This document shows, piece by piece, positions 1 to 43,041 of a DNA stretch of 43,041 bases. The translations under genes and the position numbers were made by a program. The DNA is from a virus, in the IMG/VR virus record IMGVR_UViG_3300025695_000032, positions 1 through 43,041 of that record; one strand, written 5' to 3'. Position 1 is the first letter of the stretch. Each line of letters opens with the position of its first letter. A model generated the notes under the pieces. It saw only the letters and a program-made list of their open reading frames with translations, was not told the DNA's origin and did not search any database.

Positions 1-3000
1 TATGTTACGTCTTTAGGCAAAGTACGAGATTTAGATACTACAGCCTACGCTGAAGGGACTATTCTTTATGTAGACCCAACGACAGCGGGCGGTTACACAA
101 CTACTAAACCTAGTCCCCCTAATCATATTATACAAATCGCGGCAGTAGTTCGCTCACATGGTACGCAAGGTACATTACTTGTTCGTACTACGCACATGCC
201 GGACACTGACGAGATTCCAGAAGGCTCTACAAATCTATATTTTACGGACGCTAGAGCAACAGCAGCGATTAAAGCAGACGCAGACTGGAACGCCACTAAC
301 TGGGACACCGCTTACGGATGGGGCAATCATGCTAATTCGGGCTATTTAACTAGCCACCAAGATATCAGTGGTAAGGCAGATTTATCTGGAGCTACATTTA
401 CTGGTGCTAATGAGATCGTAAAAGACGGAGATAGTTTATTACTTAGGTCTACATCCGCATCTGCTGAAGTAGGTATGAGGTTTACATCTCAAGGCGCATC
501 TGCAACTCAGTTTGGGCATATTAGGTATAATCATTCAAATGCTGCATCTTATGGAGCGGGTGAGGTTTTTACCATAGGTGGAACAGAGGCTAGCACAGTC
601 ATCCTTGCTGATGGTCAGTTCTACTATAAAGATGGTATCTATAAAAAACCTGCAAGCGGTACAGGCGTAGGCACTAGAAAAGATGCTAACTGGGACACTG
701 CTTATAGTTGGGGTAATCATGCTAGTGCAGGTTATCTAACTAGCTTACCTAGTCACACGCATGATTACTTACCACTAAGTGGTGGAACTATAACAGGAAA
801 CCTAACGCTTAACAGCGCAACTCCACAGATACTATTTAATGGTACATCTGATGCGGGTGTTGACATGGCAATCAGGGCAACTCCAGAGGGTTTGGATTTC
901 TATGAGCCAGAAGACAGTAACAAGATACACTTCCAGATACTAGACGACACTGGTGTTAACTCACCATTTGGCTATAAGGTTGGCGGTGTACGTAAAGATT
1001 TGAATTGGGATACTGCTTACTCATGGGGTAATCACGCTAGTGCAGGTTACTTAACAAGCCTACCAAGTCATAACCATGATGACCGTTACTTTACCGAGGG
1101 TGAAGCTGACGCTCGTTACGTAAACGTTACTGGCGATACTATGACTGGTAGTTTAGAGGTAAATAAAACAGATGCGTATTTACAGGTTCATTATAGTAGC
1201 AACTCAAGGGGTGGTATAGCAGCATTAAGCGGTCAGAGAGTTGCTACGTATACCACTACAAGTGGAGACGACTTAGTATTCGGATACTCAACAAGCCCAG
1301 TAAGTAGTGCGAATTTTGTTCAGCGAATGAAAATAGACAACGGAACTGGCAATGTAACTATTGCTGGAACTTTATCCGCATCAGGCTATAACAAATCTAA
1401 TTGGGATACTGCATACGGTTGGGGTGACCACTCTACCCAGAATTATGCGACACAAACTTATGTGAATAACGCTGTATCTAACTTAGTAGATAGCGCGCCT
1501 TCTACTCTCGATACCTTAAACGAGCTCGCCGCAGCATTAGGTGATGACGCTAATTTCTCTACTACAGTTACTAATAGTATTGGTACTAAGGTTAGTAAGT
1601 CAGGTGATACGATGACCGGGGATTTGCTAGTTCAAGACGATATTAAGTCAACTGGGCAAATCCGTGCGACTGGTTGGTGGAACACTAACACTGGTACTTC
1701 TGGCCACGATCTAGCTACTGAAATAGGTGTTTCCGGTGGGATTTCGCATATATTATCATACAATAGAGCTTCTTCCTCTTATGGTAATTTAAACATATCA
1801 GCTGCTAACGTTGACTTCCCACAAGGTAACGTGTCTATTGGTGGGGCTACCGCATGGCACTCCGCTAACGATGGTTCTGGTTCAGGCTTAGATGCTGACT
1901 TACTAGACGGTCAACATGGTTCTTACTATGCAACTGCATCCCATAGTCACGACTATGTACCTGAAAGAAATCGTACAGATTGGAATGATAGTACGGTATT
2001 TTACGATGTAGTTGGACAGTTAGGTTGGAGAAATTATGGCAATAACCACACTATCTTCGATGCTTCAAGTAGTCTAACTCCTAGTGATACAAGCTGTAAT
2101 AACACAAACGCAGCAGTACCTTGGTCAGCTACTTATCCTACGCTAATGGGTTGGAATGGTTCAAGTACGTATGGTGTACGTGTTGATAGTGCACGAGTAG
2201 CAGATAGTGCAGGTAATGCAGGTACCTTAGATGGTTTAGACTCTACTAGCTACATGCGGTATACAGGTTGGAACAATCAAGACGCTAATAGTCAAGGGTT
2301 GATGAAGTCTAACTTTACTTACTCAAACAATGCCCCTTTTACAGGTGAGCTTATAAGGTTCCATGCTAACTATTATTCATTGCAACTAAACGCTGTATAC
2401 AACAATACAGGTAATGGTCTTGCGTTTAGAACATATAACAATGATAGTGTGAAAACTTGGAACCCATGGCGTAAGGTATGGCATGATGGTAACGATGGTT
2501 CAGGTTCAGGCTTAGACGCTGACTTGCTTGATGGTCAACACGCTTCTGCGTTTGCCCCTGCTTCTCACTCGCATAACTATGTGACTGAAGGTGGTACATC
2601 GTTTAATGGTGAATACCCTGTTGCTGTTCGTACTGGTACAAGGACTATGTACTCTGATAACAACATTAGGTTTAGAGGTTCTGATAGTCGCTTATCAGTA
2701 GATGGTTCAATCACGACTCCTACTATAAACACCAATAGTATAGATACTATAAATATGGAAACTGATTCCTTAGTAGTAGGCACTGATATGTTCAATAACA
2801 TGCTCTTGTTTGGTAACGAAGTAATATCTGCAGCTTCTACATCTAAAACATACGTTAACCACGAACTAACATCTGGAATGGGGATTCCTGCTCCGACAGG
2901 TGGACAAGTGTTATCTTATGATTCTGCCTCAGACTCAGTACTGTGGATAGACCCTCCTGCAGGTGGTGGTGCTAGTAACAGCGTTTATGGTATCGATTAT

Positions 3001-3327
3001 TGGAATAACGCACCTTACACAGGCGCTGCAAGTTTGTACTTAATATTTGATACAGAAGCGGAAGCCAACGCCTTGTGGGATGCTGTTAAAGCAAGCTCAG
3101 GCCCGGGGCAGTTGCGTGTTAGAGCTAGGTATGAGATGTTCCAATACGGTAGTACTGGTTTTGATTTAACTATGGACCCTTACTACAGCAACCCTACTTT
3201 CTGGAGTTTGATGGGTAATTTAGGACCGTTGGGGAATCAATGGGTACTAGGTATGGATGTCTATATAACATCAACACCTACTGACGGTAGTATACTTCTA
3301 GGTGAAGGTACTTGGGAACTTACATAA
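1..3327 (+). CDS. Long tail fibre protein (5' partial)
   Basis: The reading frame is open from base 1, so the gene begins upstream and the first ATG in the window (196) is internal; 1108 residues are visible. The protein is rich in Gly, Ser, Asn and Asp and is built of repeats. A block NWDTAY-W-G-(N/D)H is seen four times (coding from about 298, 688, 1003 and 1399). A block with GLDADLLDGQH followed by SHSH is seen twice (about 1873 and 2497). Such modules are typical of trimeric tail fibres of marine and T4-like phages. The last 120 residues have a different, Tyr/Trp-rich composition and are the likely receptor-binding tip. The next gene encodes a tail-assembly chaperone-like protein. Role: host recognition and adsorption (inferred). 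No S74 autoprocessing motif is seen at the C-terminus. Confidence 0.88.
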   Translation, partial: YVTSLGKVRDLDTTAYAEGTILYVDPTTAGGYTTTKPSPPNHIIQIAAVVRSHGTQGTLLVRTTHMPDTDEIPEGSTNLYFTDARATAAIKADADWNATNWDTAYGWGNHANSGYLTSHQDISGKADLSGATFTGANEIVKDGDSLLLRSTSASAEVGMRFTSQGASATQFGHIRYNHSNAASYGAGEVFTIGGTEASTVILADGQFYYKDGIYKKPASGTGVGTRKDANWDTAYSWGNHASAGYLTSLPSHTHDYLPLSGGTITGNLTLNSATPQILFNGTSDAGVDMAIRATPEGLDFYEPEDSNKIHFQILDDTGVNSPFGYKVGGVRKDLNWDTAYSWGNHASAGYLTSLPSHNHDDRYFTEGEADARYVNVTGDTMTGSLEVNKTDAYLQVHYSSNSRGGIAALSGQRVATYTTTSGDDLVFGYSTSPVSSANFVQRMKIDNGTGNVTIAGTLSASGYNKSNWDTAYGWGDHSTQNYATQTYVNNAVSNLVDSAPSTLDTLNELAAALGDDANFSTTVTNSIGTKVSKSGDTMTGDLLVQDDIKSTGQIRATGWWNTNTGTSGHDLATEIGVSGGISHILSYNRASSSYGNLNISAANVDFPQGNVSIGGATAWHSANDGSGSGLDADLLDGQHGSYYATASHSHDYVPERNRTDWNDSTVFYDVVGQLGWRNYGNNHTIFDASSSLTPSDTSCNNTNAAVPWSATYPTLMGWNGSSTYGVRVDSARVADSAGNAGTLDGLDSTSYMRYTGWNNQDANSQGLMKSNFTYSNNAPFTGELIRFHANYYSLQLNAVYNNTGNGLAFRTYNNDSVKTWNPWRKVWHDGNDGSGSGLDADLLDGQHASAFAPASHSHNYVTEGGTSFNGEYPVAVRTGTRTMYSDNNIRFRGSDSRLSVDGSITTPTINTNSIDTINMETDSLVVGTDMFNNMLLFGNEVISAASTSKTYVNHELTSGMGIPAPTGGQVLSYDSASDSVLWIDPPAGGGASNSVYGIDYWNNAPYTGAASLYLIFDTEAEANALWDAVKASSGPGQLRVRARYEMFQYGSTGFDLTMDPYYSNPTFWSLMGNLGPLGNQWVLGMDVYITSTPTDGSILLGEGTWELT

Positions 3328-3336
3328 GGACAATAT

Positions 3337-3741
3337 ATGTACGCAAAAATAGTAAACAATGAGGTGGTGCAGTATCCTGTGCCTCCTTACAAAGCTACTA
3401 CAGATGAGTATGTAGAGGTGTCACGTTTAGAAATAGACCATGATCCCTTTACACATCAAGTAGTATACGACAGTCAACCCACTAAACAGACCGATGGTTA
3501 TTGGGTTCTCCAAGGTAACTTAGAAGCACTGGAAGACACAACATATGTCAACAATGCAGCTAGGCTAGTTAGGCAGGACCGAGACAAGAAGTTATCTGAA
3601 ACAGACTGGGTTGTCACTAAGGCTTTCGAGACAGGTACTGAAATACCTGAGGACATGAAAACCTACCGTCAGGCTCTTAGAGATATAACAAATCAATCAG
3701 GGTTCCCATATAAAGTGGTGTTCCCTGACTTACCTAATTAA
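3337..3741 (+). CDS. Tail fibre assembly protein, Phage_tail_APC-like
   Basis: This 134-residue protein starts 9 bases after the fibre gene, behind an AAGGA ribosome site. The C-terminal half holds the pattern of the phage tail assembly chaperone family (Pfam Phage_tail_APC): RDKKLSETDW, then YRQALRDIT, then a terminal FPDLP. Members sit next to fibre genes and are thought to help fold or attach fibres. A second, divergent copy of the same domain is encoded at 13281-13664 after the other fibre gene. The N-terminal half looks like a short beta-rich domain and is unrelated between the two copies. Family assignment is by motif reading only. Confidence 0.7.
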   Translation: MYAKIVNNEVVQYPVPPYKATTDEYVEVSRLEIDHDPFTHQVVYDSQPTKQTDGYWVLQGNLEALEDTTYVNNAARLVRQDRDKKLSETDWVVTKAFETGTEIPEDMKTYRQALRDITNQSGFPYKVVFPDLPN

Positions 3742-3751
3742 GGATATTAAT

Positions 3752-4039
3752 ATGTCAGTAACTTATGAACTCTTAGAGGAGTTTACAGGTACTCGTGTAA
3801 ATGAGATGCCTGACCCTGAGAACGAAGGTGAAGTGTTAGAGGTTACACAAGATGTACGTGACATTCTAGTTCGCTTTACCTGTGGTGACTCAGGTTACAC
3901 ACATGAACGCTCGGTTAACGTGGTATTCACTGATGGGGTTTATGATGAAGAGCTTACATTAGTACGATGTGCGGAAGTGGCTAATGGTGTCGCTGCTAAG
4001 ATGGCGTGCGGGGTTATTCAAGCTCCTGAAACCATATAG
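3752..4039 (+). CDS. Hypothetical protein, tail-fibre operon
   Basis: This 95-residue, acidic protein (Glu, Asp and Val rich) follows the assembly chaperone by 10 bases behind an AAGGAT site. I do not recognise a family. The pattern of alternating hydrophobic residues suggests a small beta domain (RDILVRFTC, SVNVVFTDGV). It is the last gene before a terminator, so it closes the fibre operon and may be a fibre accessory protein. That role is inferred from position only. Confidence 0.7.
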   Translation: MSVTYELLEEFTGTRVNEMPDPENEGEVLEVTQDVRDILVRFTCGDSGYTHERSVNVVFTDGVYDEELTLVRCAEVANGVAAKMACGVIQAPETI

Positions 4040-4045
4040 GAGTAG

Positions 4046-4072
4046 AAAAGGGGGCGTGAAGCCCCTTCTTTT
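4046..4072. terminator. Bidirectional terminator
   Basis: A GGGGC-gtgaa-GCCCC hairpin (4051-4065) has an A-rich left flank and a T-rich right flank (TTCTTTT). It lies between the plus-strand gene ending at 4039 and the minus-strand gene ending at 4075, so it can stop transcription from both sides. Confidence 0.75.
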
Positions 4073-4074
4073 AG

Positions 4075-4287
4075 CTAACTAGCTTCAGCTTTTGCAATCT
4101 CTTCTTTAAGTGCGTTAACAAAGCCTTGTTCAGCCATACCTAACTGGTCAACTCGCGCTCGAGCCGCTTGGCCTTGTTGCTGCAAGTCTTGGATTTGTGA
4201 TAAGCAGTACTTTGCGCCTTCCGGTAAATCTTCAACGACATAACTCTTTTCATCAATAGTGATAGTCTGCTTTTCTTGAGTTTCCAT
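4075..4287 (-). CDS. Small coiled-coil protein, DUF6447-like
   Basis: This 70-residue protein is the only minus-strand gene inside the late plus-strand block. I chose the ATG at 4287 because AGGA lies about 7 bases upstream (AGGAAAACTT-ATG); a longer open frame upstream has no ribosome site. The sequence starts with a short beta piece (QTITIDEKSYVVEDLP), followed by a helix with heptad character (LSQIQDLQQQGQAARARVDQL). This resembles the small phage proteins grouped as DUF6447, whose function is unknown. It faces away from the lysis-side genes and shares an 87-base divergent promoter region with the gene at 4375. Confidence 0.65.
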   Translation of the reverse strand: METQEKQTITIDEKSYVVEDLPEGAKYCLSQIQDLQQQGQAARARVDQLGMAEQGFVNALKEEIAKAEAS

Positions 4288-4317
4288 AAGTTTTCCTATA
4301 GGTAATTTAGTGATGTG

Positions 4318-4346
4318 TTTCAAACACGACCATGATTCTATATAAT
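4318..4346 (+). promoter_or_regulatory. Candidate promoter for the lysis-side genes
   Basis: A perfect TATAAT (4341-4346) lies 29 bases before the ATG at 4375 in the divergent gap. The -35 hexamer 17 bases upstream (TTTCAA) matches only 3 of 6 consensus positions, so the call rests mainly on the -10 box and on the gap's position. Confidence 0.35.
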
Positions 4347-4374
4347 ATAGCGACATAACGCAATAGGTAGCACT

Positions 4375-4989
4375 ATGTACAAGTATATTTTGGTTTTGTT
4401 GATAAGTTTTGGAGTATGCGCCGCTGATAATCAACAGACTGGCGACCTAAACACGAACACCCAGAACTCAACAGTTAGTAGTAACAACACAACTAACTCA
4501 AAGACGTATAACGGTGCTGGTTCATCTGGTATGCCAGTCACGTCTACTATATCTCCATCCCTTATGTCATCTGGTAATGACTCATGCTTACGCTCAACAG
4601 TGGGCGGTGTTCAATTTGCTGTCTTCGGTATATCGGCAGGTAAGTACTACCAAGATGAACAGTGTAACCGACGCAAAGACGCAAAGACCTTACGAGAGTT
4701 AGGTATGTCAGTCGCTAGTGTGTCCCTAATGTGCCAGAAGTTAGACGTATGGGTCGCCATGTTTACCGCTGGCACACCCTGCCCATTACTAGTTAATTCT
4801 AAATTAGTTGTAGGCAAAAACGCCTACTTGGTGATGCGTCGCCAACCAGAATTTTATATACCCGACTACTCAAAAAATGTACAATATTACAATACCATTT
4901 TAAATATTGGCGATGGAGTCGATTACAATGATGAAGAAACTAGCACTCTTACTATTAGTGAGCGTTTCCGCACAAGCAAACGAGATTGA
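4375..4989 (+). CDS. Exported protein of unknown function, lysis-side cassette
   Basis: This 204-residue protein has a classic export signal: a lysine near the start, a hydrophobic stretch (ILVLLISFGV) and small residues before the likely cleavage (CAA). The mature part opens with an Asn/Thr/Ser-rich low-complexity segment (about 20-50), followed by a domain with several cysteines (CLRST, CNRRKDAK, LMCQKL, TPCPLL) that could form disulphides in the periplasm. Related proteins occur as hypothetical genes in other aquatic phages, by my recollection. Its end overlaps the start of the next exported protein by 62 bases. With the following coiled-coil and holin genes it may belong to an envelope or lysis cassette, but no function is demonstrated. 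Confidence 0.72.
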   Translation: MYKYILVLLISFGVCAADNQQTGDLNTNTQNSTVSSNNTTNSKTYNGAGSSGMPVTSTISPSLMSSGNDSCLRSTVGGVQFAVFGISAGKYYQDEQCNRRKDAKTLRELGMSVASVSLMCQKLDVWVAMFTAGTPCPLLVNSKLVVGKNAYLVMRRQPEFYIPDYSKNVQYYNTILNIGDGVDYNDEETSTLTISERFRTSKRD

Positions 4990-5710
4990 TAATTTAATCA
5001 CGACAAGTGACTCTCTCAAGCAGACATTTGCTTTAGGTATCCAGACGGTAGGTGGTCAGGCTCAGTACGCCAATACAGGCGGTATATCACCAGACATGGT
5101 AGCAGATGCCTATGTTACCCAAGCGCAAGCCGATGCGTACAACGAAGCATTGATACAAGTCGCGGCTAAAAACTACAACATAACCGCACAAGAATACTTT
5201 GATACTCAATCACAAACAGCTTTAGAGGCATTAGGTGAAGCGGTAAACGCGTACACGCAAGCGAGTAGTGATTTAATCGGTGCGGTAATTGTGAACAATA
5301 TGGCAGTTGAAGCAGTTGACCAAGAAACCACAGAAACCCTACAAACGTATGTAACTAACAATGACATGCAAATTACAACCGAGTCAGTAGAAACTTATAA
5401 CGGCGCGCTCGATACAGTTCAGGCGGCGGCGCAAACTGCGGCTAGTTTCATGGCAGTTGCTAACGACCAAGACTTAGTATCTTCAGCACAAGCACAAGCG
5501 GACGCGCTAGGAGAGTCTTTCTCATTCGCTGAAGCCTCGTTTTACGCACAGTCTACAGTGACGGTTACAATGCTATCTGGGGATGTTTCACTAGATATGT
5601 CAGCGTATATTAAAAGCGCACAGGACATCTTAACAGCTGGTCAGGAGTCTGACTTTTATCGTACTAGCCCAGTAGGTGAGTGTTTCTTTACTCAAGAATG
5701 TTATGAATGA
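4928..5710 (+). CDS. Exported Ala/Gln-rich protein of unknown function
   Basis: This 260-residue protein starts at ATG 4928, chosen because GGAG lies 9 bases upstream and because it gives a clean signal peptide (MMKKLALLLLVSVSAQA, cleavage after AQA). The mature protein is rich in Ala, Thr, Gln and Asp and predicted mostly helical, with few aromatic residues. It ends with a small cysteine pair (CFFTQECYE). The gene overlaps the preceding exported-protein gene by 62 bases and the next gene by 8 bases, so the three are probably translated together. I do not recognise a family. A periplasmic or outer-membrane role during infection or lysis is inferred from the signal peptide and the neighbours. 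Confidence 0.72.
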   Translation: MMKKLALLLLVSVSAQANEIDNLITTSDSLKQTFALGIQTVGGQAQYANTGGISPDMVADAYVTQAQADAYNEALIQVAAKNYNITAQEYFDTQSQTALEALGEAVNAYTQASSDLIGAVIVNNMAVEAVDQETTETLQTYVTNNDMQITTESVETYNGALDTVQAAAQTAASFMAVANDQDLVSSAQAQADALGESFSFAEASFYAQSTVTVTMLSGDVSLDMSAYIKSAQDILTAGQESDFYRTSPVGECFFTQECYE

Positions 5711-6227
5711 TATTGAATTAGATGTAGGCGGAACTAAGTTTAAAGGTGTCTGGATAGCAATACTATTCTCATTTGCATCGACTATCGGTGGTGGCATCTG
5801 GACGGCTAGTGAGTTCTTTAATCGTTTATCAGCACAAGAGCAAGCAGTGCAAGATGTGGTAACACAGCAAGCAGTAATTGATTCTAAGTTCGATACATTG
5901 TCCAGTGATGTTACAAGTAACTTATCTACGTTCTCTACTAATATAGCGACAGTTGAACAACAGCTTAGTGACAACGATGTGTCTGGCCTACAAGGTAAAC
6001 TAGCTACACTTGGCACTAACCTAGAACAAATAATGAAGCGACAAGGCGAGTTACTGGACTTGCGAGATAAAGTCGCGGAAATAGAAAAGTTATCATCTGA
6101 GCAGAGTATTACAATCGAAGCCAAGCTAGAAAAACTGATGCAGTATGACGAGGATATGAAGCGCATTACGCGTGAGATTGACGACATATGGAATGGTATG
6201 GACGCACTGAGTAACCCGCTGTCATGA
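5703..6227 (+). CDS. Membrane-anchored coiled-coil protein
   Basis: This 174-residue protein has one N-terminal membrane segment (GVWIAILFSFASTIGGGIWTA, about residues 17-37). A long helical part with heptad repeats follows (for example LQGKLATLGTNLEQIMKRQ, LRDKVAEIEKL). ATG 5703 is preferred because the conserved-looking start MNDIELDVGGTKF follows it; a GTG at 5676 is possible but lies inside the previous gene. The shape (one membrane helix plus a long periplasmic or cytoplasmic coiled coil) resembles spanin-type and XhlA-type proteins, but no diagnostic motif is seen. It sits directly before the holin-like genes. Confidence 0.65.
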   Translation: MNDIELDVGGTKFKGVWIAILFSFASTIGGGIWTASEFFNRLSAQEQAVQDVVTQQAVIDSKFDTLSSDVTSNLSTFSTNIATVEQQLSDNDVSGLQGKLATLGTNLEQIMKRQGELLDLRDKVAEIEKLSSEQSITIEAKLEKLMQYDEDMKRITREIDDIWNGMDALSNPLS

Positions 6228-6310
6228 TTGGCGTATATATTATTTGTGGTTTGTCTTTGATTATCTTTGTTGTTGCGTGTAAAATCGCATATAAGTTTTC
6301 CAAATTATAA
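6224..6310 (+). CDS. 28-residue membrane microprotein
   Basis: A very short open frame starts with an ATGA overlap on the stop of the preceding gene, which favours coupled translation. The product is almost a single transmembrane helix (IGVYIICGLSLIIFVVACK) with a basic tail (KIAYKFSKL). There is no separate strong ribosome site. The position, between a membrane coiled-coil protein and an XhlA-like protein in a lysis cassette, suggests a pinholin-like or holin-modulating peptide. This is inference; tiny frames can also occur by chance. Confidence 0.45.
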   Translation: MIGVYIICGLSLIIFVVACKIAYKFSKL

Positions 6311-6320
6311 GTTTCCCTAT

Positions 6321-6590
6321 ATGCCAGACCACATCGAAAAAAGAATTGACCGTTTTGAGTCTAGTATGGACAAAAATTTTGAGAAGGTCACTCAGATTTT
6401 AGAGAAGTTGGCTAGGCATGACGAACGTGTCGATGACGTAGAAAGGCGCATCGGGCAAACTGAAGACGATGTACGTGACTTAAAAAAGATTGTATCTGCA
6501 AATGAATATACCGCGAAGTCAGCAAACCGAATATTTTGGATGGTACTAGCTGGATTCGTATCTTTAGGATTTTATTTCCTGAGAGGCTAA
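6321..6590 (+). CDS. XhlA-like coiled-coil/tail-anchored membrane protein
   Basis: This 89-residue protein is a charged helix with heptad pattern (about residues 5-65: IEKRIDRFESSM, VTQILEKLARHDERVDDVERRIG) followed by one C-terminal membrane segment (IFWMVLAGFVSLGFYFL). This is the architecture of haemolysin XhlA-type phage proteins that act with holins. ATG 6321 is chosen because upstream codons belong to the microprotein region; its ribosome site is weak. The gene sits one base before the holin gene. Membrane disruption or spanin-like action at lysis is inferred from architecture and context. Confidence 0.65.
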   Translation: MPDHIEKRIDRFESSMDKNFEKVTQILEKLARHDERVDDVERRIGQTEDDVRDLKKIVSANEYTAKSANRIFWMVLAGFVSLGFYFLRG

Positions 6591-6591
6591 C

Positions 6592-6963
6592 ATGCTTAAC
6601 TTATTAATTGGTCCAATCACTAGCTTAGTAGGCGGATACTTTAAAAATAAAGCGGAAGAGAAACAAGCCAAACACACTGCTAAGATGGAAGTCATTAAGC
6701 AAGGTGGTAAGTGGGAAGACACTATGGCCGACGCTTCTGCTAACTCGTGGAAAGACGAGTTCTGGACTATTATATTTTCTATCCCCCTTATCGCCGTATT
6801 CTATGGCGCTATTTTCGACCCAACTATTATTCAGAAAGTAGAAGAAGCATTTAACGCCCTCGAACAATTACCTGAATGGTACCAATACTTGCTATTCATG
6901 GCGGTATCAGCTAGCTTTGGTATTCGTGGTGCAGACAAATTGATGAGCCTACGGAAGAAGTAA
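6592..6963 (+). CDS. Holin, GTA_holin_3TM-like
   Basis: This 123-residue membrane protein has an N-terminal hydrophobic region (LLIGPITSLVGGYF), a charged amphipathic middle, then two clear membrane segments (FWTIIFSIPLIAVFYGAI and YLLFMAVSASFGIRG) with LPEWYQ between them. This arrangement matches the three-helix holin family GTA_holin_3TM. It is followed two bases later by the lysozyme gene, the usual holin-endolysin pair. The role would be timed opening of the inner membrane to release the lysozyme. Confidence 0.78.
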   Translation: MLNLLIGPITSLVGGYFKNKAEEKQAKHTAKMEVIKQGGKWEDTMADASANSWKDEFWTIIFSIPLIAVFYGAIFDPTIIQKVEEAFNALEQLPEWYQYLLFMAVSASFGIRGADKLMSLRKK

Positions 6964-6964
6964 A

Positions 6965-7378
6965 ATGGAAAAACTAATTGAGATGATTAAGGTACACGAA
7001 GGTGTATCTCACCATGTATATAACTGCCCAGCAGGTTATGAGACTATAGGCGTAGGTAGAAATATTTCAGTCGCCGGACTAGGTTTAAGTGATGAAGAAA
7101 TAGACTATTTGTTGACAAACGACATCATGCGTTGTTATAAAGAACTAGGTACTTTTCAATGGTTTGTGGGCCTAGACGAAAATCGTCAATTTGCGATTGT
7201 TGACATGTGCTTCAATTTAGGGCTTACACGGCTGCTAAAATTTAAAAACATGATAAGTGCACTACAGCAAGAGGACTGGGAAGAAGCATCTGCTCAAGCT
7301 CTGGACTCTGCGTGGGCTACACAGGTAGGAAACCGAGCTCAAAAAATCGCTACTATTCTTAGGACAGGAGAGTTCTAG
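6965..7378 (+). CDS. Endolysin, T4-type lysozyme (GH24)
   Basis: This 137-residue muramidase cuts the beta-1,4 bonds of peptidoglycan. The catalytic pattern of phage GH24 enzymes, Glu-8aa-(Asp/Cys)-5aa-Thr, is complete: Glu12, Cys21 and Thr27, with TIGVGR after Thr27. The Cys variant in place of Asp is a known active form in this family. Further family features are DENRQFAIVDMCFNLG in the middle and the WATQVGNRAQKIATIL helix near the end. No signal peptide or SAR anchor is present, so export depends on the holin encoded just before. Length is slightly shorter than T4 lysozyme (164 residues). Confidence 0.92.
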   Translation: MEKLIEMIKVHEGVSHHVYNCPAGYETIGVGRNISVAGLGLSDEEIDYLLTNDIMRCYKELGTFQWFVGLDENRQFAIVDMCFNLGLTRLLKFKNMISALQQEDWEEASAQALDSAWATQVGNRAQKIATILRTGEF

Positions 7379-7397
7379 TGGTAGTTTAAGGACTATT

Positions 7398-8558
7398 ATG
7401 GAACACTTACTAGAATTCTGTAAGACTAAAAGACAGAAAGAAATAATCCAAGCTAGGATGAAAACGACTAGCAACAAAAAAGCCGCTACTTTACTTGGTA
7501 TAGATAGACGTAATGTTGATACATGTCTAAAACGAGTAAGGAACTATGCGGCTTCCAATGGTATAGCTCCTGAAGCTAACTTAAACCAACGAACAGCTGA
7601 AGGCTTTGCTACTAAACGTGTATCAACTAATTATGATAGCGATGGCGAAGTTAAACAACAGTGGCATATCCAAGAGCCCGATAAAGCCGCTAAACTACAG
7701 TCTCTACTAGACGCGCTAGAATCATTCCAATATAACCCTGCTCCTGTGATTAACCGCAGAAGTGACCTACCAAATGAAGACCTATGTACTTTGTATACAC
7801 TCACTGACTTTCATTTGGGTATGTATGCTTACGGTGCTGAGACAGGCGATAACTGGGACATTAATATTGCTAAAAATGAAGCGGTTGCGGGTATATCGAG
7901 TATGGCTGAGGGGTCACCCGAATCTAAACTGGGGATACTCAATTTACAAGGGGACTTCCTACACTGGGACGGTCTAGAAGCCGTGACCCCAACAGCCAAA
8001 CACATTGTAGATGCCGATACACGCTTCTCTAAATTAATAGATATGTCACTCGACGTTATTATGGTAACTGTCGGTATATTATTAGAAAAGCATGAACAAG
8101 TTAAAGTGATTATTTGCGAAGGTAACCACGATATTGTTTCTACGATGTGGCTTAGAAAAACGATCAAAAAAATATTTATCGAAAACAAACGTGTCGAAGT
8201 TGATGATTCTGAAGTACCTTACTATGCGCATTTACATGGCAATATTATGATTGCTATGCACCACGGCCATAAGAAGAAAAACACTCAACTGCCATCACTG
8301 TTTTCGTCTGAACCTCGCTACAGAAGTATGTGGGGACAGGCTAAATATTGTTATATACACACAGGACATTACCACCATGCTGAACAAGATATGGCGGAGC
8401 ACGGCGGGGCCATCGTCGAAAGACACCCCACTCTTGCAGGTCGCGACGCTTATGCGGCTCGTGGCGGATATGTATCTTGGCGTAGCGCTCGTGCTATTAC
8501 TTATCATAGTACTCAAGGCGAAATTATGCGTGTAACCGTTACACCGCGCTATAGTTAG
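7398..8558 (+). CDS. Calcineurin-like metallophosphoesterase with N-terminal helix-turn-helix
   Basis: This 386-residue protein has two parts. Residues 5-55 look like a winged or simple helix-turn-helix (KAATLLGIDRRNVDTCLKRVRNYA). Residues 130-340 carry the full metal-site set of calcineurin-like phosphoesterases: DFH (D137, H139), GDF (D186), EGNHD (N243, H244), HHGH (288-291) and GHYHH (H324, H326). The enzyme therefore probably hydrolyses phosphodiesters, perhaps nucleic acid or a nucleotide. Fusion to a DNA-binding segment suggests nuclease or regulatory action on DNA. It lies between lysozyme and structural genes behind a good AAGGA site. Similar phage genes are known, but their substrate is not. 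Confidence 0.85.
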   Translation: MEHLLEFCKTKRQKEIIQARMKTTSNKKAATLLGIDRRNVDTCLKRVRNYAASNGIAPEANLNQRTAEGFATKRVSTNYDSDGEVKQQWHIQEPDKAAKLQSLLDALESFQYNPAPVINRRSDLPNEDLCTLYTLTDFHLGMYAYGAETGDNWDINIAKNEAVAGISSMAEGSPESKLGILNLQGDFLHWDGLEAVTPTAKHIVDADTRFSKLIDMSLDVIMVTVGILLEKHEQVKVIICEGNHDIVSTMWLRKTIKKIFIENKRVEVDDSEVPYYAHLHGNIMIAMHHGHKKKNTQLPSLFSSEPRYRSMWGQAKYCYIHTGHYHHAEQDMAEHGGAIVERHPTLAGRDAYAARGGYVSWRSARAITYHSTQGEIMRVTVTPRYS

Positions 8559-8594
8559 TATATAATTGGATAATTGCTAAAGTAGGAATTAATT

Positions 8595-10193
8595 ATGGCG
8601 GTTATCTCAGTAAAAGCTTTTAACGGTATATCACCTAAGACGCCTGCGCGACAGTTACAAGAAACTCAAGCGCAAGTGGCGTCTAATTGTGATGTCTTCC
8701 GTGGCACCCTGCGCCCGATGAAAGACTTAGGTAGCTCCGTAGCTACTGTTCCCGGTGGTTCGCAGACTATCTATAAATTTGGTCAAGACAGCACTGATGA
8801 GTCAGCTGGTTGGTTATACTGGTCTTCTGATGTCGATGTTGCTCGCGGGCAAATAGCAGGTGACACTGAAGAGTGGACTTACTATACAGGTGATGGTGCT
8901 CCTAAAGCTATTCGTGCTGGTTCAACTAGCTCGCCTATTCCTATGGGTATGCCCGGTCCTGCTACTCAGCTTATCGCTACTGAAGGTACTGCGCCTGACA
9001 ATGCTGATGAGCTAGCTCAAGAGACACGTGTGTATACATATACCTACGTCAACAAAGTCGGTGCTAGAAGTATCGAGTCTGCACCTGCACCTGCGGCTTT
9101 ATCTGTAGATGTAGTTCCCGGACAGCCTGTTACACTCTCAGGTTTTTCTACGCCACCTACTGGGCAAACCGCTACACACGTTCGCATCTATCGCTCTACT
9201 GCTGGTACATACCTGTTCACTGCTGAGTTAACTATGGCGGCGGCACTTACTGGCTTCACAGATAATGTAGACCCTGAGTTATTGGCTGAAGAGATCCCTA
9301 GTTTATTTTGGTTACCGCCACCTGATGATTTGTCAGGACTAACTAACCTGCCAAACGGTGTAATGGGTGGATTCGAAGGTAGAGATATCTATTTCTGTGA
9401 ACCTTATATACCTCATGCTTGGCCTGATGCTTACCGTCAATCTATAGACTATCCTATTGTTGGTTTAGGTGCTATTGATACTACTTTAGTCGCAGTTACT
9501 AAGGGTACGCCTTACTTTATTCAAGGCTCACACCCTGACTCTATGGTGGTAGTTAAGTCTGATATTGAACAAGCATGTGTATCTAAAGAAAGTATCGTAA
9601 GTTTTAACAATGCTGTTTTCTATGCTTCGCCTGATGGTTTAGTGATGTTGAGCTCTGGTGGCTCGCAAGTTATTACACTAGGTATGTTTACCCGTGACCA
9701 ATGGCAAGAGACATTCGACCCTGAGACTATTCGTGGTTATCACCATGATAACAAGTATATTGGGTTCTATGATAACGGTTCTGAAACTGGCTCGTTTGTA
9801 TTTGACTTCGACGTTAAACAATTCTCTATGCACGACGTGTATACACCAGTGGCGTACCAAAGCTTACGTAACGACAAACTATATGTATTAGACTCAGGTT
9901 CTATTAAGCCTTGGAATGAAGGTTCAGACCTGACATACAGTTGGGCGTCTAAAGTATTTACGTTACCACGTCCTGTGGGTATGGCCTGTGCACAAGTAGA
10001 GGCAGAGACTTATCCTGTCACTATCGACATATATGCTGACGGCTCACTTATACATACCCAAGCTGTAGCTAATCGATTCCCGTTCCGTCTACCATCTATT
10101 ACGGCTAGAGACTGGGAGTTCACACTGACAGGTGATGATGAAGTATTTTCTGTTGCGATAGCACAATCTATGGGGGAACTAGAAAGTGTCTAA
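8595..10193 (+). CDS. Virion structural protein, probable tail nozzle/tubular protein
   Basis: This 532-residue protein is mostly beta-strand by appearance, with repeated short blades (YTYTYVNKVGARSIES, VVAVTKG-like, VSFNNAVFYASPDGLVML, KYIGFYDNGSETGSFVFDF) suggestive of a beta-propeller. The N-terminus (FNGISPKTPARQLQ followed by ASNCDVFRGTLRPMK) recalls structural proteins found before the ejection genes in several podoviruses. In T7 the nozzle (gp12) occupies the same position, before genes 13-16. The stop overlaps the start of the next fibre gene by 8 bases. Role as nozzle or tail-tube component is inferred from position and fold appearance, not from a decisive motif. Confidence 0.65.
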   Translation: MAVISVKAFNGISPKTPARQLQETQAQVASNCDVFRGTLRPMKDLGSSVATVPGGSQTIYKFGQDSTDESAGWLYWSSDVDVARGQIAGDTEEWTYYTGDGAPKAIRAGSTSSPIPMGMPGPATQLIATEGTAPDNADELAQETRVYTYTYVNKVGARSIESAPAPAALSVDVVPGQPVTLSGFSTPPTGQTATHVRIYRSTAGTYLFTAELTMAAALTGFTDNVDPELLAEEIPSLFWLPPPDDLSGLTNLPNGVMGGFEGRDIYFCEPYIPHAWPDAYRQSIDYPIVGLGAIDTTLVAVTKGTPYFIQGSHPDSMVVVKSDIEQACVSKESIVSFNNAVFYASPDGLVMLSSGGSQVITLGMFTRDQWQETFDPETIRGYHHDNKYIGFYDNGSETGSFVFDFDVKQFSMHDVYTPVAYQSLRNDKLYVLDSGSIKPWNEGSDLTYSWASKVFTLPRPVGMACAQVEAETYPVTIDIYADGSLIHTQAVANRFPFRLPSITARDWEFTLTGDDEVFSVAIAQSMGELESV

Positions 10194-13100
10194 ACGATTA
10201 GGTGATAAGCTACCTCGAGTTACTAGCCAACTACCTGTTGATGTTAGAAGATATCTAGACCGAGTACGTGATGTATTTAACGGTGCTAGTGGCGAGTTAC
10301 TAACTGTAGAACAACTACGCGGTTTCGGCGTTATCGATAACAATAACAAACCCATTGCACAAGAGGACTCTAGTAATTTAGGTATTCCACCAGCGGTCAC
10401 TAACTTAGCTGCTGATGGCGCATTTCAGAACATTATTATCGACTGGGACGTGCCCGAGTACTTTGGCCATGCTTACACTGAAATCTGGGCTTCTGATATC
10501 TTTGAAGACTCACTAACACAGGTAGAGAAAGACGCATATAACGACCTAGAGCTAGCTAAACCTATCGCTATTACAAGTGGCGCTGTTTACACCGATTATA
10601 CTGGTGGCGGTAAAGGTCGTTACTACTGGGCTAGGAATGTTAATACAGCAGATACTGCTGGTCCGTTTAATGCGGTAGGTGGTGAGTACGGTGCAACTGC
10701 ACCTGATGTTGATTTGCTACTAACTACTTTAACAGGTTCAATAACTGAGTCTCAGCTTTACTCGGACTTGGGTGCTCGCTTAGATGGTTACGATGACGAT
10801 ATAGATGGTTTAATCACTACATACGGTTCGACCGTATCCGCGGCTACGAGTGCGGCTGAAGCCGCCCAAAGTGCAAGTGACGCCATAGTAGCTAAAACCG
10901 CAGCGTTAGGTGCAGAGACTGGAGCAGTAGCAGCCCAAACCGCAGCATTGGGCGCAGAGACAGGTGCAGTAGCAGCTAAAACCGCAGCATTGGGCGCAGA
11001 GACAGGTGCAGTAGCAGCTAAAACCGCAGCATTACTAGCACAAACAGGGGCTGAAACCGCAGAGGACAGTGCTGTAATTGCTAAAACCTCCGCAGAAACC
11101 GCTCAGAGTAATGCAGAAACATCTGAAACTAACGCAGCTACTAGTGCAACTAACGCACAAGGTTCAGCATCAGCCGCTTCTACATCAGCTACTACAGCAG
11201 CTCAATCAGCTACAGACGCGGGAGATAGTGCAACAGCCGCAGCTACTAGTGAAACTAATGCAGCTACTTATGCTACAGATGCAGGTACTGCTTCTACAGC
11301 AGCTCAAACAGCTAAACTAGCAGCTGAAACAGCTCAGAGTAATGCAGAAACATCTGAAACTAACGCAGCTACTAGTGCAACTAACGCACAAGGTTCAGCA
11401 TCAGCTGCTTCTACATCAGCTACTACAGCAGCTCAGTCAGCTACAGACGCTGGAGATAGTGCAACAGCCGCAGCTACTAGTGAAACTAATGCGGCTACTC
11501 ATGCTACAGATGCAGGTACAGCTTCTACAGCCAGTGAAACATCTAAACTAGCGGCGGTAGCAGCGCAGGGTAATGCAGAAACAGCAGAAGCTAACGCAGC
11601 TACTAGTGCTGGTGCCGCGGCTACTAGTGCGGCTAACGCAAGTGCGAGTGAAACCGCCGCAGGTCAGAGTGCTAGTGCGGCCAATACTGATAAATTAGCA
11701 GCTGAAACAGCTCGCAGTGGTGCGGAAACAGCAAAAACTAATGCGGCTACTAGTGAATCTAACGCAGCGGGGTCAGCTTCATCCGCTTCTACTAGTGCCA
11801 CTAACGCGGCTAACTCAGCTACTGCGGCAGGAAACTCTGCTTCCGCTGCGAACACTAGTGCTGAGACAGCAGCTACTAAGGCTACAGACGCAGGTACATC
11901 AGCAGAGGCCGCGGCGGTAAGTCAGACGGCGGCTAGTACCAGTGCAACTAACGCGGCAACAAGCGCTGGCGCGGCGGCTACCAGTGCAACTAACGCAAGT
12001 GCAAGTGAAACAGCGGCTGGCCAATCAGCGACAACTGCTAGCACACACGCGAATACCGCATCTACAAAAGCGGCTGATGCTTCTACCTATGCTTCAAACG
12101 CGGCTACTAGTGCTACTGATGCAGCAGGTTCAGCTACAGCGGCGGCAAGTACGGTCAACGGGCTGACAGCCCGCTTAGATAATGTTAACGGTGGCACTGG
12201 TGACGCAGTTACGGTTGAACAGGCATACTCAGTTACGGCCCAAAATGCGGGCGATATAACAAGTCTAGAAGGTCAGTACTCAGTTAAGATTGACAACGAT
12301 GGTTATGTCACAGGGTTTGGATTATCTTCTACACCTGTAGATGGTACGCCTTTCTCAGAGATGATTGTACGTGCAGATAGATTCAGTATCGGCTCTGGTA
12401 ACACAGATATTATCCCGTTTGTTGTTACGACTGCTGAGACTACACTTAACGGTGTAACAGTACCCGCTGGTGTTTATATCGACCAAGCGTTTATTAAGGA
12501 CGGCGCGATGAGCAGTGCCAAGATAGGTAATGCGGCTATCGACAGTGCTAAGATTGCCGATGCCGCTATTACTAATGCTAAGATTGGTGCTGCCGCTATT
12601 ACATCTGCTAAGATTGATGACGCTGCTATTACATCTGCTAAGATTGATGATGCCGCTATTACTAATGCTAAGATTGGTGCTGCCGCTATTACATCTGCTA
12701 AGATTGGTGATGCAGCTATTACAGCAGCTAAAATTGGCGACGCACAGATTACTAACGCTAAGATAGGCAATGCTGCCATAACTGAAGCTAAGATTGCTAA
12801 TGCTGCCATAACTGAAGCTAAGATTGGCAACGCGGCTATTACCACTGCCAAGATAGATAATGCGGCTATTACTACTGCTAAGATTAACGACCTTGCAGTT
12901 GAAACAATTAAAATAAAAGACCAAGCTGTGTCGTTCGCGGTTAGCGCGTTCACTTCATCAAGTACTAGTATCACTAGCTCAATAAAGAACATACAGAGTG
13001 TGGCTATAACTACCACAGGCGCTCCAGTAGATGTAGTAGCTATGACGACAGTTAGGATGTCAATCGCATTTCAAAATGGTTTTACCGTGTCTTTATATAG

Positions 13101-13284
13101 AGGGTCTACACTACTGATAAGCGCTACTTTAGAGACAGATTACAACGGCGAGTTCCATAGTAACGTACCTTTGATGTTTAGGGACACGCCTTCGGCAGGT
13201 ACTTACACGTACTACCTTAAAATTAACGGTGGTGGTGGTAACGCTAGTAACAGGTATATGCGAGTCTTGGAGACTAAGAAATGA
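10186..13284 (+). CDS. Long tail/side fibre protein with alanine-rich stalk and 10-residue repeats
   Basis: This 1032-residue protein starts with GTG 10186, which has GGGGGAA about 8 bases upstream. Residues about 75-170 look like a fibronectin-type domain, as in lambda gpJ relatives (GRYYWARNVNTADTAGPF). Residues about 216-660 are an Ala/Thr/Ser-rich coiled stalk like lambda Stf (TSETNAATSATNAQGSASAAS), encoded by near-identical DNA repeats. Residues about 700-775 resemble the DUF1983 segment of gpJ-type proteins. About 13 copies of a 10-residue repeat (AAIT-AKIG-D type) follow, then a small beta C-terminal domain. It is a trimeric fibre that would link or extend from the tail and contact the host. 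The next gene is a paired assembly chaperone. Confidence 0.85.
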   Translation: MSKRLGDKLPRVTSQLPVDVRRYLDRVRDVFNGASGELLTVEQLRGFGVIDNNNKPIAQEDSSNLGIPPAVTNLAADGAFQNIIIDWDVPEYFGHAYTEIWASDIFEDSLTQVEKDAYNDLELAKPIAITSGAVYTDYTGGGKGRYYWARNVNTADTAGPFNAVGGEYGATAPDVDLLLTTLTGSITESQLYSDLGARLDGYDDDIDGLITTYGSTVSAATSAAEAAQSASDAIVAKTAALGAETGAVAAQTAALGAETGAVAAKTAALGAETGAVAAKTAALLAQTGAETAEDSAVIAKTSAETAQSNAETSETNAATSATNAQGSASAASTSATTAAQSATDAGDSATAAATSETNAATYATDAGTASTAAQTAKLAAETAQSNAETSETNAATSATNAQGSASAASTSATTAAQSATDAGDSATAAATSETNAATHATDAGTASTASETSKLAAVAAQGNAETAEANAATSAGAAATSAANASASETAAGQSASAANTDKLAAETARSGAETAKTNAATSESNAAGSASSASTSATNAANSATAAGNSASAANTSAETAATKATDAGTSAEAAAVSQTAASTSATNAATSAGAAATSATNASASETAAGQSATTASTHANTASTKAADASTYASNAATSATDAAGSATAAASTVNGLTARLDNVNGGTGDAVTVEQAYSVTAQNAGDITSLEGQYSVKIDNDGYVTGFGLSSTPVDGTPFSEMIVRADRFSIGSGNTDIIPFVVTTAETTLNGVTVPAGVYIDQAFIKDGAMSSAKIGNAAIDSAKIADAAITNAKIGAAAITSAKIDDAAITSAKIDDAAITNAKIGAAAITSAKIGDAAITAAKIGDAQITNAKIGNAAITEAKIANAAITEAKIGNAAITTAKIDNAAITTAKINDLAVETIKIKDQAVSFAVSAFTSSSTSITSSIKNIQSVAITTTGAPVDVVAMTTVRMSIAFQNGFTVSLYRGSTLLISATLETDYNGEFHSNVPLMFRDTPSAGTYTYYLKINGGGGNASNRYMRVLETKK
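11101..11562 (+). repeat. 231-bp tandem duplication within the fibre stalk
   Basis: The sequence from 11101 is repeated from 11332 with only scattered, mostly synonymous differences over about 200 bases, and then diverges. The period of 231 bases equals 77 residues and keeps the frame. It encodes part of the alanine-rich stalk, so copy number would set fibre length. Confidence 0.85.
12508..12927 (+). repeat. 30-bp tandem repeats encoding AKIG-type decapeptides
   Basis: About 13 degenerate copies of a 30-base unit of the type GCTAAGATTGGTGATGCCGC followed by TATTACATCT encode the AKIGDAAITS-like decapeptide. The frame is kept throughout. Some adjacent units are identical at DNA level, which points to recent expansion. 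Confidence 0.85.
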
Positions 13285-13664
13285 AAAACTTTATTGTATA
13301 CAATAGCAGTGGCGAAATCCTACGAACGGGAAGTTGCCCAGATTCAGTTTTCTCTGCCCAAGCCCAAGACGGTGAGTTTATTATGGAAGGTGTCTGTGAA
13401 GACGACGCCAACTACTCAGTGGTTAATAGCGCATTGGTACACACGCCTGTAGTACCTACGGTGGAAGAAGTACAACAGAAAATTAGGTCTGCTAGGAATA
13501 GCAGGTTGAAAGTTAGTGATTGGACTCAAGTACCGGACGCTCCACTGACCGATGCGAAGAAGTTAGAGTGGCGTACCTACCGCCAAGCGTTAAGAGATTT
13601 ACCTGCTCAATACCAGAATGAGACGGATTTTGCAAACGTAGTGTTCCCTAATCCGCCAGAATAA
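13281..13664 (+). CDS. Tail fibre assembly protein, Phage_tail_APC-like (second copy)
   Basis: This 127-residue protein overlaps the fibre stop by ATGA. The C-terminal half shows the same assembly-chaperone pattern as 3337-3741: ARNSRLKVSDW, then YRQALRDLP, then FPNPPE at the end. The N-terminal halves of the two proteins differ, which suggests each is matched to its own fibre. The family assignment is firmer here than for the first copy because the motif is closer to consensus (SDWTQVPDAPL). Confidence 0.78.
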   Translation: MKNFIVYNSSGEILRTGSCPDSVFSAQAQDGEFIMEGVCEDDANYSVVNSALVHTPVVPTVEEVQQKIRSARNSRLKVSDWTQVPDAPLTDAKKLEWRTYRQALRDLPAQYQNETDFANVVFPNPPE

Positions 13665-13679
13665 GGCATAATATAGGCT

Positions 13680-14111
13680 ATGAATAAGCCTAACTCACAG
13701 TTGTTACTAAACTCACGACAATATGTAGGTACGTGGGTAGCTCTCCAAACTGGTCAAACTGGTGACTGGGGGAGTTTTAATGCCTTTGGTATAGAGGTTA
13801 ACGACGCGATTGTTGCAGGTGTTGTGATTAATAATATTAACGGTGCGAACGCTACAGTGCATATAGCCATAGCTAGACCATCTAAGTTACTACACAAGTT
13901 ATTTACCGTTGTATGTGACTACGCATTTAATCAATTAGGGCTACTACGTTTGACGGGTATGGTTCCTACTGATGAACCAAAGACTATTGCCTTTGATAAG
14001 AAGATAGGCTTCGAAGAAGAATTCATAATGAAAGATGGCGCTCCGGGCGCTGACATGCAGTTTTTAGTTATGTGGCATGATAAGTGTCGCTGGCGACCTA
14101 ATAGGAGTTAA
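13680..14111 (+). CDS. GNAT-like internal virion protein (T7 gp13-like position)
   Basis: This 143-residue protein has the shape of a GNAT acetyltransferase fold: a central strand pair (ATVHIAIARPSKL), a helix (LHKLFTVVCDYAFNQLGLLRL) and the terminal IAFDKKIGFEEEFIMKDG segment typical of the cofactor-side end of GNAT proteins. The acetyl-CoA binding loop (usually Q/RxxGxG/A) is not clear, so enzymatic activity is doubtful. T7 gp13 and its relatives hold the same place, before the ejection proteins. Assembly role inferred. Confidence 0.65.
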   Translation: MNKPNSQLLLNSRQYVGTWVALQTGQTGDWGSFNAFGIEVNDAIVAGVVINNINGANATVHIAIARPSKLLHKLFTVVCDYAFNQLGLLRLTGMVPTDEPKTIAFDKKIGFEEEFIMKDGAPGADMQFLVMWHDKCRWRPNRS

Positions 14112-14113
14112 TC

Positions 14114-15073
14114 ATGGGCGGTAAAAGCGCACCAGCACCCGACTATAGTGGTATGGAACAAGTAGCTCGCGAGCAACTTGCTTTTTCTAGACAGCAATAC
14201 AGAGACTTATTACCAGTCGCGCAAGAAATCGCTGGTCTACAAGCAGACGCTCAGCGTCAACAAATGGACCAAGCTGCTGACTACTATGCTTACCAACAAG
14301 AAACCTTTAGGCCACTAGAGCAAGGTCTTGTGCAACGAGCTCAAGAGATGGATACCGAAGCGTATCGTCAGCAACAGGCTTCTCAAGCAAGTGCAGCTGC
14401 GGCTCGTGCCTTCTCAACTTCTGATGCTATGAACCAAAGAGCTATGGCGGCTCGTGGTGTTAATCCTAATTCTGGAGCAGCTCGTGCAGCTGGCTCTGCT
14501 ACTGGGTTACAACAAGCGGCTATGCGTGCATCTGCAATGACAGGCGCAAGGCAACAAGCACAAGATAGAGCGACAGCGGCGCAATATCAAGCAGCTGGCT
14601 TAGGTCGTGGTTTAGCAACTAACTCTCTACAAGCGTTCCAAGGTGCTACTGGCGCTGGCTCTTCCGCTATGGGTACTTATCAAGCACCGGGCGCGGCGTA
14701 TATGTCGGGCTTAGGTCAAGCAGGTAACACATTCGGTAATATTGCTAGCACACAAGCTAGTGTATACAGCAACGCGATGAACGCCCAAGGCGAAATGTAC
14801 GGTGCTATTTTAGGGGCAGGTGCTACAGCCTACGCTTCTGACCGTAGACTAAAAACTAACATTACTAAAGTCGGTGCCGACGAAGCTACTGGCCTTAACT
14901 TATACCAATTCAACTATATTCCTGAAGTGGGCGATGACGGTACTTACGTCGGTGTTATGTCTGATGAAGTTCGTGAGTTGTTCCCAAGTGCAGTAATTGT
15001 AATGAGTAATGGTTTTGATGCGGTTAACTACGAAGAGTTAGGCATTGAGATGAAACAAGTAGGAGAAGCGTAA
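14114..15073 (+). CDS. Ejection protein with C-terminal S74-type self-processing domain
   Basis: This 319-residue protein starts 2 bases after the GNAT-like gene, with AGGAG upstream. Residues 1-240 are Ala/Gln/Gly-rich and helical, as expected for a T7 gp14-type ejection protein. At residue 242 the sequence changes to SDRRLKTNI, the hallmark start of the intramolecular chaperone (peptidase S74) domain, which normally cuts just before this Ser using a Ser/Lys pair (Ser242, Lys247). The following part (LYQFNYIPE, YVGVMSDEV, VNYEELG) is the usual S74 core but only about 78 residues long. S74 domains are best known from tail spikes. Position 1 of the ejection block implies that this one sits on an internal virion protein. 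Confidence 0.75.
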   Translation: MGGKSAPAPDYSGMEQVAREQLAFSRQQYRDLLPVAQEIAGLQADAQRQQMDQAADYYAYQQETFRPLEQGLVQRAQEMDTEAYRQQQASQASAAAARAFSTSDAMNQRAMAARGVNPNSGAARAAGSATGLQQAAMRASAMTGARQQAQDRATAAQYQAAGLGRGLATNSLQAFQGATGAGSSAMGTYQAPGAAYMSGLGQAGNTFGNIASTQASVYSNAMNAQGEMYGAILGAGATAYASDRRLKTNITKVGADEATGLNLYQFNYIPEVGDDGTYVGVMSDEVRELFPSAVIVMSNGFDAVNYEELGIEMKQVGEA

Positions 15074-16707
15074 TGGGTTGGGCATCGGGTTTTAGAGCAG
15101 GGTCAGAGCTAGTAAGAAACGCTATGGAATTGCGCGACAAACGAGAGTTGCGCGAAGGATTATCTAAGTTACAAGAAGAGCGGGACGCCACACTTGAAGC
15201 ACAAAAAGCTCAAGCTCTACAAGAGCAACAGCTAACTCAACAAGGCGTGCCATTATCTTCTCAAGTAGCTAACCCTGATGGACTACCAACAATGCTTGGT
15301 GCAACCCCAGTCGCTGCTGGCAATATGTCTCCTGTAGCTCCACAAGGTGGCGTACCACTAGGTCAACTACAAGCTGTACAGTTTACACAGGCTGCTGAAA
15401 ACTTACCTACTATGTCAGAGGCTGAGTACCTGAGAAAGCAAGCAGACGTATATACTCGGTTCGGAAAAGACGACAGAGCCGCCGCTATACGTGGTGAACT
15501 ACGCGGCCTTACTAGACAAGAGTTATTAGACCAACGTTATGAGGCTGATCGAGATGAAGATAGAAGACGTTACGATGCAGAACAAGAGGCGGCCGCTCAA
15601 GCTAAAGCGGACACAGCGGCGTTTAGAGCTAATCAACTAAAATACCAGCAAACTGTAGCTGATAAACAGTTGGCGGCTACAAATAATAGAATAAAAATTG
15701 ATAGCCAAAATGAAGCTACACGTCTGGCGCAGACAGCTGGCTCTAGCATATATCAAAATACTATAATGAATGGCGGTTCTCTTAATGACGTTTATGCCGC
15801 GGTAGGCGAACAATTCCCTCAACGCTTAGAAGACGGCTCTGTTAACCCACAATACTCAGCTGCTATGGCTGTGGCTAACAAACAAGCTATTGAAGATTCT
15901 GGGCTAGATGCGCAAGGTATTGGTAGCATAAACAGTAGTGTAATTAACACTATAGATAACGCACTTAGCTTCGAAGGTGATGAGACTCAGCGTATAGAGA
16001 GACTTAACGAAGCCGCTGCCGTTGTTTTTGATTCAGACCCATATGATAATGTAACGCCTAGAATTGTTCGTGCATCTGACTTACCATCTGGCTATGGTCC
16101 TATAGACAGTGGCTACGTTATTCTAGAAGGTGATAGACTTGTAGACAGTTTTGACAGCTTAGACGAGATATCTAAGATGGGTGAGTCTTTTAAAGAACAG
16201 CTTAACAATAACCCTGTTAACTATGCTGTCCTGTTCGCTGAACAAAAACAAAGAAGTTTAACTGCTTCTTTAGCAAACGCAAAAGACCAAGCTGCACGCC
16301 AAAAAGCTTACTTCAGCTTTCTCGAGAAGAACCCGACTATGGTTGGCACGGATAAGATGAGAGAGATAGAGAAGCTGTATCGCGTAGGTCAACCACTCGA
16401 TAATAAGGGTAGATTCGGTGGCGGTACTAGTCCTAGTACCAATAATCAGCCTAAAGGGTTGTTCTCAACCACAGATACCAAACTAGAACAAGAGGCGGCT
16501 GAAGCGCAACTTCTGGCGGAGCGTCAGGCTGTTTACACACCTGAAGTTTATGAAAGAATAAGTGACCCTAGAACAGTTATTAGTGACCTAGAAACAATAG
16601 CTAATGACCCTGCCGCTCCAGAAGAGTTTAGGACTCTTGCAGAGAATATACTTAGCGATAGACGTCGCGAATCGGCAATGCGTAATCTAGTAAATTCTCG
16701 TTTATAA
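15073..16707 (+). CDS. Internal virion (ejection) protein, gp15-like position
   Basis: This 544-residue protein begins in a TAATG overlap with the previous gene. It is strongly helical and rich in Gln, Glu, Ala and Arg, with a coiled-coil segment at about residues 130-215 (RYEADRDEDRRRYDAEQEAAAQAK). No signal peptide or membrane helix is seen. It lies between the gp14-like and the giant gp16-like genes, the position of T7 gp15, which builds the periplasmic tube for DNA ejection. The function is inferred from order and composition, since no catalytic motif is visible. Confidence 0.65.
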   Translation: MGWASGFRAGSELVRNAMELRDKRELREGLSKLQEERDATLEAQKAQALQEQQLTQQGVPLSSQVANPDGLPTMLGATPVAAGNMSPVAPQGGVPLGQLQAVQFTQAAENLPTMSEAEYLRKQADVYTRFGKDDRAAAIRGELRGLTRQELLDQRYEADRDEDRRRYDAEQEAAAQAKADTAAFRANQLKYQQTVADKQLAATNNRIKIDSQNEATRLAQTAGSSIYQNTIMNGGSLNDVYAAVGEQFPQRLEDGSVNPQYSAAMAVANKQAIEDSGLDAQGIGSINSSVINTIDNALSFEGDETQRIERLNEAAAVVFDSDPYDNVTPRIVRASDLPSGYGPIDSGYVILEGDRLVDSFDSLDEISKMGESFKEQLNNNPVNYAVLFAEQKQRSLTASLANAKDQAARQKAYFSFLEKNPTMVGTDKMREIEKLYRVGQPLDNKGRFGGGTSPSTNNQPKGLFSTTDTKLEQEAAEAQLLAERQAVYTPEVYERISDPRTVISDLETIANDPAAPEEFRTLAENILSDRRRESAMRNLVNSRL

Positions 16708-16716
16708 GGATACTCT

Positions 16717-19700
16717 ATGTCAATTTATACACTTGAAGACCTACGCAATGCCGCTCCAGCTGAGCTCAAAGATGTTTCTGATGAACAACTAGTTGTTGAG
16801 TATGCTAAAGATGCAGGTATGGACCCGTTTGAGGTTGCTGATTATCTAGGAGTTAGCACAGGTCGTGACACCAATCCTATATTTGCTGGTATTTCTTCTG
16901 GTACAGATACGTTACAAGGCTTAGGCTATAGCGCTTTAGCCGCTGGTACTCGCGCACTAGGCGCTGATGAAATGTCAGAAAGTTTGATGCGTGGAGCCGA
17001 AGGGCAGCAATACGAGGGCTATCTAGCTGGTAGACCTGAATATGAACGTATTGAAGACTTAGAAGGTATAGGTGATTACTTAGGTTATGGGGCGTATCAA
17101 ATTGGTAAACAGCTTCCTATTATGGGCGGTATCGCGGCGGCTGGTCTAGCTACTGGTGGTGTAGGTACTGCTGCTGGTTTATCAGCGCGTACTGCTATGG
17201 CTTTAGGCTCTGGCGGTACATCATATGGTGTCGGTGTAGGTTCTTTATATCAATCTGCATACGAGGCGGAGCAACAAGGTCAAGAGATGAACCTTGGTGA
17301 AGTGTTTGCTAAGGCATTACCTTACGCTGCGGCGGAAGCTTTTGTTCCTGTAGTTGGCACTAGCTTAATTCGAGGTGGGGCCGCTGGCCTAACTTCTGCT
17401 TCACGTGTAGGTAGAGGGTTAACTGCTGGTGGTACAGCGGCTGTAACAGAGGGCGCTACTGAACTACTCCAAACTGAACTAGAAATCTCAATGAATCCAT
17501 ACTTGTCTGAGGAAGAGAAGTACTCACAACGTCTTAACGCGGCTGTAGCTGGTGGCGTATCTGGTGGCGCCCTTGGTACTGCTGGCGGACTACTTAGCAG
17601 ACAAAAGCAGGTTGAACAAAAACCTGAAGGATTTAGACCTACTCCTACTCAACAAGACGAAATAGATTTAGGGCGTATACCTGTTTTAGAAGGTGATATG
17701 CAAGACGAGCTAGGTACACCTGATACTGGACTCGCTGAACCTATATCTTTGGCTGAAACTACACCTACTGAACAAGTTATAGATGAGAATCAACTAGACT
17801 TAGATTTTGATGCAGAACCTTTTGTAGAGCCTACTCCAGAAGAACAGCGTCAGCAGAGTATAGACGCTGAGATAGCTCCTGTTATTGAAGAGCAACGTGC
17901 AGGTATTGAATCTTCTAAAGGTCTACCGGCTCGCGGAGTATTAGAGGGTAAACTTGGTGTAGCTAAATCTAAATTAGCTACTCTAAACCGTACAATGCAG
18001 CCTTTGATACAACTCAAAGGTCGTCCTCAAGAGAAGGCTAAACTTAAAGAATTAGGTGAGCAAAAGAAAGTATTACAAGCTGAAGTTGCTGAGATAGAAT
18101 CTCAAATATCTATAGTTGATAATAAGAAAACTTTCTCTAAGAATAAAAAGACTTTAGAACGTGCATACCGCAAAGTTCAGCGTGGTGTTGCTGTAGAAGA
18201 CCTACGTGATGACGAACGTGTTGCCATATTATCTGCATCTCCTACTTTAGCTTCTGAATTTAATGTTGTTGAGTCTACTGATACAGCTACCGAAGTAGAT
18301 GTCGAAGATACGTCTTTGTCTGATGTAGTCGAGCAAGTGGAAGTTAATAATCGTGATAAGAAAGAAGAAGTCGTAGAAGCTGTAGAACAGGCGGAACGTT
18401 CTAACACTGCTGAAGCTGTTGAAGATGAAGTTGAGCAACGCGTGTCTAATATGGCTATTGATGAGTTATTCTCAGAAGTTAGTTCGGAAGGCGAGAAAGC
18501 TGAAGGCCGTGCTACGATTAAGCCAAATGTTATCGCTGGCGTACTACGTGCATTGCGTAGACCTAATCCAGATACTACAGTTAACTTGTATGATGGCAAC
18601 AAAGTCGATACTGAAGCTGACCCAGCTGACGTACAACAAGCTCAAGCCATATACGATGCGGTGCAAAAGGTATTGTTCAATGCCTATAAGAAATTAAATG
18701 CCGCTCCTAACATCCTAAAAACCGCTGAAGAGTATGTTGACCCGCAGGGTAATGTAGATTTCGATAATGTTGAGGCTGACCGTAAACAGTCAACCAGAGA
18801 AGACAACACTAGAAGAGAAGCGGATTATAATCGCCAACTTAATGTTGCAATAGATGAGTTAGTTCAAGCTGCTGGTTCTGAAACTAACGCTCAAGCTGTT
18901 ATCGCCGCGTTTAAGAAAAAACGTGAAGCCGCTTCTAAGAATGAGTTATTAGAAACAGAACTAACTAACCCTATAGACGAGACCGATAATAGACTAACAG
19001 CTTATGAGTCGGTACTTGGCAAAGCTAAGAAGTTTGCGTCTATGGGTAAGTTTTATGAGCATATAGATACGTTACTTAGTTCTTCATTCGCTAATCGTCG
19101 TGATAGCAGAACAATAGCTGACACACCTGACACAGTTTCTGGTAGAAAAATTAGAAACCTGCAAAAACTAGAGGGCTCTTCTGCTGTAGCTAAACGCCTA
19201 GCTAAGTTAGTCGGGGGCGACATGAACAAAAGCCCCACAGCTGTTCTTAGTCTTATAGAAGAGGTAGCGCCAAACCAAGGTGGTGTGGCTTCTGGGTATC
19301 AGCGTATATTAGCCAAGTCCCTTAAACGTGTATTCCGTGCAATGACTGCCGCTAAGGTAGGACAGAACCTCAAGTTTAAATTTGCTGAAGAAGGACAGAA
19401 CCCTAGCTATGACCCTGCTACTCACACTGTTACACTAACAGAGACAGCATCACCAGAACAAGTACTGCACGAATTGTTGCACGCTGGTCTACAGTGGTAT
19501 GTCGGCTCTAATCCTAATATGCAGTTAGTTAATAACATTGAAGAATTGTTAGATAAGGTTATTGAGTTCGATGTTTCAGAGCTAGATATCACAGACGGAC
19601 AGAAACAAGAAATTCTAGATGTACGCAATGTATTAGCAAGGTTAAAGGAAGAAGGTAGTCGAGACGATACTAAACGCCAAGCCGCTGTACTAGAGCTAAT

Positions 19701-22700
19701 ATCGTATGGCCTTACGCTTAACTCATTTAAGCATATGATGAAGTATATTGACGGCTCTGGCTCTAAGCCAGCTGAGTCTTTCTTCTCAGCTCTTAGTGAG
19801 TTGTGGCAAAATATCATCAAGCTAGTACGTAGCATGGTTAATAAGTTCAGTGATACTGAAATAGAATACTCTGCCGCTGAAGCGCTTGTAGAAAACAGTT
19901 TCTTATTATTAGATCAATCTGCTAAAACTATTAACAAAGAGCAGTTTGAAGCTACTCGTAGTAACCCAAGACTTAACATGGGCGCATACGATGAAACTGT
20001 AAACAATGATGCGGCCGATATAGACCCTGCTGGTGTTGCACAAGGTGATATTAATATTCGTGAGCATAACCGTGCGGATTTAGACTCTGGGTTATTCTAT
20101 AGTTTAGTAAAAGCCACTGGGTACTTTAAGTTAATTGATAAAAGCAAAGGCAAGATGAGCGAAGTGGCCGATGCTATAAGAAAAGACCATCCTACATTGC
20201 AACGTGGTTTATCTTATATCGCCGCTGGTTTCAGTGCTACTAAGTCTTTCATTTCACTGGTTGAGCAGTTGAAAGTTGACCGTCACTCCCCGCAATACAT
20301 AGCGAACGAACTAGCGGCTATTATCCGTATGCGTTCTCCAGAAGAAGTACTTGCAATTATTAAGTATCTTGACGGTGATTCTAAGTCGTTAGAAGGTGTT
20401 AAAAATCCTGAGAAAGTTAGAATTTATGCCGACCTTCTACTAGAAAACTACGAACGCCTAAAGCAGTATGTGCCTAAAGACGTAGCTGATGCTTTTTCTT
20501 CTGATAAGAAGTTCAGTGAAATCCTAATGTATATCGATAAGTCTGATGACGTTGCAAGCCAAGGTCTGAGTGGGCGTAGCATTAGTGACTTAGTGCGCTC
20601 TACAGGTGAAATGGTAAGTGCAGAGGATATTGAGTCTAACACTGATTTAACTAACATAGGTCCTGATGGCAAGGTTGACCCTAACGCTGTATTTATAAAA
20701 GTTAGAGTCTCTCCTGCTGGTAGTCCTCCATATACCATGATGGTAGATAGAGATATATATCGTCAATTAGATGGCGCTTTGCCTGTCAATGGTACGGTTA
20801 ATATTGAATCATCTGTGTCTTATAAGGTAAGTCCGAAAGACACTAAGAAAAATGCTTATAGATTTAGAGCTAGTGTAAGTTATAAAGACGCGGTTACTGC
20901 TGCTGAAGCGGAACGATATGCGTTTGCTATTCAGAATACATTAGCCGCTCTATCGCATAACTATAGTGTTGATAAGTTTATGCAAGCGGCTTTTGCTGAC
21001 GGGTTGGAATCAGGGTATGTATTGCGCAATGAAGTTGAATTACGAGCGCAAGAAGAAAAGATAAACGCTGAGCGTACTAATCCTAAAGAAGGTAAACGCA
21101 AGAAAAAACCTGTAACACTTAAAATTCTTGGTGAGCGTGATGCGCAGGGTGAAACTACTGAAGACAAAGCGCGAGATATCGCTAAGATTTCAGACCTCTC
21201 TCGTTCTTCTTACTACTATGTACGTGTGCCGGAAGGTTATGGTGAGTTGTCGGGTATGCTAGTACATGGCCCTGAGTGGAATTTCCTAAGTGATGCTATG
21301 GACAGGTCTAAACTTCTAGCTGGAAGTAACTTCGGCTCTGACGTCGGCCGCGCTATTTCTGAGACAAACCGTCTATTTAAAATAGCTAAGACTCGTTATA
21401 GTGCTGGTACACAGGTTACTAACGTTGCATCTAACGTATCTATAATGAATATGCACGGTATCTCGTTTAAGACACTCATAGAAACAACTAGTATTTTATA
21501 CCGCTTTATGACTAACGCCGCTAGTTTAAAACCTAACGAACGTTTGTTAGTGCAGCAGTTTATAAACTCTGGTGCTTTATCTGGTAACTTCTCTACTACT
21601 GAAGTTGCACAGCAATCATTAGAGGCGCTGAAAGATTCGTATGATAACGATGTAGATACATCTATATTCAATCAGATTAAAGGACTTCTTAAATTCCAAA
21701 ACGCGCTATTAAGTAACGCTGTTAAGGCTGGTGAGAGAGTAGATGATGTACTAGCTGAAGCATACGCCTTTGGTGATAACATGTTCCGCTTCGCCGCTTT
21801 TACTAAGAGTATTGCAGATGAGATGGAAGCTACTAATACAAACGAAATCACAGAAGATATGGTGGTAACTGGAGCTAAAGTAGCTCGTAACGACTTCCTT
21901 AACTATGATATCGATGCGCCACTAATTAAAGGCTTACGCCAGTCTGTGGTTCCATTTATATCTTGGTCATATGCTGTTATACCAGTAATGGGTCGTATTC
22001 TTGCTACCAAACCACATCGTGTCGTTAAGTTGATTGCTGCTTACGCGTTCCTAGATGCTGTTATGTCTGCACTAGCTGGCGACGACGAAGAAAGACGTAA
22101 GGCTGGCAGTGAAGATTTAGACAAGCGTTTGTTCCCGTTTGGTCCACATGCAAGTATTCGCATCCCGTTCTTAGGTGAAACTGAAGAAGACGCTGTGTAC
22201 TACAAACTTGGTGATTACATGGTTCCTTTCTCAGCGAACCGTGCACTGCCTAACCCGTTCTTAGGTTTAGATTGGTGGCCAAGTCCGATACAGCCTTCTG
22301 GACCACTTATTTCAGCTGTGTTATTTGGTCTTGGTGGTGTTGACCCGTTCACTGGTAAGGGTATTCATAGCCCTACAGACACAACTAGTGACAAGTTTAT
22401 CAACGCTACTAGCAAGATAATAGACACCATGTTACCGCCTAGTGTCAACATCAAGACTGCTCAAGACCTTGCATCTGTTATGGGTGGCAAGTATGATGTA
22501 ATTGGCAGAGAAGAAAGCAGGTTACATTTCTTAATGGCCAAGGTGTTCGGATTGAAGGTAGTTGAGTCTAACGACCTAGAAGAAGCCAAGTGGCGTCAGA
22601 TACGTGATTCTAAAGTTGCTCGTGATTATAAATATGCAATGAGTAAACTAAAACGTGAGTACTTAGCTACTGGTGACACTGACTATGATTCATTCTCCGA

Positions 22701-22770
22701 ACAAATAGCGGACTTAACTGAGAGACTTGAGGAAGAGCGCCGCAAAATTTGGAAAATAGAGGACGAATAA
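16717..22770 (+). CDS. Giant internal virion protein (2017 aa) with HExxH metallopeptidase-like motif
   Basis: This is the largest gene in the window. The N-terminal 300 residues hold Gly/Ala-rich hydrophobic stretches (IMGGIAAAGLATGGVGTAAG) that could insert into membranes. A helical, charged middle (about 380-650) follows. At residue 918 there is HELLH, the zinc-binding pattern of metallopeptidases, within a region like the polyvalent-protein peptidases of phages. The C-terminal third has FRFAAFTKS and hydrophobic segments (VVPFISWSYAVIPVMGR) like the large polyvalent domains of marine phage ejection proteins. T7 gp16 holds the same position but carries a transglycosylase, which I do not see here. 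Role: crosses the envelope with the DNA at ejection (inferred). Confidence 0.78.
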   Translation: MSIYTLEDLRNAAPAELKDVSDEQLVVEYAKDAGMDPFEVADYLGVSTGRDTNPIFAGISSGTDTLQGLGYSALAAGTRALGADEMSESLMRGAEGQQYEGYLAGRPEYERIEDLEGIGDYLGYGAYQIGKQLPIMGGIAAAGLATGGVGTAAGLSARTAMALGSGGTSYGVGVGSLYQSAYEAEQQGQEMNLGEVFAKALPYAAAEAFVPVVGTSLIRGGAAGLTSASRVGRGLTAGGTAAVTEGATELLQTELEISMNPYLSEEEKYSQRLNAAVAGGVSGGALGTAGGLLSRQKQVEQKPEGFRPTPTQQDEIDLGRIPVLEGDMQDELGTPDTGLAEPISLAETTPTEQVIDENQLDLDFDAEPFVEPTPEEQRQQSIDAEIAPVIEEQRAGIESSKGLPARGVLEGKLGVAKSKLATLNRTMQPLIQLKGRPQEKAKLKELGEQKKVLQAEVAEIESQISIVDNKKTFSKNKKTLERAYRKVQRGVAVEDLRDDERVAILSASPTLASEFNVVESTDTATEVDVEDTSLSDVVEQVEVNNRDKKEEVVEAVEQAERSNTAEAVEDEVEQRVSNMAIDELFSEVSSEGEKAEGRATIKPNVIAGVLRALRRPNPDTTVNLYDGNKVDTEADPADVQQAQAIYDAVQKVLFNAYKKLNAAPNILKTAEEYVDPQGNVDFDNVEADRKQSTREDNTRREADYNRQLNVAIDELVQAAGSETNAQAVIAAFKKKREAASKNELLETELTNPIDETDNRLTAYESVLGKAKKFASMGKFYEHIDTLLSSSFANRRDSRTIADTPDTVSGRKIRNLQKLEGSSAVAKRLAKLVGGDMNKSPTAVLSLIEEVAPNQGGVASGYQRILAKSLKRVFRAMTAAKVGQNLKFKFAEEGQNPSYDPATHTVTLTETASPEQVLHELLHAGLQWYVGSNPNMQLVNNIEELLDKVIEFDVSELDITDGQKQEILDVRNVLARLKEEGSRDDTKRQAAVLELISYGLTLNSFKHMMKYIDGSGSKPAESFFSALSELWQNIIKLVRSMVNKFSDTEIEYSAAEALVENSFLLLDQSAKTINKEQFEATRSNPRLNMGAYDETVNNDAADIDPAGVAQGDINIREHNRADLDSGLFYSLVKATGYFKLIDKSKGKMSEVADAIRKDHPTLQRGLSYIAAGFSATKSFISLVEQLKVDRHSPQYIANELAAIIRMRSPEEVLAIIKYLDGDSKSLEGVKNPEKVRIYADLLLENYERLKQYVPKDVADAFSSDKKFSEILMYIDKSDDVASQGLSGRSISDLVRSTGEMVSAEDIESNTDLTNIGPDGKVDPNAVFIKVRVSPAGSPPYTMMVDRDIYRQLDGALPVNGTVNIESSVSYKVSPKDTKKNAYRFRASVSYKDAVTAAEAERYAFAIQNTLAALSHNYSVDKFMQAAFADGLESGYVLRNEVELRAQEEKINAERTNPKEGKRKKKPVTLKILGERDAQGETTEDKARDIAKISDLSRSSYYYVRVPEGYGELSGMLVHGPEWNFLSDAMDRSKLLAGSNFGSDVGRAISETNRLFKIAKTRYSAGTQVTNVASNVSIMNMHGISFKTLIETTSILYRFMTNAASLKPNERLLVQQFINSGALSGNFSTTEVAQQSLEALKDSYDNDVDTSIFNQIKGLLKFQNALLSNAVKAGERVDDVLAEAYAFGDNMFRFAAFTKSIADEMEATNTNEITEDMVVTGAKVARNDFLNYDIDAPLIKGLRQSVVPFISWSYAVIPVMGRILATKPHRVVKLIAAYAFLDAVMSALAGDDEERRKAGSEDLDKRLFPFGPHASIRIPFLGETEEDAVYYKLGDYMVPFSANRALPNPFLGLDWWPSPIQPSGPLISAVLFGLGGVDPFTGKGIHSPTDTTSDKFINATSKIIDTMLPPSVNIKTAQDLASVMGGKYDVIGREESRLHFLMAKVFGLKVVESNDLEEAKWRQIRDSKVARDYKYAMSKLKREYLATGDTDYDSFSEQIADLTERLEEERRKIWKIEDE

Positions 22771-23057
22771 TGCCAGCTAAAAAAGACCCAAAATTGGAGC
22801 GTGCAGGTGTCTCAGGATATAACAAACCAAAAAGAACACCGAACCACCCGACAAAAAGCCACGTTGTCGTTGCAAAAGAAGGTGGCAAAACAAAGACTAT
22901 ACGATTTGGCCAACAAGGAGTTAGCGGCTCGCCAAAAACAAAAGGCGAAAGTAAGTCTGAAGCAGCGCGCCGTAAATCGTTTAAAGCACGTCATGCAAGC
23001 AACATATCGAAAGGTAAAATGAGTGCGGCGTACTGGGCTAACAAGGAGAAGTGGTAA
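22770..23057 (+). CDS. Small basic protein 1
   Basis: This 95-residue, very Lys/Arg-rich protein starts in a TAATG overlap with the giant ejection gene, behind GAGGA. It reads MPAKKDPKLERAGVSGYN at the start and has a conserved-looking middle (KSHVVVAKEGGKTKTIRFG) and tail (KARHASNISKGKMSAAYWA). Similar proteins are common in aquatic phages and have no known function. Translational coupling to the virion genes suggests that it is made late and may be a DNA-binding or packaged protein. Confidence 0.78.
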   Translation: MPAKKDPKLERAGVSGYNKPKRTPNHPTKSHVVVAKEGGKTKTIRFGQQGVSGSPKTKGESKSEAARRKSFKARHASNISKGKMSAAYWANKEKW

Positions 23058-23245
23058 TGAGTAAAGCTACTCCCACAAACTCCGCGTTATGGTCACGTGC
23101 AAAAGCTGCGGCCAAGAAAAAATTTAAAGTCTATCCTAGTGCATATGCAAATGCTTGGGCTGCTAAGTGGTACAAAGAGAAAGGTGGCGGCTGGACAGGC
23201 GGTAACAATAAGGTGGCTAAACGTGGCAAAAGCAAAAAAGCCTAG
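23057..23245 (+). CDS. Small basic protein 2
   Basis: This 62-residue protein begins in a TAATG overlap behind AAGGAG. It is rich in Lys, Ala and Trp, with repeated aromatic/basic spacing (LWSRAKAAAKKKFKVYPSAY, WAAKWYKEKGGGW). The pattern is that of a short helical nucleic-acid-binding protein common beside its neighbours in aquatic phages. Function unknown. Confidence 0.72.
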   Translation: MSKATPTNSALWSRAKAAAKKKFKVYPSAYANAWAAKWYKEKGGGWTGGNNKVAKRGKSKKA

Positions 23246-23468
23246 CACCAAGAAAGGTGGTCTAGGTAAATGGTTCGGCGAAGAATGGACTGACGTAAAA
23301 ACTGGTAAAGCTTGTGGGCGTAAGTCAGCTAAAGACAGTAAACGTGCATATCCAGCATGTCGCCCTAAGAAGGTGGCGTCAAAGATTAGTAAGTCTGAGG
23401 CGTCTAAGAAAACTGGGCCAAAGAAAGTTAAATGGTCTACTACTGCTAGCGGTAAAAAGAGGAAATAA
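23223..23468 (+). CDS. Small basic protein 3, DUF5872-like
   Basis: I chose GTG 23223 because AAGGTGG lies 6 bases upstream and because the product then starts as MAKAKKPSTKKGGLGKWF. The gene overlaps the previous one by 23 bases. The 81-residue protein has the pattern W-x-DVKTGKACGRK, then YPACRPKK, as in the small DUF5872-type proteins, with two Cys in CGR and CRP contexts. It is very basic. Function unknown; nucleic acid binding is likely. Confidence 0.7.
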   Translation: MAKAKKPSTKKGGLGKWFGEEWTDVKTGKACGRKSAKDSKRAYPACRPKKVASKISKSEASKKTGPKKVKWSTTASGKKRK

Positions 23469-23470
23469 CT

Positions 23471-23599
23471 ATGTTTAAACCATGCGCCGGATGTAAAACC
23501 AAAATGGCCTGCAAGAAAGCTGGAAAATGTTTAGCTAAACGCAAGGCTCCACAAAAGAAACCAGCTACTAAAGCTAAACGTCAATACAAAAGGAAATAA
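23471..23599 (+). CDS. Small Cys4 basic protein (42 aa)
   Basis: A 42-residue frame, behind a GAGGAAAT site, with the spacing C-x2-C-x5-C-x5-C (Cys5, 8, 14, 20) in MFKPCAGCKTKMACKKAGKC, then a lysine/arginine-rich tail. This is a compact zinc-knuckle-like arrangement. Similar tiny Cys4 proteins sit in the same cluster in other aquatic phages, by my recollection. It is too short for usual gene calling, but the start, spacing and composition agree with a real gene. Confidence 0.68.
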   Translation: MFKPCAGCKTKMACKKAGKCLAKRKAPQKKPATKAKRQYKRK

Positions 23600-23600
23600 C

Positions 23601-23978
23601 ATGCCTGCTAAGAAACCAGTTCGCGGCCAACGTACCGCTACCAACAAAAAGACCACTACGGCTAAGAAGAAAGCTCTTCCTAAGATTCCAAAGGATATGA
23701 GCAAAATGAATCTTACTCGTGTTAAACCTACGAAATCTGAACAGCGAGTTAAAGCTGATTTAGCTCAACAGGGTAGACAATCTAAAGCTACTGTGAAAAA
23801 AATGTCTGCTGCTAATACTGGAGGGTTTAGTCCTAGTAAGTTAAGCGCTAGTGACCGAGCTCTATATAATAAGTATGTAGCTAAGTATGGCAAACCTAGT
23901 ACTAAGTGGGCTAACGGAAAACCGCGTAACCCAATGACGGAAGTACGTAACCAAATGTCTGCTGAGAAAAAGAAGTAA
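23601..23978 (+). CDS. Small basic protein 5
   Basis: This 125-residue protein starts 2 bases after the Cys4 protein, behind AGGA. It is rich in Lys, Arg, Thr and Ser, with an N-terminal tail (PAKKPVRGQRTATNKKTTTAKKKALPKI) reminiscent of histone tails and a C-terminal part with more structure (SPSKLSASDRALYNKYVAKYG). No family recognised. It ends just before the convergent terminator and closes the late region. Confidence 0.72.
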   Translation: MPAKKPVRGQRTATNKKTTTAKKKALPKIPKDMSKMNLTRVKPTKSEQRVKADLAQQGRQSKATVKKMSAANTGGFSPSKLSASDRALYNKYVAKYGKPSTKWANGKPRNPMTEVRNQMSAEKKK

Positions 23979-23980
23979 TA

Positions 23981-24006
23981 AAAAAGGGGCTCTAGGCCCC
24001 TTACTT
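23981..24006. terminator. Convergent terminator between late and early halves
   Basis: A 7-bp stem AAGGGGC (23984-23990) / GCCCCTT (23996-24002) with loop TCTAG is preceded by an A-run, which becomes a T-run on the minus strand. It overlaps the stop of the minus-strand gene and follows the last plus-strand gene, so it serves both converging transcripts. Confidence 0.8.
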
Positions 24007-24252
24007 CATTTTAGCTTTCGTCGTTCGTTTAAAGGAACGGTTCTTAGATTTATCAACAACAGCTAGGTTAGAACGTCCGTTCTTACCACCTTTAGCCAAT
24101 GGCTTCTTGTGGTGCACATCTTTTCCATCGCCCTTACTGACTTTACCCTCACGTTCCAACTGTCGTCGTGCTTTGTTACGAGCAGCTCGTTTCTTTTTCT
24201 GCTCTTCAGAACCTTGGTAATTGTCATACTCTTTGCGATAATTTCTAGGCAT
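24001..24252 (-). CDS. HNH-like small basic protein
   Basis: This 83-residue protein starts in a TAATG overlap with the primase-helicase gene. The N-terminal half is basic and helical (EEQKKKRAARNKARRQLER). The C-terminal half reads DVHHKKPLAKGGKNGRSNL, then DKSKNRSF, which is the His-His, Gly, Asn-Leu and final Asn-Arg order of HNH endonuclease cores. The domain is compact, and the final His of classical HNH sites is replaced by Asn-Arg-Ser. It could be an HNN-type nuclease involved in packaging or recombination. Activity is uncertain. Confidence 0.65.
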   Translation of the reverse strand: MPRNYRKEYDNYQGSEEQKKKRAARNKARRQLEREGKVSKGDGKDVHHKKPLAKGGKNGRSNLAVVDKSKNRSFKRTTKAKMK

Positions 24253-27200
24253 TAGTTTTTCTCCTTCAATCCTTCAACAAAGTCTCTGACTACCTTGCTG
24301 TCTGTATAATCATTGAAGCTATCTTTTACTGCCTCAATAAAACGTTGGTGGTTAACGTCTACAATTATACACCATGCTTGACCGGGGTTTCTACCGGGAC
24401 AGTTTTTATACATAGTCACACGTTCGTTTGCACTAACTAAGGCTCCCATTTTATCCAGTTCACGAATCACTCGGTCATAGGCATCATTGGTTCTTTGTAA
24501 GTGCTTACTAAAAGCCGCTTTGTTAATACACAATCTACTACCCGGCATAATCGGGTTCTTGTCATCGTATACATACTCAAGGCGCATTACAGCTTTCTTA
24601 GGTACATCATACTCAGCGATAAGAGGTTTCTCGTTACTGTTGTATCTTTGCTTAACTGAAATAATCTGGTCGTTACACTGTTGCATAAACTGACCGACTA
24701 CATCTAGTGCATCTGTGCGTGAGTCTGCTGTGTCTTGGCGTAAGTCTTTGATAACTGAAAGCAGGTGCTTAATTGTGTTATCGATATCGAAAGGGAATAA
24801 ACCTAGTTTAAAACCTATACGACCCATAATCCACGCTGACTTAACTAACGACTCAAAGAAACGTTCTTGTGATTCGAACTCAAAGTTAAACTTCTCATCA
24901 AAATTCTTAGAACCTTTACGAGTGAACTCTTTAGTATCCCCCATTGCAATTACAGCAGAGACAAGTTCAGTCATTGCATGGCCATAGTTCTCATCAATGG
25001 TTTCATCAAAACGTCTAGCGATTGAACCATACTCGTCACGTAAATCAACAAACACTTTACTATGTTGTGGTAGCTCTAGTGTACGTAAGCGTAGTGGCTC
25101 ACTGTTTGCCATTGTTTGGTCGTACTTAGTCATAAGCGACGTGTTAGTAGACATAAACGTAGGACCGTCCCAAGTCTCTGGCTCACGTAGTTCACGGTTA
25201 ACATTCATAGAGAGCTTTTCTTTACCCTCTGAAAATGTGTATGCCATTTGAGATACGTTCTCAGCATCTGCCATAGTTAATTCGTCTATACACATAGGTA
25301 AGTTATTGAGTACGCCACGCTGTTTAAACAGACCGTTAGCAGTATCGTTCTTACCACGCATCAGTGCAGAAGGATTACCATATAATGCACTTGCCGCTCG
25401 TAGTGATATAGATTTACCTGTACCAGATACCGTAGAGTAAATAGATATGATACTAGAACCATTACCCATAAACTTAGCAATAACACCTGTACATGCTAAT
25501 AGAATAGTACTGCGTATTGTTTCAGTGCCCGGGTTATTAAGCAACGCCATAGCTTCAACAAACTTCTCACGTGTGCCTGCTGGTGCTACGATATTCTTCA
25601 TCTTACCCGCCTCGCCTACTATGCGACGTGACTCAGCGCCATTAGGTGCATTGATAATCTGTGTACCACATAGGAACGAACCATCTTCTTGCCAACCGAA
25701 GTTAGAATAGTCATATCCTACTGGGGTCTGTGACTGAACTAATCTTAAATAGTCCATAAGGTAACCTCTTAATTTCTCCATTTTTGCAGGACTCTTGAAG
25801 CCGATAATCTGCAAGTTTAGTAACCAATCAGAGAAGTCTTTGCCACTCGCTGCTAGTACACCAACGCTGTGGTCTTGCTCTTCCCAACCGATAAACGGCT
25901 TTTTAACTACTAAGGTAAATGAAGTAACTTTAGTTTTCTTGCAATAGAACATGCCTCGGATAAACATCAAGTAATCACTAACAAGTTCAGTATCTGTAAT
26001 AGGATTACCATCTTCATCTTCAGTCTTAACTTCGCGCCATATGAAACCACTACGGATAACATAGCCTTCGGGCATCTGTATCTTTTGTTCTTCTTGCTCG
26101 CCGTCTTCTTTTTCTACTATGACTGTCTTCTCAGTAACACCACTTAATTGTGCAGGAGAAGTTTTCTGTCCTTTGAACGGACAACCTTCACAACCTTTAG
26201 GGCATAGCTCTTCAAACTTATTACAAGTGGTAGGACCAGTACCTTTCCAACCATCCAGTTTGCGCATGTTCATGTCTAGGTCAAACTCAGGGTGCTGACC
26301 AGCTAACATGATGATAGTACCCTTAGGGTCTGGAGTGAACTTAGCCATACCTAAAGAAGCACGCCATAAAGGTTCTTCAACAGGATTACCACCTGCATCG
26401 ATTACACCACCTGACTGTATCAAGGCGCCGACTTGTTGACACTTCTCGCCGATAGACTCGATATCTAAATCATTCTTAGTATCGTCTGCAAGGATTGCAT
26501 CAAGCATAGCGTTCTTAGGGCGTTCTTTCTTAGGTTGCTCAATATCAGCTACGTAATCTTTTAGTAGTCCCATGATTAACGCTATGTCATGCTCAGCGCC
26601 ATCGTCTAATAATACTTCAACAGGTTTCCACTCAGCTTTCTTGTGGTGTGTGCCTACTGGACGAAGTACCATTGACGGGTCATGTATCTTACTTGTATCA
26701 ATCTCTAAGCCTTTGTCGTGTAGTGCATTACGTAGTGTTTTACTAACATGCACCCACTGACTTTTAGCTACGCTTTGATTTAATACCCAGTAGACATGTG
26801 CGCCATTGCCTGATGAGACAATAAGTGGTTTAGGTAAATTTAATTCTTTAACTACTTCTACTAGTTTAACTAAGCCGTCTTGTTGTGTTTTATATGGCTT
26901 ATCTTCTCCGCAATCTAAATCAAAGCATAGTGATTTAAAGTACGTGGCGTTATCTTGTGTACGCCTTATCTTTTTCTTCCCTTCGACTTCTTCTACGTGG
27001 TTGGCGAATGTGCCAACACTAAAATAAATAGTTACATCTTTCTGTTGGTCCCACTGTGTTACCAGTGTTTCAGCTTCATCAAGTTCGTTATAAGTAAATG
27101 ATTGTCTGTTCCAAAAGATGCCTTTCGCGGTATTAAGCTGTGTGATTACTACTTCATCTTTATCACTACATACCCTTTTTAAGAATTCTGCTGTTTTCAC
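24252..27200 (-). CDS. Primase-helicase (AEP-type primase plus DUF927-like ATPase)
   Basis: I chose GTG 27200, because AAAGGGG lies 5 bases upstream and the longer frame starts inside a hairpin. The protein (982 residues) has an N-terminal primase-like domain with FDLD (D94, D96) and SGNGAHVYW (H135), as in RepB/AEP primases. A Cys cluster (CNKFEELCPKGCEGC, about 326-340) may bind zinc. A DUF927-like AAA helicase domain has Walker A SGTGKS (592-597), Walker B CIDE (D639, E640) and a STN sensor. Such enzymes make primers and unwind DNA at the phage fork. The gene is translated with the HNH-like gene after it. Confidence 0.78.
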   Translation of the reverse strand: MKTAEFLKRVCSDKDEVVITQLNTAKGIFWNRQSFTYNELDEAETLVTQWDQQKDVTIYFSVGTFANHVEEVEGKKKIRRTQDNATYFKSLCFDLDCGEDKPYKTQQDGLVKLVEVVKELNLPKPLIVSSGNGAHVYWVLNQSVAKSQWVHVSKTLRNALHDKGLEIDTSKIHDPSMVLRPVGTHHKKAEWKPVEVLLDDGAEHDIALIMGLLKDYVADIEQPKKERPKNAMLDAILADDTKNDLDIESIGEKCQQVGALIQSGGVIDAGGNPVEEPLWRASLGMAKFTPDPKGTIIMLAGQHPEFDLDMNMRKLDGWKGTGPTTCNKFEELCPKGCEGCPFKGQKTSPAQLSGVTEKTVIVEKEDGEQEEQKIQMPEGYVIRSGFIWREVKTEDEDGNPITDTELVSDYLMFIRGMFYCKKTKVTSFTLVVKKPFIGWEEQDHSVGVLAASGKDFSDWLLNLQIIGFKSPAKMEKLRGYLMDYLRLVQSQTPVGYDYSNFGWQEDGSFLCGTQIINAPNGAESRRIVGEAGKMKNIVAPAGTREKFVEAMALLNNPGTETIRSTILLACTGVIAKFMGNGSSIISIYSTVSGTGKSISLRAASALYGNPSALMRGKNDTANGLFKQRGVLNNLPMCIDELTMADAENVSQMAYTFSEGKEKLSMNVNRELREPETWDGPTFMSTNTSLMTKYDQTMANSEPLRLRTLELPQHSKVFVDLRDEYGSIARRFDETIDENYGHAMTELVSAVIAMGDTKEFTRKGSKNFDEKFNFEFESQERFFESLVKSAWIMGRIGFKLGLFPFDIDNTIKHLLSVIKDLRQDTADSRTDALDVVGQFMQQCNDQIISVKQRYNSNEKPLIAEYDVPKKAVMRLEYVYDDKNPIMPGSRLCINKAAFSKHLQRTNDAYDRVIRELDKMGALVSANERVTMYKNCPGRNPGQAWCIIVDVNHQRFIEAVKDSFNDYTDSKVVRDFVEGLKEKN

Positions 27201-27218
27201 GACGTCCCCTTTAAGATA

Positions 27219-27246
27219 AATAAGCCCCACTTTCGCAGGGCTTAAA
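27219..27246 (-). terminator. Intergenic hairpin, partial terminator
   Basis: A perfect 7-bp inverted repeat TAAGCCC (27221-27227) / GGGCTTA (27238-27244) lies between the gene ending at 27259 and the primase gene. On the minus strand it is followed by TTTATCTT. It could lower primase expression relative to the upstream ssDNA-binding protein. Confidence 0.55.
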
Positions 27247-27258
27247 ATATTCTACAGA

Positions 27259-28152
27259 TTATTCGTCGAACAAGCTATCAAGTTTTGCTGATAATTCATC
27301 CGATGACTTCACTGCTTCCACCTTTGGTTTTTCTTCTTTTGCTTTTGCAACGATTGGCGCTTCTTCGTAAGCAGCTGCTTCGTCGTCTTCAGGTGTAGCT
27401 TTCGGTGCTTCGACTTTAGGTGCAGAACGGTCTTCTAACTTAGGGTCTGCATTGCTTGCGTCTAGTACACGAATAGCGATTTTAGTTGAGTCATCTTCTA
27501 GTAGTTGGTCAACAGTTGCGATAGCTTTCTCAGGAACATAACCTTTGTGTTTGAATACTAACTTCGGATAGCTAGCGTTCTCGTCAAAGCCTAGTTCAGT
27601 GATTGCTTCTTCTGGACCGATGCCATAGTTAGCTAACTCAGTGAAGTATTCACGTAATGCTTTCATGCCTGATACTGGTACAGTAAGTGAGTAAACTTTA
27701 GACGGGTCAGCCGCAGCTACTACAGCAATGTGGCGTTGGTCAGCACACATCTTAGACTTAGCACCTGATGGTAGAACCTTAGAACCAAGTACATTGTTTG
27801 GACAAGTAGCACAGTTGCTAGCCACTGGTGACTCTACACGTGCATCTGGTTTAGTACCGTCGTTAGAGAAACACGCTGGTCCGTTGCTTTCAGCATTTGG
27901 ATCCCAAGCACCTGCATAAAATACTTTAGATACTTTAGGATTAACACCGACAATGATGACGTCTAAGTTAACACCGACAGTTGTTTCAACACCACTTTCT
28001 ACAAGACGGAAGCGACCTGCACGTAATGAGATACGTGGAACACTAGTGCCTGATGAAGTGCCTAATACAGCTGTTGCTAAAGTAGACTGTTTGTTTTTCT
28101 GACGCTCCGCAATACGGGCGGCAATGTGAGCTGGTACGTTTTGAGTAGACAT
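27259..28152 (-). CDS. Probable single-stranded DNA-binding protein
   Basis: This 297-residue protein has an N-terminal basic start and a central domain with Cys-rich motifs (PACFSN, NCATCPNN, KMCADQR) that may bind zinc. The C-terminal third is highly acidic and low complexity (Glu, Ala, Lys) and ends in LDSLFDE, an acidic tail with an aromatic residue as in SSB and T7 gp2.5 proteins that recruit partners. It stands between the helicase and primase genes, where a ssDNA-binding protein is expected. Family not firmly recognised. The call rests on the tail, context and the inferred beta-rich middle. Confidence 0.5.
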   Translation of the reverse strand: MSTQNVPAHIAARIAERQKNKQSTLATAVLGTSSGTSVPRISLRAGRFRLVESGVETTVGVNLDVIIVGVNPKVSKVFYAGAWDPNAESNGPACFSNDGTKPDARVESPVASNCATCPNNVLGSKVLPSGAKSKMCADQRHIAVVAAADPSKVYSLTVPVSGMKALREYFTELANYGIGPEEAITELGFDENASYPKLVFKHKGYVPEKAIATVDQLLEDDSTKIAIRVLDASNADPKLEDRSAPKVEAPKATPEDDEAAAYEEAPIVAKAKEEKPKVEAVKSSDELSAKLDSLFDE

Positions 28153-28161
28153 AATATATCC

Positions 28162-28545
28162 TTAGTTTGATTTTCTGAAGTTAAAAACACTGACTGATTT
28201 AAAGTTAACGCCCGGCGGTGGTTCGCCTGAAGCTTCGATGTAACTGCGTACAGCAGTCTTTGAGGCACGTGCCTCTAGTAAATCCCACGCATTATTGTCC
28301 TTACAAAAATTAAATAAATCTTCGCGAGAACCTACAGTTGCAGAATGGTGGGTTGACCAATACGCAGTACCTGCGTTTGTCTTAATAGTAGACAAACCAT
28401 CTTCCTGTGCCTTGGCAGTAAACCAGTTCTCAAGAGTAATCATCTTCTCTTTGATTGCCGCTTTACGTTCTTTGTACTCCCTATCGAGAGCGTCAAGTTC
28501 TTTCCTGACCTGCATATAGCGGTCAGCAGCTTGCTCATAATTCAT
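28162..28545 (-). CDS. Hypothetical protein, replication operon
   Basis: This 127-residue protein starts behind GGGGA. The N-terminal half is helical and charged (YMQVRKELDALDREYKERKAAIKEKM). The C-terminal half is more compact (WSTHHSATVGSREDLFNFCKDN, then SVSVFNF). A long helix followed by a small beta domain recalls Gam-like or siphovirus DNA-end-binding proteins, but I do not see a decisive motif. It lies between the possible ssDNA-binding gene and the helicase. Confidence 0.65.
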   Translation of the reverse strand: MNYEQAADRYMQVRKELDALDREYKERKAAIKEKMITLENWFTAKAQEDGLSTIKTNAGTAYWSTHHSATVGSREDLFNFCKDNNAWDLLEARASKTAVRSYIEASGEPPPGVNFKSVSVFNFRKSN

Positions 28546-28563
28546 GATACTTCCCCTAGTTAT

Positions 28564-30114
28564 TTAGTCATCACTGTTAATACCACGCACTAAGTCCAAG
28601 AACTCAGCTAACGTGTTTTTCTTCGCGCGTAATCGTCTATACAACTCCGCCTCGAATTTTGTTGCGTAGATATGCCATACAGATGTTTTCCCCTCTGTAC
28701 TTAAACGACGTATCCTTGCATTAGCTTGCTCATATTGTTCTAGCGAATATATTGGCGCGTACCATATAATGTCTTTTGCTCTTGTTAGAGTAAGACCATG
28801 TGCAGCTACCTTTGGGTGCGCTAACAATATACGTGGCTCGTCAGTATGTTGAAAGTTGTGAAATATTTCATCACGTTCTTTCTTTTTGACGTCACCATTA
28901 ACAAGCTCCACACTGTATTTATCATTGCGTAACTGCTCTAATAAATGCAACTGTGTACCTTTGAGTGGGACAAAGATAATAACCTTCCCACCAATCTCTT
29001 CAAGCAATTCAGTAAGTGTATTATACCGCACTCCAGCGTCTATGGCAATCGAGCCCTCTTCCGAGTAGACAACTCCACAGCATATCTGTAGTAGCTTAGA
29101 GAGCATTACAGCTGTGTTAGCGGCTGTTACTTCACCCTCTTTAAATACCGTTACCGCTTTGTCTTGCATATCTTTAAATGCTTTTTCCTGCTGAGTAGTT
29201 AGCTCAGTCTTACGCCCAACGAAGTTTGTGTCAGGCAAGTCTTTACATTCATCAAGTGAAAAACGTATCGATGGTTGTAACACTTTCTTACAAGTCTCTA
29301 ACGAATCTTCTCTAGGTATCCATTTAAACTGTGTAATCTTTTTCAGCACTGTATCTTTAAACGCTGTAAAGCTACGCTGTACATTCGGCGACTCAACAAG
29401 TCGTGCAAGTGTCCAAGCATCAGCGGGCGTTTGCGATATCGGTGTACCAGTCAATAACCATAACCAAGGCTTGTGTGTATTCATCCACTTCTGGAATATC
29501 TTAAACCGTCTAGATGATGGTGACTTCAATGCTGTAGCTTCATCGTATATTACTACGTCAAAACCTGTCAACTCATCTGCAAGGTTAGTAAACCCGTCAT
29601 GGTTAATGATTACATACTGCACGCCCGGAGTTTCAAGTAACTGTAGGCGTTTCTTCTTAGTCCCTACACACAAAACAAACTGTCTATGTGGTAAGTGGTT
29701 CTTTAGTTCTGAACCCCACACTGGTTTGAGTGTAGACAATGGTGCAACAACTAATACTTTCTTAGCCTCACCTCGTGTTAGTAAATAGTCTGCCGCCCAT
29801 ATAGAGCTGATAGACTTACCAGTACCCGGCGCATTTAGGCACAGACATCTTTTATGTGTAGTTAAAAACGATGCTGTTTCTATTTGGTGTTCCATAGGTT
29901 CGAAGCGAGCGGGCCAGTCATAGTAATGTTTGATCGGCTCTGGAACACTAAAACCTAAGTTACGCATAACCATAACTTCTTCAGTATGGTATGGCACCGC
30001 CACATGTTGTTCACCATTGTGCATGAACTCTTTAGCGTGCGGTATAAATTTTAAGAGCTCGTCGTTGTGCGAACTCTTTACTATGACTGTCTCCTTCTCA
30101 GGAACTACGAGCAT
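28564..30114 (-). CDS. SNF2-type superfamily 2 DNA helicase
   Basis: This 516-residue protein uses ATP to move along DNA. ATG 30114 is chosen because AGGGTGG lies upstream and it makes a short overlap with the VRR-NUC gene; a longer GTG start would extend into that gene. Motif I is NAPGTGKS (Lys100), motif Ia VVAPLSTLK, motif II YDEAT (Asp191, Glu192), motif III LTGTP. Near the end are HGLTLTRA and QANARIRR (motifs V and VI). This is the compact helicase found in many phages next to VRR-NUC. It probably remodels or unwinds replication or recombination intermediates. Confidence 0.85.
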   Translation of the reverse strand: MLVVPEKETVIVKSSHNDELLKFIPHAKEFMHNGEQHVAVPYHTEEVMVMRNLGFSVPEPIKHYYDWPARFEPMEHQIETASFLTTHKRCLCLNAPGTGKSISSIWAADYLLTRGEAKKVLVVAPLSTLKPVWGSELKNHLPHRQFVLCVGTKKKRLQLLETPGVQYVIINHDGFTNLADELTGFDVVIYDEATALKSPSSRRFKIFQKWMNTHKPWLWLLTGTPISQTPADAWTLARLVESPNVQRSFTAFKDTVLKKITQFKWIPREDSLETCKKVLQPSIRFSLDECKDLPDTNFVGRKTELTTQQEKAFKDMQDKAVTVFKEGEVTAANTAVMLSKLLQICCGVVYSEEGSIAIDAGVRYNTLTELLEEIGGKVIIFVPLKGTQLHLLEQLRNDKYSVELVNGDVKKKERDEIFHNFQHTDEPRILLAHPKVAAHGLTLTRAKDIIWYAPIYSLEQYEQANARIRRLSTEGKTSVWHIYATKFEAELYRRLRAKKNTLAEFLDLVRGINSDD

Positions 30115-30410
30115 AGCGCCGTCCACCCTGCGAACTCTTGTTCCCACGTAACAAGGTTAGAGTCGCTCACTAGATACACTTCAGCACCTACATACTTTAG
30201 GTTATTCATCTCACGTACCTGATTATTAGTTGGCTTGTTGTTGCCGAACTTAGTCTCAATCGCAAACGTTCTACCTTTAAATGTACCCATGAAGTCTGGG
30301 ATACCTGACCTGCCGTAACCATTAGCTGGTGGCATGAAATACCATAGCTCATCGCCATAAGTGGCTAGTATCTTTTTAACTTGTTTCTTTACATCTGCTT
30401 CGTTTCTCAT
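30105..30410 (-). CDS. VRR-NUC nuclease
   Basis: This 101-residue protein is a stand-alone VRR-NUC domain, a PD-(D/E)xK nuclease. The key residues are visible: Glu4 in the N-terminal helix, GIPD with Asp39, and AIETK with Glu52 and Lys54, followed by NNQVREM. Such phage proteins cut branched DNA and work with helicases. Here the gene overlaps the SNF2 helicase start by 10 bases and the Cas4-like nuclease stop by ATGA. Confidence 0.85.
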   Translation of the reverse strand: MRNEADVKKQVKKILATYGDELWYFMPPANGYGRSGIPDFMGTFKGRTFAIETKFGNNKPTNNQVREMNNLKYVGAEVYLVSDSNLVTWEQEFAGWTALCS

Positions 30411-31096
30411 CTTCTTCCCCTACGTCTAGCGTCAGGACATATATCTTGTGCTGGGCACCACGGACATAAGCCTGAAGGTTTGGTGTCAAACACACCTAAA
30501 TCAATCGTTTCTTGTACTTGCTCAAATCTAGGTTTGAGTCCATCCCATAATGCACTGGCATACTTTCTTTGGTATGTAGCATTGGTTACCTCGTCGAACT
30601 TCAACCAAATAAACGAGGTTTTAACTTCTTCAACTTCTGGATAATGCCAAAACACCATTGATGCAAACAGTTGTAGCTGTGTTGGATTCTCTTTAACTTT
30701 ACCTGTCTTGTAATCGAGGCAGTAAGCTTTATTACCATCCACAACAAGTACATCGGCAATAGACCTAATATAAGCATCACGACTAAACCAGTCACAAGGC
30801 TGTAGGTTTTTATCGACTGCCATCTGGAATTCATATAATTTCTCTCCGTTCTTAGCATTGATTGTATCTACTAAAGGGCCCCAACGTTTTATCGTTTGTT
30901 TACCTTCGAGTGTAAGTGAACTCATGTCGAGTTCGCCTTTACCATATAGTTCTAGAACTTCATGTACACGATTACCATACTCACTGGCTTCGCTACCTTG
31001 GTCTCTAACTGATTTTGTAACATATAAGTAATCGAATTTTGCTGGGCATTGCTCAAATGTACTTAGCCGACTATACGACAATGACATATGTGACAT
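30407..31096 (-). CDS. Cas4/RecB-like exonuclease with 4-Cys iron-sulphur pattern
   Basis: This 229-residue PD-(D/E)xK nuclease has SRLSTFEQCP at the start, His45, Asp115 (RSIADVLVV) and LDYKTGK (Asp128, Lys130), the order of the RecB/Cas4 active site. Four Cys are placed as in Cas4 and AddB: Cys17 near the N-terminus, then Cys211-x2-Cys214-x5-Cys220 at the C-terminus (CPWCPAQDIC), which would bind a 4Fe-4S cluster. The likely role is 5' to 3' DNA end processing for recombination or host DNA degradation. There is no CRISPR array here, so a Cas role is not implied. Confidence 0.85.
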   Translation of the reverse strand: MSHMSLSYSRLSTFEQCPAKFDYLYVTKSVRDQGSEASEYGNRVHEVLELYGKGELDMSSLTLEGKQTIKRWGPLVDTINAKNGEKLYEFQMAVDKNLQPCDWFSRDAYIRSIADVLVVDGNKAYCLDYKTGKVKENPTQLQLFASMVFWHYPEVEEVKTSFIWLKFDEVTNATYQRKYASALWDGLKPRFEQVQETIDLGVFDTKPSGLCPWCPAQDICPDARRRGRR

Positions 31097-31105
31097 ATCT
31101 TATCC

Positions 31106-32944
31106 TTATTTTGCGTCGCCGTATGAGTCTCCTATTTCAGTCTCACAAGCAACGGGTATTGCGCCTCTACACCAAGGTGGCGTCATGTCTAAACATTCTT
31201 CCATATAGGTCTGCGCTTCAGTAAGTTGGTCTTCAGGCACTATACATACTGCTTCATCGTGCACTGATAATTTAACCGGATATCGTTGATTAATCCTAGC
31301 CGACTGCCACATTACAATCTTCATTGCTGCATGTTGACATAGGTTCTCAACTACCTTCGGTCCATATATCTTAACACGGCCGCCGCCCATTTCATACGAC
31401 CATTCGTCATCCCTATATTCTAGGTTATGATAAACAACACCGGGTTCGCCGGGCCTACCAAAGCCGTCGTTCTGCGTGATGAACCACCCGTTAACATCGA
31501 TAGGTAATAAGTTACACCCACGTGATATATCTGGTAAGACCTGTTTGTCACACTTACGCCATAGTTCTACAACCTTGTCATGTACTGAACGCCATAGTTG
31601 TACAATCTCATATGCACGGTCATAACTAATTGGCTCTACACCATCCATGTTCTGTGCGGCTTGGCGTACCATCTCTTGGAATCGCTCTGCTCCTGCACCA
31701 TACTGTAGACCTAGCATAGCTGTCTTACCTAAGAAACGTTCAGCATAGTCTGCCTTTGTTATCTCACGGTTGAACAGTTTAGATGCGAAGTCACAATACA
31801 TATCGACACCATTTCTAATTTTAATAAGCGCGTCTTCTTGGCCAGCTAATGCCATAACTGTACGTAGCTCGATGTTAGACGAATCACCTACTAATACTTT
31901 ATGACCGTCAGGTGCCTTTAGTGCTAAGCGAAGTCCAGCTGATACACCACGTGCTGGTAAGTTCTGCCAATTTACTTTGTTACCGCCAGAATATCTACCA
32001 GTTGTTTTAGCACCCCAGAAGTTTAAGTACACTGGCAACCGACCACGGTTAGCCATCTCTAAGAACCGTAAGGCCCTAGTTTCTGCAATAGTTGTTTTGG
32101 CTCCAAGCCTCGCTGCTACTAACGCCTGTACCTCTGGATTGTCATGCTCTTGTAACCTAGTAAAGTCTTTATCAGTCTTTGCAAACGCGTATGTTTCTTT
32201 GCCTGTACGTAGACTAATCTTAGTTGGTGGTCGAACACCTAACTCTTCTAATCGTTTAGCAAACTTAGCACTTGAGTTTAGAGTCTCTTTATCTAGTTGT
32301 GCTAATGCGAGTAAACCTTCTTTACGTGCTACTTCATCATGGTATAACTTCTCAATCAGCTCAGCATCGCCTACAATCTGAGGCTCAGTAAACATACGAA
32401 TAGTCATGTCGATAAGCTTCATCTCTAGTGGTGGCGTGAACTTATCAAACCTTTCACCAAGCGTCTTACATAGTCTTGTATCCTGAAAGCAATACTCTAC
32501 GTATGAGTCAAATTCATCTGCCGTCATGTCTGCTAGGCGTTTGCCCACCATGTTATGAACCGCTGTACCCTTTGCACCGATACCTAAGTACTTAGCTACA
32601 TTGGCTAAGCTGTGTGATTTAAGATAAGGCATAAGCATACGTGCCTGCCCTAGTGTATCCATCCATAACTTAGGTTTGATGTTGTAGCGTTGACTCAGTA
32701 TATAACCATCGAACAAAGTATTGTGTGCACGTATAGCACACTGGCTCCAATCAGCATAGCTATGTAACTGTGCAGATATCTCTAACTCATCACCGACAAT
32801 GATATCTTCTTTGCCTTCGTCATCTATGATACAAACCATAATTGTTTCATAACGCTCATCCATAATATAAGCATCGGTCTGCATCTTACGGAGACTATAT
32901 TCTTTATCGTAGTAAGTCTCGAAGTCTAGCGTATAAACTTTCAT
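31106..32944 (-). CDS. DNA polymerase I-type (family A) with 3'-5' exonuclease
   Basis: This 612-residue replicative polymerase resembles T7 gp5. The exonuclease domain has DFET (D7, E9), HNTLFD (N75, D79) and YCFQD (Y151, D155). The polymerase domain has TTGRYSG (about 314-320), motif A GDSSNIELR (D354), motif B RFLGKTAMLGLQYG (R403, K407) and motif C VHDE (H562, D563). All catalytic residues are present. The 5' nuclease is absent, as usual in phage PolA. The residue that matches E. coli Phe762 is Leu411. The gene follows a 150-base gap with a weak promoter candidate. Confidence 0.95.
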   Translation of the reverse strand: MKVYTLDFETYYDKEYSLRKMQTDAYIMDERYETIMVCIIDDEGKEDIIVGDELEISAQLHSYADWSQCAIRAHNTLFDGYILSQRYNIKPKLWMDTLGQARMLMPYLKSHSLANVAKYLGIGAKGTAVHNMVGKRLADMTADEFDSYVEYCFQDTRLCKTLGERFDKFTPPLEMKLIDMTIRMFTEPQIVGDAELIEKLYHDEVARKEGLLALAQLDKETLNSSAKFAKRLEELGVRPPTKISLRTGKETYAFAKTDKDFTRLQEHDNPEVQALVAARLGAKTTIAETRALRFLEMANRGRLPVYLNFWGAKTTGRYSGGNKVNWQNLPARGVSAGLRLALKAPDGHKVLVGDSSNIELRTVMALAGQEDALIKIRNGVDMYCDFASKLFNREITKADYAERFLGKTAMLGLQYGAGAERFQEMVRQAAQNMDGVEPISYDRAYEIVQLWRSVHDKVVELWRKCDKQVLPDISRGCNLLPIDVNGWFITQNDGFGRPGEPGVVYHNLEYRDDEWSYEMGGGRVKIYGPKVVENLCQHAAMKIVMWQSARINQRYPVKLSVHDEAVCIVPEDQLTEAQTYMEECLDMTPPWCRGAIPVACETEIGDSYGDAK

Positions 32945-33007
32945 ACTAATTTATCCCTACCTATTTAGTGAATTTTGTTGGGCTTTTTTATATCTATGTG
33001 TATACTT

Positions 33008-33035
33008 ATTATCAGTGGGCGCATTTACTATGCAA
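33008..33035 (-). promoter_or_regulatory. Candidate promoter upstream of the polymerase operon
   Basis: On the minus strand, TTGCAT (33030-33035) is separated by 16 bases from GATAAT (33008-33013), about 65 bases before the polymerase start. The -35 box is weak (3 of 6) and the -10 good (5 of 6). A hairpin AGCCCC-TTAATT-GGGGCT (33067-33084) just upstream may insulate it from the previous operon. Confidence 0.3.
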
Positions 33036-33066
33036 GGATGCGTTCATGCTGGTAGATGTTAAGTAT

Positions 33067-33084
33067 AGCCCCTTAATTGGGGCT
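33067..33084. terminator. Hairpin after the small-gene operon
   Basis: A 6-bp stem AGCCCC / GGGGCT with loop TTAATT lies 10 bases after the stop of the gene at 33095. There is no U-run on the minus strand, so it may be an inefficient terminator or an RNA-processing hairpin. Confidence 0.4.
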
Positions 33085-33094
33085 TATTTATGCC

Positions 33095-33382
33095 TCAAAT
33101 ATATGTATCAGTATCCATTCTCTTACGTGGGCTGAAATCGTTGGTGTATAAAAACCGTTTAAGGTACATATTACTGTTTATGTAATTGATGTTAACTTGT
33201 CGCAAATACGGAATCAGCATACCAGAATTAACCTTTGTTTCTTTAATTGTTCTACCGTTAACAAAATAATCAATAATGCCACGACGGACGGAATCAATCA
33301 TATCTATACCATCCATCGCTCTAACGACTTGTTCAAGTGTTAACTCACCTTTTTTAAATTTATAATGGTTCTCCGCTATCAT
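33095..33382 (-). CDS. Hypothetical protein
   Basis: This 95-residue protein starts behind GGAG and overlaps the previous gene's stop. It is basic towards the C-terminus (YLRQVNINYINSNMYLKRFLYT, then SPRKRMD). The N-terminal part (LTLEQVVRAMDGIDMIDSVRRGIIDYF) is a helical stretch. I do not recognise a family. It is the last gene of a small regulator operon that precedes the polymerase. Confidence 0.65.
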   Translation of the reverse strand: MIAENHYKFKKGELTLEQVVRAMDGIDMIDSVRRGIIDYFVNGRTIKETKVNSGMLIPYLRQVNINYINSNMYLKRFLYTNDFSPRKRMDTDTYI

Positions 33383-33597
33383 TTAACTTCTCCACCATTT
33401 TCCAGTTCAATACTTCTTATAATACTTGCTATAGCTTCACGCTTATCCTGCTCTGTGTCTTTATATCCACGTAAGCCGCTACATAACATCTTCTTGATAG
33501 CGTGTTGCATTGCTGGGCATCGAACATCAAACGCTTTGAGTACGTCATACACATCAACGTCATTACCTTTAAGTGATCTAATATATTTATTCTTCAT
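33379..33597 (-). CDS. Conserved small phage protein
   Basis: This 72-residue protein overlaps both neighbours by a few bases, with AAGG in its upstream region. The core, DVYDVLKAFDVRCPAMQHAI followed by KKMLCSGLRG, is one I recall from many phage genomes as a small conserved hypothetical protein. No catalytic residue set is evident. The Cys-x-His spacing may matter but cannot be assigned. Confidence 0.7.
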   Translation of the reverse strand: MKNKYIRSLKGNDVDVYDVLKAFDVRCPAMQHAIKKMLCSGLRGYKDTEQDKREAIASIIRSIELENGGEVK

Positions 33598-33874
33598 TAC
33601 TGACCTTAACTAATCTAATTGAGTATCCCATAGCGTTTAAGCACTTGACTACATTTGCATATGACGGCTCGGCACCATACTTAGTCCAGTTGTAGATAGA
33701 GTTAGGATGTGTACCTAATATCTCACCTAACTTATAGGCATTAGTATTATTGGCATCCATAAGCTGTTGTAGCATGACACCTGCTTTTTGTGTGTTAAAC
33801 GGCGCAGTCTCGTCAACCCCACGTGCTTCAAGGTCGTCGTAGTACGCGTTTTCTAAGTCTTTGTAATAAGACAT
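33587..33874 (-). CDS. Helix-turn-helix DNA-binding regulator
   Basis: This 95-residue protein carries a helix-turn-helix of the Cro/CI (XRE) type at about residues 45-85: NAYKLGEILGTHPNSIYNW is the turn and recognition helix, followed by PSYANVVKCLNAMGYSIRLV. AGAGG lies 8 bases before the ATG. An 8-bp inverted repeat (33921-33940) lies just upstream and could be its own operator. It is the only clear regulator in the window, so it is a candidate for the TAATCCC palindromes as well; neither binding is shown. Confidence 0.75.
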   Translation of the reverse strand: MSYYKDLENAYYDDLEARGVDETAPFNTQKAGVMLQQLMDANNTNAYKLGEILGTHPNSIYNWTKYGAEPSYANVVKCLNAMGYSIRLVKVSNEE

Positions 33875-33920
33875 AATAAAAACCTCTTGTTTATTAAGTA
33901 AAAAAGTGATTAAATGGGGC

Positions 33921-33940
33921 CATAAACTCCCTAGTTTATG
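33921..33940. promoter_or_regulatory. Perfect inverted repeat upstream of the regulator gene
   Basis: CATAAACT-CCCT-AGTTTATG is a perfect 8-bp stem with a 4-base spacer, 47 bases upstream of the helix-turn-helix gene start. It is plausible as an operator for autoregulation, or as an RNA hairpin within a short plus-strand transcript. Confidence 0.5.
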
Positions 33941-33963
33941 CTATTGTTTTCCCTGACCCTTTT

Positions 33964-33990
33964 AAGCCCGCCTTGTGTGGGCTTTTTTTA
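33964..33990 (+). terminator. Plus-strand terminator in a minus-strand region
   Basis: AAGCCC (33964-33969) / GGGCTT (33979-33984) is followed on the plus strand by seven T. On the minus strand there is no T-run. The nearest plus-strand gene ends 10 kb to the left, so this terminator may serve a small RNA from this gap (see findings), or it may act less well for the minus-strand gene ending at 33988. Confidence 0.55.
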
Positions 33991-34344
33991 TTCAAGTAAT
34001 TCTGAAAGCTGGTCAACCAGTTCGCGACGTTTTACCTCATCACGAGTAGTATTGCCTTTCGTATGTAGCAATGTATTTAGAACATCTTCTAAAAAATCAA
34101 ATAACTCATCATCTTGGGTTTGTTCCATATCATCACCTACTGTACTAAATATGGTTGTAATGCTTTTGCGCAGTGATTGCCCTACTATATCTGTTATTAA
34201 TAAGACAAACCCTACTACAACTGCGGCGTTAAATGTTACTGCTATGTCAAAGACACTTGCTAACATCACTAAGCCTACTGTGCCCAACACTAGATAAATA
34301 GAGAAGTTCACAAAAATAGTTAACGCTAAAGACATCGGACTCAT
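33988..34344 (-). CDS. Small membrane protein with cytoplasmic acidic tail
   Basis: This 118-residue protein has two membrane helices (about residues 6-30, LALTIFVNFSIYLVLGTVGLVML, and about 38-54, NAAVVVGFVLLITDIVG) and a charged C-terminal helix-rich tail (MEQTQDDELFDFLEDVL). No family recognised. It lies in the small-gene operon near the MoxR/VWA module and may act at the host membrane. Confidence 0.65.
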   Translation of the reverse strand: MSPMSLALTIFVNFSIYLVLGTVGLVMLASVFDIAVTFNAAVVVGFVLLITDIVGQSLRKSITTIFSTVGDDMEQTQDDELFDFLEDVLNTLLHTKGNTTRDEVKRRELVDQLSELLE

Positions 34345-34346
34345 AC

Positions 34347-34517
34347 TTAATCCTTACTGAACTTGAGCTCGTACTCAATTTGTTCTAGCTTAAAATAGGC
34401 TTCATCTAAATATGATACTACACCTATATAATTATTCTTTCCACACAAATCTGCTAGTTCCTGCATGTGTTCTTTTAGATTCTGAATTTTTTCTAATACT
34501 TTCTGGTTTTCATCCAT
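34347..34517 (-). CDS. Short coiled-coil protein (56 aa)
   Basis: A 56-residue frame lies between two called genes, stopping 3 bases before the next start. It is a heptad-rich helix (MDENQKVLEKIQNLKEHMQE), followed by a second helix (VSYLDEAYFKLEQIEYELK). The frame fits the spacing of the operon exactly. I do not recognise a family. Confidence 0.62.
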   Translation of the reverse strand: MDENQKVLEKIQNLKEHMQELADLCGKNNYIGVVSYLDEAYFKLEQIEYELKFSKD

Positions 34518-34518
34518 A

Positions 34519-34818
34519 TTAAAACTTTGGTGAATACTTTATATGTGCTGTTACTTCGCCACCCGACACAACCTCGTAGTACTCTCCTACTTTAGTCGCA
34601 CCCCGTGCTTTCATCTCTTGGATAATAACTTGCATCGACCTTCCCATAGTGGATACGTATACAGTATTCGACGCATCATCTACGGTTAGCCATTGTTTAT
34701 CCACGCCTAGTTCTACACCAAGCTCTTCGAACCCACGTACTAATTTACTCTCGATCCGAATTAAGCGCGCCGTCAAATCGTCAGCGCGTTTATTTGTACT
34801 TCCATTATATTTCGACAT
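34519..34818 (-). CDS. Hypothetical protein
   Basis: This 99-residue protein starts within the end of the VWA gene (14-base overlap), with GGAG about 10 bases upstream. The helix at the start (NKRADDLTARLIRIESKL) is followed by a small domain (VDDASNTVYVSTMGRSMQV). No family recognised. The overlap suggests translation coupled to the VWA gene. Confidence 0.62.
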   Translation of the reverse strand: MSKYNGSTNKRADDLTARLIRIESKLVRGFEELGVELGVDKQWLTVDDASNTVYVSTMGRSMQVIIQEMKARGATKVGEYYEVVSGGEVTAHIKYSPKF

Positions 34819-35911
34819 CTGTTACTACTCCGAATGGTGTGTCTTGTTTGTGTCCTGACGTGTTAGCCCAAATCATAGGCATAGCTGGGTCTGGACATTC
34901 GTCGATGTTGCCGTACATATCTGTGAAGTAAATCATGCCGACAAGCGGTTGATGATAGTTATTAGCATAGTCAAACACTGGTTTGAATCTAGTGCCACCA
35001 CCACCTTTGCAATGTAACTCTATGTCATCGCTACGCTCAAAGCGTTGCTCGCCCATAACATCTGTGTCGCAGTAAACTACTTGCACAAACTCTGGCATAA
35101 GGTCACCTGCAATTTGTGTAATCTCTGTAGCTATCTGACCAAGTTCTTCCTGAGTCATTGACGCTGAGCTATCGATGCCGATAAGTATACCACCTATGCC
35201 ATCGTTGTGTAAGCTAGGCAAGTATAGGCCCTGACCGATAAACCTACGTGACGGTCTACGATACGTGTAGTCATCATTGGTAGCAGATGTCATCATGGCA
35301 CGTAACTCATTGCGCCAGTCAACCTTAGGCTTGCCAAGTGTTTTGAGTATGCTATCTATTAGCCCACTACCGTCGCCACAAGCCTTAGCCATCTCAGCTG
35401 AGGCAAGTATGGTAGCTTCAAGGTCAGCTTTGGTTGCCTCGTCTAGTGCGTCTTCCATGTCACCTTCACCGTCGAAACCACCTGCGCCTTTGTCATTGCC
35501 TGACTCATCTTGTTCTTGCTTGAGTTTCTTGTATACATACTCGCTATCCATGTCAGCAGTTACCCACGCTTCATCGACACCACCTTCAGGTAGCTTGTAC
35601 TTGCGGTCACGAATGTAAGAGTTGATGATTGCATCGTTAGCATAGTTCCACACACTAGGGTCACGGTCACCACGACGCCATACGTGCATCAATACAATAT
35701 GCAACGCTTCGTGTAATGCTAAACCAAACAGTTGCTGGTCATCACATTTGTCCATGAACTCAGGGTTGAATCGTATCCACTCACCATTGGTTGCGGCGGT
35801 AGATATGTCTGCATTGACTTCTTTCTTTATCTTAGTCATAACAGCTGCGATGAATGGCTCACGTATGCCCATCTTGCTAAATGCTAAGTCTAGTCTATCT
35901 TGGTGTGACAT
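34805..35911 (-). CDS. VWA-domain protein with N-terminal metallopeptidase-like domain
   Basis: This 368-residue protein pairs two domains. Residues 60-75 carry LHEALHIVLMH, the HExxH zinc motif (H67, E68, H71) of the DUF2201 N-terminal putative metallopeptidase. From about residue 240 there is a VWA domain with a complete metal-ion site: IDSSASM (D247, S249, S251), GGTRF (T307) and YFTDMYG (D331). A low-complexity acidic segment lies between them. VWA proteins of this type are partners of MoxR ATPases, one of which is encoded at 36159-37163. The pair probably acts as a chaperone or protease that remodels a target protein complex. Confidence 0.85.
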   Translation of the reverse strand: MSHQDRLDLAFSKMGIREPFIAAVMTKIKKEVNADISTAATNGEWIRFNPEFMDKCDDQQLFGLALHEALHIVLMHVWRRGDRDPSVWNYANDAIINSYIRDRKYKLPEGGVDEAWVTADMDSEYVYKKLKQEQDESGNDKGAGGFDGEGDMEDALDEATKADLEATILASAEMAKACGDGSGLIDSILKTLGKPKVDWRNELRAMMTSATNDDYTYRRPSRRFIGQGLYLPSLHNDGIGGILIGIDSSASMTQEELGQIATEITQIAGDLMPEFVQVVYCDTDVMGEQRFERSDDIELHCKGGGGTRFKPVFDYANNYHQPLVGMIYFTDMYGNIDECPDPAMPMIWANTSGHKQDTPFGVVTDVEI

Positions 35912-35920
35912 AATTAATCC

Positions 35921-36181
35921 TCAGTAATTCAGTGCGATTAACGCCTCAATATAATTCTTGGCTTCTTCTTTTGTAGAGAACATCTCGTTACGAAAATCAG
36001 GTAAGTTTACCTTCCAACAGTCATCAGTAACAAACTCTATCGATGCGATGAACTCCTTATCTTCTTGTTCACCGCGCCAAAAACGTCTAGGTTTATCTTG
36101 AACCTTTAGTGCTGAGTATAAGCATAGCCCAGCATAATGGTCACATACAATATGGTAATTACGCTTTGAATGATTCTGCAT
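35921..36181 (-). CDS. Hypothetical protein between MoxR and VWA genes
   Basis: This 86-residue protein starts inside the end of the MoxR gene (23-base overlap) and stops 9 bases before the VWA gene. Its ribosome site is weak. It looks like a mixed alpha/beta domain (YHIVCDHYAGLCLYSALKV, then KEEAKNYIEALIAL). It may be a substrate or adaptor of the MoxR/VWA pair, as an inference from position only. Confidence 0.6.
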   Translation of the reverse strand: MQNHSKRNYHIVCDHYAGLCLYSALKVQDKPRRFWRGEQEDKEFIASIEFVTDDCWKVNLPDFRNEMFSTKEEAKNYIEALIALNY

Positions 36182-37163
36182 TGTTCATCGCCCATTGTGT
36201 GAAAGCCGGAGCACGTGTGATTGTCTTGTCACGTTTGTGCGCTAATTTCATAACCAGTGTTTGAATCTCAGCTGGCATCTTTTGTAGGAACTTCCATACG
36301 TTATCAAAGTTACTGGCGTCAGCACGCACGGCTAGACCCATCGCTACACAGTAACGCACGTTTAGCTCTTCGGGTACTTCGACGTCCTTACCTTCTAAGA
36401 TGTCATCAATACGTGGCATAGACTCCCAGATACGTAAGTGAGTCTCGAACATCATAGCCGCTTCTTCACCGATGTCGCCCTTAATCATCTCTACACGGTC
36501 ACGTGTTGGTACTTCTAAGTCTAGTACATCATTGACAGCGAACCATGAACGCGGGCTAGGGAACGCCTTGATTTCATTGCCACCCTCGAACTTATGTAGC
36601 ATGTCGGGACGGTCACGTAAGAACGATAATATCTCAGGCTTGACGCCTTGGGTAATCGCATAGTTAGTAAAGTTATCAAGTGTTGTATCAACTTGTAGGT
36701 CACACATACGATTCTGTAATGGTGCCGCAAGGTTGAATGTTACACCTCGGTCTGACTTGTTGTTGCCTGCTGCGACAATCATCCATGTGTCAGGGATACC
36801 AAAGTCTTCAGGCGTTAGCGTTAGCTGGTATGCCGCAGCTTGTACAGCTGGCGGTGCCGAAGTAATCTCATCTAAGAATAAGATACCTGAGCCTGAGCTT
36901 GGTAAGAAATCTGGTCTTGCCCAATTCGTTTTGCCTTCTTTGATATTAGGAATACCACGTAGGTCAGTCGGGTCCATCTGCGCTAAGCGTAGGTCAATCA
37001 TGCCCTGCCAGTCGTTGATATGTTCTGCAAGTAACTCTGAGGTCTGCTTAACTACTTCAGACTTGCCTATGCCCGACTTGCCACGTAAGAATACGCAACG
37101 CTTACGGGTGTTAGGGTTTAAGAATCTTTTAACTAAAATTGGTGTAACGTCTTGAATCAACAT
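36159..37163 (-). CDS. MoxR-family AAA ATPase (CobS-like)
   Basis: This 334-residue ATPase has Walker A GKSGIGKS (28-35), Walker B ILFLDE (D98, E99), sensor AAGNNKSD (around N134) and a likely arginine finger region at PLQNRMCDL. The order and the helical C-terminus match MoxR/CobS-type AAA proteins, which remodel targets together with VWA partners. A TAATCCC palindrome (37198-37213) sits 35 bases upstream of the start. Substrate unknown. Confidence 0.85.
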   Translation of the reverse strand: MLIQDVTPILVKRFLNPNTRKRCVFLRGKSGIGKSEVVKQTSELLAEHINDWQGMIDLRLAQMDPTDLRGIPNIKEGKTNWARPDFLPSSGSGILFLDEITSAPPAVQAAAYQLTLTPEDFGIPDTWMIVAAGNNKSDRGVTFNLAAPLQNRMCDLQVDTTLDNFTNYAITQGVKPEILSFLRDRPDMLHKFEGGNEIKAFPSPRSWFAVNDVLDLEVPTRDRVEMIKGDIGEEAAMMFETHLRIWESMPRIDDILEGKDVEVPEELNVRYCVAMGLAVRADASNFDNVWKFLQKMPAEIQTLVMKLAHKRDKTITRAPAFTQWAMNNAESFKA

Positions 37164-37197
37164 AATGATTATCCTTTTAAACTATTAAATACGGATT

Positions 37198-37213
37198 TAA
37201 TCCCACGGGATTA
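37198..37213. promoter_or_regulatory. TAATCCC palindrome, copy A
   Basis: TAATCCCACGGGATTA, a 16-bp palindrome with a one-base-pair mismatch at its centre. It overlaps the stop codon of the gene 37211-37423 and lies 35 bases upstream of the MoxR start. One of six copies in the window (see findings). Confidence 0.85.
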
Positions 37214-37423
37214 GTTGTCGCTATCTCTATCGAGTACAGCCTCAGCATAGCGCGCCATGTTAACAGGGCTAACGCTAAGTTTTTCGTAGTCTATACCAGT
37301 GAATGAGTATGTGTCTTTATTGTAAGGCTTGTATATCGCCTCTGCATCAGCAAGCAATTTCATCACCTGCATAGCCACATCTGAATCTACTATAATATCT
37401 TTTACTTGAATTGTCATCTTCAT
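37211..37423 (-). CDS. Hypothetical protein in the MoxR operon
   Basis: ATG 37423 is chosen because GGAG lies 7 bases upstream, one base after the stop of the upstream gene. A longer frame upstream would run into that gene. The 70-residue product (MKMTIQVKDIIVDSDVAMQV, then FTGIDYEKLSVSPVNMARYAEAV) is small and mixed alpha/beta. No family recognised. Coupled to the DUF3150-like gene. Confidence 0.65.
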   Translation of the reverse strand: MKMTIQVKDIIVDSDVAMQVMKLLADAEAIYKPYNKDTYSFTGIDYEKLSVSPVNMARYAEAVLDRDSDN

Positions 37424-37424
37424 G

Positions 37425-38306
37425 CTATATCTCCAACATTGAATCAATTTTACTAAGTAGCGCACTGGTATTGTCTGCCACATCTTTACGTACACCATCA
37501 CTTGAACGCAGTGTATCTGCATCCGGTAATGAATACGCTACATCACTTGTTAGCTGTTGTATATCGCTAGGCATAACCTTGGCGAAGTCAGTCAATAAGT
37601 CAATCTCATGCTTAATGTTATCTACTACGCTGTCACGGAATATCGGTGCTTTAACTTCCGGTGCCCCAGTGCGTGCGTTAATAGTAACACGGTCTTCTTT
37701 ATTACATACCTCATTGAGCTTGCCGACTACCTCACGTAGTCTTTCAAGCGGCGTGCGTAACAAGTCTTCCATCGCTGATTTAGTTTGCTGTTCTACTTGT
37801 GAGCGTAAGATACTTAACTCTTCTTCTTGCAAGTCTACACGGAAGTCACCATAGTCAGGCACTGGCTTGTATGCTAGCTCAAACTTGAATCGCTCACGCA
37901 AACTAGATACGTCAGGGTAATCTAACTCATCAAACAAATCACCTTGCTGTGCACGTGCTTGGTCCAGTACGTTAACCCAATTCTGCAAGAACGCTGTTAC
38001 TGATTGATCGAACTGTAACTTGAACTTCTCTATCTGCTCAGCAAAATCCATAAACCGTGCGCTAGGTAATAGATACTCACCTCTACCCCATGCGTAAGTA
38101 GTACGTTCAATGTAATAACGCGCTGATGTTTCTACTGCCTTGATAGGTTGCGTTAAGTGTTTCGGATACAAGTCCTTACGATATATACCTGCGTTGTGTG
38201 CGTTGGTTGCTCGCTCTGCGGCATCCGTTGCTTTGCCATCTGTCTTAGTCATTTGTGGTTTGCCCACTGATAATGACACAATTAATGCGTGGTCTTTTAA
38301 GCTCAT
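37425..38306 (-). CDS. DUF3150-like protein
   Basis: This 293-residue, helical and charged protein looks like the DUF3150 family, which I recall beside MoxR and VWA genes on phages and plasmids. Long helical stretches (FAEQIEKFKLQFDQSVTAF, LRSQVEQQTKSAMEDLL) and a C-terminal region (FAKVMPSDIQQLTSDVAYSL) are visible. No enzyme motif is seen. With the MoxR and VWA genes downstream it forms a three-part module, probably acting in one complex. Family identification is moderate. Confidence 0.6.
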   Translation of the reverse strand: MSLKDHALIVSLSVGKPQMTKTDGKATDAAERATNAHNAGIYRKDLYPKHLTQPIKAVETSARYYIERTTYAWGRGEYLLPSARFMDFAEQIEKFKLQFDQSVTAFLQNWVNVLDQARAQQGDLFDELDYPDVSSLRERFKFELAYKPVPDYGDFRVDLQEEELSILRSQVEQQTKSAMEDLLRTPLERLREVVGKLNEVCNKEDRVTINARTGAPEVKAPIFRDSVVDNIKHEIDLLTDFAKVMPSDIQQLTSDVAYSLPDADTLRSSDGVRKDVADNTSALLSKIDSMLEI

Positions 38307-38307
38307 G

Positions 38308-38784
38308 TTATTCTCCTAATACTGATTTAAGTAACTCACCGCCGTCGAATGTAAAATCTTCATCGACTCGTTTTATTTGCATTATCAATTCAAAGTAGTC
38401 ATTCAAATGTAAACCCTCTACACATGTATAACGGTCATCAATATCTTCACCTATAATGACATACCCACCACCGCCACCAGTGTTGACAGCCATCTCGATA
38501 AACTTAGTAAACCTACGCTCGACTGAGAACGGCAAGTTTTTAAACTGCGACTCAATAACAAACGTATGCTGTTTATCTAGGTACTCACTATTGTAATAGC
38601 GGTATGCGCCTGTTCTAAATACGTCAATCAATGCTAGTTCGTGGTTAAAGCCTGCACTGTTTTCTTCAGTGCCATACCATTCAACTTGTTCTTGCATATC
38701 AAGTACAGCTGCACATAACCAAGCGGTTAGTTTTTCTTTGTCATTAAAACCAATGACGAAAGCTACGTCTGAGTAATAACTCAT
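38308..38784 (-). CDS. Hypothetical protein, first gene of the MoxR module transcript
   Basis: ATG 38784 is chosen because GGAG lies 6 bases upstream; a TTG at 38796 would overlap this site. The 158-residue protein has an N-terminal helix-rich part (YYSDVAFVIGFNDKEKLTAWL), an acidic composition and a five-glycine stretch (NTGGGGGYVIIGE). No family recognised. A TAATCCC palindrome lies 17 bases upstream and a promoter 80 bases upstream. Confidence 0.65.
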   Translation of the reverse strand: MSYYSDVAFVIGFNDKEKLTAWLCAAVLDMQEQVEWYGTEENSAGFNHELALIDVFRTGAYRYYNSEYLDKQHTFVIESQFKNLPFSVERRFTKFIEMAVNTGGGGGYVIIGEDIDDRYTCVEGLHLNDYFELIMQIKRVDEDFTFDGGELLKSVLGE

Positions 38785-38800
38785 AAGTTTCTCCAAATTG

Positions 38801-38818
38801 TTAATCCCGCGGGATTAA
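38801..38818. promoter_or_regulatory. TAATCCC palindrome, copy B
   Basis: TTAATCCCGCGGGATTAA is a perfect 18-bp palindrome (SacII core). It lies between the promoter at 38865-38893 and the start of the gene at 38784, at about +40 of the predicted transcript. Confidence 0.9.
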
Positions 38819-38836
38819 AAGTAAGTTAGTCAGTGA

Positions 38837-38858
38837 GTGGTTGGTATCTCCCAGCCAC
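38837..38858 (-). promoter_or_regulatory. Leader hairpin at the 5' end of the MoxR module transcript
   Basis: GTGGTTGG (38837-38844) and CCAGCCAC (38851-38858) form an 8-position stem with one mismatch on the minus strand and a 6-base loop. The predicted transcription start from the -10 box at 38865-38870 is at about 38858, so the hairpin would be the very 5' end of the RNA. Confidence 0.6.
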
Positions 38859-38864
38859 ATATAC

Positions 38865-38893
38865 ATTATATCAAGTGGTAAGTGTTAAGTCAA
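38865..38893 (-). promoter_or_regulatory. Sigma70-type promoter P1
   Basis: On the minus strand TTGACT (38888-38893) and TATAAT (38865-38870) are separated by 17 bases. The -35 matches 5 of 6 and the -10 is perfect. The -35 overlaps the stop codon of the gene at 38890. It drives 38308 and the genes beyond. Confidence 0.8.
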
Positions 38894-39483
38894 ATAGGCA
38901 ACAAACTCTGAGCGTAATTGTTCTTAACCTTATAGGCATGCGCTACTCCTTTCGCCATGTCTTCTAGTATTTCATCACCATACTTTTCATCTTTCCCCGT
39001 CTCGAATAGGTATGACTCATACCCACCACATGAATCGGTGTATTCATCTTCATGCCCTACTACTTCGGCGGTGATTGTGACGAAGTGCCAAAAGTTATGG
39101 AACCATTCATCAATACGCTCGACTGATTCGTTTACAACCTCTAAGCATTTAGCAAAATCTGCCTGCCCTGAGATTTTTTGGTACAGCCTAGCCGACTCGA
39201 ATATATCGAACTGCATGTCATTCACTATGCGGTAACCCATCGCGTGAGCTTGCATGTGTTCTTCGTCCGTTATCTCGTCGTTTTGGTGTAACTCATCTAC
39301 GTCATCCAAGTCAGTCATATTCACAAACGGTATCGTTTCATACTCCAAATAATCATAACACTCTAGCAGGTAATCATACCCTATGAAATCATCATACGTC
39401 TGCGTCAGTTTCACCTCGATGCCATCAATCTCTATAAAGGTATAGTAACCTTGTTCGAACGTTTCCCAAGTATATTTACTCAT
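38890..39483 (-). CDS. Acidic hypothetical protein
   Basis: ATG 39483 is chosen because GGGG lies 6 bases upstream. The 197-residue product is very acidic (many Asp, Glu and Tyr; for example DLDDVDELHQNDEITDEEHM). No family recognised. High acidity and early placement fit a host-takeover or DNA-mimic protein, but this is speculation. Its start overlaps the 45-residue membrane protein gene (39476-39613). Confidence 0.65.
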   Translation of the reverse strand: MSKYTWETFEQGYYTFIEIDGIEVKLTQTYDDFIGYDYLLECYDYLEYETIPFVNMTDLDDVDELHQNDEITDEEHMQAHAMGYRIVNDMQFDIFESARLYQKISGQADFAKCLEVVNESVERIDEWFHNFWHFVTITAEVVGHEDEYTDSCGGYESYLFETGKDEKYGDEILEDMAKGVAHAYKVKNNYAQSLLPI

Positions 39484-39613
39484 CATCATCCCCTTTACGG
39501 TCTTTATAATCATTGTATATTAGGTAACCTGCCACACCCCATAGCACGGCAATCATTACCACCATTCTCAACGCCAAGTCGTAGTTAATATCAAACTCAA
39601 CTAAATCAATCAT
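39476..39613 (-). CDS. 45-residue single-span membrane protein
   Basis: A short frame behind an excellent AAGGAG (8 bases before ATG 39613). The product has an acidic N-terminus (MIDLVEFDINYD), one membrane helix (LRMVVMIAVLWGVAGYLIY) and a charged tail (NDYKDRKGDDDE). Its end overlaps the next gene's start by 8 bases. Ribosome site, spacing and hydrophobic span all support a real gene. Function unknown; small early membrane proteins in phages can block superinfection. Confidence 0.65.
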   Translation of the reverse strand: MIDLVEFDINYDLALRMVVMIAVLWGVAGYLIYNDYKDRKGDDDE

Positions 39614-39615
39614 GG

Positions 39616-40074
39616 CTAAATCTCCTTAATGTCCCAATATCTGCCTAGTTTTACCGTTTCATTTACCGTTTCACATAGCGATATCATCATTCCACCATCT
39701 TCATACACATCCCAGACTTTGTTTTCCGCGTCGAATTTATCTGTCGCTTCTACGTCGATATAATACTCAGTTATCACCTTGAACGGCACGCGATACATTT
39801 TATTGGGTTTGTCTGGCATCAGTGTTGACACAGGTACTTTGAAAAACGCCACCTCATTCTCAGTATCCGTTATGTAGTTATCTTGCTCACCTCTTATGCA
39901 AGGGTACACCGTTATGCGAGCGGTATTTTCACTATCTGTTTCTACGTATACATTGACGTCATACACCTCATTATCAGCTGTTGTGAATGATGTCCACCAG
40001 TCTTCATCGCCGTTATACGTGCCGTCATCTAAAATGGCTTTAAGTGCTAGTCGTTCTAAGTTGTACTTGCTCAT
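39616..40074 (-). CDS. Hypothetical acidic protein
   Basis: This 152-residue protein has two visible parts. The N-terminal one is acidic beta-rich (DVNVYVETDSENTARITVYP) and the C-terminal one has alternating hydrophobics (FKVITEYYIDVEATDKFDAE), which recalls small DpnD/PcfM-like domains, though I cannot confirm this. AGGA lies about 9 bases upstream. It overlaps the preceding gene by 4 bases. Confidence 0.62.
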   Translation of the reverse strand: MSKYNLERLALKAILDDGTYNGDEDWWTSFTTADNEVYDVNVYVETDSENTARITVYPCIRGEQDNYITDTENEVAFFKVPVSTLMPDKPNKMYRVPFKVITEYYIDVEATDKFDAENKVWDVYEDGGMMISLCETVNETVKLGRYWDIKEI

Positions 40075-40328
40075 AATATTAATCCTATAATTTCATTCTC
40101 AATTTCATCTGCGTGTTGTTCGGCTAACCACTTGACGGTATCAGGTGGAAATTCTGCGTAGCCCTCGTCGTACCACACGGCAATTACTCTATCGCTGACT
40201 AGCTCGCCCTCTTCATAGTCACGTGGATCTGCCGATTCTTTGCTAGGGATGTAAGCTATCTCTACTTCAAACGTTAGCCCACGTACCTCAAAACATTCTG
40301 TCGTTTCTTTTATGTACGGGTTATTCAT
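40071..40328 (-). CDS. Hypothetical acidic protein
   Basis: This 85-residue acidic protein (Glu and Asp rich: YIPSKESADPRDYEEGELV) starts behind AAGGAG, which merges with TAATCCC palindrome copy C. No family recognised. It lies in the short operon downstream of the gene at 40353. Confidence 0.62.
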   Translation of the reverse strand: MNNPYIKETTECFEVRGLTFEVEIAYIPSKESADPRDYEEGELVSDRVIAVWYDEGYAEFPPDTVKWLAEQHADEIENEIIGLIL

Positions 40329-40339
40329 TGTCTTCTCCT

Positions 40340-40355
40340 TAATCCCGTGGGATTA
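40340..40355. promoter_or_regulatory. TAATCCC palindrome, copy C
   Basis: TAATCCCGTGGGATTA (plus strand). It overlaps the stop codon of the gene 40353-41084 and directly abuts the AAGGAG of the gene starting at 40328. Confidence 0.85.
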
Positions 40356-41084
40356 GTCATTAATTAGTGCGTATACTGCGTTAAATACGTGCTTGTCACC
40401 GTCGAACTCAGTGGTTCCGTTGACTGCTGTAATATAATCTTCTAATACGTTGCGTGTACCTACGGCATAATCCATATCCGGCAAACAGTGCAACATATCT
40501 TCAAACTTAGTTTTGTACTCTTGGCACTTTCTTTTGATAGTCTGCGACTGTCTGCGTGGCGTGTTGATAAACTTATGCAAGTCTTGAACAGCATGGTCCA
40601 GTCTATACGCCACCTCATTAACCAATTCCTGACTGTAACGCCCTGAATATCGACCAACATACGACAATGAATATATACCATCCATCCAGTCAAACTTAAA
40701 TGTGTTCTCACTTTCAAGGTGGTTATGTATCACATACGATAACGCCTTATTACACTCACTTTGGTGCTTAGATGTCGTCACGCTGTGCGTATAGTCATTG
40801 ACTCGATGTTCAAGCGAATCTGTCTCAACACAATATACCAGTGCCCGAATAACTGCGTCATAGCTTTTACAATTTGCTAGGGTGATGCTTTTATCTAGCT
40901 TTTCACCTCGCTGATATCGTATAAAAGCCGAGCCTATCTCTACTGAAAATGTTGCATCTTTATCTCGATTAGTAGAACCCGTGTATACTGCACCTGCTTT
41001 TACATACTCAGATGTTTTTGGATTCTCAACCAAATCTGCCCAAATGTTCGCTACTGTAGAATTACCAATATTTCTTGTACGCAT
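40353..41084 (-). CDS. Hypothetical protein, early region
   Basis: This 243-residue protein starts behind AGGAG (6 bases). It has a serine/threonine-rich N-terminal part (GAVYTGSTNRDKDATFS), a His/Cys-containing middle (TSKHQSECNKAL, IHNHLESENTF) and a C-terminal helical region with several Cys (KRKCQEYKTKFEDMLHCLPDMD). No family recognised. It is preceded by promoter P2 and palindrome copy D, and followed by copy C at its stop. Confidence 0.65.
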   Translation of the reverse strand: MRTRNIGNSTVANIWADLVENPKTSEYVKAGAVYTGSTNRDKDATFSVEIGSAFIRYQRGEKLDKSITLANCKSYDAVIRALVYCVETDSLEHRVNDYTHSVTTSKHQSECNKALSYVIHNHLESENTFKFDWMDGIYSLSYVGRYSGRYSQELVNEVAYRLDHAVQDLHKFINTPRRQSQTIKRKCQEYKTKFEDMLHCLPDMDYAVGTRNVLEDYITAVNGTTEFDGDKHVFNAVYALIND

Positions 41085-41112
41085 GTCGTACTCCTAATTA
41101 ATCAAGTCAATG

Positions 41113-41130
41113 TTAATCCCGCGGGATTAA
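41113..41130. promoter_or_regulatory. TAATCCC palindrome, copy D
   Basis: TTAATCCCGCGGGATTAA is a perfect 18-bp palindrome, identical to copy B. It lies between promoter P2 and the gene start at 41084 (29 bases upstream of the start). Confidence 0.9.
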
Positions 41131-41146
41131 GTAAATAAGTAAATAA

Positions 41147-41199
41147 GTGAGTGAGCAATGCCGAAACCGACTAAGGAAAAAACGTCATCCCCCACTCAC
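41147..41199 (-). promoter_or_regulatory. Leader stem at the 5' end of the 40353 transcript
   Basis: GTGAGTG (41147-41153) and CACTCAC (41193-41199) are exact complements with a 39-base loop. On the minus strand the 5' arm begins at about the predicted +1 of promoter P2. It is weaker than the other two leader hairpins because of the long loop. Confidence 0.45.
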
Positions 41200-41206
41200 A
41201 ATATCT

Positions 41207-41235
41207 ATTATACAGATGTACGAATACTAAGTCAA
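41207..41235 (-). promoter_or_regulatory. Sigma70-type promoter P2
   Basis: TTGACT (41230-41235) and TATAAT (41207-41212) on the minus strand are separated by 17 bases. It shares ATCTGTATAAT with promoter P3. It drives the gene at 40353. Confidence 0.82.
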
Positions 41236-41296
41236 ATTAAGGACTCAACTTGTTTTATGTGTGTTTTGTAGATTTAGTTTGTATATCACGTGGTCA

Positions 41297-41342
41297 AGAT
41301 AACAGATATTTATTAACTGGTGGAGATAACAGATATTTATTA
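41297..41342. repeat. 19-bp direct repeat AGATAACAGATATTTATTA
   Basis: Two exact copies at 41297-41315 and 41324-41342, 27 bases apart start to start, with a short GGTGG spacer region. The repeat is AT-rich and next to promoter P2. Confidence 0.85.
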
Positions 41343-41379
41343 TATATCTATTTTGTTGTACACGTGATTGACCTAAAAC

Positions 41380-41393
41380 GGTTACGCGTAACC
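41380..41393. repeat. 14-bp palindrome GGTTACGCGTAACC, copy 1
   Basis: A perfect palindrome. An identical copy lies at 42025-42038, so the two bracket the repeat-rich region. Protein-binding site inferred. Confidence 0.75.
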
Positions 41394-41939
41394 CATTGCT
41401 GCATTGCAATATAAAATTAGACCTTTAAAATCAAGGCTTTATCTGGTTGGACCAATTTATAGATTGGCGCAGGTCGCGTCGTTACTGGGATGTAGGCGTT
41501 GTGAGTGTTTACTAACCTTGGAAGCCTCATTTCTTCGTTGGGTTGTAGATTGGCTGTAACCCGCGTGGATACTGGGTTTAGATTGGGGTGGTTTCGTAAG
41601 TTATTGTTTTTGCTCATTTTAGATTTTAGATTGTAGATTGGCAATAAGAGAAAGTTTGAATTGCGGGGCTCGGCTTTTCAGACCTAAATGGACTTAGATT
41701 TTTAGGGTTTCCTCTATATATTTCTAATCTAATCTATAAATATATATATAGAAGTTTTTTTGGTGCCATTTGCTGTCGCAAGTCATTGATTTATAAGGGT
41801 TTTAAATACGTGGTCAACATACCTATTCGTAGATTTGTAGATTTACACTATATATGGGGACTAAAAAACGCTAAGTCATTGATTTTAAACGTCTAATTTA
41901 TTTTGGCTATTTTTCGCTGGCACGGAGCTTGCATAGTAT

Positions 41940-41957
41940 TTAATCCCACGGGATTAA
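41940..41957. promoter_or_regulatory. TAATCCC palindrome, copy E
   Basis: TTAATCCCACGGGATTAA, matching copy A in its centre. No gene follows within 800 bases on the minus strand, so this copy is not simply a leader element. It lies next to the 7-bp tandem array. Confidence 0.85.
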
Positions 41958-41960
41958 TCA

Positions 41961-41995
41961 TCACTCATCACTCATCACTCATCACTCATCACTCA
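41961..41995. repeat. Five tandem copies of TCACTCA
   Basis: Five exact 7-bp units (41961-41995) follow palindrome E. The reverse complement (TGAGTGA) resembles the GTGAGTG leader stem downstream of P2. Confidence 0.85.
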
Positions 41996-42000
41996 TCATC

Positions 42001-42064
42001 ATGATAGTAGACAAACGCACTTCGGGTTACGCGTAACCTCATCACTTATTGATGATAGTAGTTA
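42001..42064. repeat. ATGATAGTAG iterons, left pair
   Basis: ATGATAGTAG at 42001 and the longer ATGATAGTAGTTA at 42052. Two further exact copies of the longer form occur at 42867 and 42892, on the far side of the 42132 gene. Confidence 0.7.
42025..42038. repeat. 14-bp palindrome GGTTACGCGTAACC, copy 2
   Basis: Identical to the copy at 41380-41393. It lies between the two left iterons. Confidence 0.75.
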
Positions 42065-42106
42065 TGTATTTTTTAAAAAATCGCGGGTTTTTTGGCGGGC
42101 AATAAA

Positions 42107-42124
42107 AAGCCCCTTTCGGGGCTT
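42107..42124 (-). terminator. Terminator of the 42132 gene
   Basis: AAGCCCC (42107-42113) / GGGGCTT (42118-42124) with loop TTTC, 8 bases after the minus-strand stop and followed on that strand by TTTTATT. A standard intrinsic terminator that isolates the non-coding region from this gene. Confidence 0.8.
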
Positions 42125-42131
42125 AGTGTTT

Positions 42132-42731
42132 TTACTTTTTGGTGGGGATCTTAGTCAGGCGATAACCTTGCGCTTTTAAAGCCTCTTTCAATTCGTCAAC
42201 CCATTCGTCCGAATGAAAACCTCTTGCGAACGTTTCCCAATACGCTTTCTGCTGTACCTTGCTTTCTTGCACAATCTGTGACGGTGTAGCCGGCGCCGAT
42301 GTTACTGGCTTTTTGTCGATAGGCTTAGCCGGTTTACGACCACCACCGGCACGGCGTCCAACGCCTAGATCGTCGCGCGCTTCCTTAACCGCTTTTTTCA
42401 TGTTGTGCTTGCTTAGGTCCGAAGCGGCTTTTTCTGCCGTGGTATGTACCTCGTTGCCTTTTACATCCTCAAAAGATATTGGCGTATCGCCTAGCGCGTA
42501 CAAAAATAACGCGTCGCTGAAGTTAGCTTTAACATTGTTGTCGTTGCCGTACACTTCACGATAAAGTGAAACCACTTGTGCCGTGCGTTTCTGCGGGCAC
42601 TCAATAGATTTGTCTAATTGTTTTTTCGCCTCGAAAGCCGCTTGTTTACAGCACGCAAGGACCGAACGAGATGCCTCGCACGCGTCGTTTAAAAGAGTTG
42701 AAACAGTTTTAAGTAATTTTTGATTAGACAT
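42132..42731 (-). CDS. Hypothetical protein beside the candidate origin
   Basis: This 199-residue protein starts behind AAGGAG (6 bases). The N-terminal part is helical with several Cys (LLNDACEASRSVLACCKQAAF, IECPQKR). The middle has a Gly/Arg/Lys/Pro segment (GVGRRAGGGRKPAKPIDKK) that resembles an AT-hook-like DNA-binding loop. The C-terminal part is helical. No family recognised. With its own promoter (P3), its own terminator, and iterons on both sides, it is a candidate origin-binding or early regulatory protein. This is inference. Confidence 0.65.
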   Translation of the reverse strand: MSNQKLLKTVSTLLNDACEASRSVLACCKQAAFEAKKQLDKSIECPQKRTAQVVSLYREVYGNDNNVKANFSDALFLYALGDTPISFEDVKGNEVHTTAEKAASDLSKHNMKKAVKEARDDLGVGRRAGGGRKPAKPIDKKPVTSAPATPSQIVQESKVQQKAYWETFARGFHSDEWVDELKEALKAQGYRLTKIPTKK

Positions 42732-42764
42732 AAATGTCTCCTTAGTCAGTTAGTAATTAAATAA

Positions 42765-42780
42765 GTGAATATCAATTCAC
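42765..42780 (-). promoter_or_regulatory. Leader hairpin of the 42132 transcript
   Basis: GTGAAT-ATCA-ATTCAC is a perfect 6-bp stem with a 4-base loop. Promoter P3 predicts transcription start at about 42781, so the hairpin forms the 5' end of the RNA. Confidence 0.65.
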
Positions 42781-42787
42781 AATTCTT

Positions 42788-42815
42788 ATTATACAGATAT
42801 TAATTATCGTGTCAA
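42788..42815 (-). promoter_or_regulatory. Consensus sigma70 promoter P3
   Basis: TTGACA (42810-42815) and TATAAT (42788-42793) on the minus strand, both perfect, with 16 bases between. It is the strongest promoter that I see in the window and drives the 42132 gene. Confidence 0.87.
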
Positions 42816-42828
42816 CTAATCGAGTGTT

Positions 42829-42844
42829 TAATCCCACGGGATTA
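42829..42844. promoter_or_regulatory. TAATCCC palindrome, copy F
   Basis: TAATCCCACGGGATTA, 13 bases upstream of the -35 box of promoter P3. Unlike copies B and D it lies upstream of the promoter rather than in the leader. Confidence 0.85.
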
Positions 42845-42866
42845 GCCCAAAATTTTTCATCTATAT

Positions 42867-42904
42867 ATGATAGTAGTTAGGCATTATAGCTATGATAGTA
42901 GTTA
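42867..42904. repeat. ATGATAGTAGTTA iterons, right pair
   Basis: Two exact 13-bp copies at 42867 and 42892, 25 bases apart, between copy F and the terminator. The same motif recurs at 42001 and 42052. Confidence 0.75.
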
Positions 42905-42916
42905 AACAAAAGAAAA

Positions 42917-42933
42917 GAGCCCCGAAGGGGCTC
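42917..42933 (-). terminator. Terminator of the right-end gene
   Basis: GAGCCCC-GAA-GGGGCTC, a 7-bp stem followed by TTTTCTTTTG on the minus strand. It lies 12 bases after the stop of the partial gene at 42946. Confidence 0.85.
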
Positions 42934-42945
42934 CCCGTTACTGGA

Positions 42946-43041
42946 TTAGTCTCTAGCTTCTTTTAGGCGAACCTCAGCCTCAATCACGTCCATCTTGGCG
43001 CGTAGCAACCCGATAGCGTAATACTCTTCGTTATTATCTTT
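42946..43041 (-). CDS. C-terminal end of a hypothetical protein (partial)
   Basis: The last 31 residues of a gene that starts beyond the window. The visible part is a charged amphipathic helix (YYAIGLLRAKMDVIEAEVRL, then KEARD and stop). The stop is followed by a terminator. Too little is visible to suggest a function. Confidence 0.65.
   Translation of the reverse strand, partial: KDNNEEYYAIGLLRAKMDVIEAEVRLKEARD

Follow-up and report, generated by a model that had tools for sequence, protein, structure and literature searches.

Palindromes at early-gene boundaries point to an undescribed genome-wide early-gene switch in a clade of uncultured phages

Stoperator-type control is already established in temperate mycobacteriophages. 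L5 and the other Cluster A phages, which are temperate, repeat a short and strict site many times over, in part at promoters but mostly in the gaps between genes, as is the case for the sites described here (PMC6550527). Moreover, the motif is lineage-specific in both systems, theirs diverging with its reader, and the block of elongation proposed for the mycobacteriophages is one that we infer for our phages (PMC6550527). However, L5 sites are asymmetric, 13-14 bp long, transcription-oriented and bound by a monomer (PMC6550527), whereas the sites here are 16-18-bp palindromes, and, unlike in the L5 system, the candidate reader is without characterised relatives. Multi-copy, mostly intergenic sites are also shared with the T1-like phages TLS and Stevie, lytic phages whose stoperator-like repeats have no known reader or role; those repeats are ~22 bp, asymmetric and transcription-oriented, and neither their sequence nor the phages are related to those here (PMC11447400, PMC4319613). 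A further likeness is to KorB of plasmid RK2, one global repressor acting at about a dozen OB sites with a palindromic core, although these serve a conjugative plasmid and not a phage (PMC11790492). T7-type promoters are unlike the palindromic sites, and a search for the phage single-subunit RNA polymerase (PF00940) gave no match in 19 records, its controls being silent too.

Within the window, which is the whole 43,041-nt stretch of viral DNA that was analysed, a motif scan recovered six 16-mers, all exact matches to TAATCCCNNGGGATTA (TAATCCC-RY-GGGATTA). The initial annotation had reported six copies of a palindrome and none elsewhere, and both statements are confirmed, its starts at 38801, 41113 and 41940 being those of 18-mers. 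No copy in the window is missing from this set: allowing up to 3 mismatches added just two matches, at 24239 and 35925, each with 3 mismatches (shuffled sequence: mean 1.1 matches at this threshold; 0/100 shuffles reached 8). Outside the six palindromes the half-site TAATCCC does not occur in the window. The palindromes, promoters and genes of the region are as follows.

36159..37163, minus strand: MoxR-like AAA ATPase gene, following palindrome A
37198..37213: palindrome A, TAATCCCACGGGATTA, containing the stop codon of gene 37211-37522
37425..38306, minus strand: gene for a DUF3150-like protein, a marker of the palindrome-bearing phage clade
38308..38796, minus strand: early gene, unknown, following palindrome B; the ORF is listed from a TTG at 38796, an ATG at ~38784 being likelier
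38802..38817: palindrome B, TAATCCCGCGGGATTA, perfect, 18-mer at 38801-38818; a sigma-70 promoter on one side and a ribosome-binding site on the other, centre at ~+48
38865..38893, minus strand: sigma-70 promoter-like TTGACT-17-TATAAT (11/12), upstream of palindrome B
40071..40328, minus strand: early gene, 85 aa, unknown, following palindrome C
40340..40355: palindrome C, TAATCCCGTGGGATTA (plus strand), which includes the stop codon of gene 40353-41084 and precedes gene 40071-40328 by 11 bp
40353..41084, minus strand: unknown early gene of 243 aa, the first to follow palindrome D
41114..41129: palindrome D, TAATCCCGCGGGATTA, perfect, 18-mer at 41113-41130; a ribosome-binding site follows, and the centre is at ~+78 relative to a sigma-70 promoter
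41207..41235, minus strand: sigma-70 promoter-like TTGACT-17-TATAAT (11/12), upstream of palindrome D
41941..41956: palindrome E, TAATCCCACGGGATTA, in non-coding DNA downstream of gene 42132-42731
42132..42731, minus strand: W46, 199 aa, first early gene, inferred candidate reader of the palindrome
42788..42815, minus strand: sigma-70 promoter-like TTGACA-16-TATAAT (12/12), promoter of gene 42132-42731
42829..42844: palindrome F, TAATCCCACGGGATTA, centre at ~-56 relative to the consensus promoter that serves gene 42132-42731

The placements claimed from the first inspection hold. The two copies described as perfect 18-mers are B and D, with GC at the centre, and the two said to overlap an upstream stop codon, A and C, both supply it, as TTA (TAA on the minus strand), to genes 37211-37522 and 40353-41084 respectively. 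Copies B, C and D do each have a ribosome-binding site shortly downstream, and so does A, whose distance to the MoxR ATPase gene is 34 bp; E is non-coding, and F precedes a promoter, with the 12/12 sigma-70 consensus 13 bp further on. The window record looks partial, at 43 kb against about 58-65 kb in relatives, and nothing in it matched the terminase or portal clusters of the relatives.

The bearers of the palindrome are uncultured phages of ~58-65 kb that form a clade and have MoxR-DUF3150-DUF2201-PolA genes in common. Two checks had been proposed, for the palindrome in related phages and for a generic repeat of the host. It is present in the relatives, at the same kind of boundaries, as a near-invariant 16-bp site (consensus YTAATCCCRYGGGATTAR), and it is not a repeat in cellular genomes, so far as the matches listed from a scan of bacterial genomes show: these were single and had random centres (RY in 27/118), which is chance level. 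Within multi-copy IMG/VR contigs, by comparison, 361/363 distinct copies have an RY centre. In each of the palindrome-bearing genomes examined, a single multi-copy palindrome dominates, at 5-21 copies, and its spelling falls into five lineages: TAATCCC, WATTCCC, TATTTTCG, ATTAACA and GGTTCAG. Differently spelled palindromes occupy comparable gene junctions. Between the members of a contig pair that is 86% identical, three orthologous sites have changed together and symmetrically, TAATCCC in one and TATTCCC in the other, and therefore the reader is likely to act in trans; taken with the R/Y rule at the centre, the concerted switch supports a trans-acting reader of two-fold symmetry. No prior description of the site was found in the open-access literature, and a DNA similarity search with the polymerase-helicase segment found no match in phages. 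Such a palindrome is absent from Roseobacter phage CRP-7, where MoxR and DUF2201 are present and DUF3150 was not detected.

The sites are closely tied to promoters and gene junctions. Among near-consensus promoters, 29/34 lie within 150 bp of a site, where the fraction expected by chance is at most 0.30 per genome, and the site is mostly found at +36 to +79. When promoter-site pairs were counted, 75/100 fell at +30 to +90, 60 of these at +40 to +59, and the same geometry recurs in 2/3 genomes of the ATTAACA lineage (sites at +40 and +53). Sites not tied to promoters sit at gene junctions. Overall, 196/257 sites are intergenic or at ORF edges, though coding calls cover ~90% of the DNA; the remaining 61 lie inside called ORFs, a point against the operator reading given below that partly reflects poor ORF calls. 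In TAATCCC genomes, the stop codon of the preceding gene is part of the site itself in 38/103 oriented cases. No site is listed as terminator-like in the search for intrinsic terminators, and none matched a known structured RNA in Rfam.

With a site at the head of almost every early gene block, these data point to an undescribed genome-wide early-gene switch in which many identical docking sites serve one protein. We consider it probable, in the absence of binding, expression or mutant data, that the palindrome (TAATCCCRYGGGATTA) serves as DNA operator for a homodimeric regulator which the phage encodes and which governs the early region as a single network. The initial annotation had already suggested the site of a dimeric DNA-binding protein marking early-gene modules, and the boundaries in relatives, the switch and the RY rule now support this, with binding itself still unshown. 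Host RNA polymerase would start early transcription from the near-consensus sigma-70 promoters; as an early product accumulates it would bind each palindrome as a dimer, and the bound dimer might then stop elongating RNA polymerase as a stoperator-like roadblock. Early genes, probably including the regulator's own, would thereby be shut down or staged. Activation or transcript processing is not excluded by the geometry alone.

The sites could instead function as RNA, the transcribed UAAUCC-CRYG-GGAUUA hairpin upstream of ribosome-binding sites being bound or cut as a means of controlling translation or processing. Their location in 5' leaders and gene junctions near ribosome-binding sites would suit this, and the symmetric switch from A3-T14 to T3-A14 also preserves RNA pairing. 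Moreover, sense-strand centres are biased (AC 100 vs GT 57), a bias that would not be expected from a purely symmetric reader of DNA and that thus counts against one, although the orthologous sites behind it are not independent. However, an invariant stem with a variable 'loop' is the reverse of most protein-bound hairpins, and this 'loop' obeys a two-strand R/Y rule. Flanking pairs are C-A in 103 cases vs C-G in 28 and T-A in 34 (odds ratio 0.32), the pairing-breaking 12A (12 sites) is commoner than the wobble-preserving 5T (1), the ATTAACA version makes a weak stem, and Rfam offers no match. Flank pairs without base-pair covariation and half-site changes not favouring G-U suggest that the site is read as DNA, so far as sequence can tell. 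We therefore regard the hairpin, one of the alternatives raised in the initial annotation, as unlikely.

Phages often use host factors, and a palindrome read by a host-encoded regulator could report host state to them. Beyond this general background nothing supports an exploited host operator, and the single, random-centred matches among those listed from bacterial genomes, the different sites of the 86%-identical contigs and the occurrence of one site across phages of 43 to 64% G+C leave it hardly credible. A centromere-like, replication or packaging site, nucleating a DNA-coating protein as parS does and having no part in transcription control, is very unlikely. parS-type sites resemble the palindrome in size and strictness, and KorB belongs to the ParB family. 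KorB is moreover a multi-copy precedent, with 12 sites on RK2 (reference cited in PMC11790492). However, the ParB_N domain (PF02195) was absent in 19 records (controls matched in 10/14), and neither the ~+50 promoter tie nor the gene-junction placement is expected for segregation or packaging. The least credence goes to a recombination or module-boundary sequence kept by exchange between phages, which the initial annotation had also entertained: the sites do lie between genes and gene content does vary between them, but a boundary linker would neither change symmetrically at every site together nor hold a fixed relation to promoters, and the idea remains unsupported.

If the palindrome is an operator, W46 (42132-42731) is most likely its reader, although binding is inferred and the protein has no recognised DNA-binding domain. 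It is the first early gene, sits among the sites and occurs in all the TAATCCC, WATTCCC and TATTTTCG genomes examined, a single 39-kb fragment excepted. In TAATCCC/WATTCCC pairs of W46, alignment columns 44-80 hold 29-36% of the differences, against a mean of 15% (sd 7, maximum 31%) in same-site pairs (n=82). As one of the three cross-site comparisons (0.29) is inside the same-site range and only one switching event is available, the apparent link between W46 change and motif change is merely suggestive. Pfam and PHROG returned scattered weak matches to W46, none convincing; its fold matched nothing significant in the PDB and one uncharacterised relative in BFVD. Of the two readers named in the initial annotation, the 42132 protein thus stands as the best candidate, and the HTH protein (33587-33874) does not, having a weak PHROG match only and belonging to no broadly shared gene cluster. 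DUF3150 was also rejected; it is in all palindrome lineages, but MoxR-DUF3150-VWA plasmids lack a multi-copy palindrome. Homology of W46 with c70, the first gene in the ATTAACA clade, is plausible by eye and unsupported by profile comparison or fold search. The c70 family and UMO76074 (Pag-Yong1), which are first genes in two other lineages and not detectably related to W46, may play the same part.

Compared with the L5 type, the phages share its many near-identical, mostly intergenic sites per genome (5-15 copies in the TAATCCC clade). They differ in that the sites are palindromes and not asymmetric and transcription-oriented, and they do not qualify as temperate phages with functions for prophage inheritance as judged by tyrosine integrase (PF00589), which had no match in 14 palindrome-bearing records (controls matched 14/14); serine integrases and partition ATPases are outside the scope of this search. 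More speculatively, and with considerable doubt, we hypothesise that W46 founds a new palindrome-reading DNA-binding family with a previously unseen helical fold, shutting off transcription by host RNA polymerase in virulent phages in the manner of stoperators, and that its site code both diverges and switches from lineage to lineage, which would set up groups of mutually incompatible lytic phages. A palindromic kind of stoperator in phages where no tyrosine integrase is detectable would, if true, extend stoperator control to lytic development, and the joint change of the code at every site would be regulator-site co-evolution caught between close relatives. The regulatory code is common to a large, almost uncultured phage group, and its exact sites, geometry and short list of reader candidates make early-gene control directly testable with synthetic parts. 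Multi-copy palindromes as such are not unique to this clade, as 2/24 unrelated viral stretches carry 4-5 copies of another one.

The palindrome TAATCCC-NN-GGGATTA was recovered from the window in six exact copies:

Starts 37198, 38802, 40340, 41114, 41941 and 42829: palindromes A to F, exact TAATCCC-NN-GGGATTA

The centre is purine-pyrimidine (R-Y) in 6/6 copies, every other position of the window lies at least 3 mismatches from the motif (shuffled sequence gives ~1 match at ≤3 mismatches) and the half-site TAATCCC is confined to the palindromes throughout the window. This motif count confirms the six-copy palindrome reported in the initial annotation, whose coordinates and placement of copies at gene borders hold.

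Scanning IMG/VR with the 14 fixed bases hit numerous contigs, each carrying 2 to 10 copies. Within multi-copy stretches, 261/261 centres were AC, GT, AT or GC, and after removal of duplicate contexts 361 of 363 distinct exact sites had an R-Y centre, with the symmetry continuing into the flanks (YTAATCCCRYGGGATTAR). The site is nearly invariant, since in 421,622 bases of stretches with at least 3 copies exact sites number 215, single-mismatch sites 23 and double-mismatch sites 4. The palindrome might have been a generic repeat of cellular genomes; across 85,000 of these, only single sites with random centres (R-Y in 27/118) were present among the matches listed, as chance predicts.

The multi-copy contigs have an early and replication core in common, comprising a MoxR ATPase, DUF3150, a DUF2201/VWA metallopeptidase, a PolA-type polymerase, an exonuclease, a primase-helicase and a helicase. 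Relatives on long contigs are ~58–65 kb, and searching 14 records revealed no tyrosine integrase; a search for a T7-type RNA polymerase was silent, as were its controls. INPHARED isolates are distant. Among them, DUF3150 was found only in Planktothrix phage Pag-Yong1 and in two records that match it in length, whilst Roseobacter phage CRP-7 has MoxR and DUF2201 in common, with no DUF3150 match found. Plasmids of Burkholderiales and Rhodovastum (L439–L442) carry MoxR-DUF3150-VWA(DUF2201) trios without multi-copy palindromes.

An unbiased inverted-repeat count of 18 fully read relatives, the window and Pag-Yong1 gave each palindrome-bearing genome one dominant family of 5 to 21 copies, the second family having 2 (maximum 4, in Pag-Yong1) and shuffled genomes 1 to 3.

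Dominant palindrome in each set of genomes
TAATCCCRYGGGATTA: 13 genomes
WATTCCCRYGGGAATW: 2 genomes
TATTTTCGCGAAAATA: 1 genome
ATTAACANNTGTTAAT: 3 genomes
GGTTCAGNCTGAACC: Pag-Yong1

CRP-7 had no dominant family in this count. At least 4 copies of one palindrome occurred in 62/75 DUF3150 phage stretches, versus 2/24 unrelated viral and 0/118 bacterial stretches. In Pag-Yong1 (OL906435.1; L127, L128) the 13-bp core GTTCAGNCTGAAC occurs 21 times, 17 with full GGTTCAG/CTGAACC arms, and several copies are in the late region too. Two unrelated viral contigs have inverted repeats of their own, TTTGGA-5-TCCAAA in 5 copies (L012) and CTAACA-1-TGTTAG in 4 (L062).

The expectation that related phages would carry palindromes at like gene boundaries was borne out: in several lineages, sites precede the first early gene as well as MoxR, DUF2201, DUF3150 and PolA, although individual gene assignments are approximate under the simple longest-ORF rule used. 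In TAATCCC genomes, the upstream stop codon is the site's own TAA in 38/103 oriented sites.

L033 and L276, contigs from two relatives, share 86% identity across 4.4 kb. At three orthologous places the former carries TAATCCC-GGGATTA and the latter TATTCCC-GGGAAT, with base 3 and the base symmetric to it both altered at 3/3. Such a concerted switch would be forced by a changed two-fold-symmetric, trans-acting reader. The best candidate for this reader, inferred from sequence, is W46, the 199-aa product of the first early gene (42132–42731, minus strand), which often has sites on its flanks and is present in all TAATCCC, WATTCCC and TATTTTCG genomes examined, bar one 39-kb fragment. Its model (mean pLDDT 86) has a ~120-residue helical domain and, after a flexible basic linker, a pair of helices at the C terminus; it found no fold match in the PDB. 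W46 of L033 is 82–85% identical to that of the WATTCCC phages, and alignment columns 44–80 hold 29–36% of the differences, versus 15% (sd 7, maximum 31%) in 82 same-palindrome pairs. This suggests, from sequence comparison and a single event, that columns 44–80 may be the reading surface. The first gene of the ATTAACA clade belongs to another family with no demonstrable relation to W46, which leaves two possibilities: recruitment of different readers, or divergence of a single family past the point of recognition. Several phages have two W46 copies close together (L059, L051, L106, G016 (L429) and G018 (L435)); in G016 and G018, palindromes cluster densely around the pair.

The initial annotation had also allowed for RNA-processing hairpins. 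As a hairpin, the stem would be the invariant part and the loop the variable part, and the loop follows a rule that is sensible on two strands. Flanking bases show no pair covariation (C-A 103, C-G 28, T-A 34, T-G 29; odds ratio 0.32), and among single changes on the sense strand 12A, which breaks pairing, was seen 12 times versus once for 5T, which keeps a wobble. On these grounds, all drawn from sequence, we favour a DNA element over an RNA element. The flank and change counts come from related phages and hence are not independent, and the sense-strand centre bias of AC over GT is not explained by the DNA reading.

Sites F, D and B adjoin the top three sigma-70 promoters in the window's early 10 kb (12/12, 11/12 and 11/12; consensus matches, not mapped starts). 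Across 19 genomes there are 34 promoters with a score of 11 or 12 of 12, and 29 of them have a palindrome no more than 150 bp away, in nearly every case downstream of the promoter at +36 to +79; at the W46 promoter, both in the window and in one relative, G010, the palindrome stands at -56. Of 100 promoter-site pairs over all stretches, 75 have the site at +30 to +90, 60 of these at +40 to +59, with no helical phasing of the spacing found. The ATTAACA lineage has +40 and +53 in 2/3 genomes examined. Sites placed beyond the promoter and repeated at gene junctions further downstream would have the geometry of an elongation block, a mechanism that remains inferred.

Taken as an operator system, as initially proposed, the palindromes are supported and the proposal extended, with mechanism and reader identity inferred. 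By analogy, the closest working model is the stoperators of L5-type mycobacteriophages, 20–30 strict sites mostly away from promoters that are proposed to block elongation and that diverge along with their repressor (PMC6550527). We do not count the palindromes as a member of that type, because L5 sites are asymmetric, monomer-bound and found in temperate phages, whereas the present sites are palindromic. KorB of RK2 has 12 sites to read (reference cited in PMC11790492). KorB is a ParB-family protein, and no ParB_N domain was found in the present analysis, which covered 19 records. In T1-like phages there are multi-copy repeats too, asymmetric ones whose role is unknown (PMC11447400, PMC4319613). 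No description of the palindrome site was found in the open-access literature, subscription journals being outside the search.

Other repeats lie in the non-coding DNA of the window:

41380–41393 and 42025–42038: second palindrome, GGTTACGCGTAACC, in the stretch flanking palindrome E
42052–42063, 42867–42878 and 42892–42903, minus strand: three exact copies of AACTACTATCAT, around W46
41958–42002: array of the 7-bp unit TCATCAC x 6.6, directly adjoining palindrome E
41291–41342: 27-bp unit TGGTCAAGATAACAGATATTTATTAAC x 2, between palindromes D and E

Two of the three AACTACTATCAT copies sit between a terminator and palindrome F. Three copies of GGTTACGCGTAACC occur in L104, the contig that also carries the closest W46 relative.
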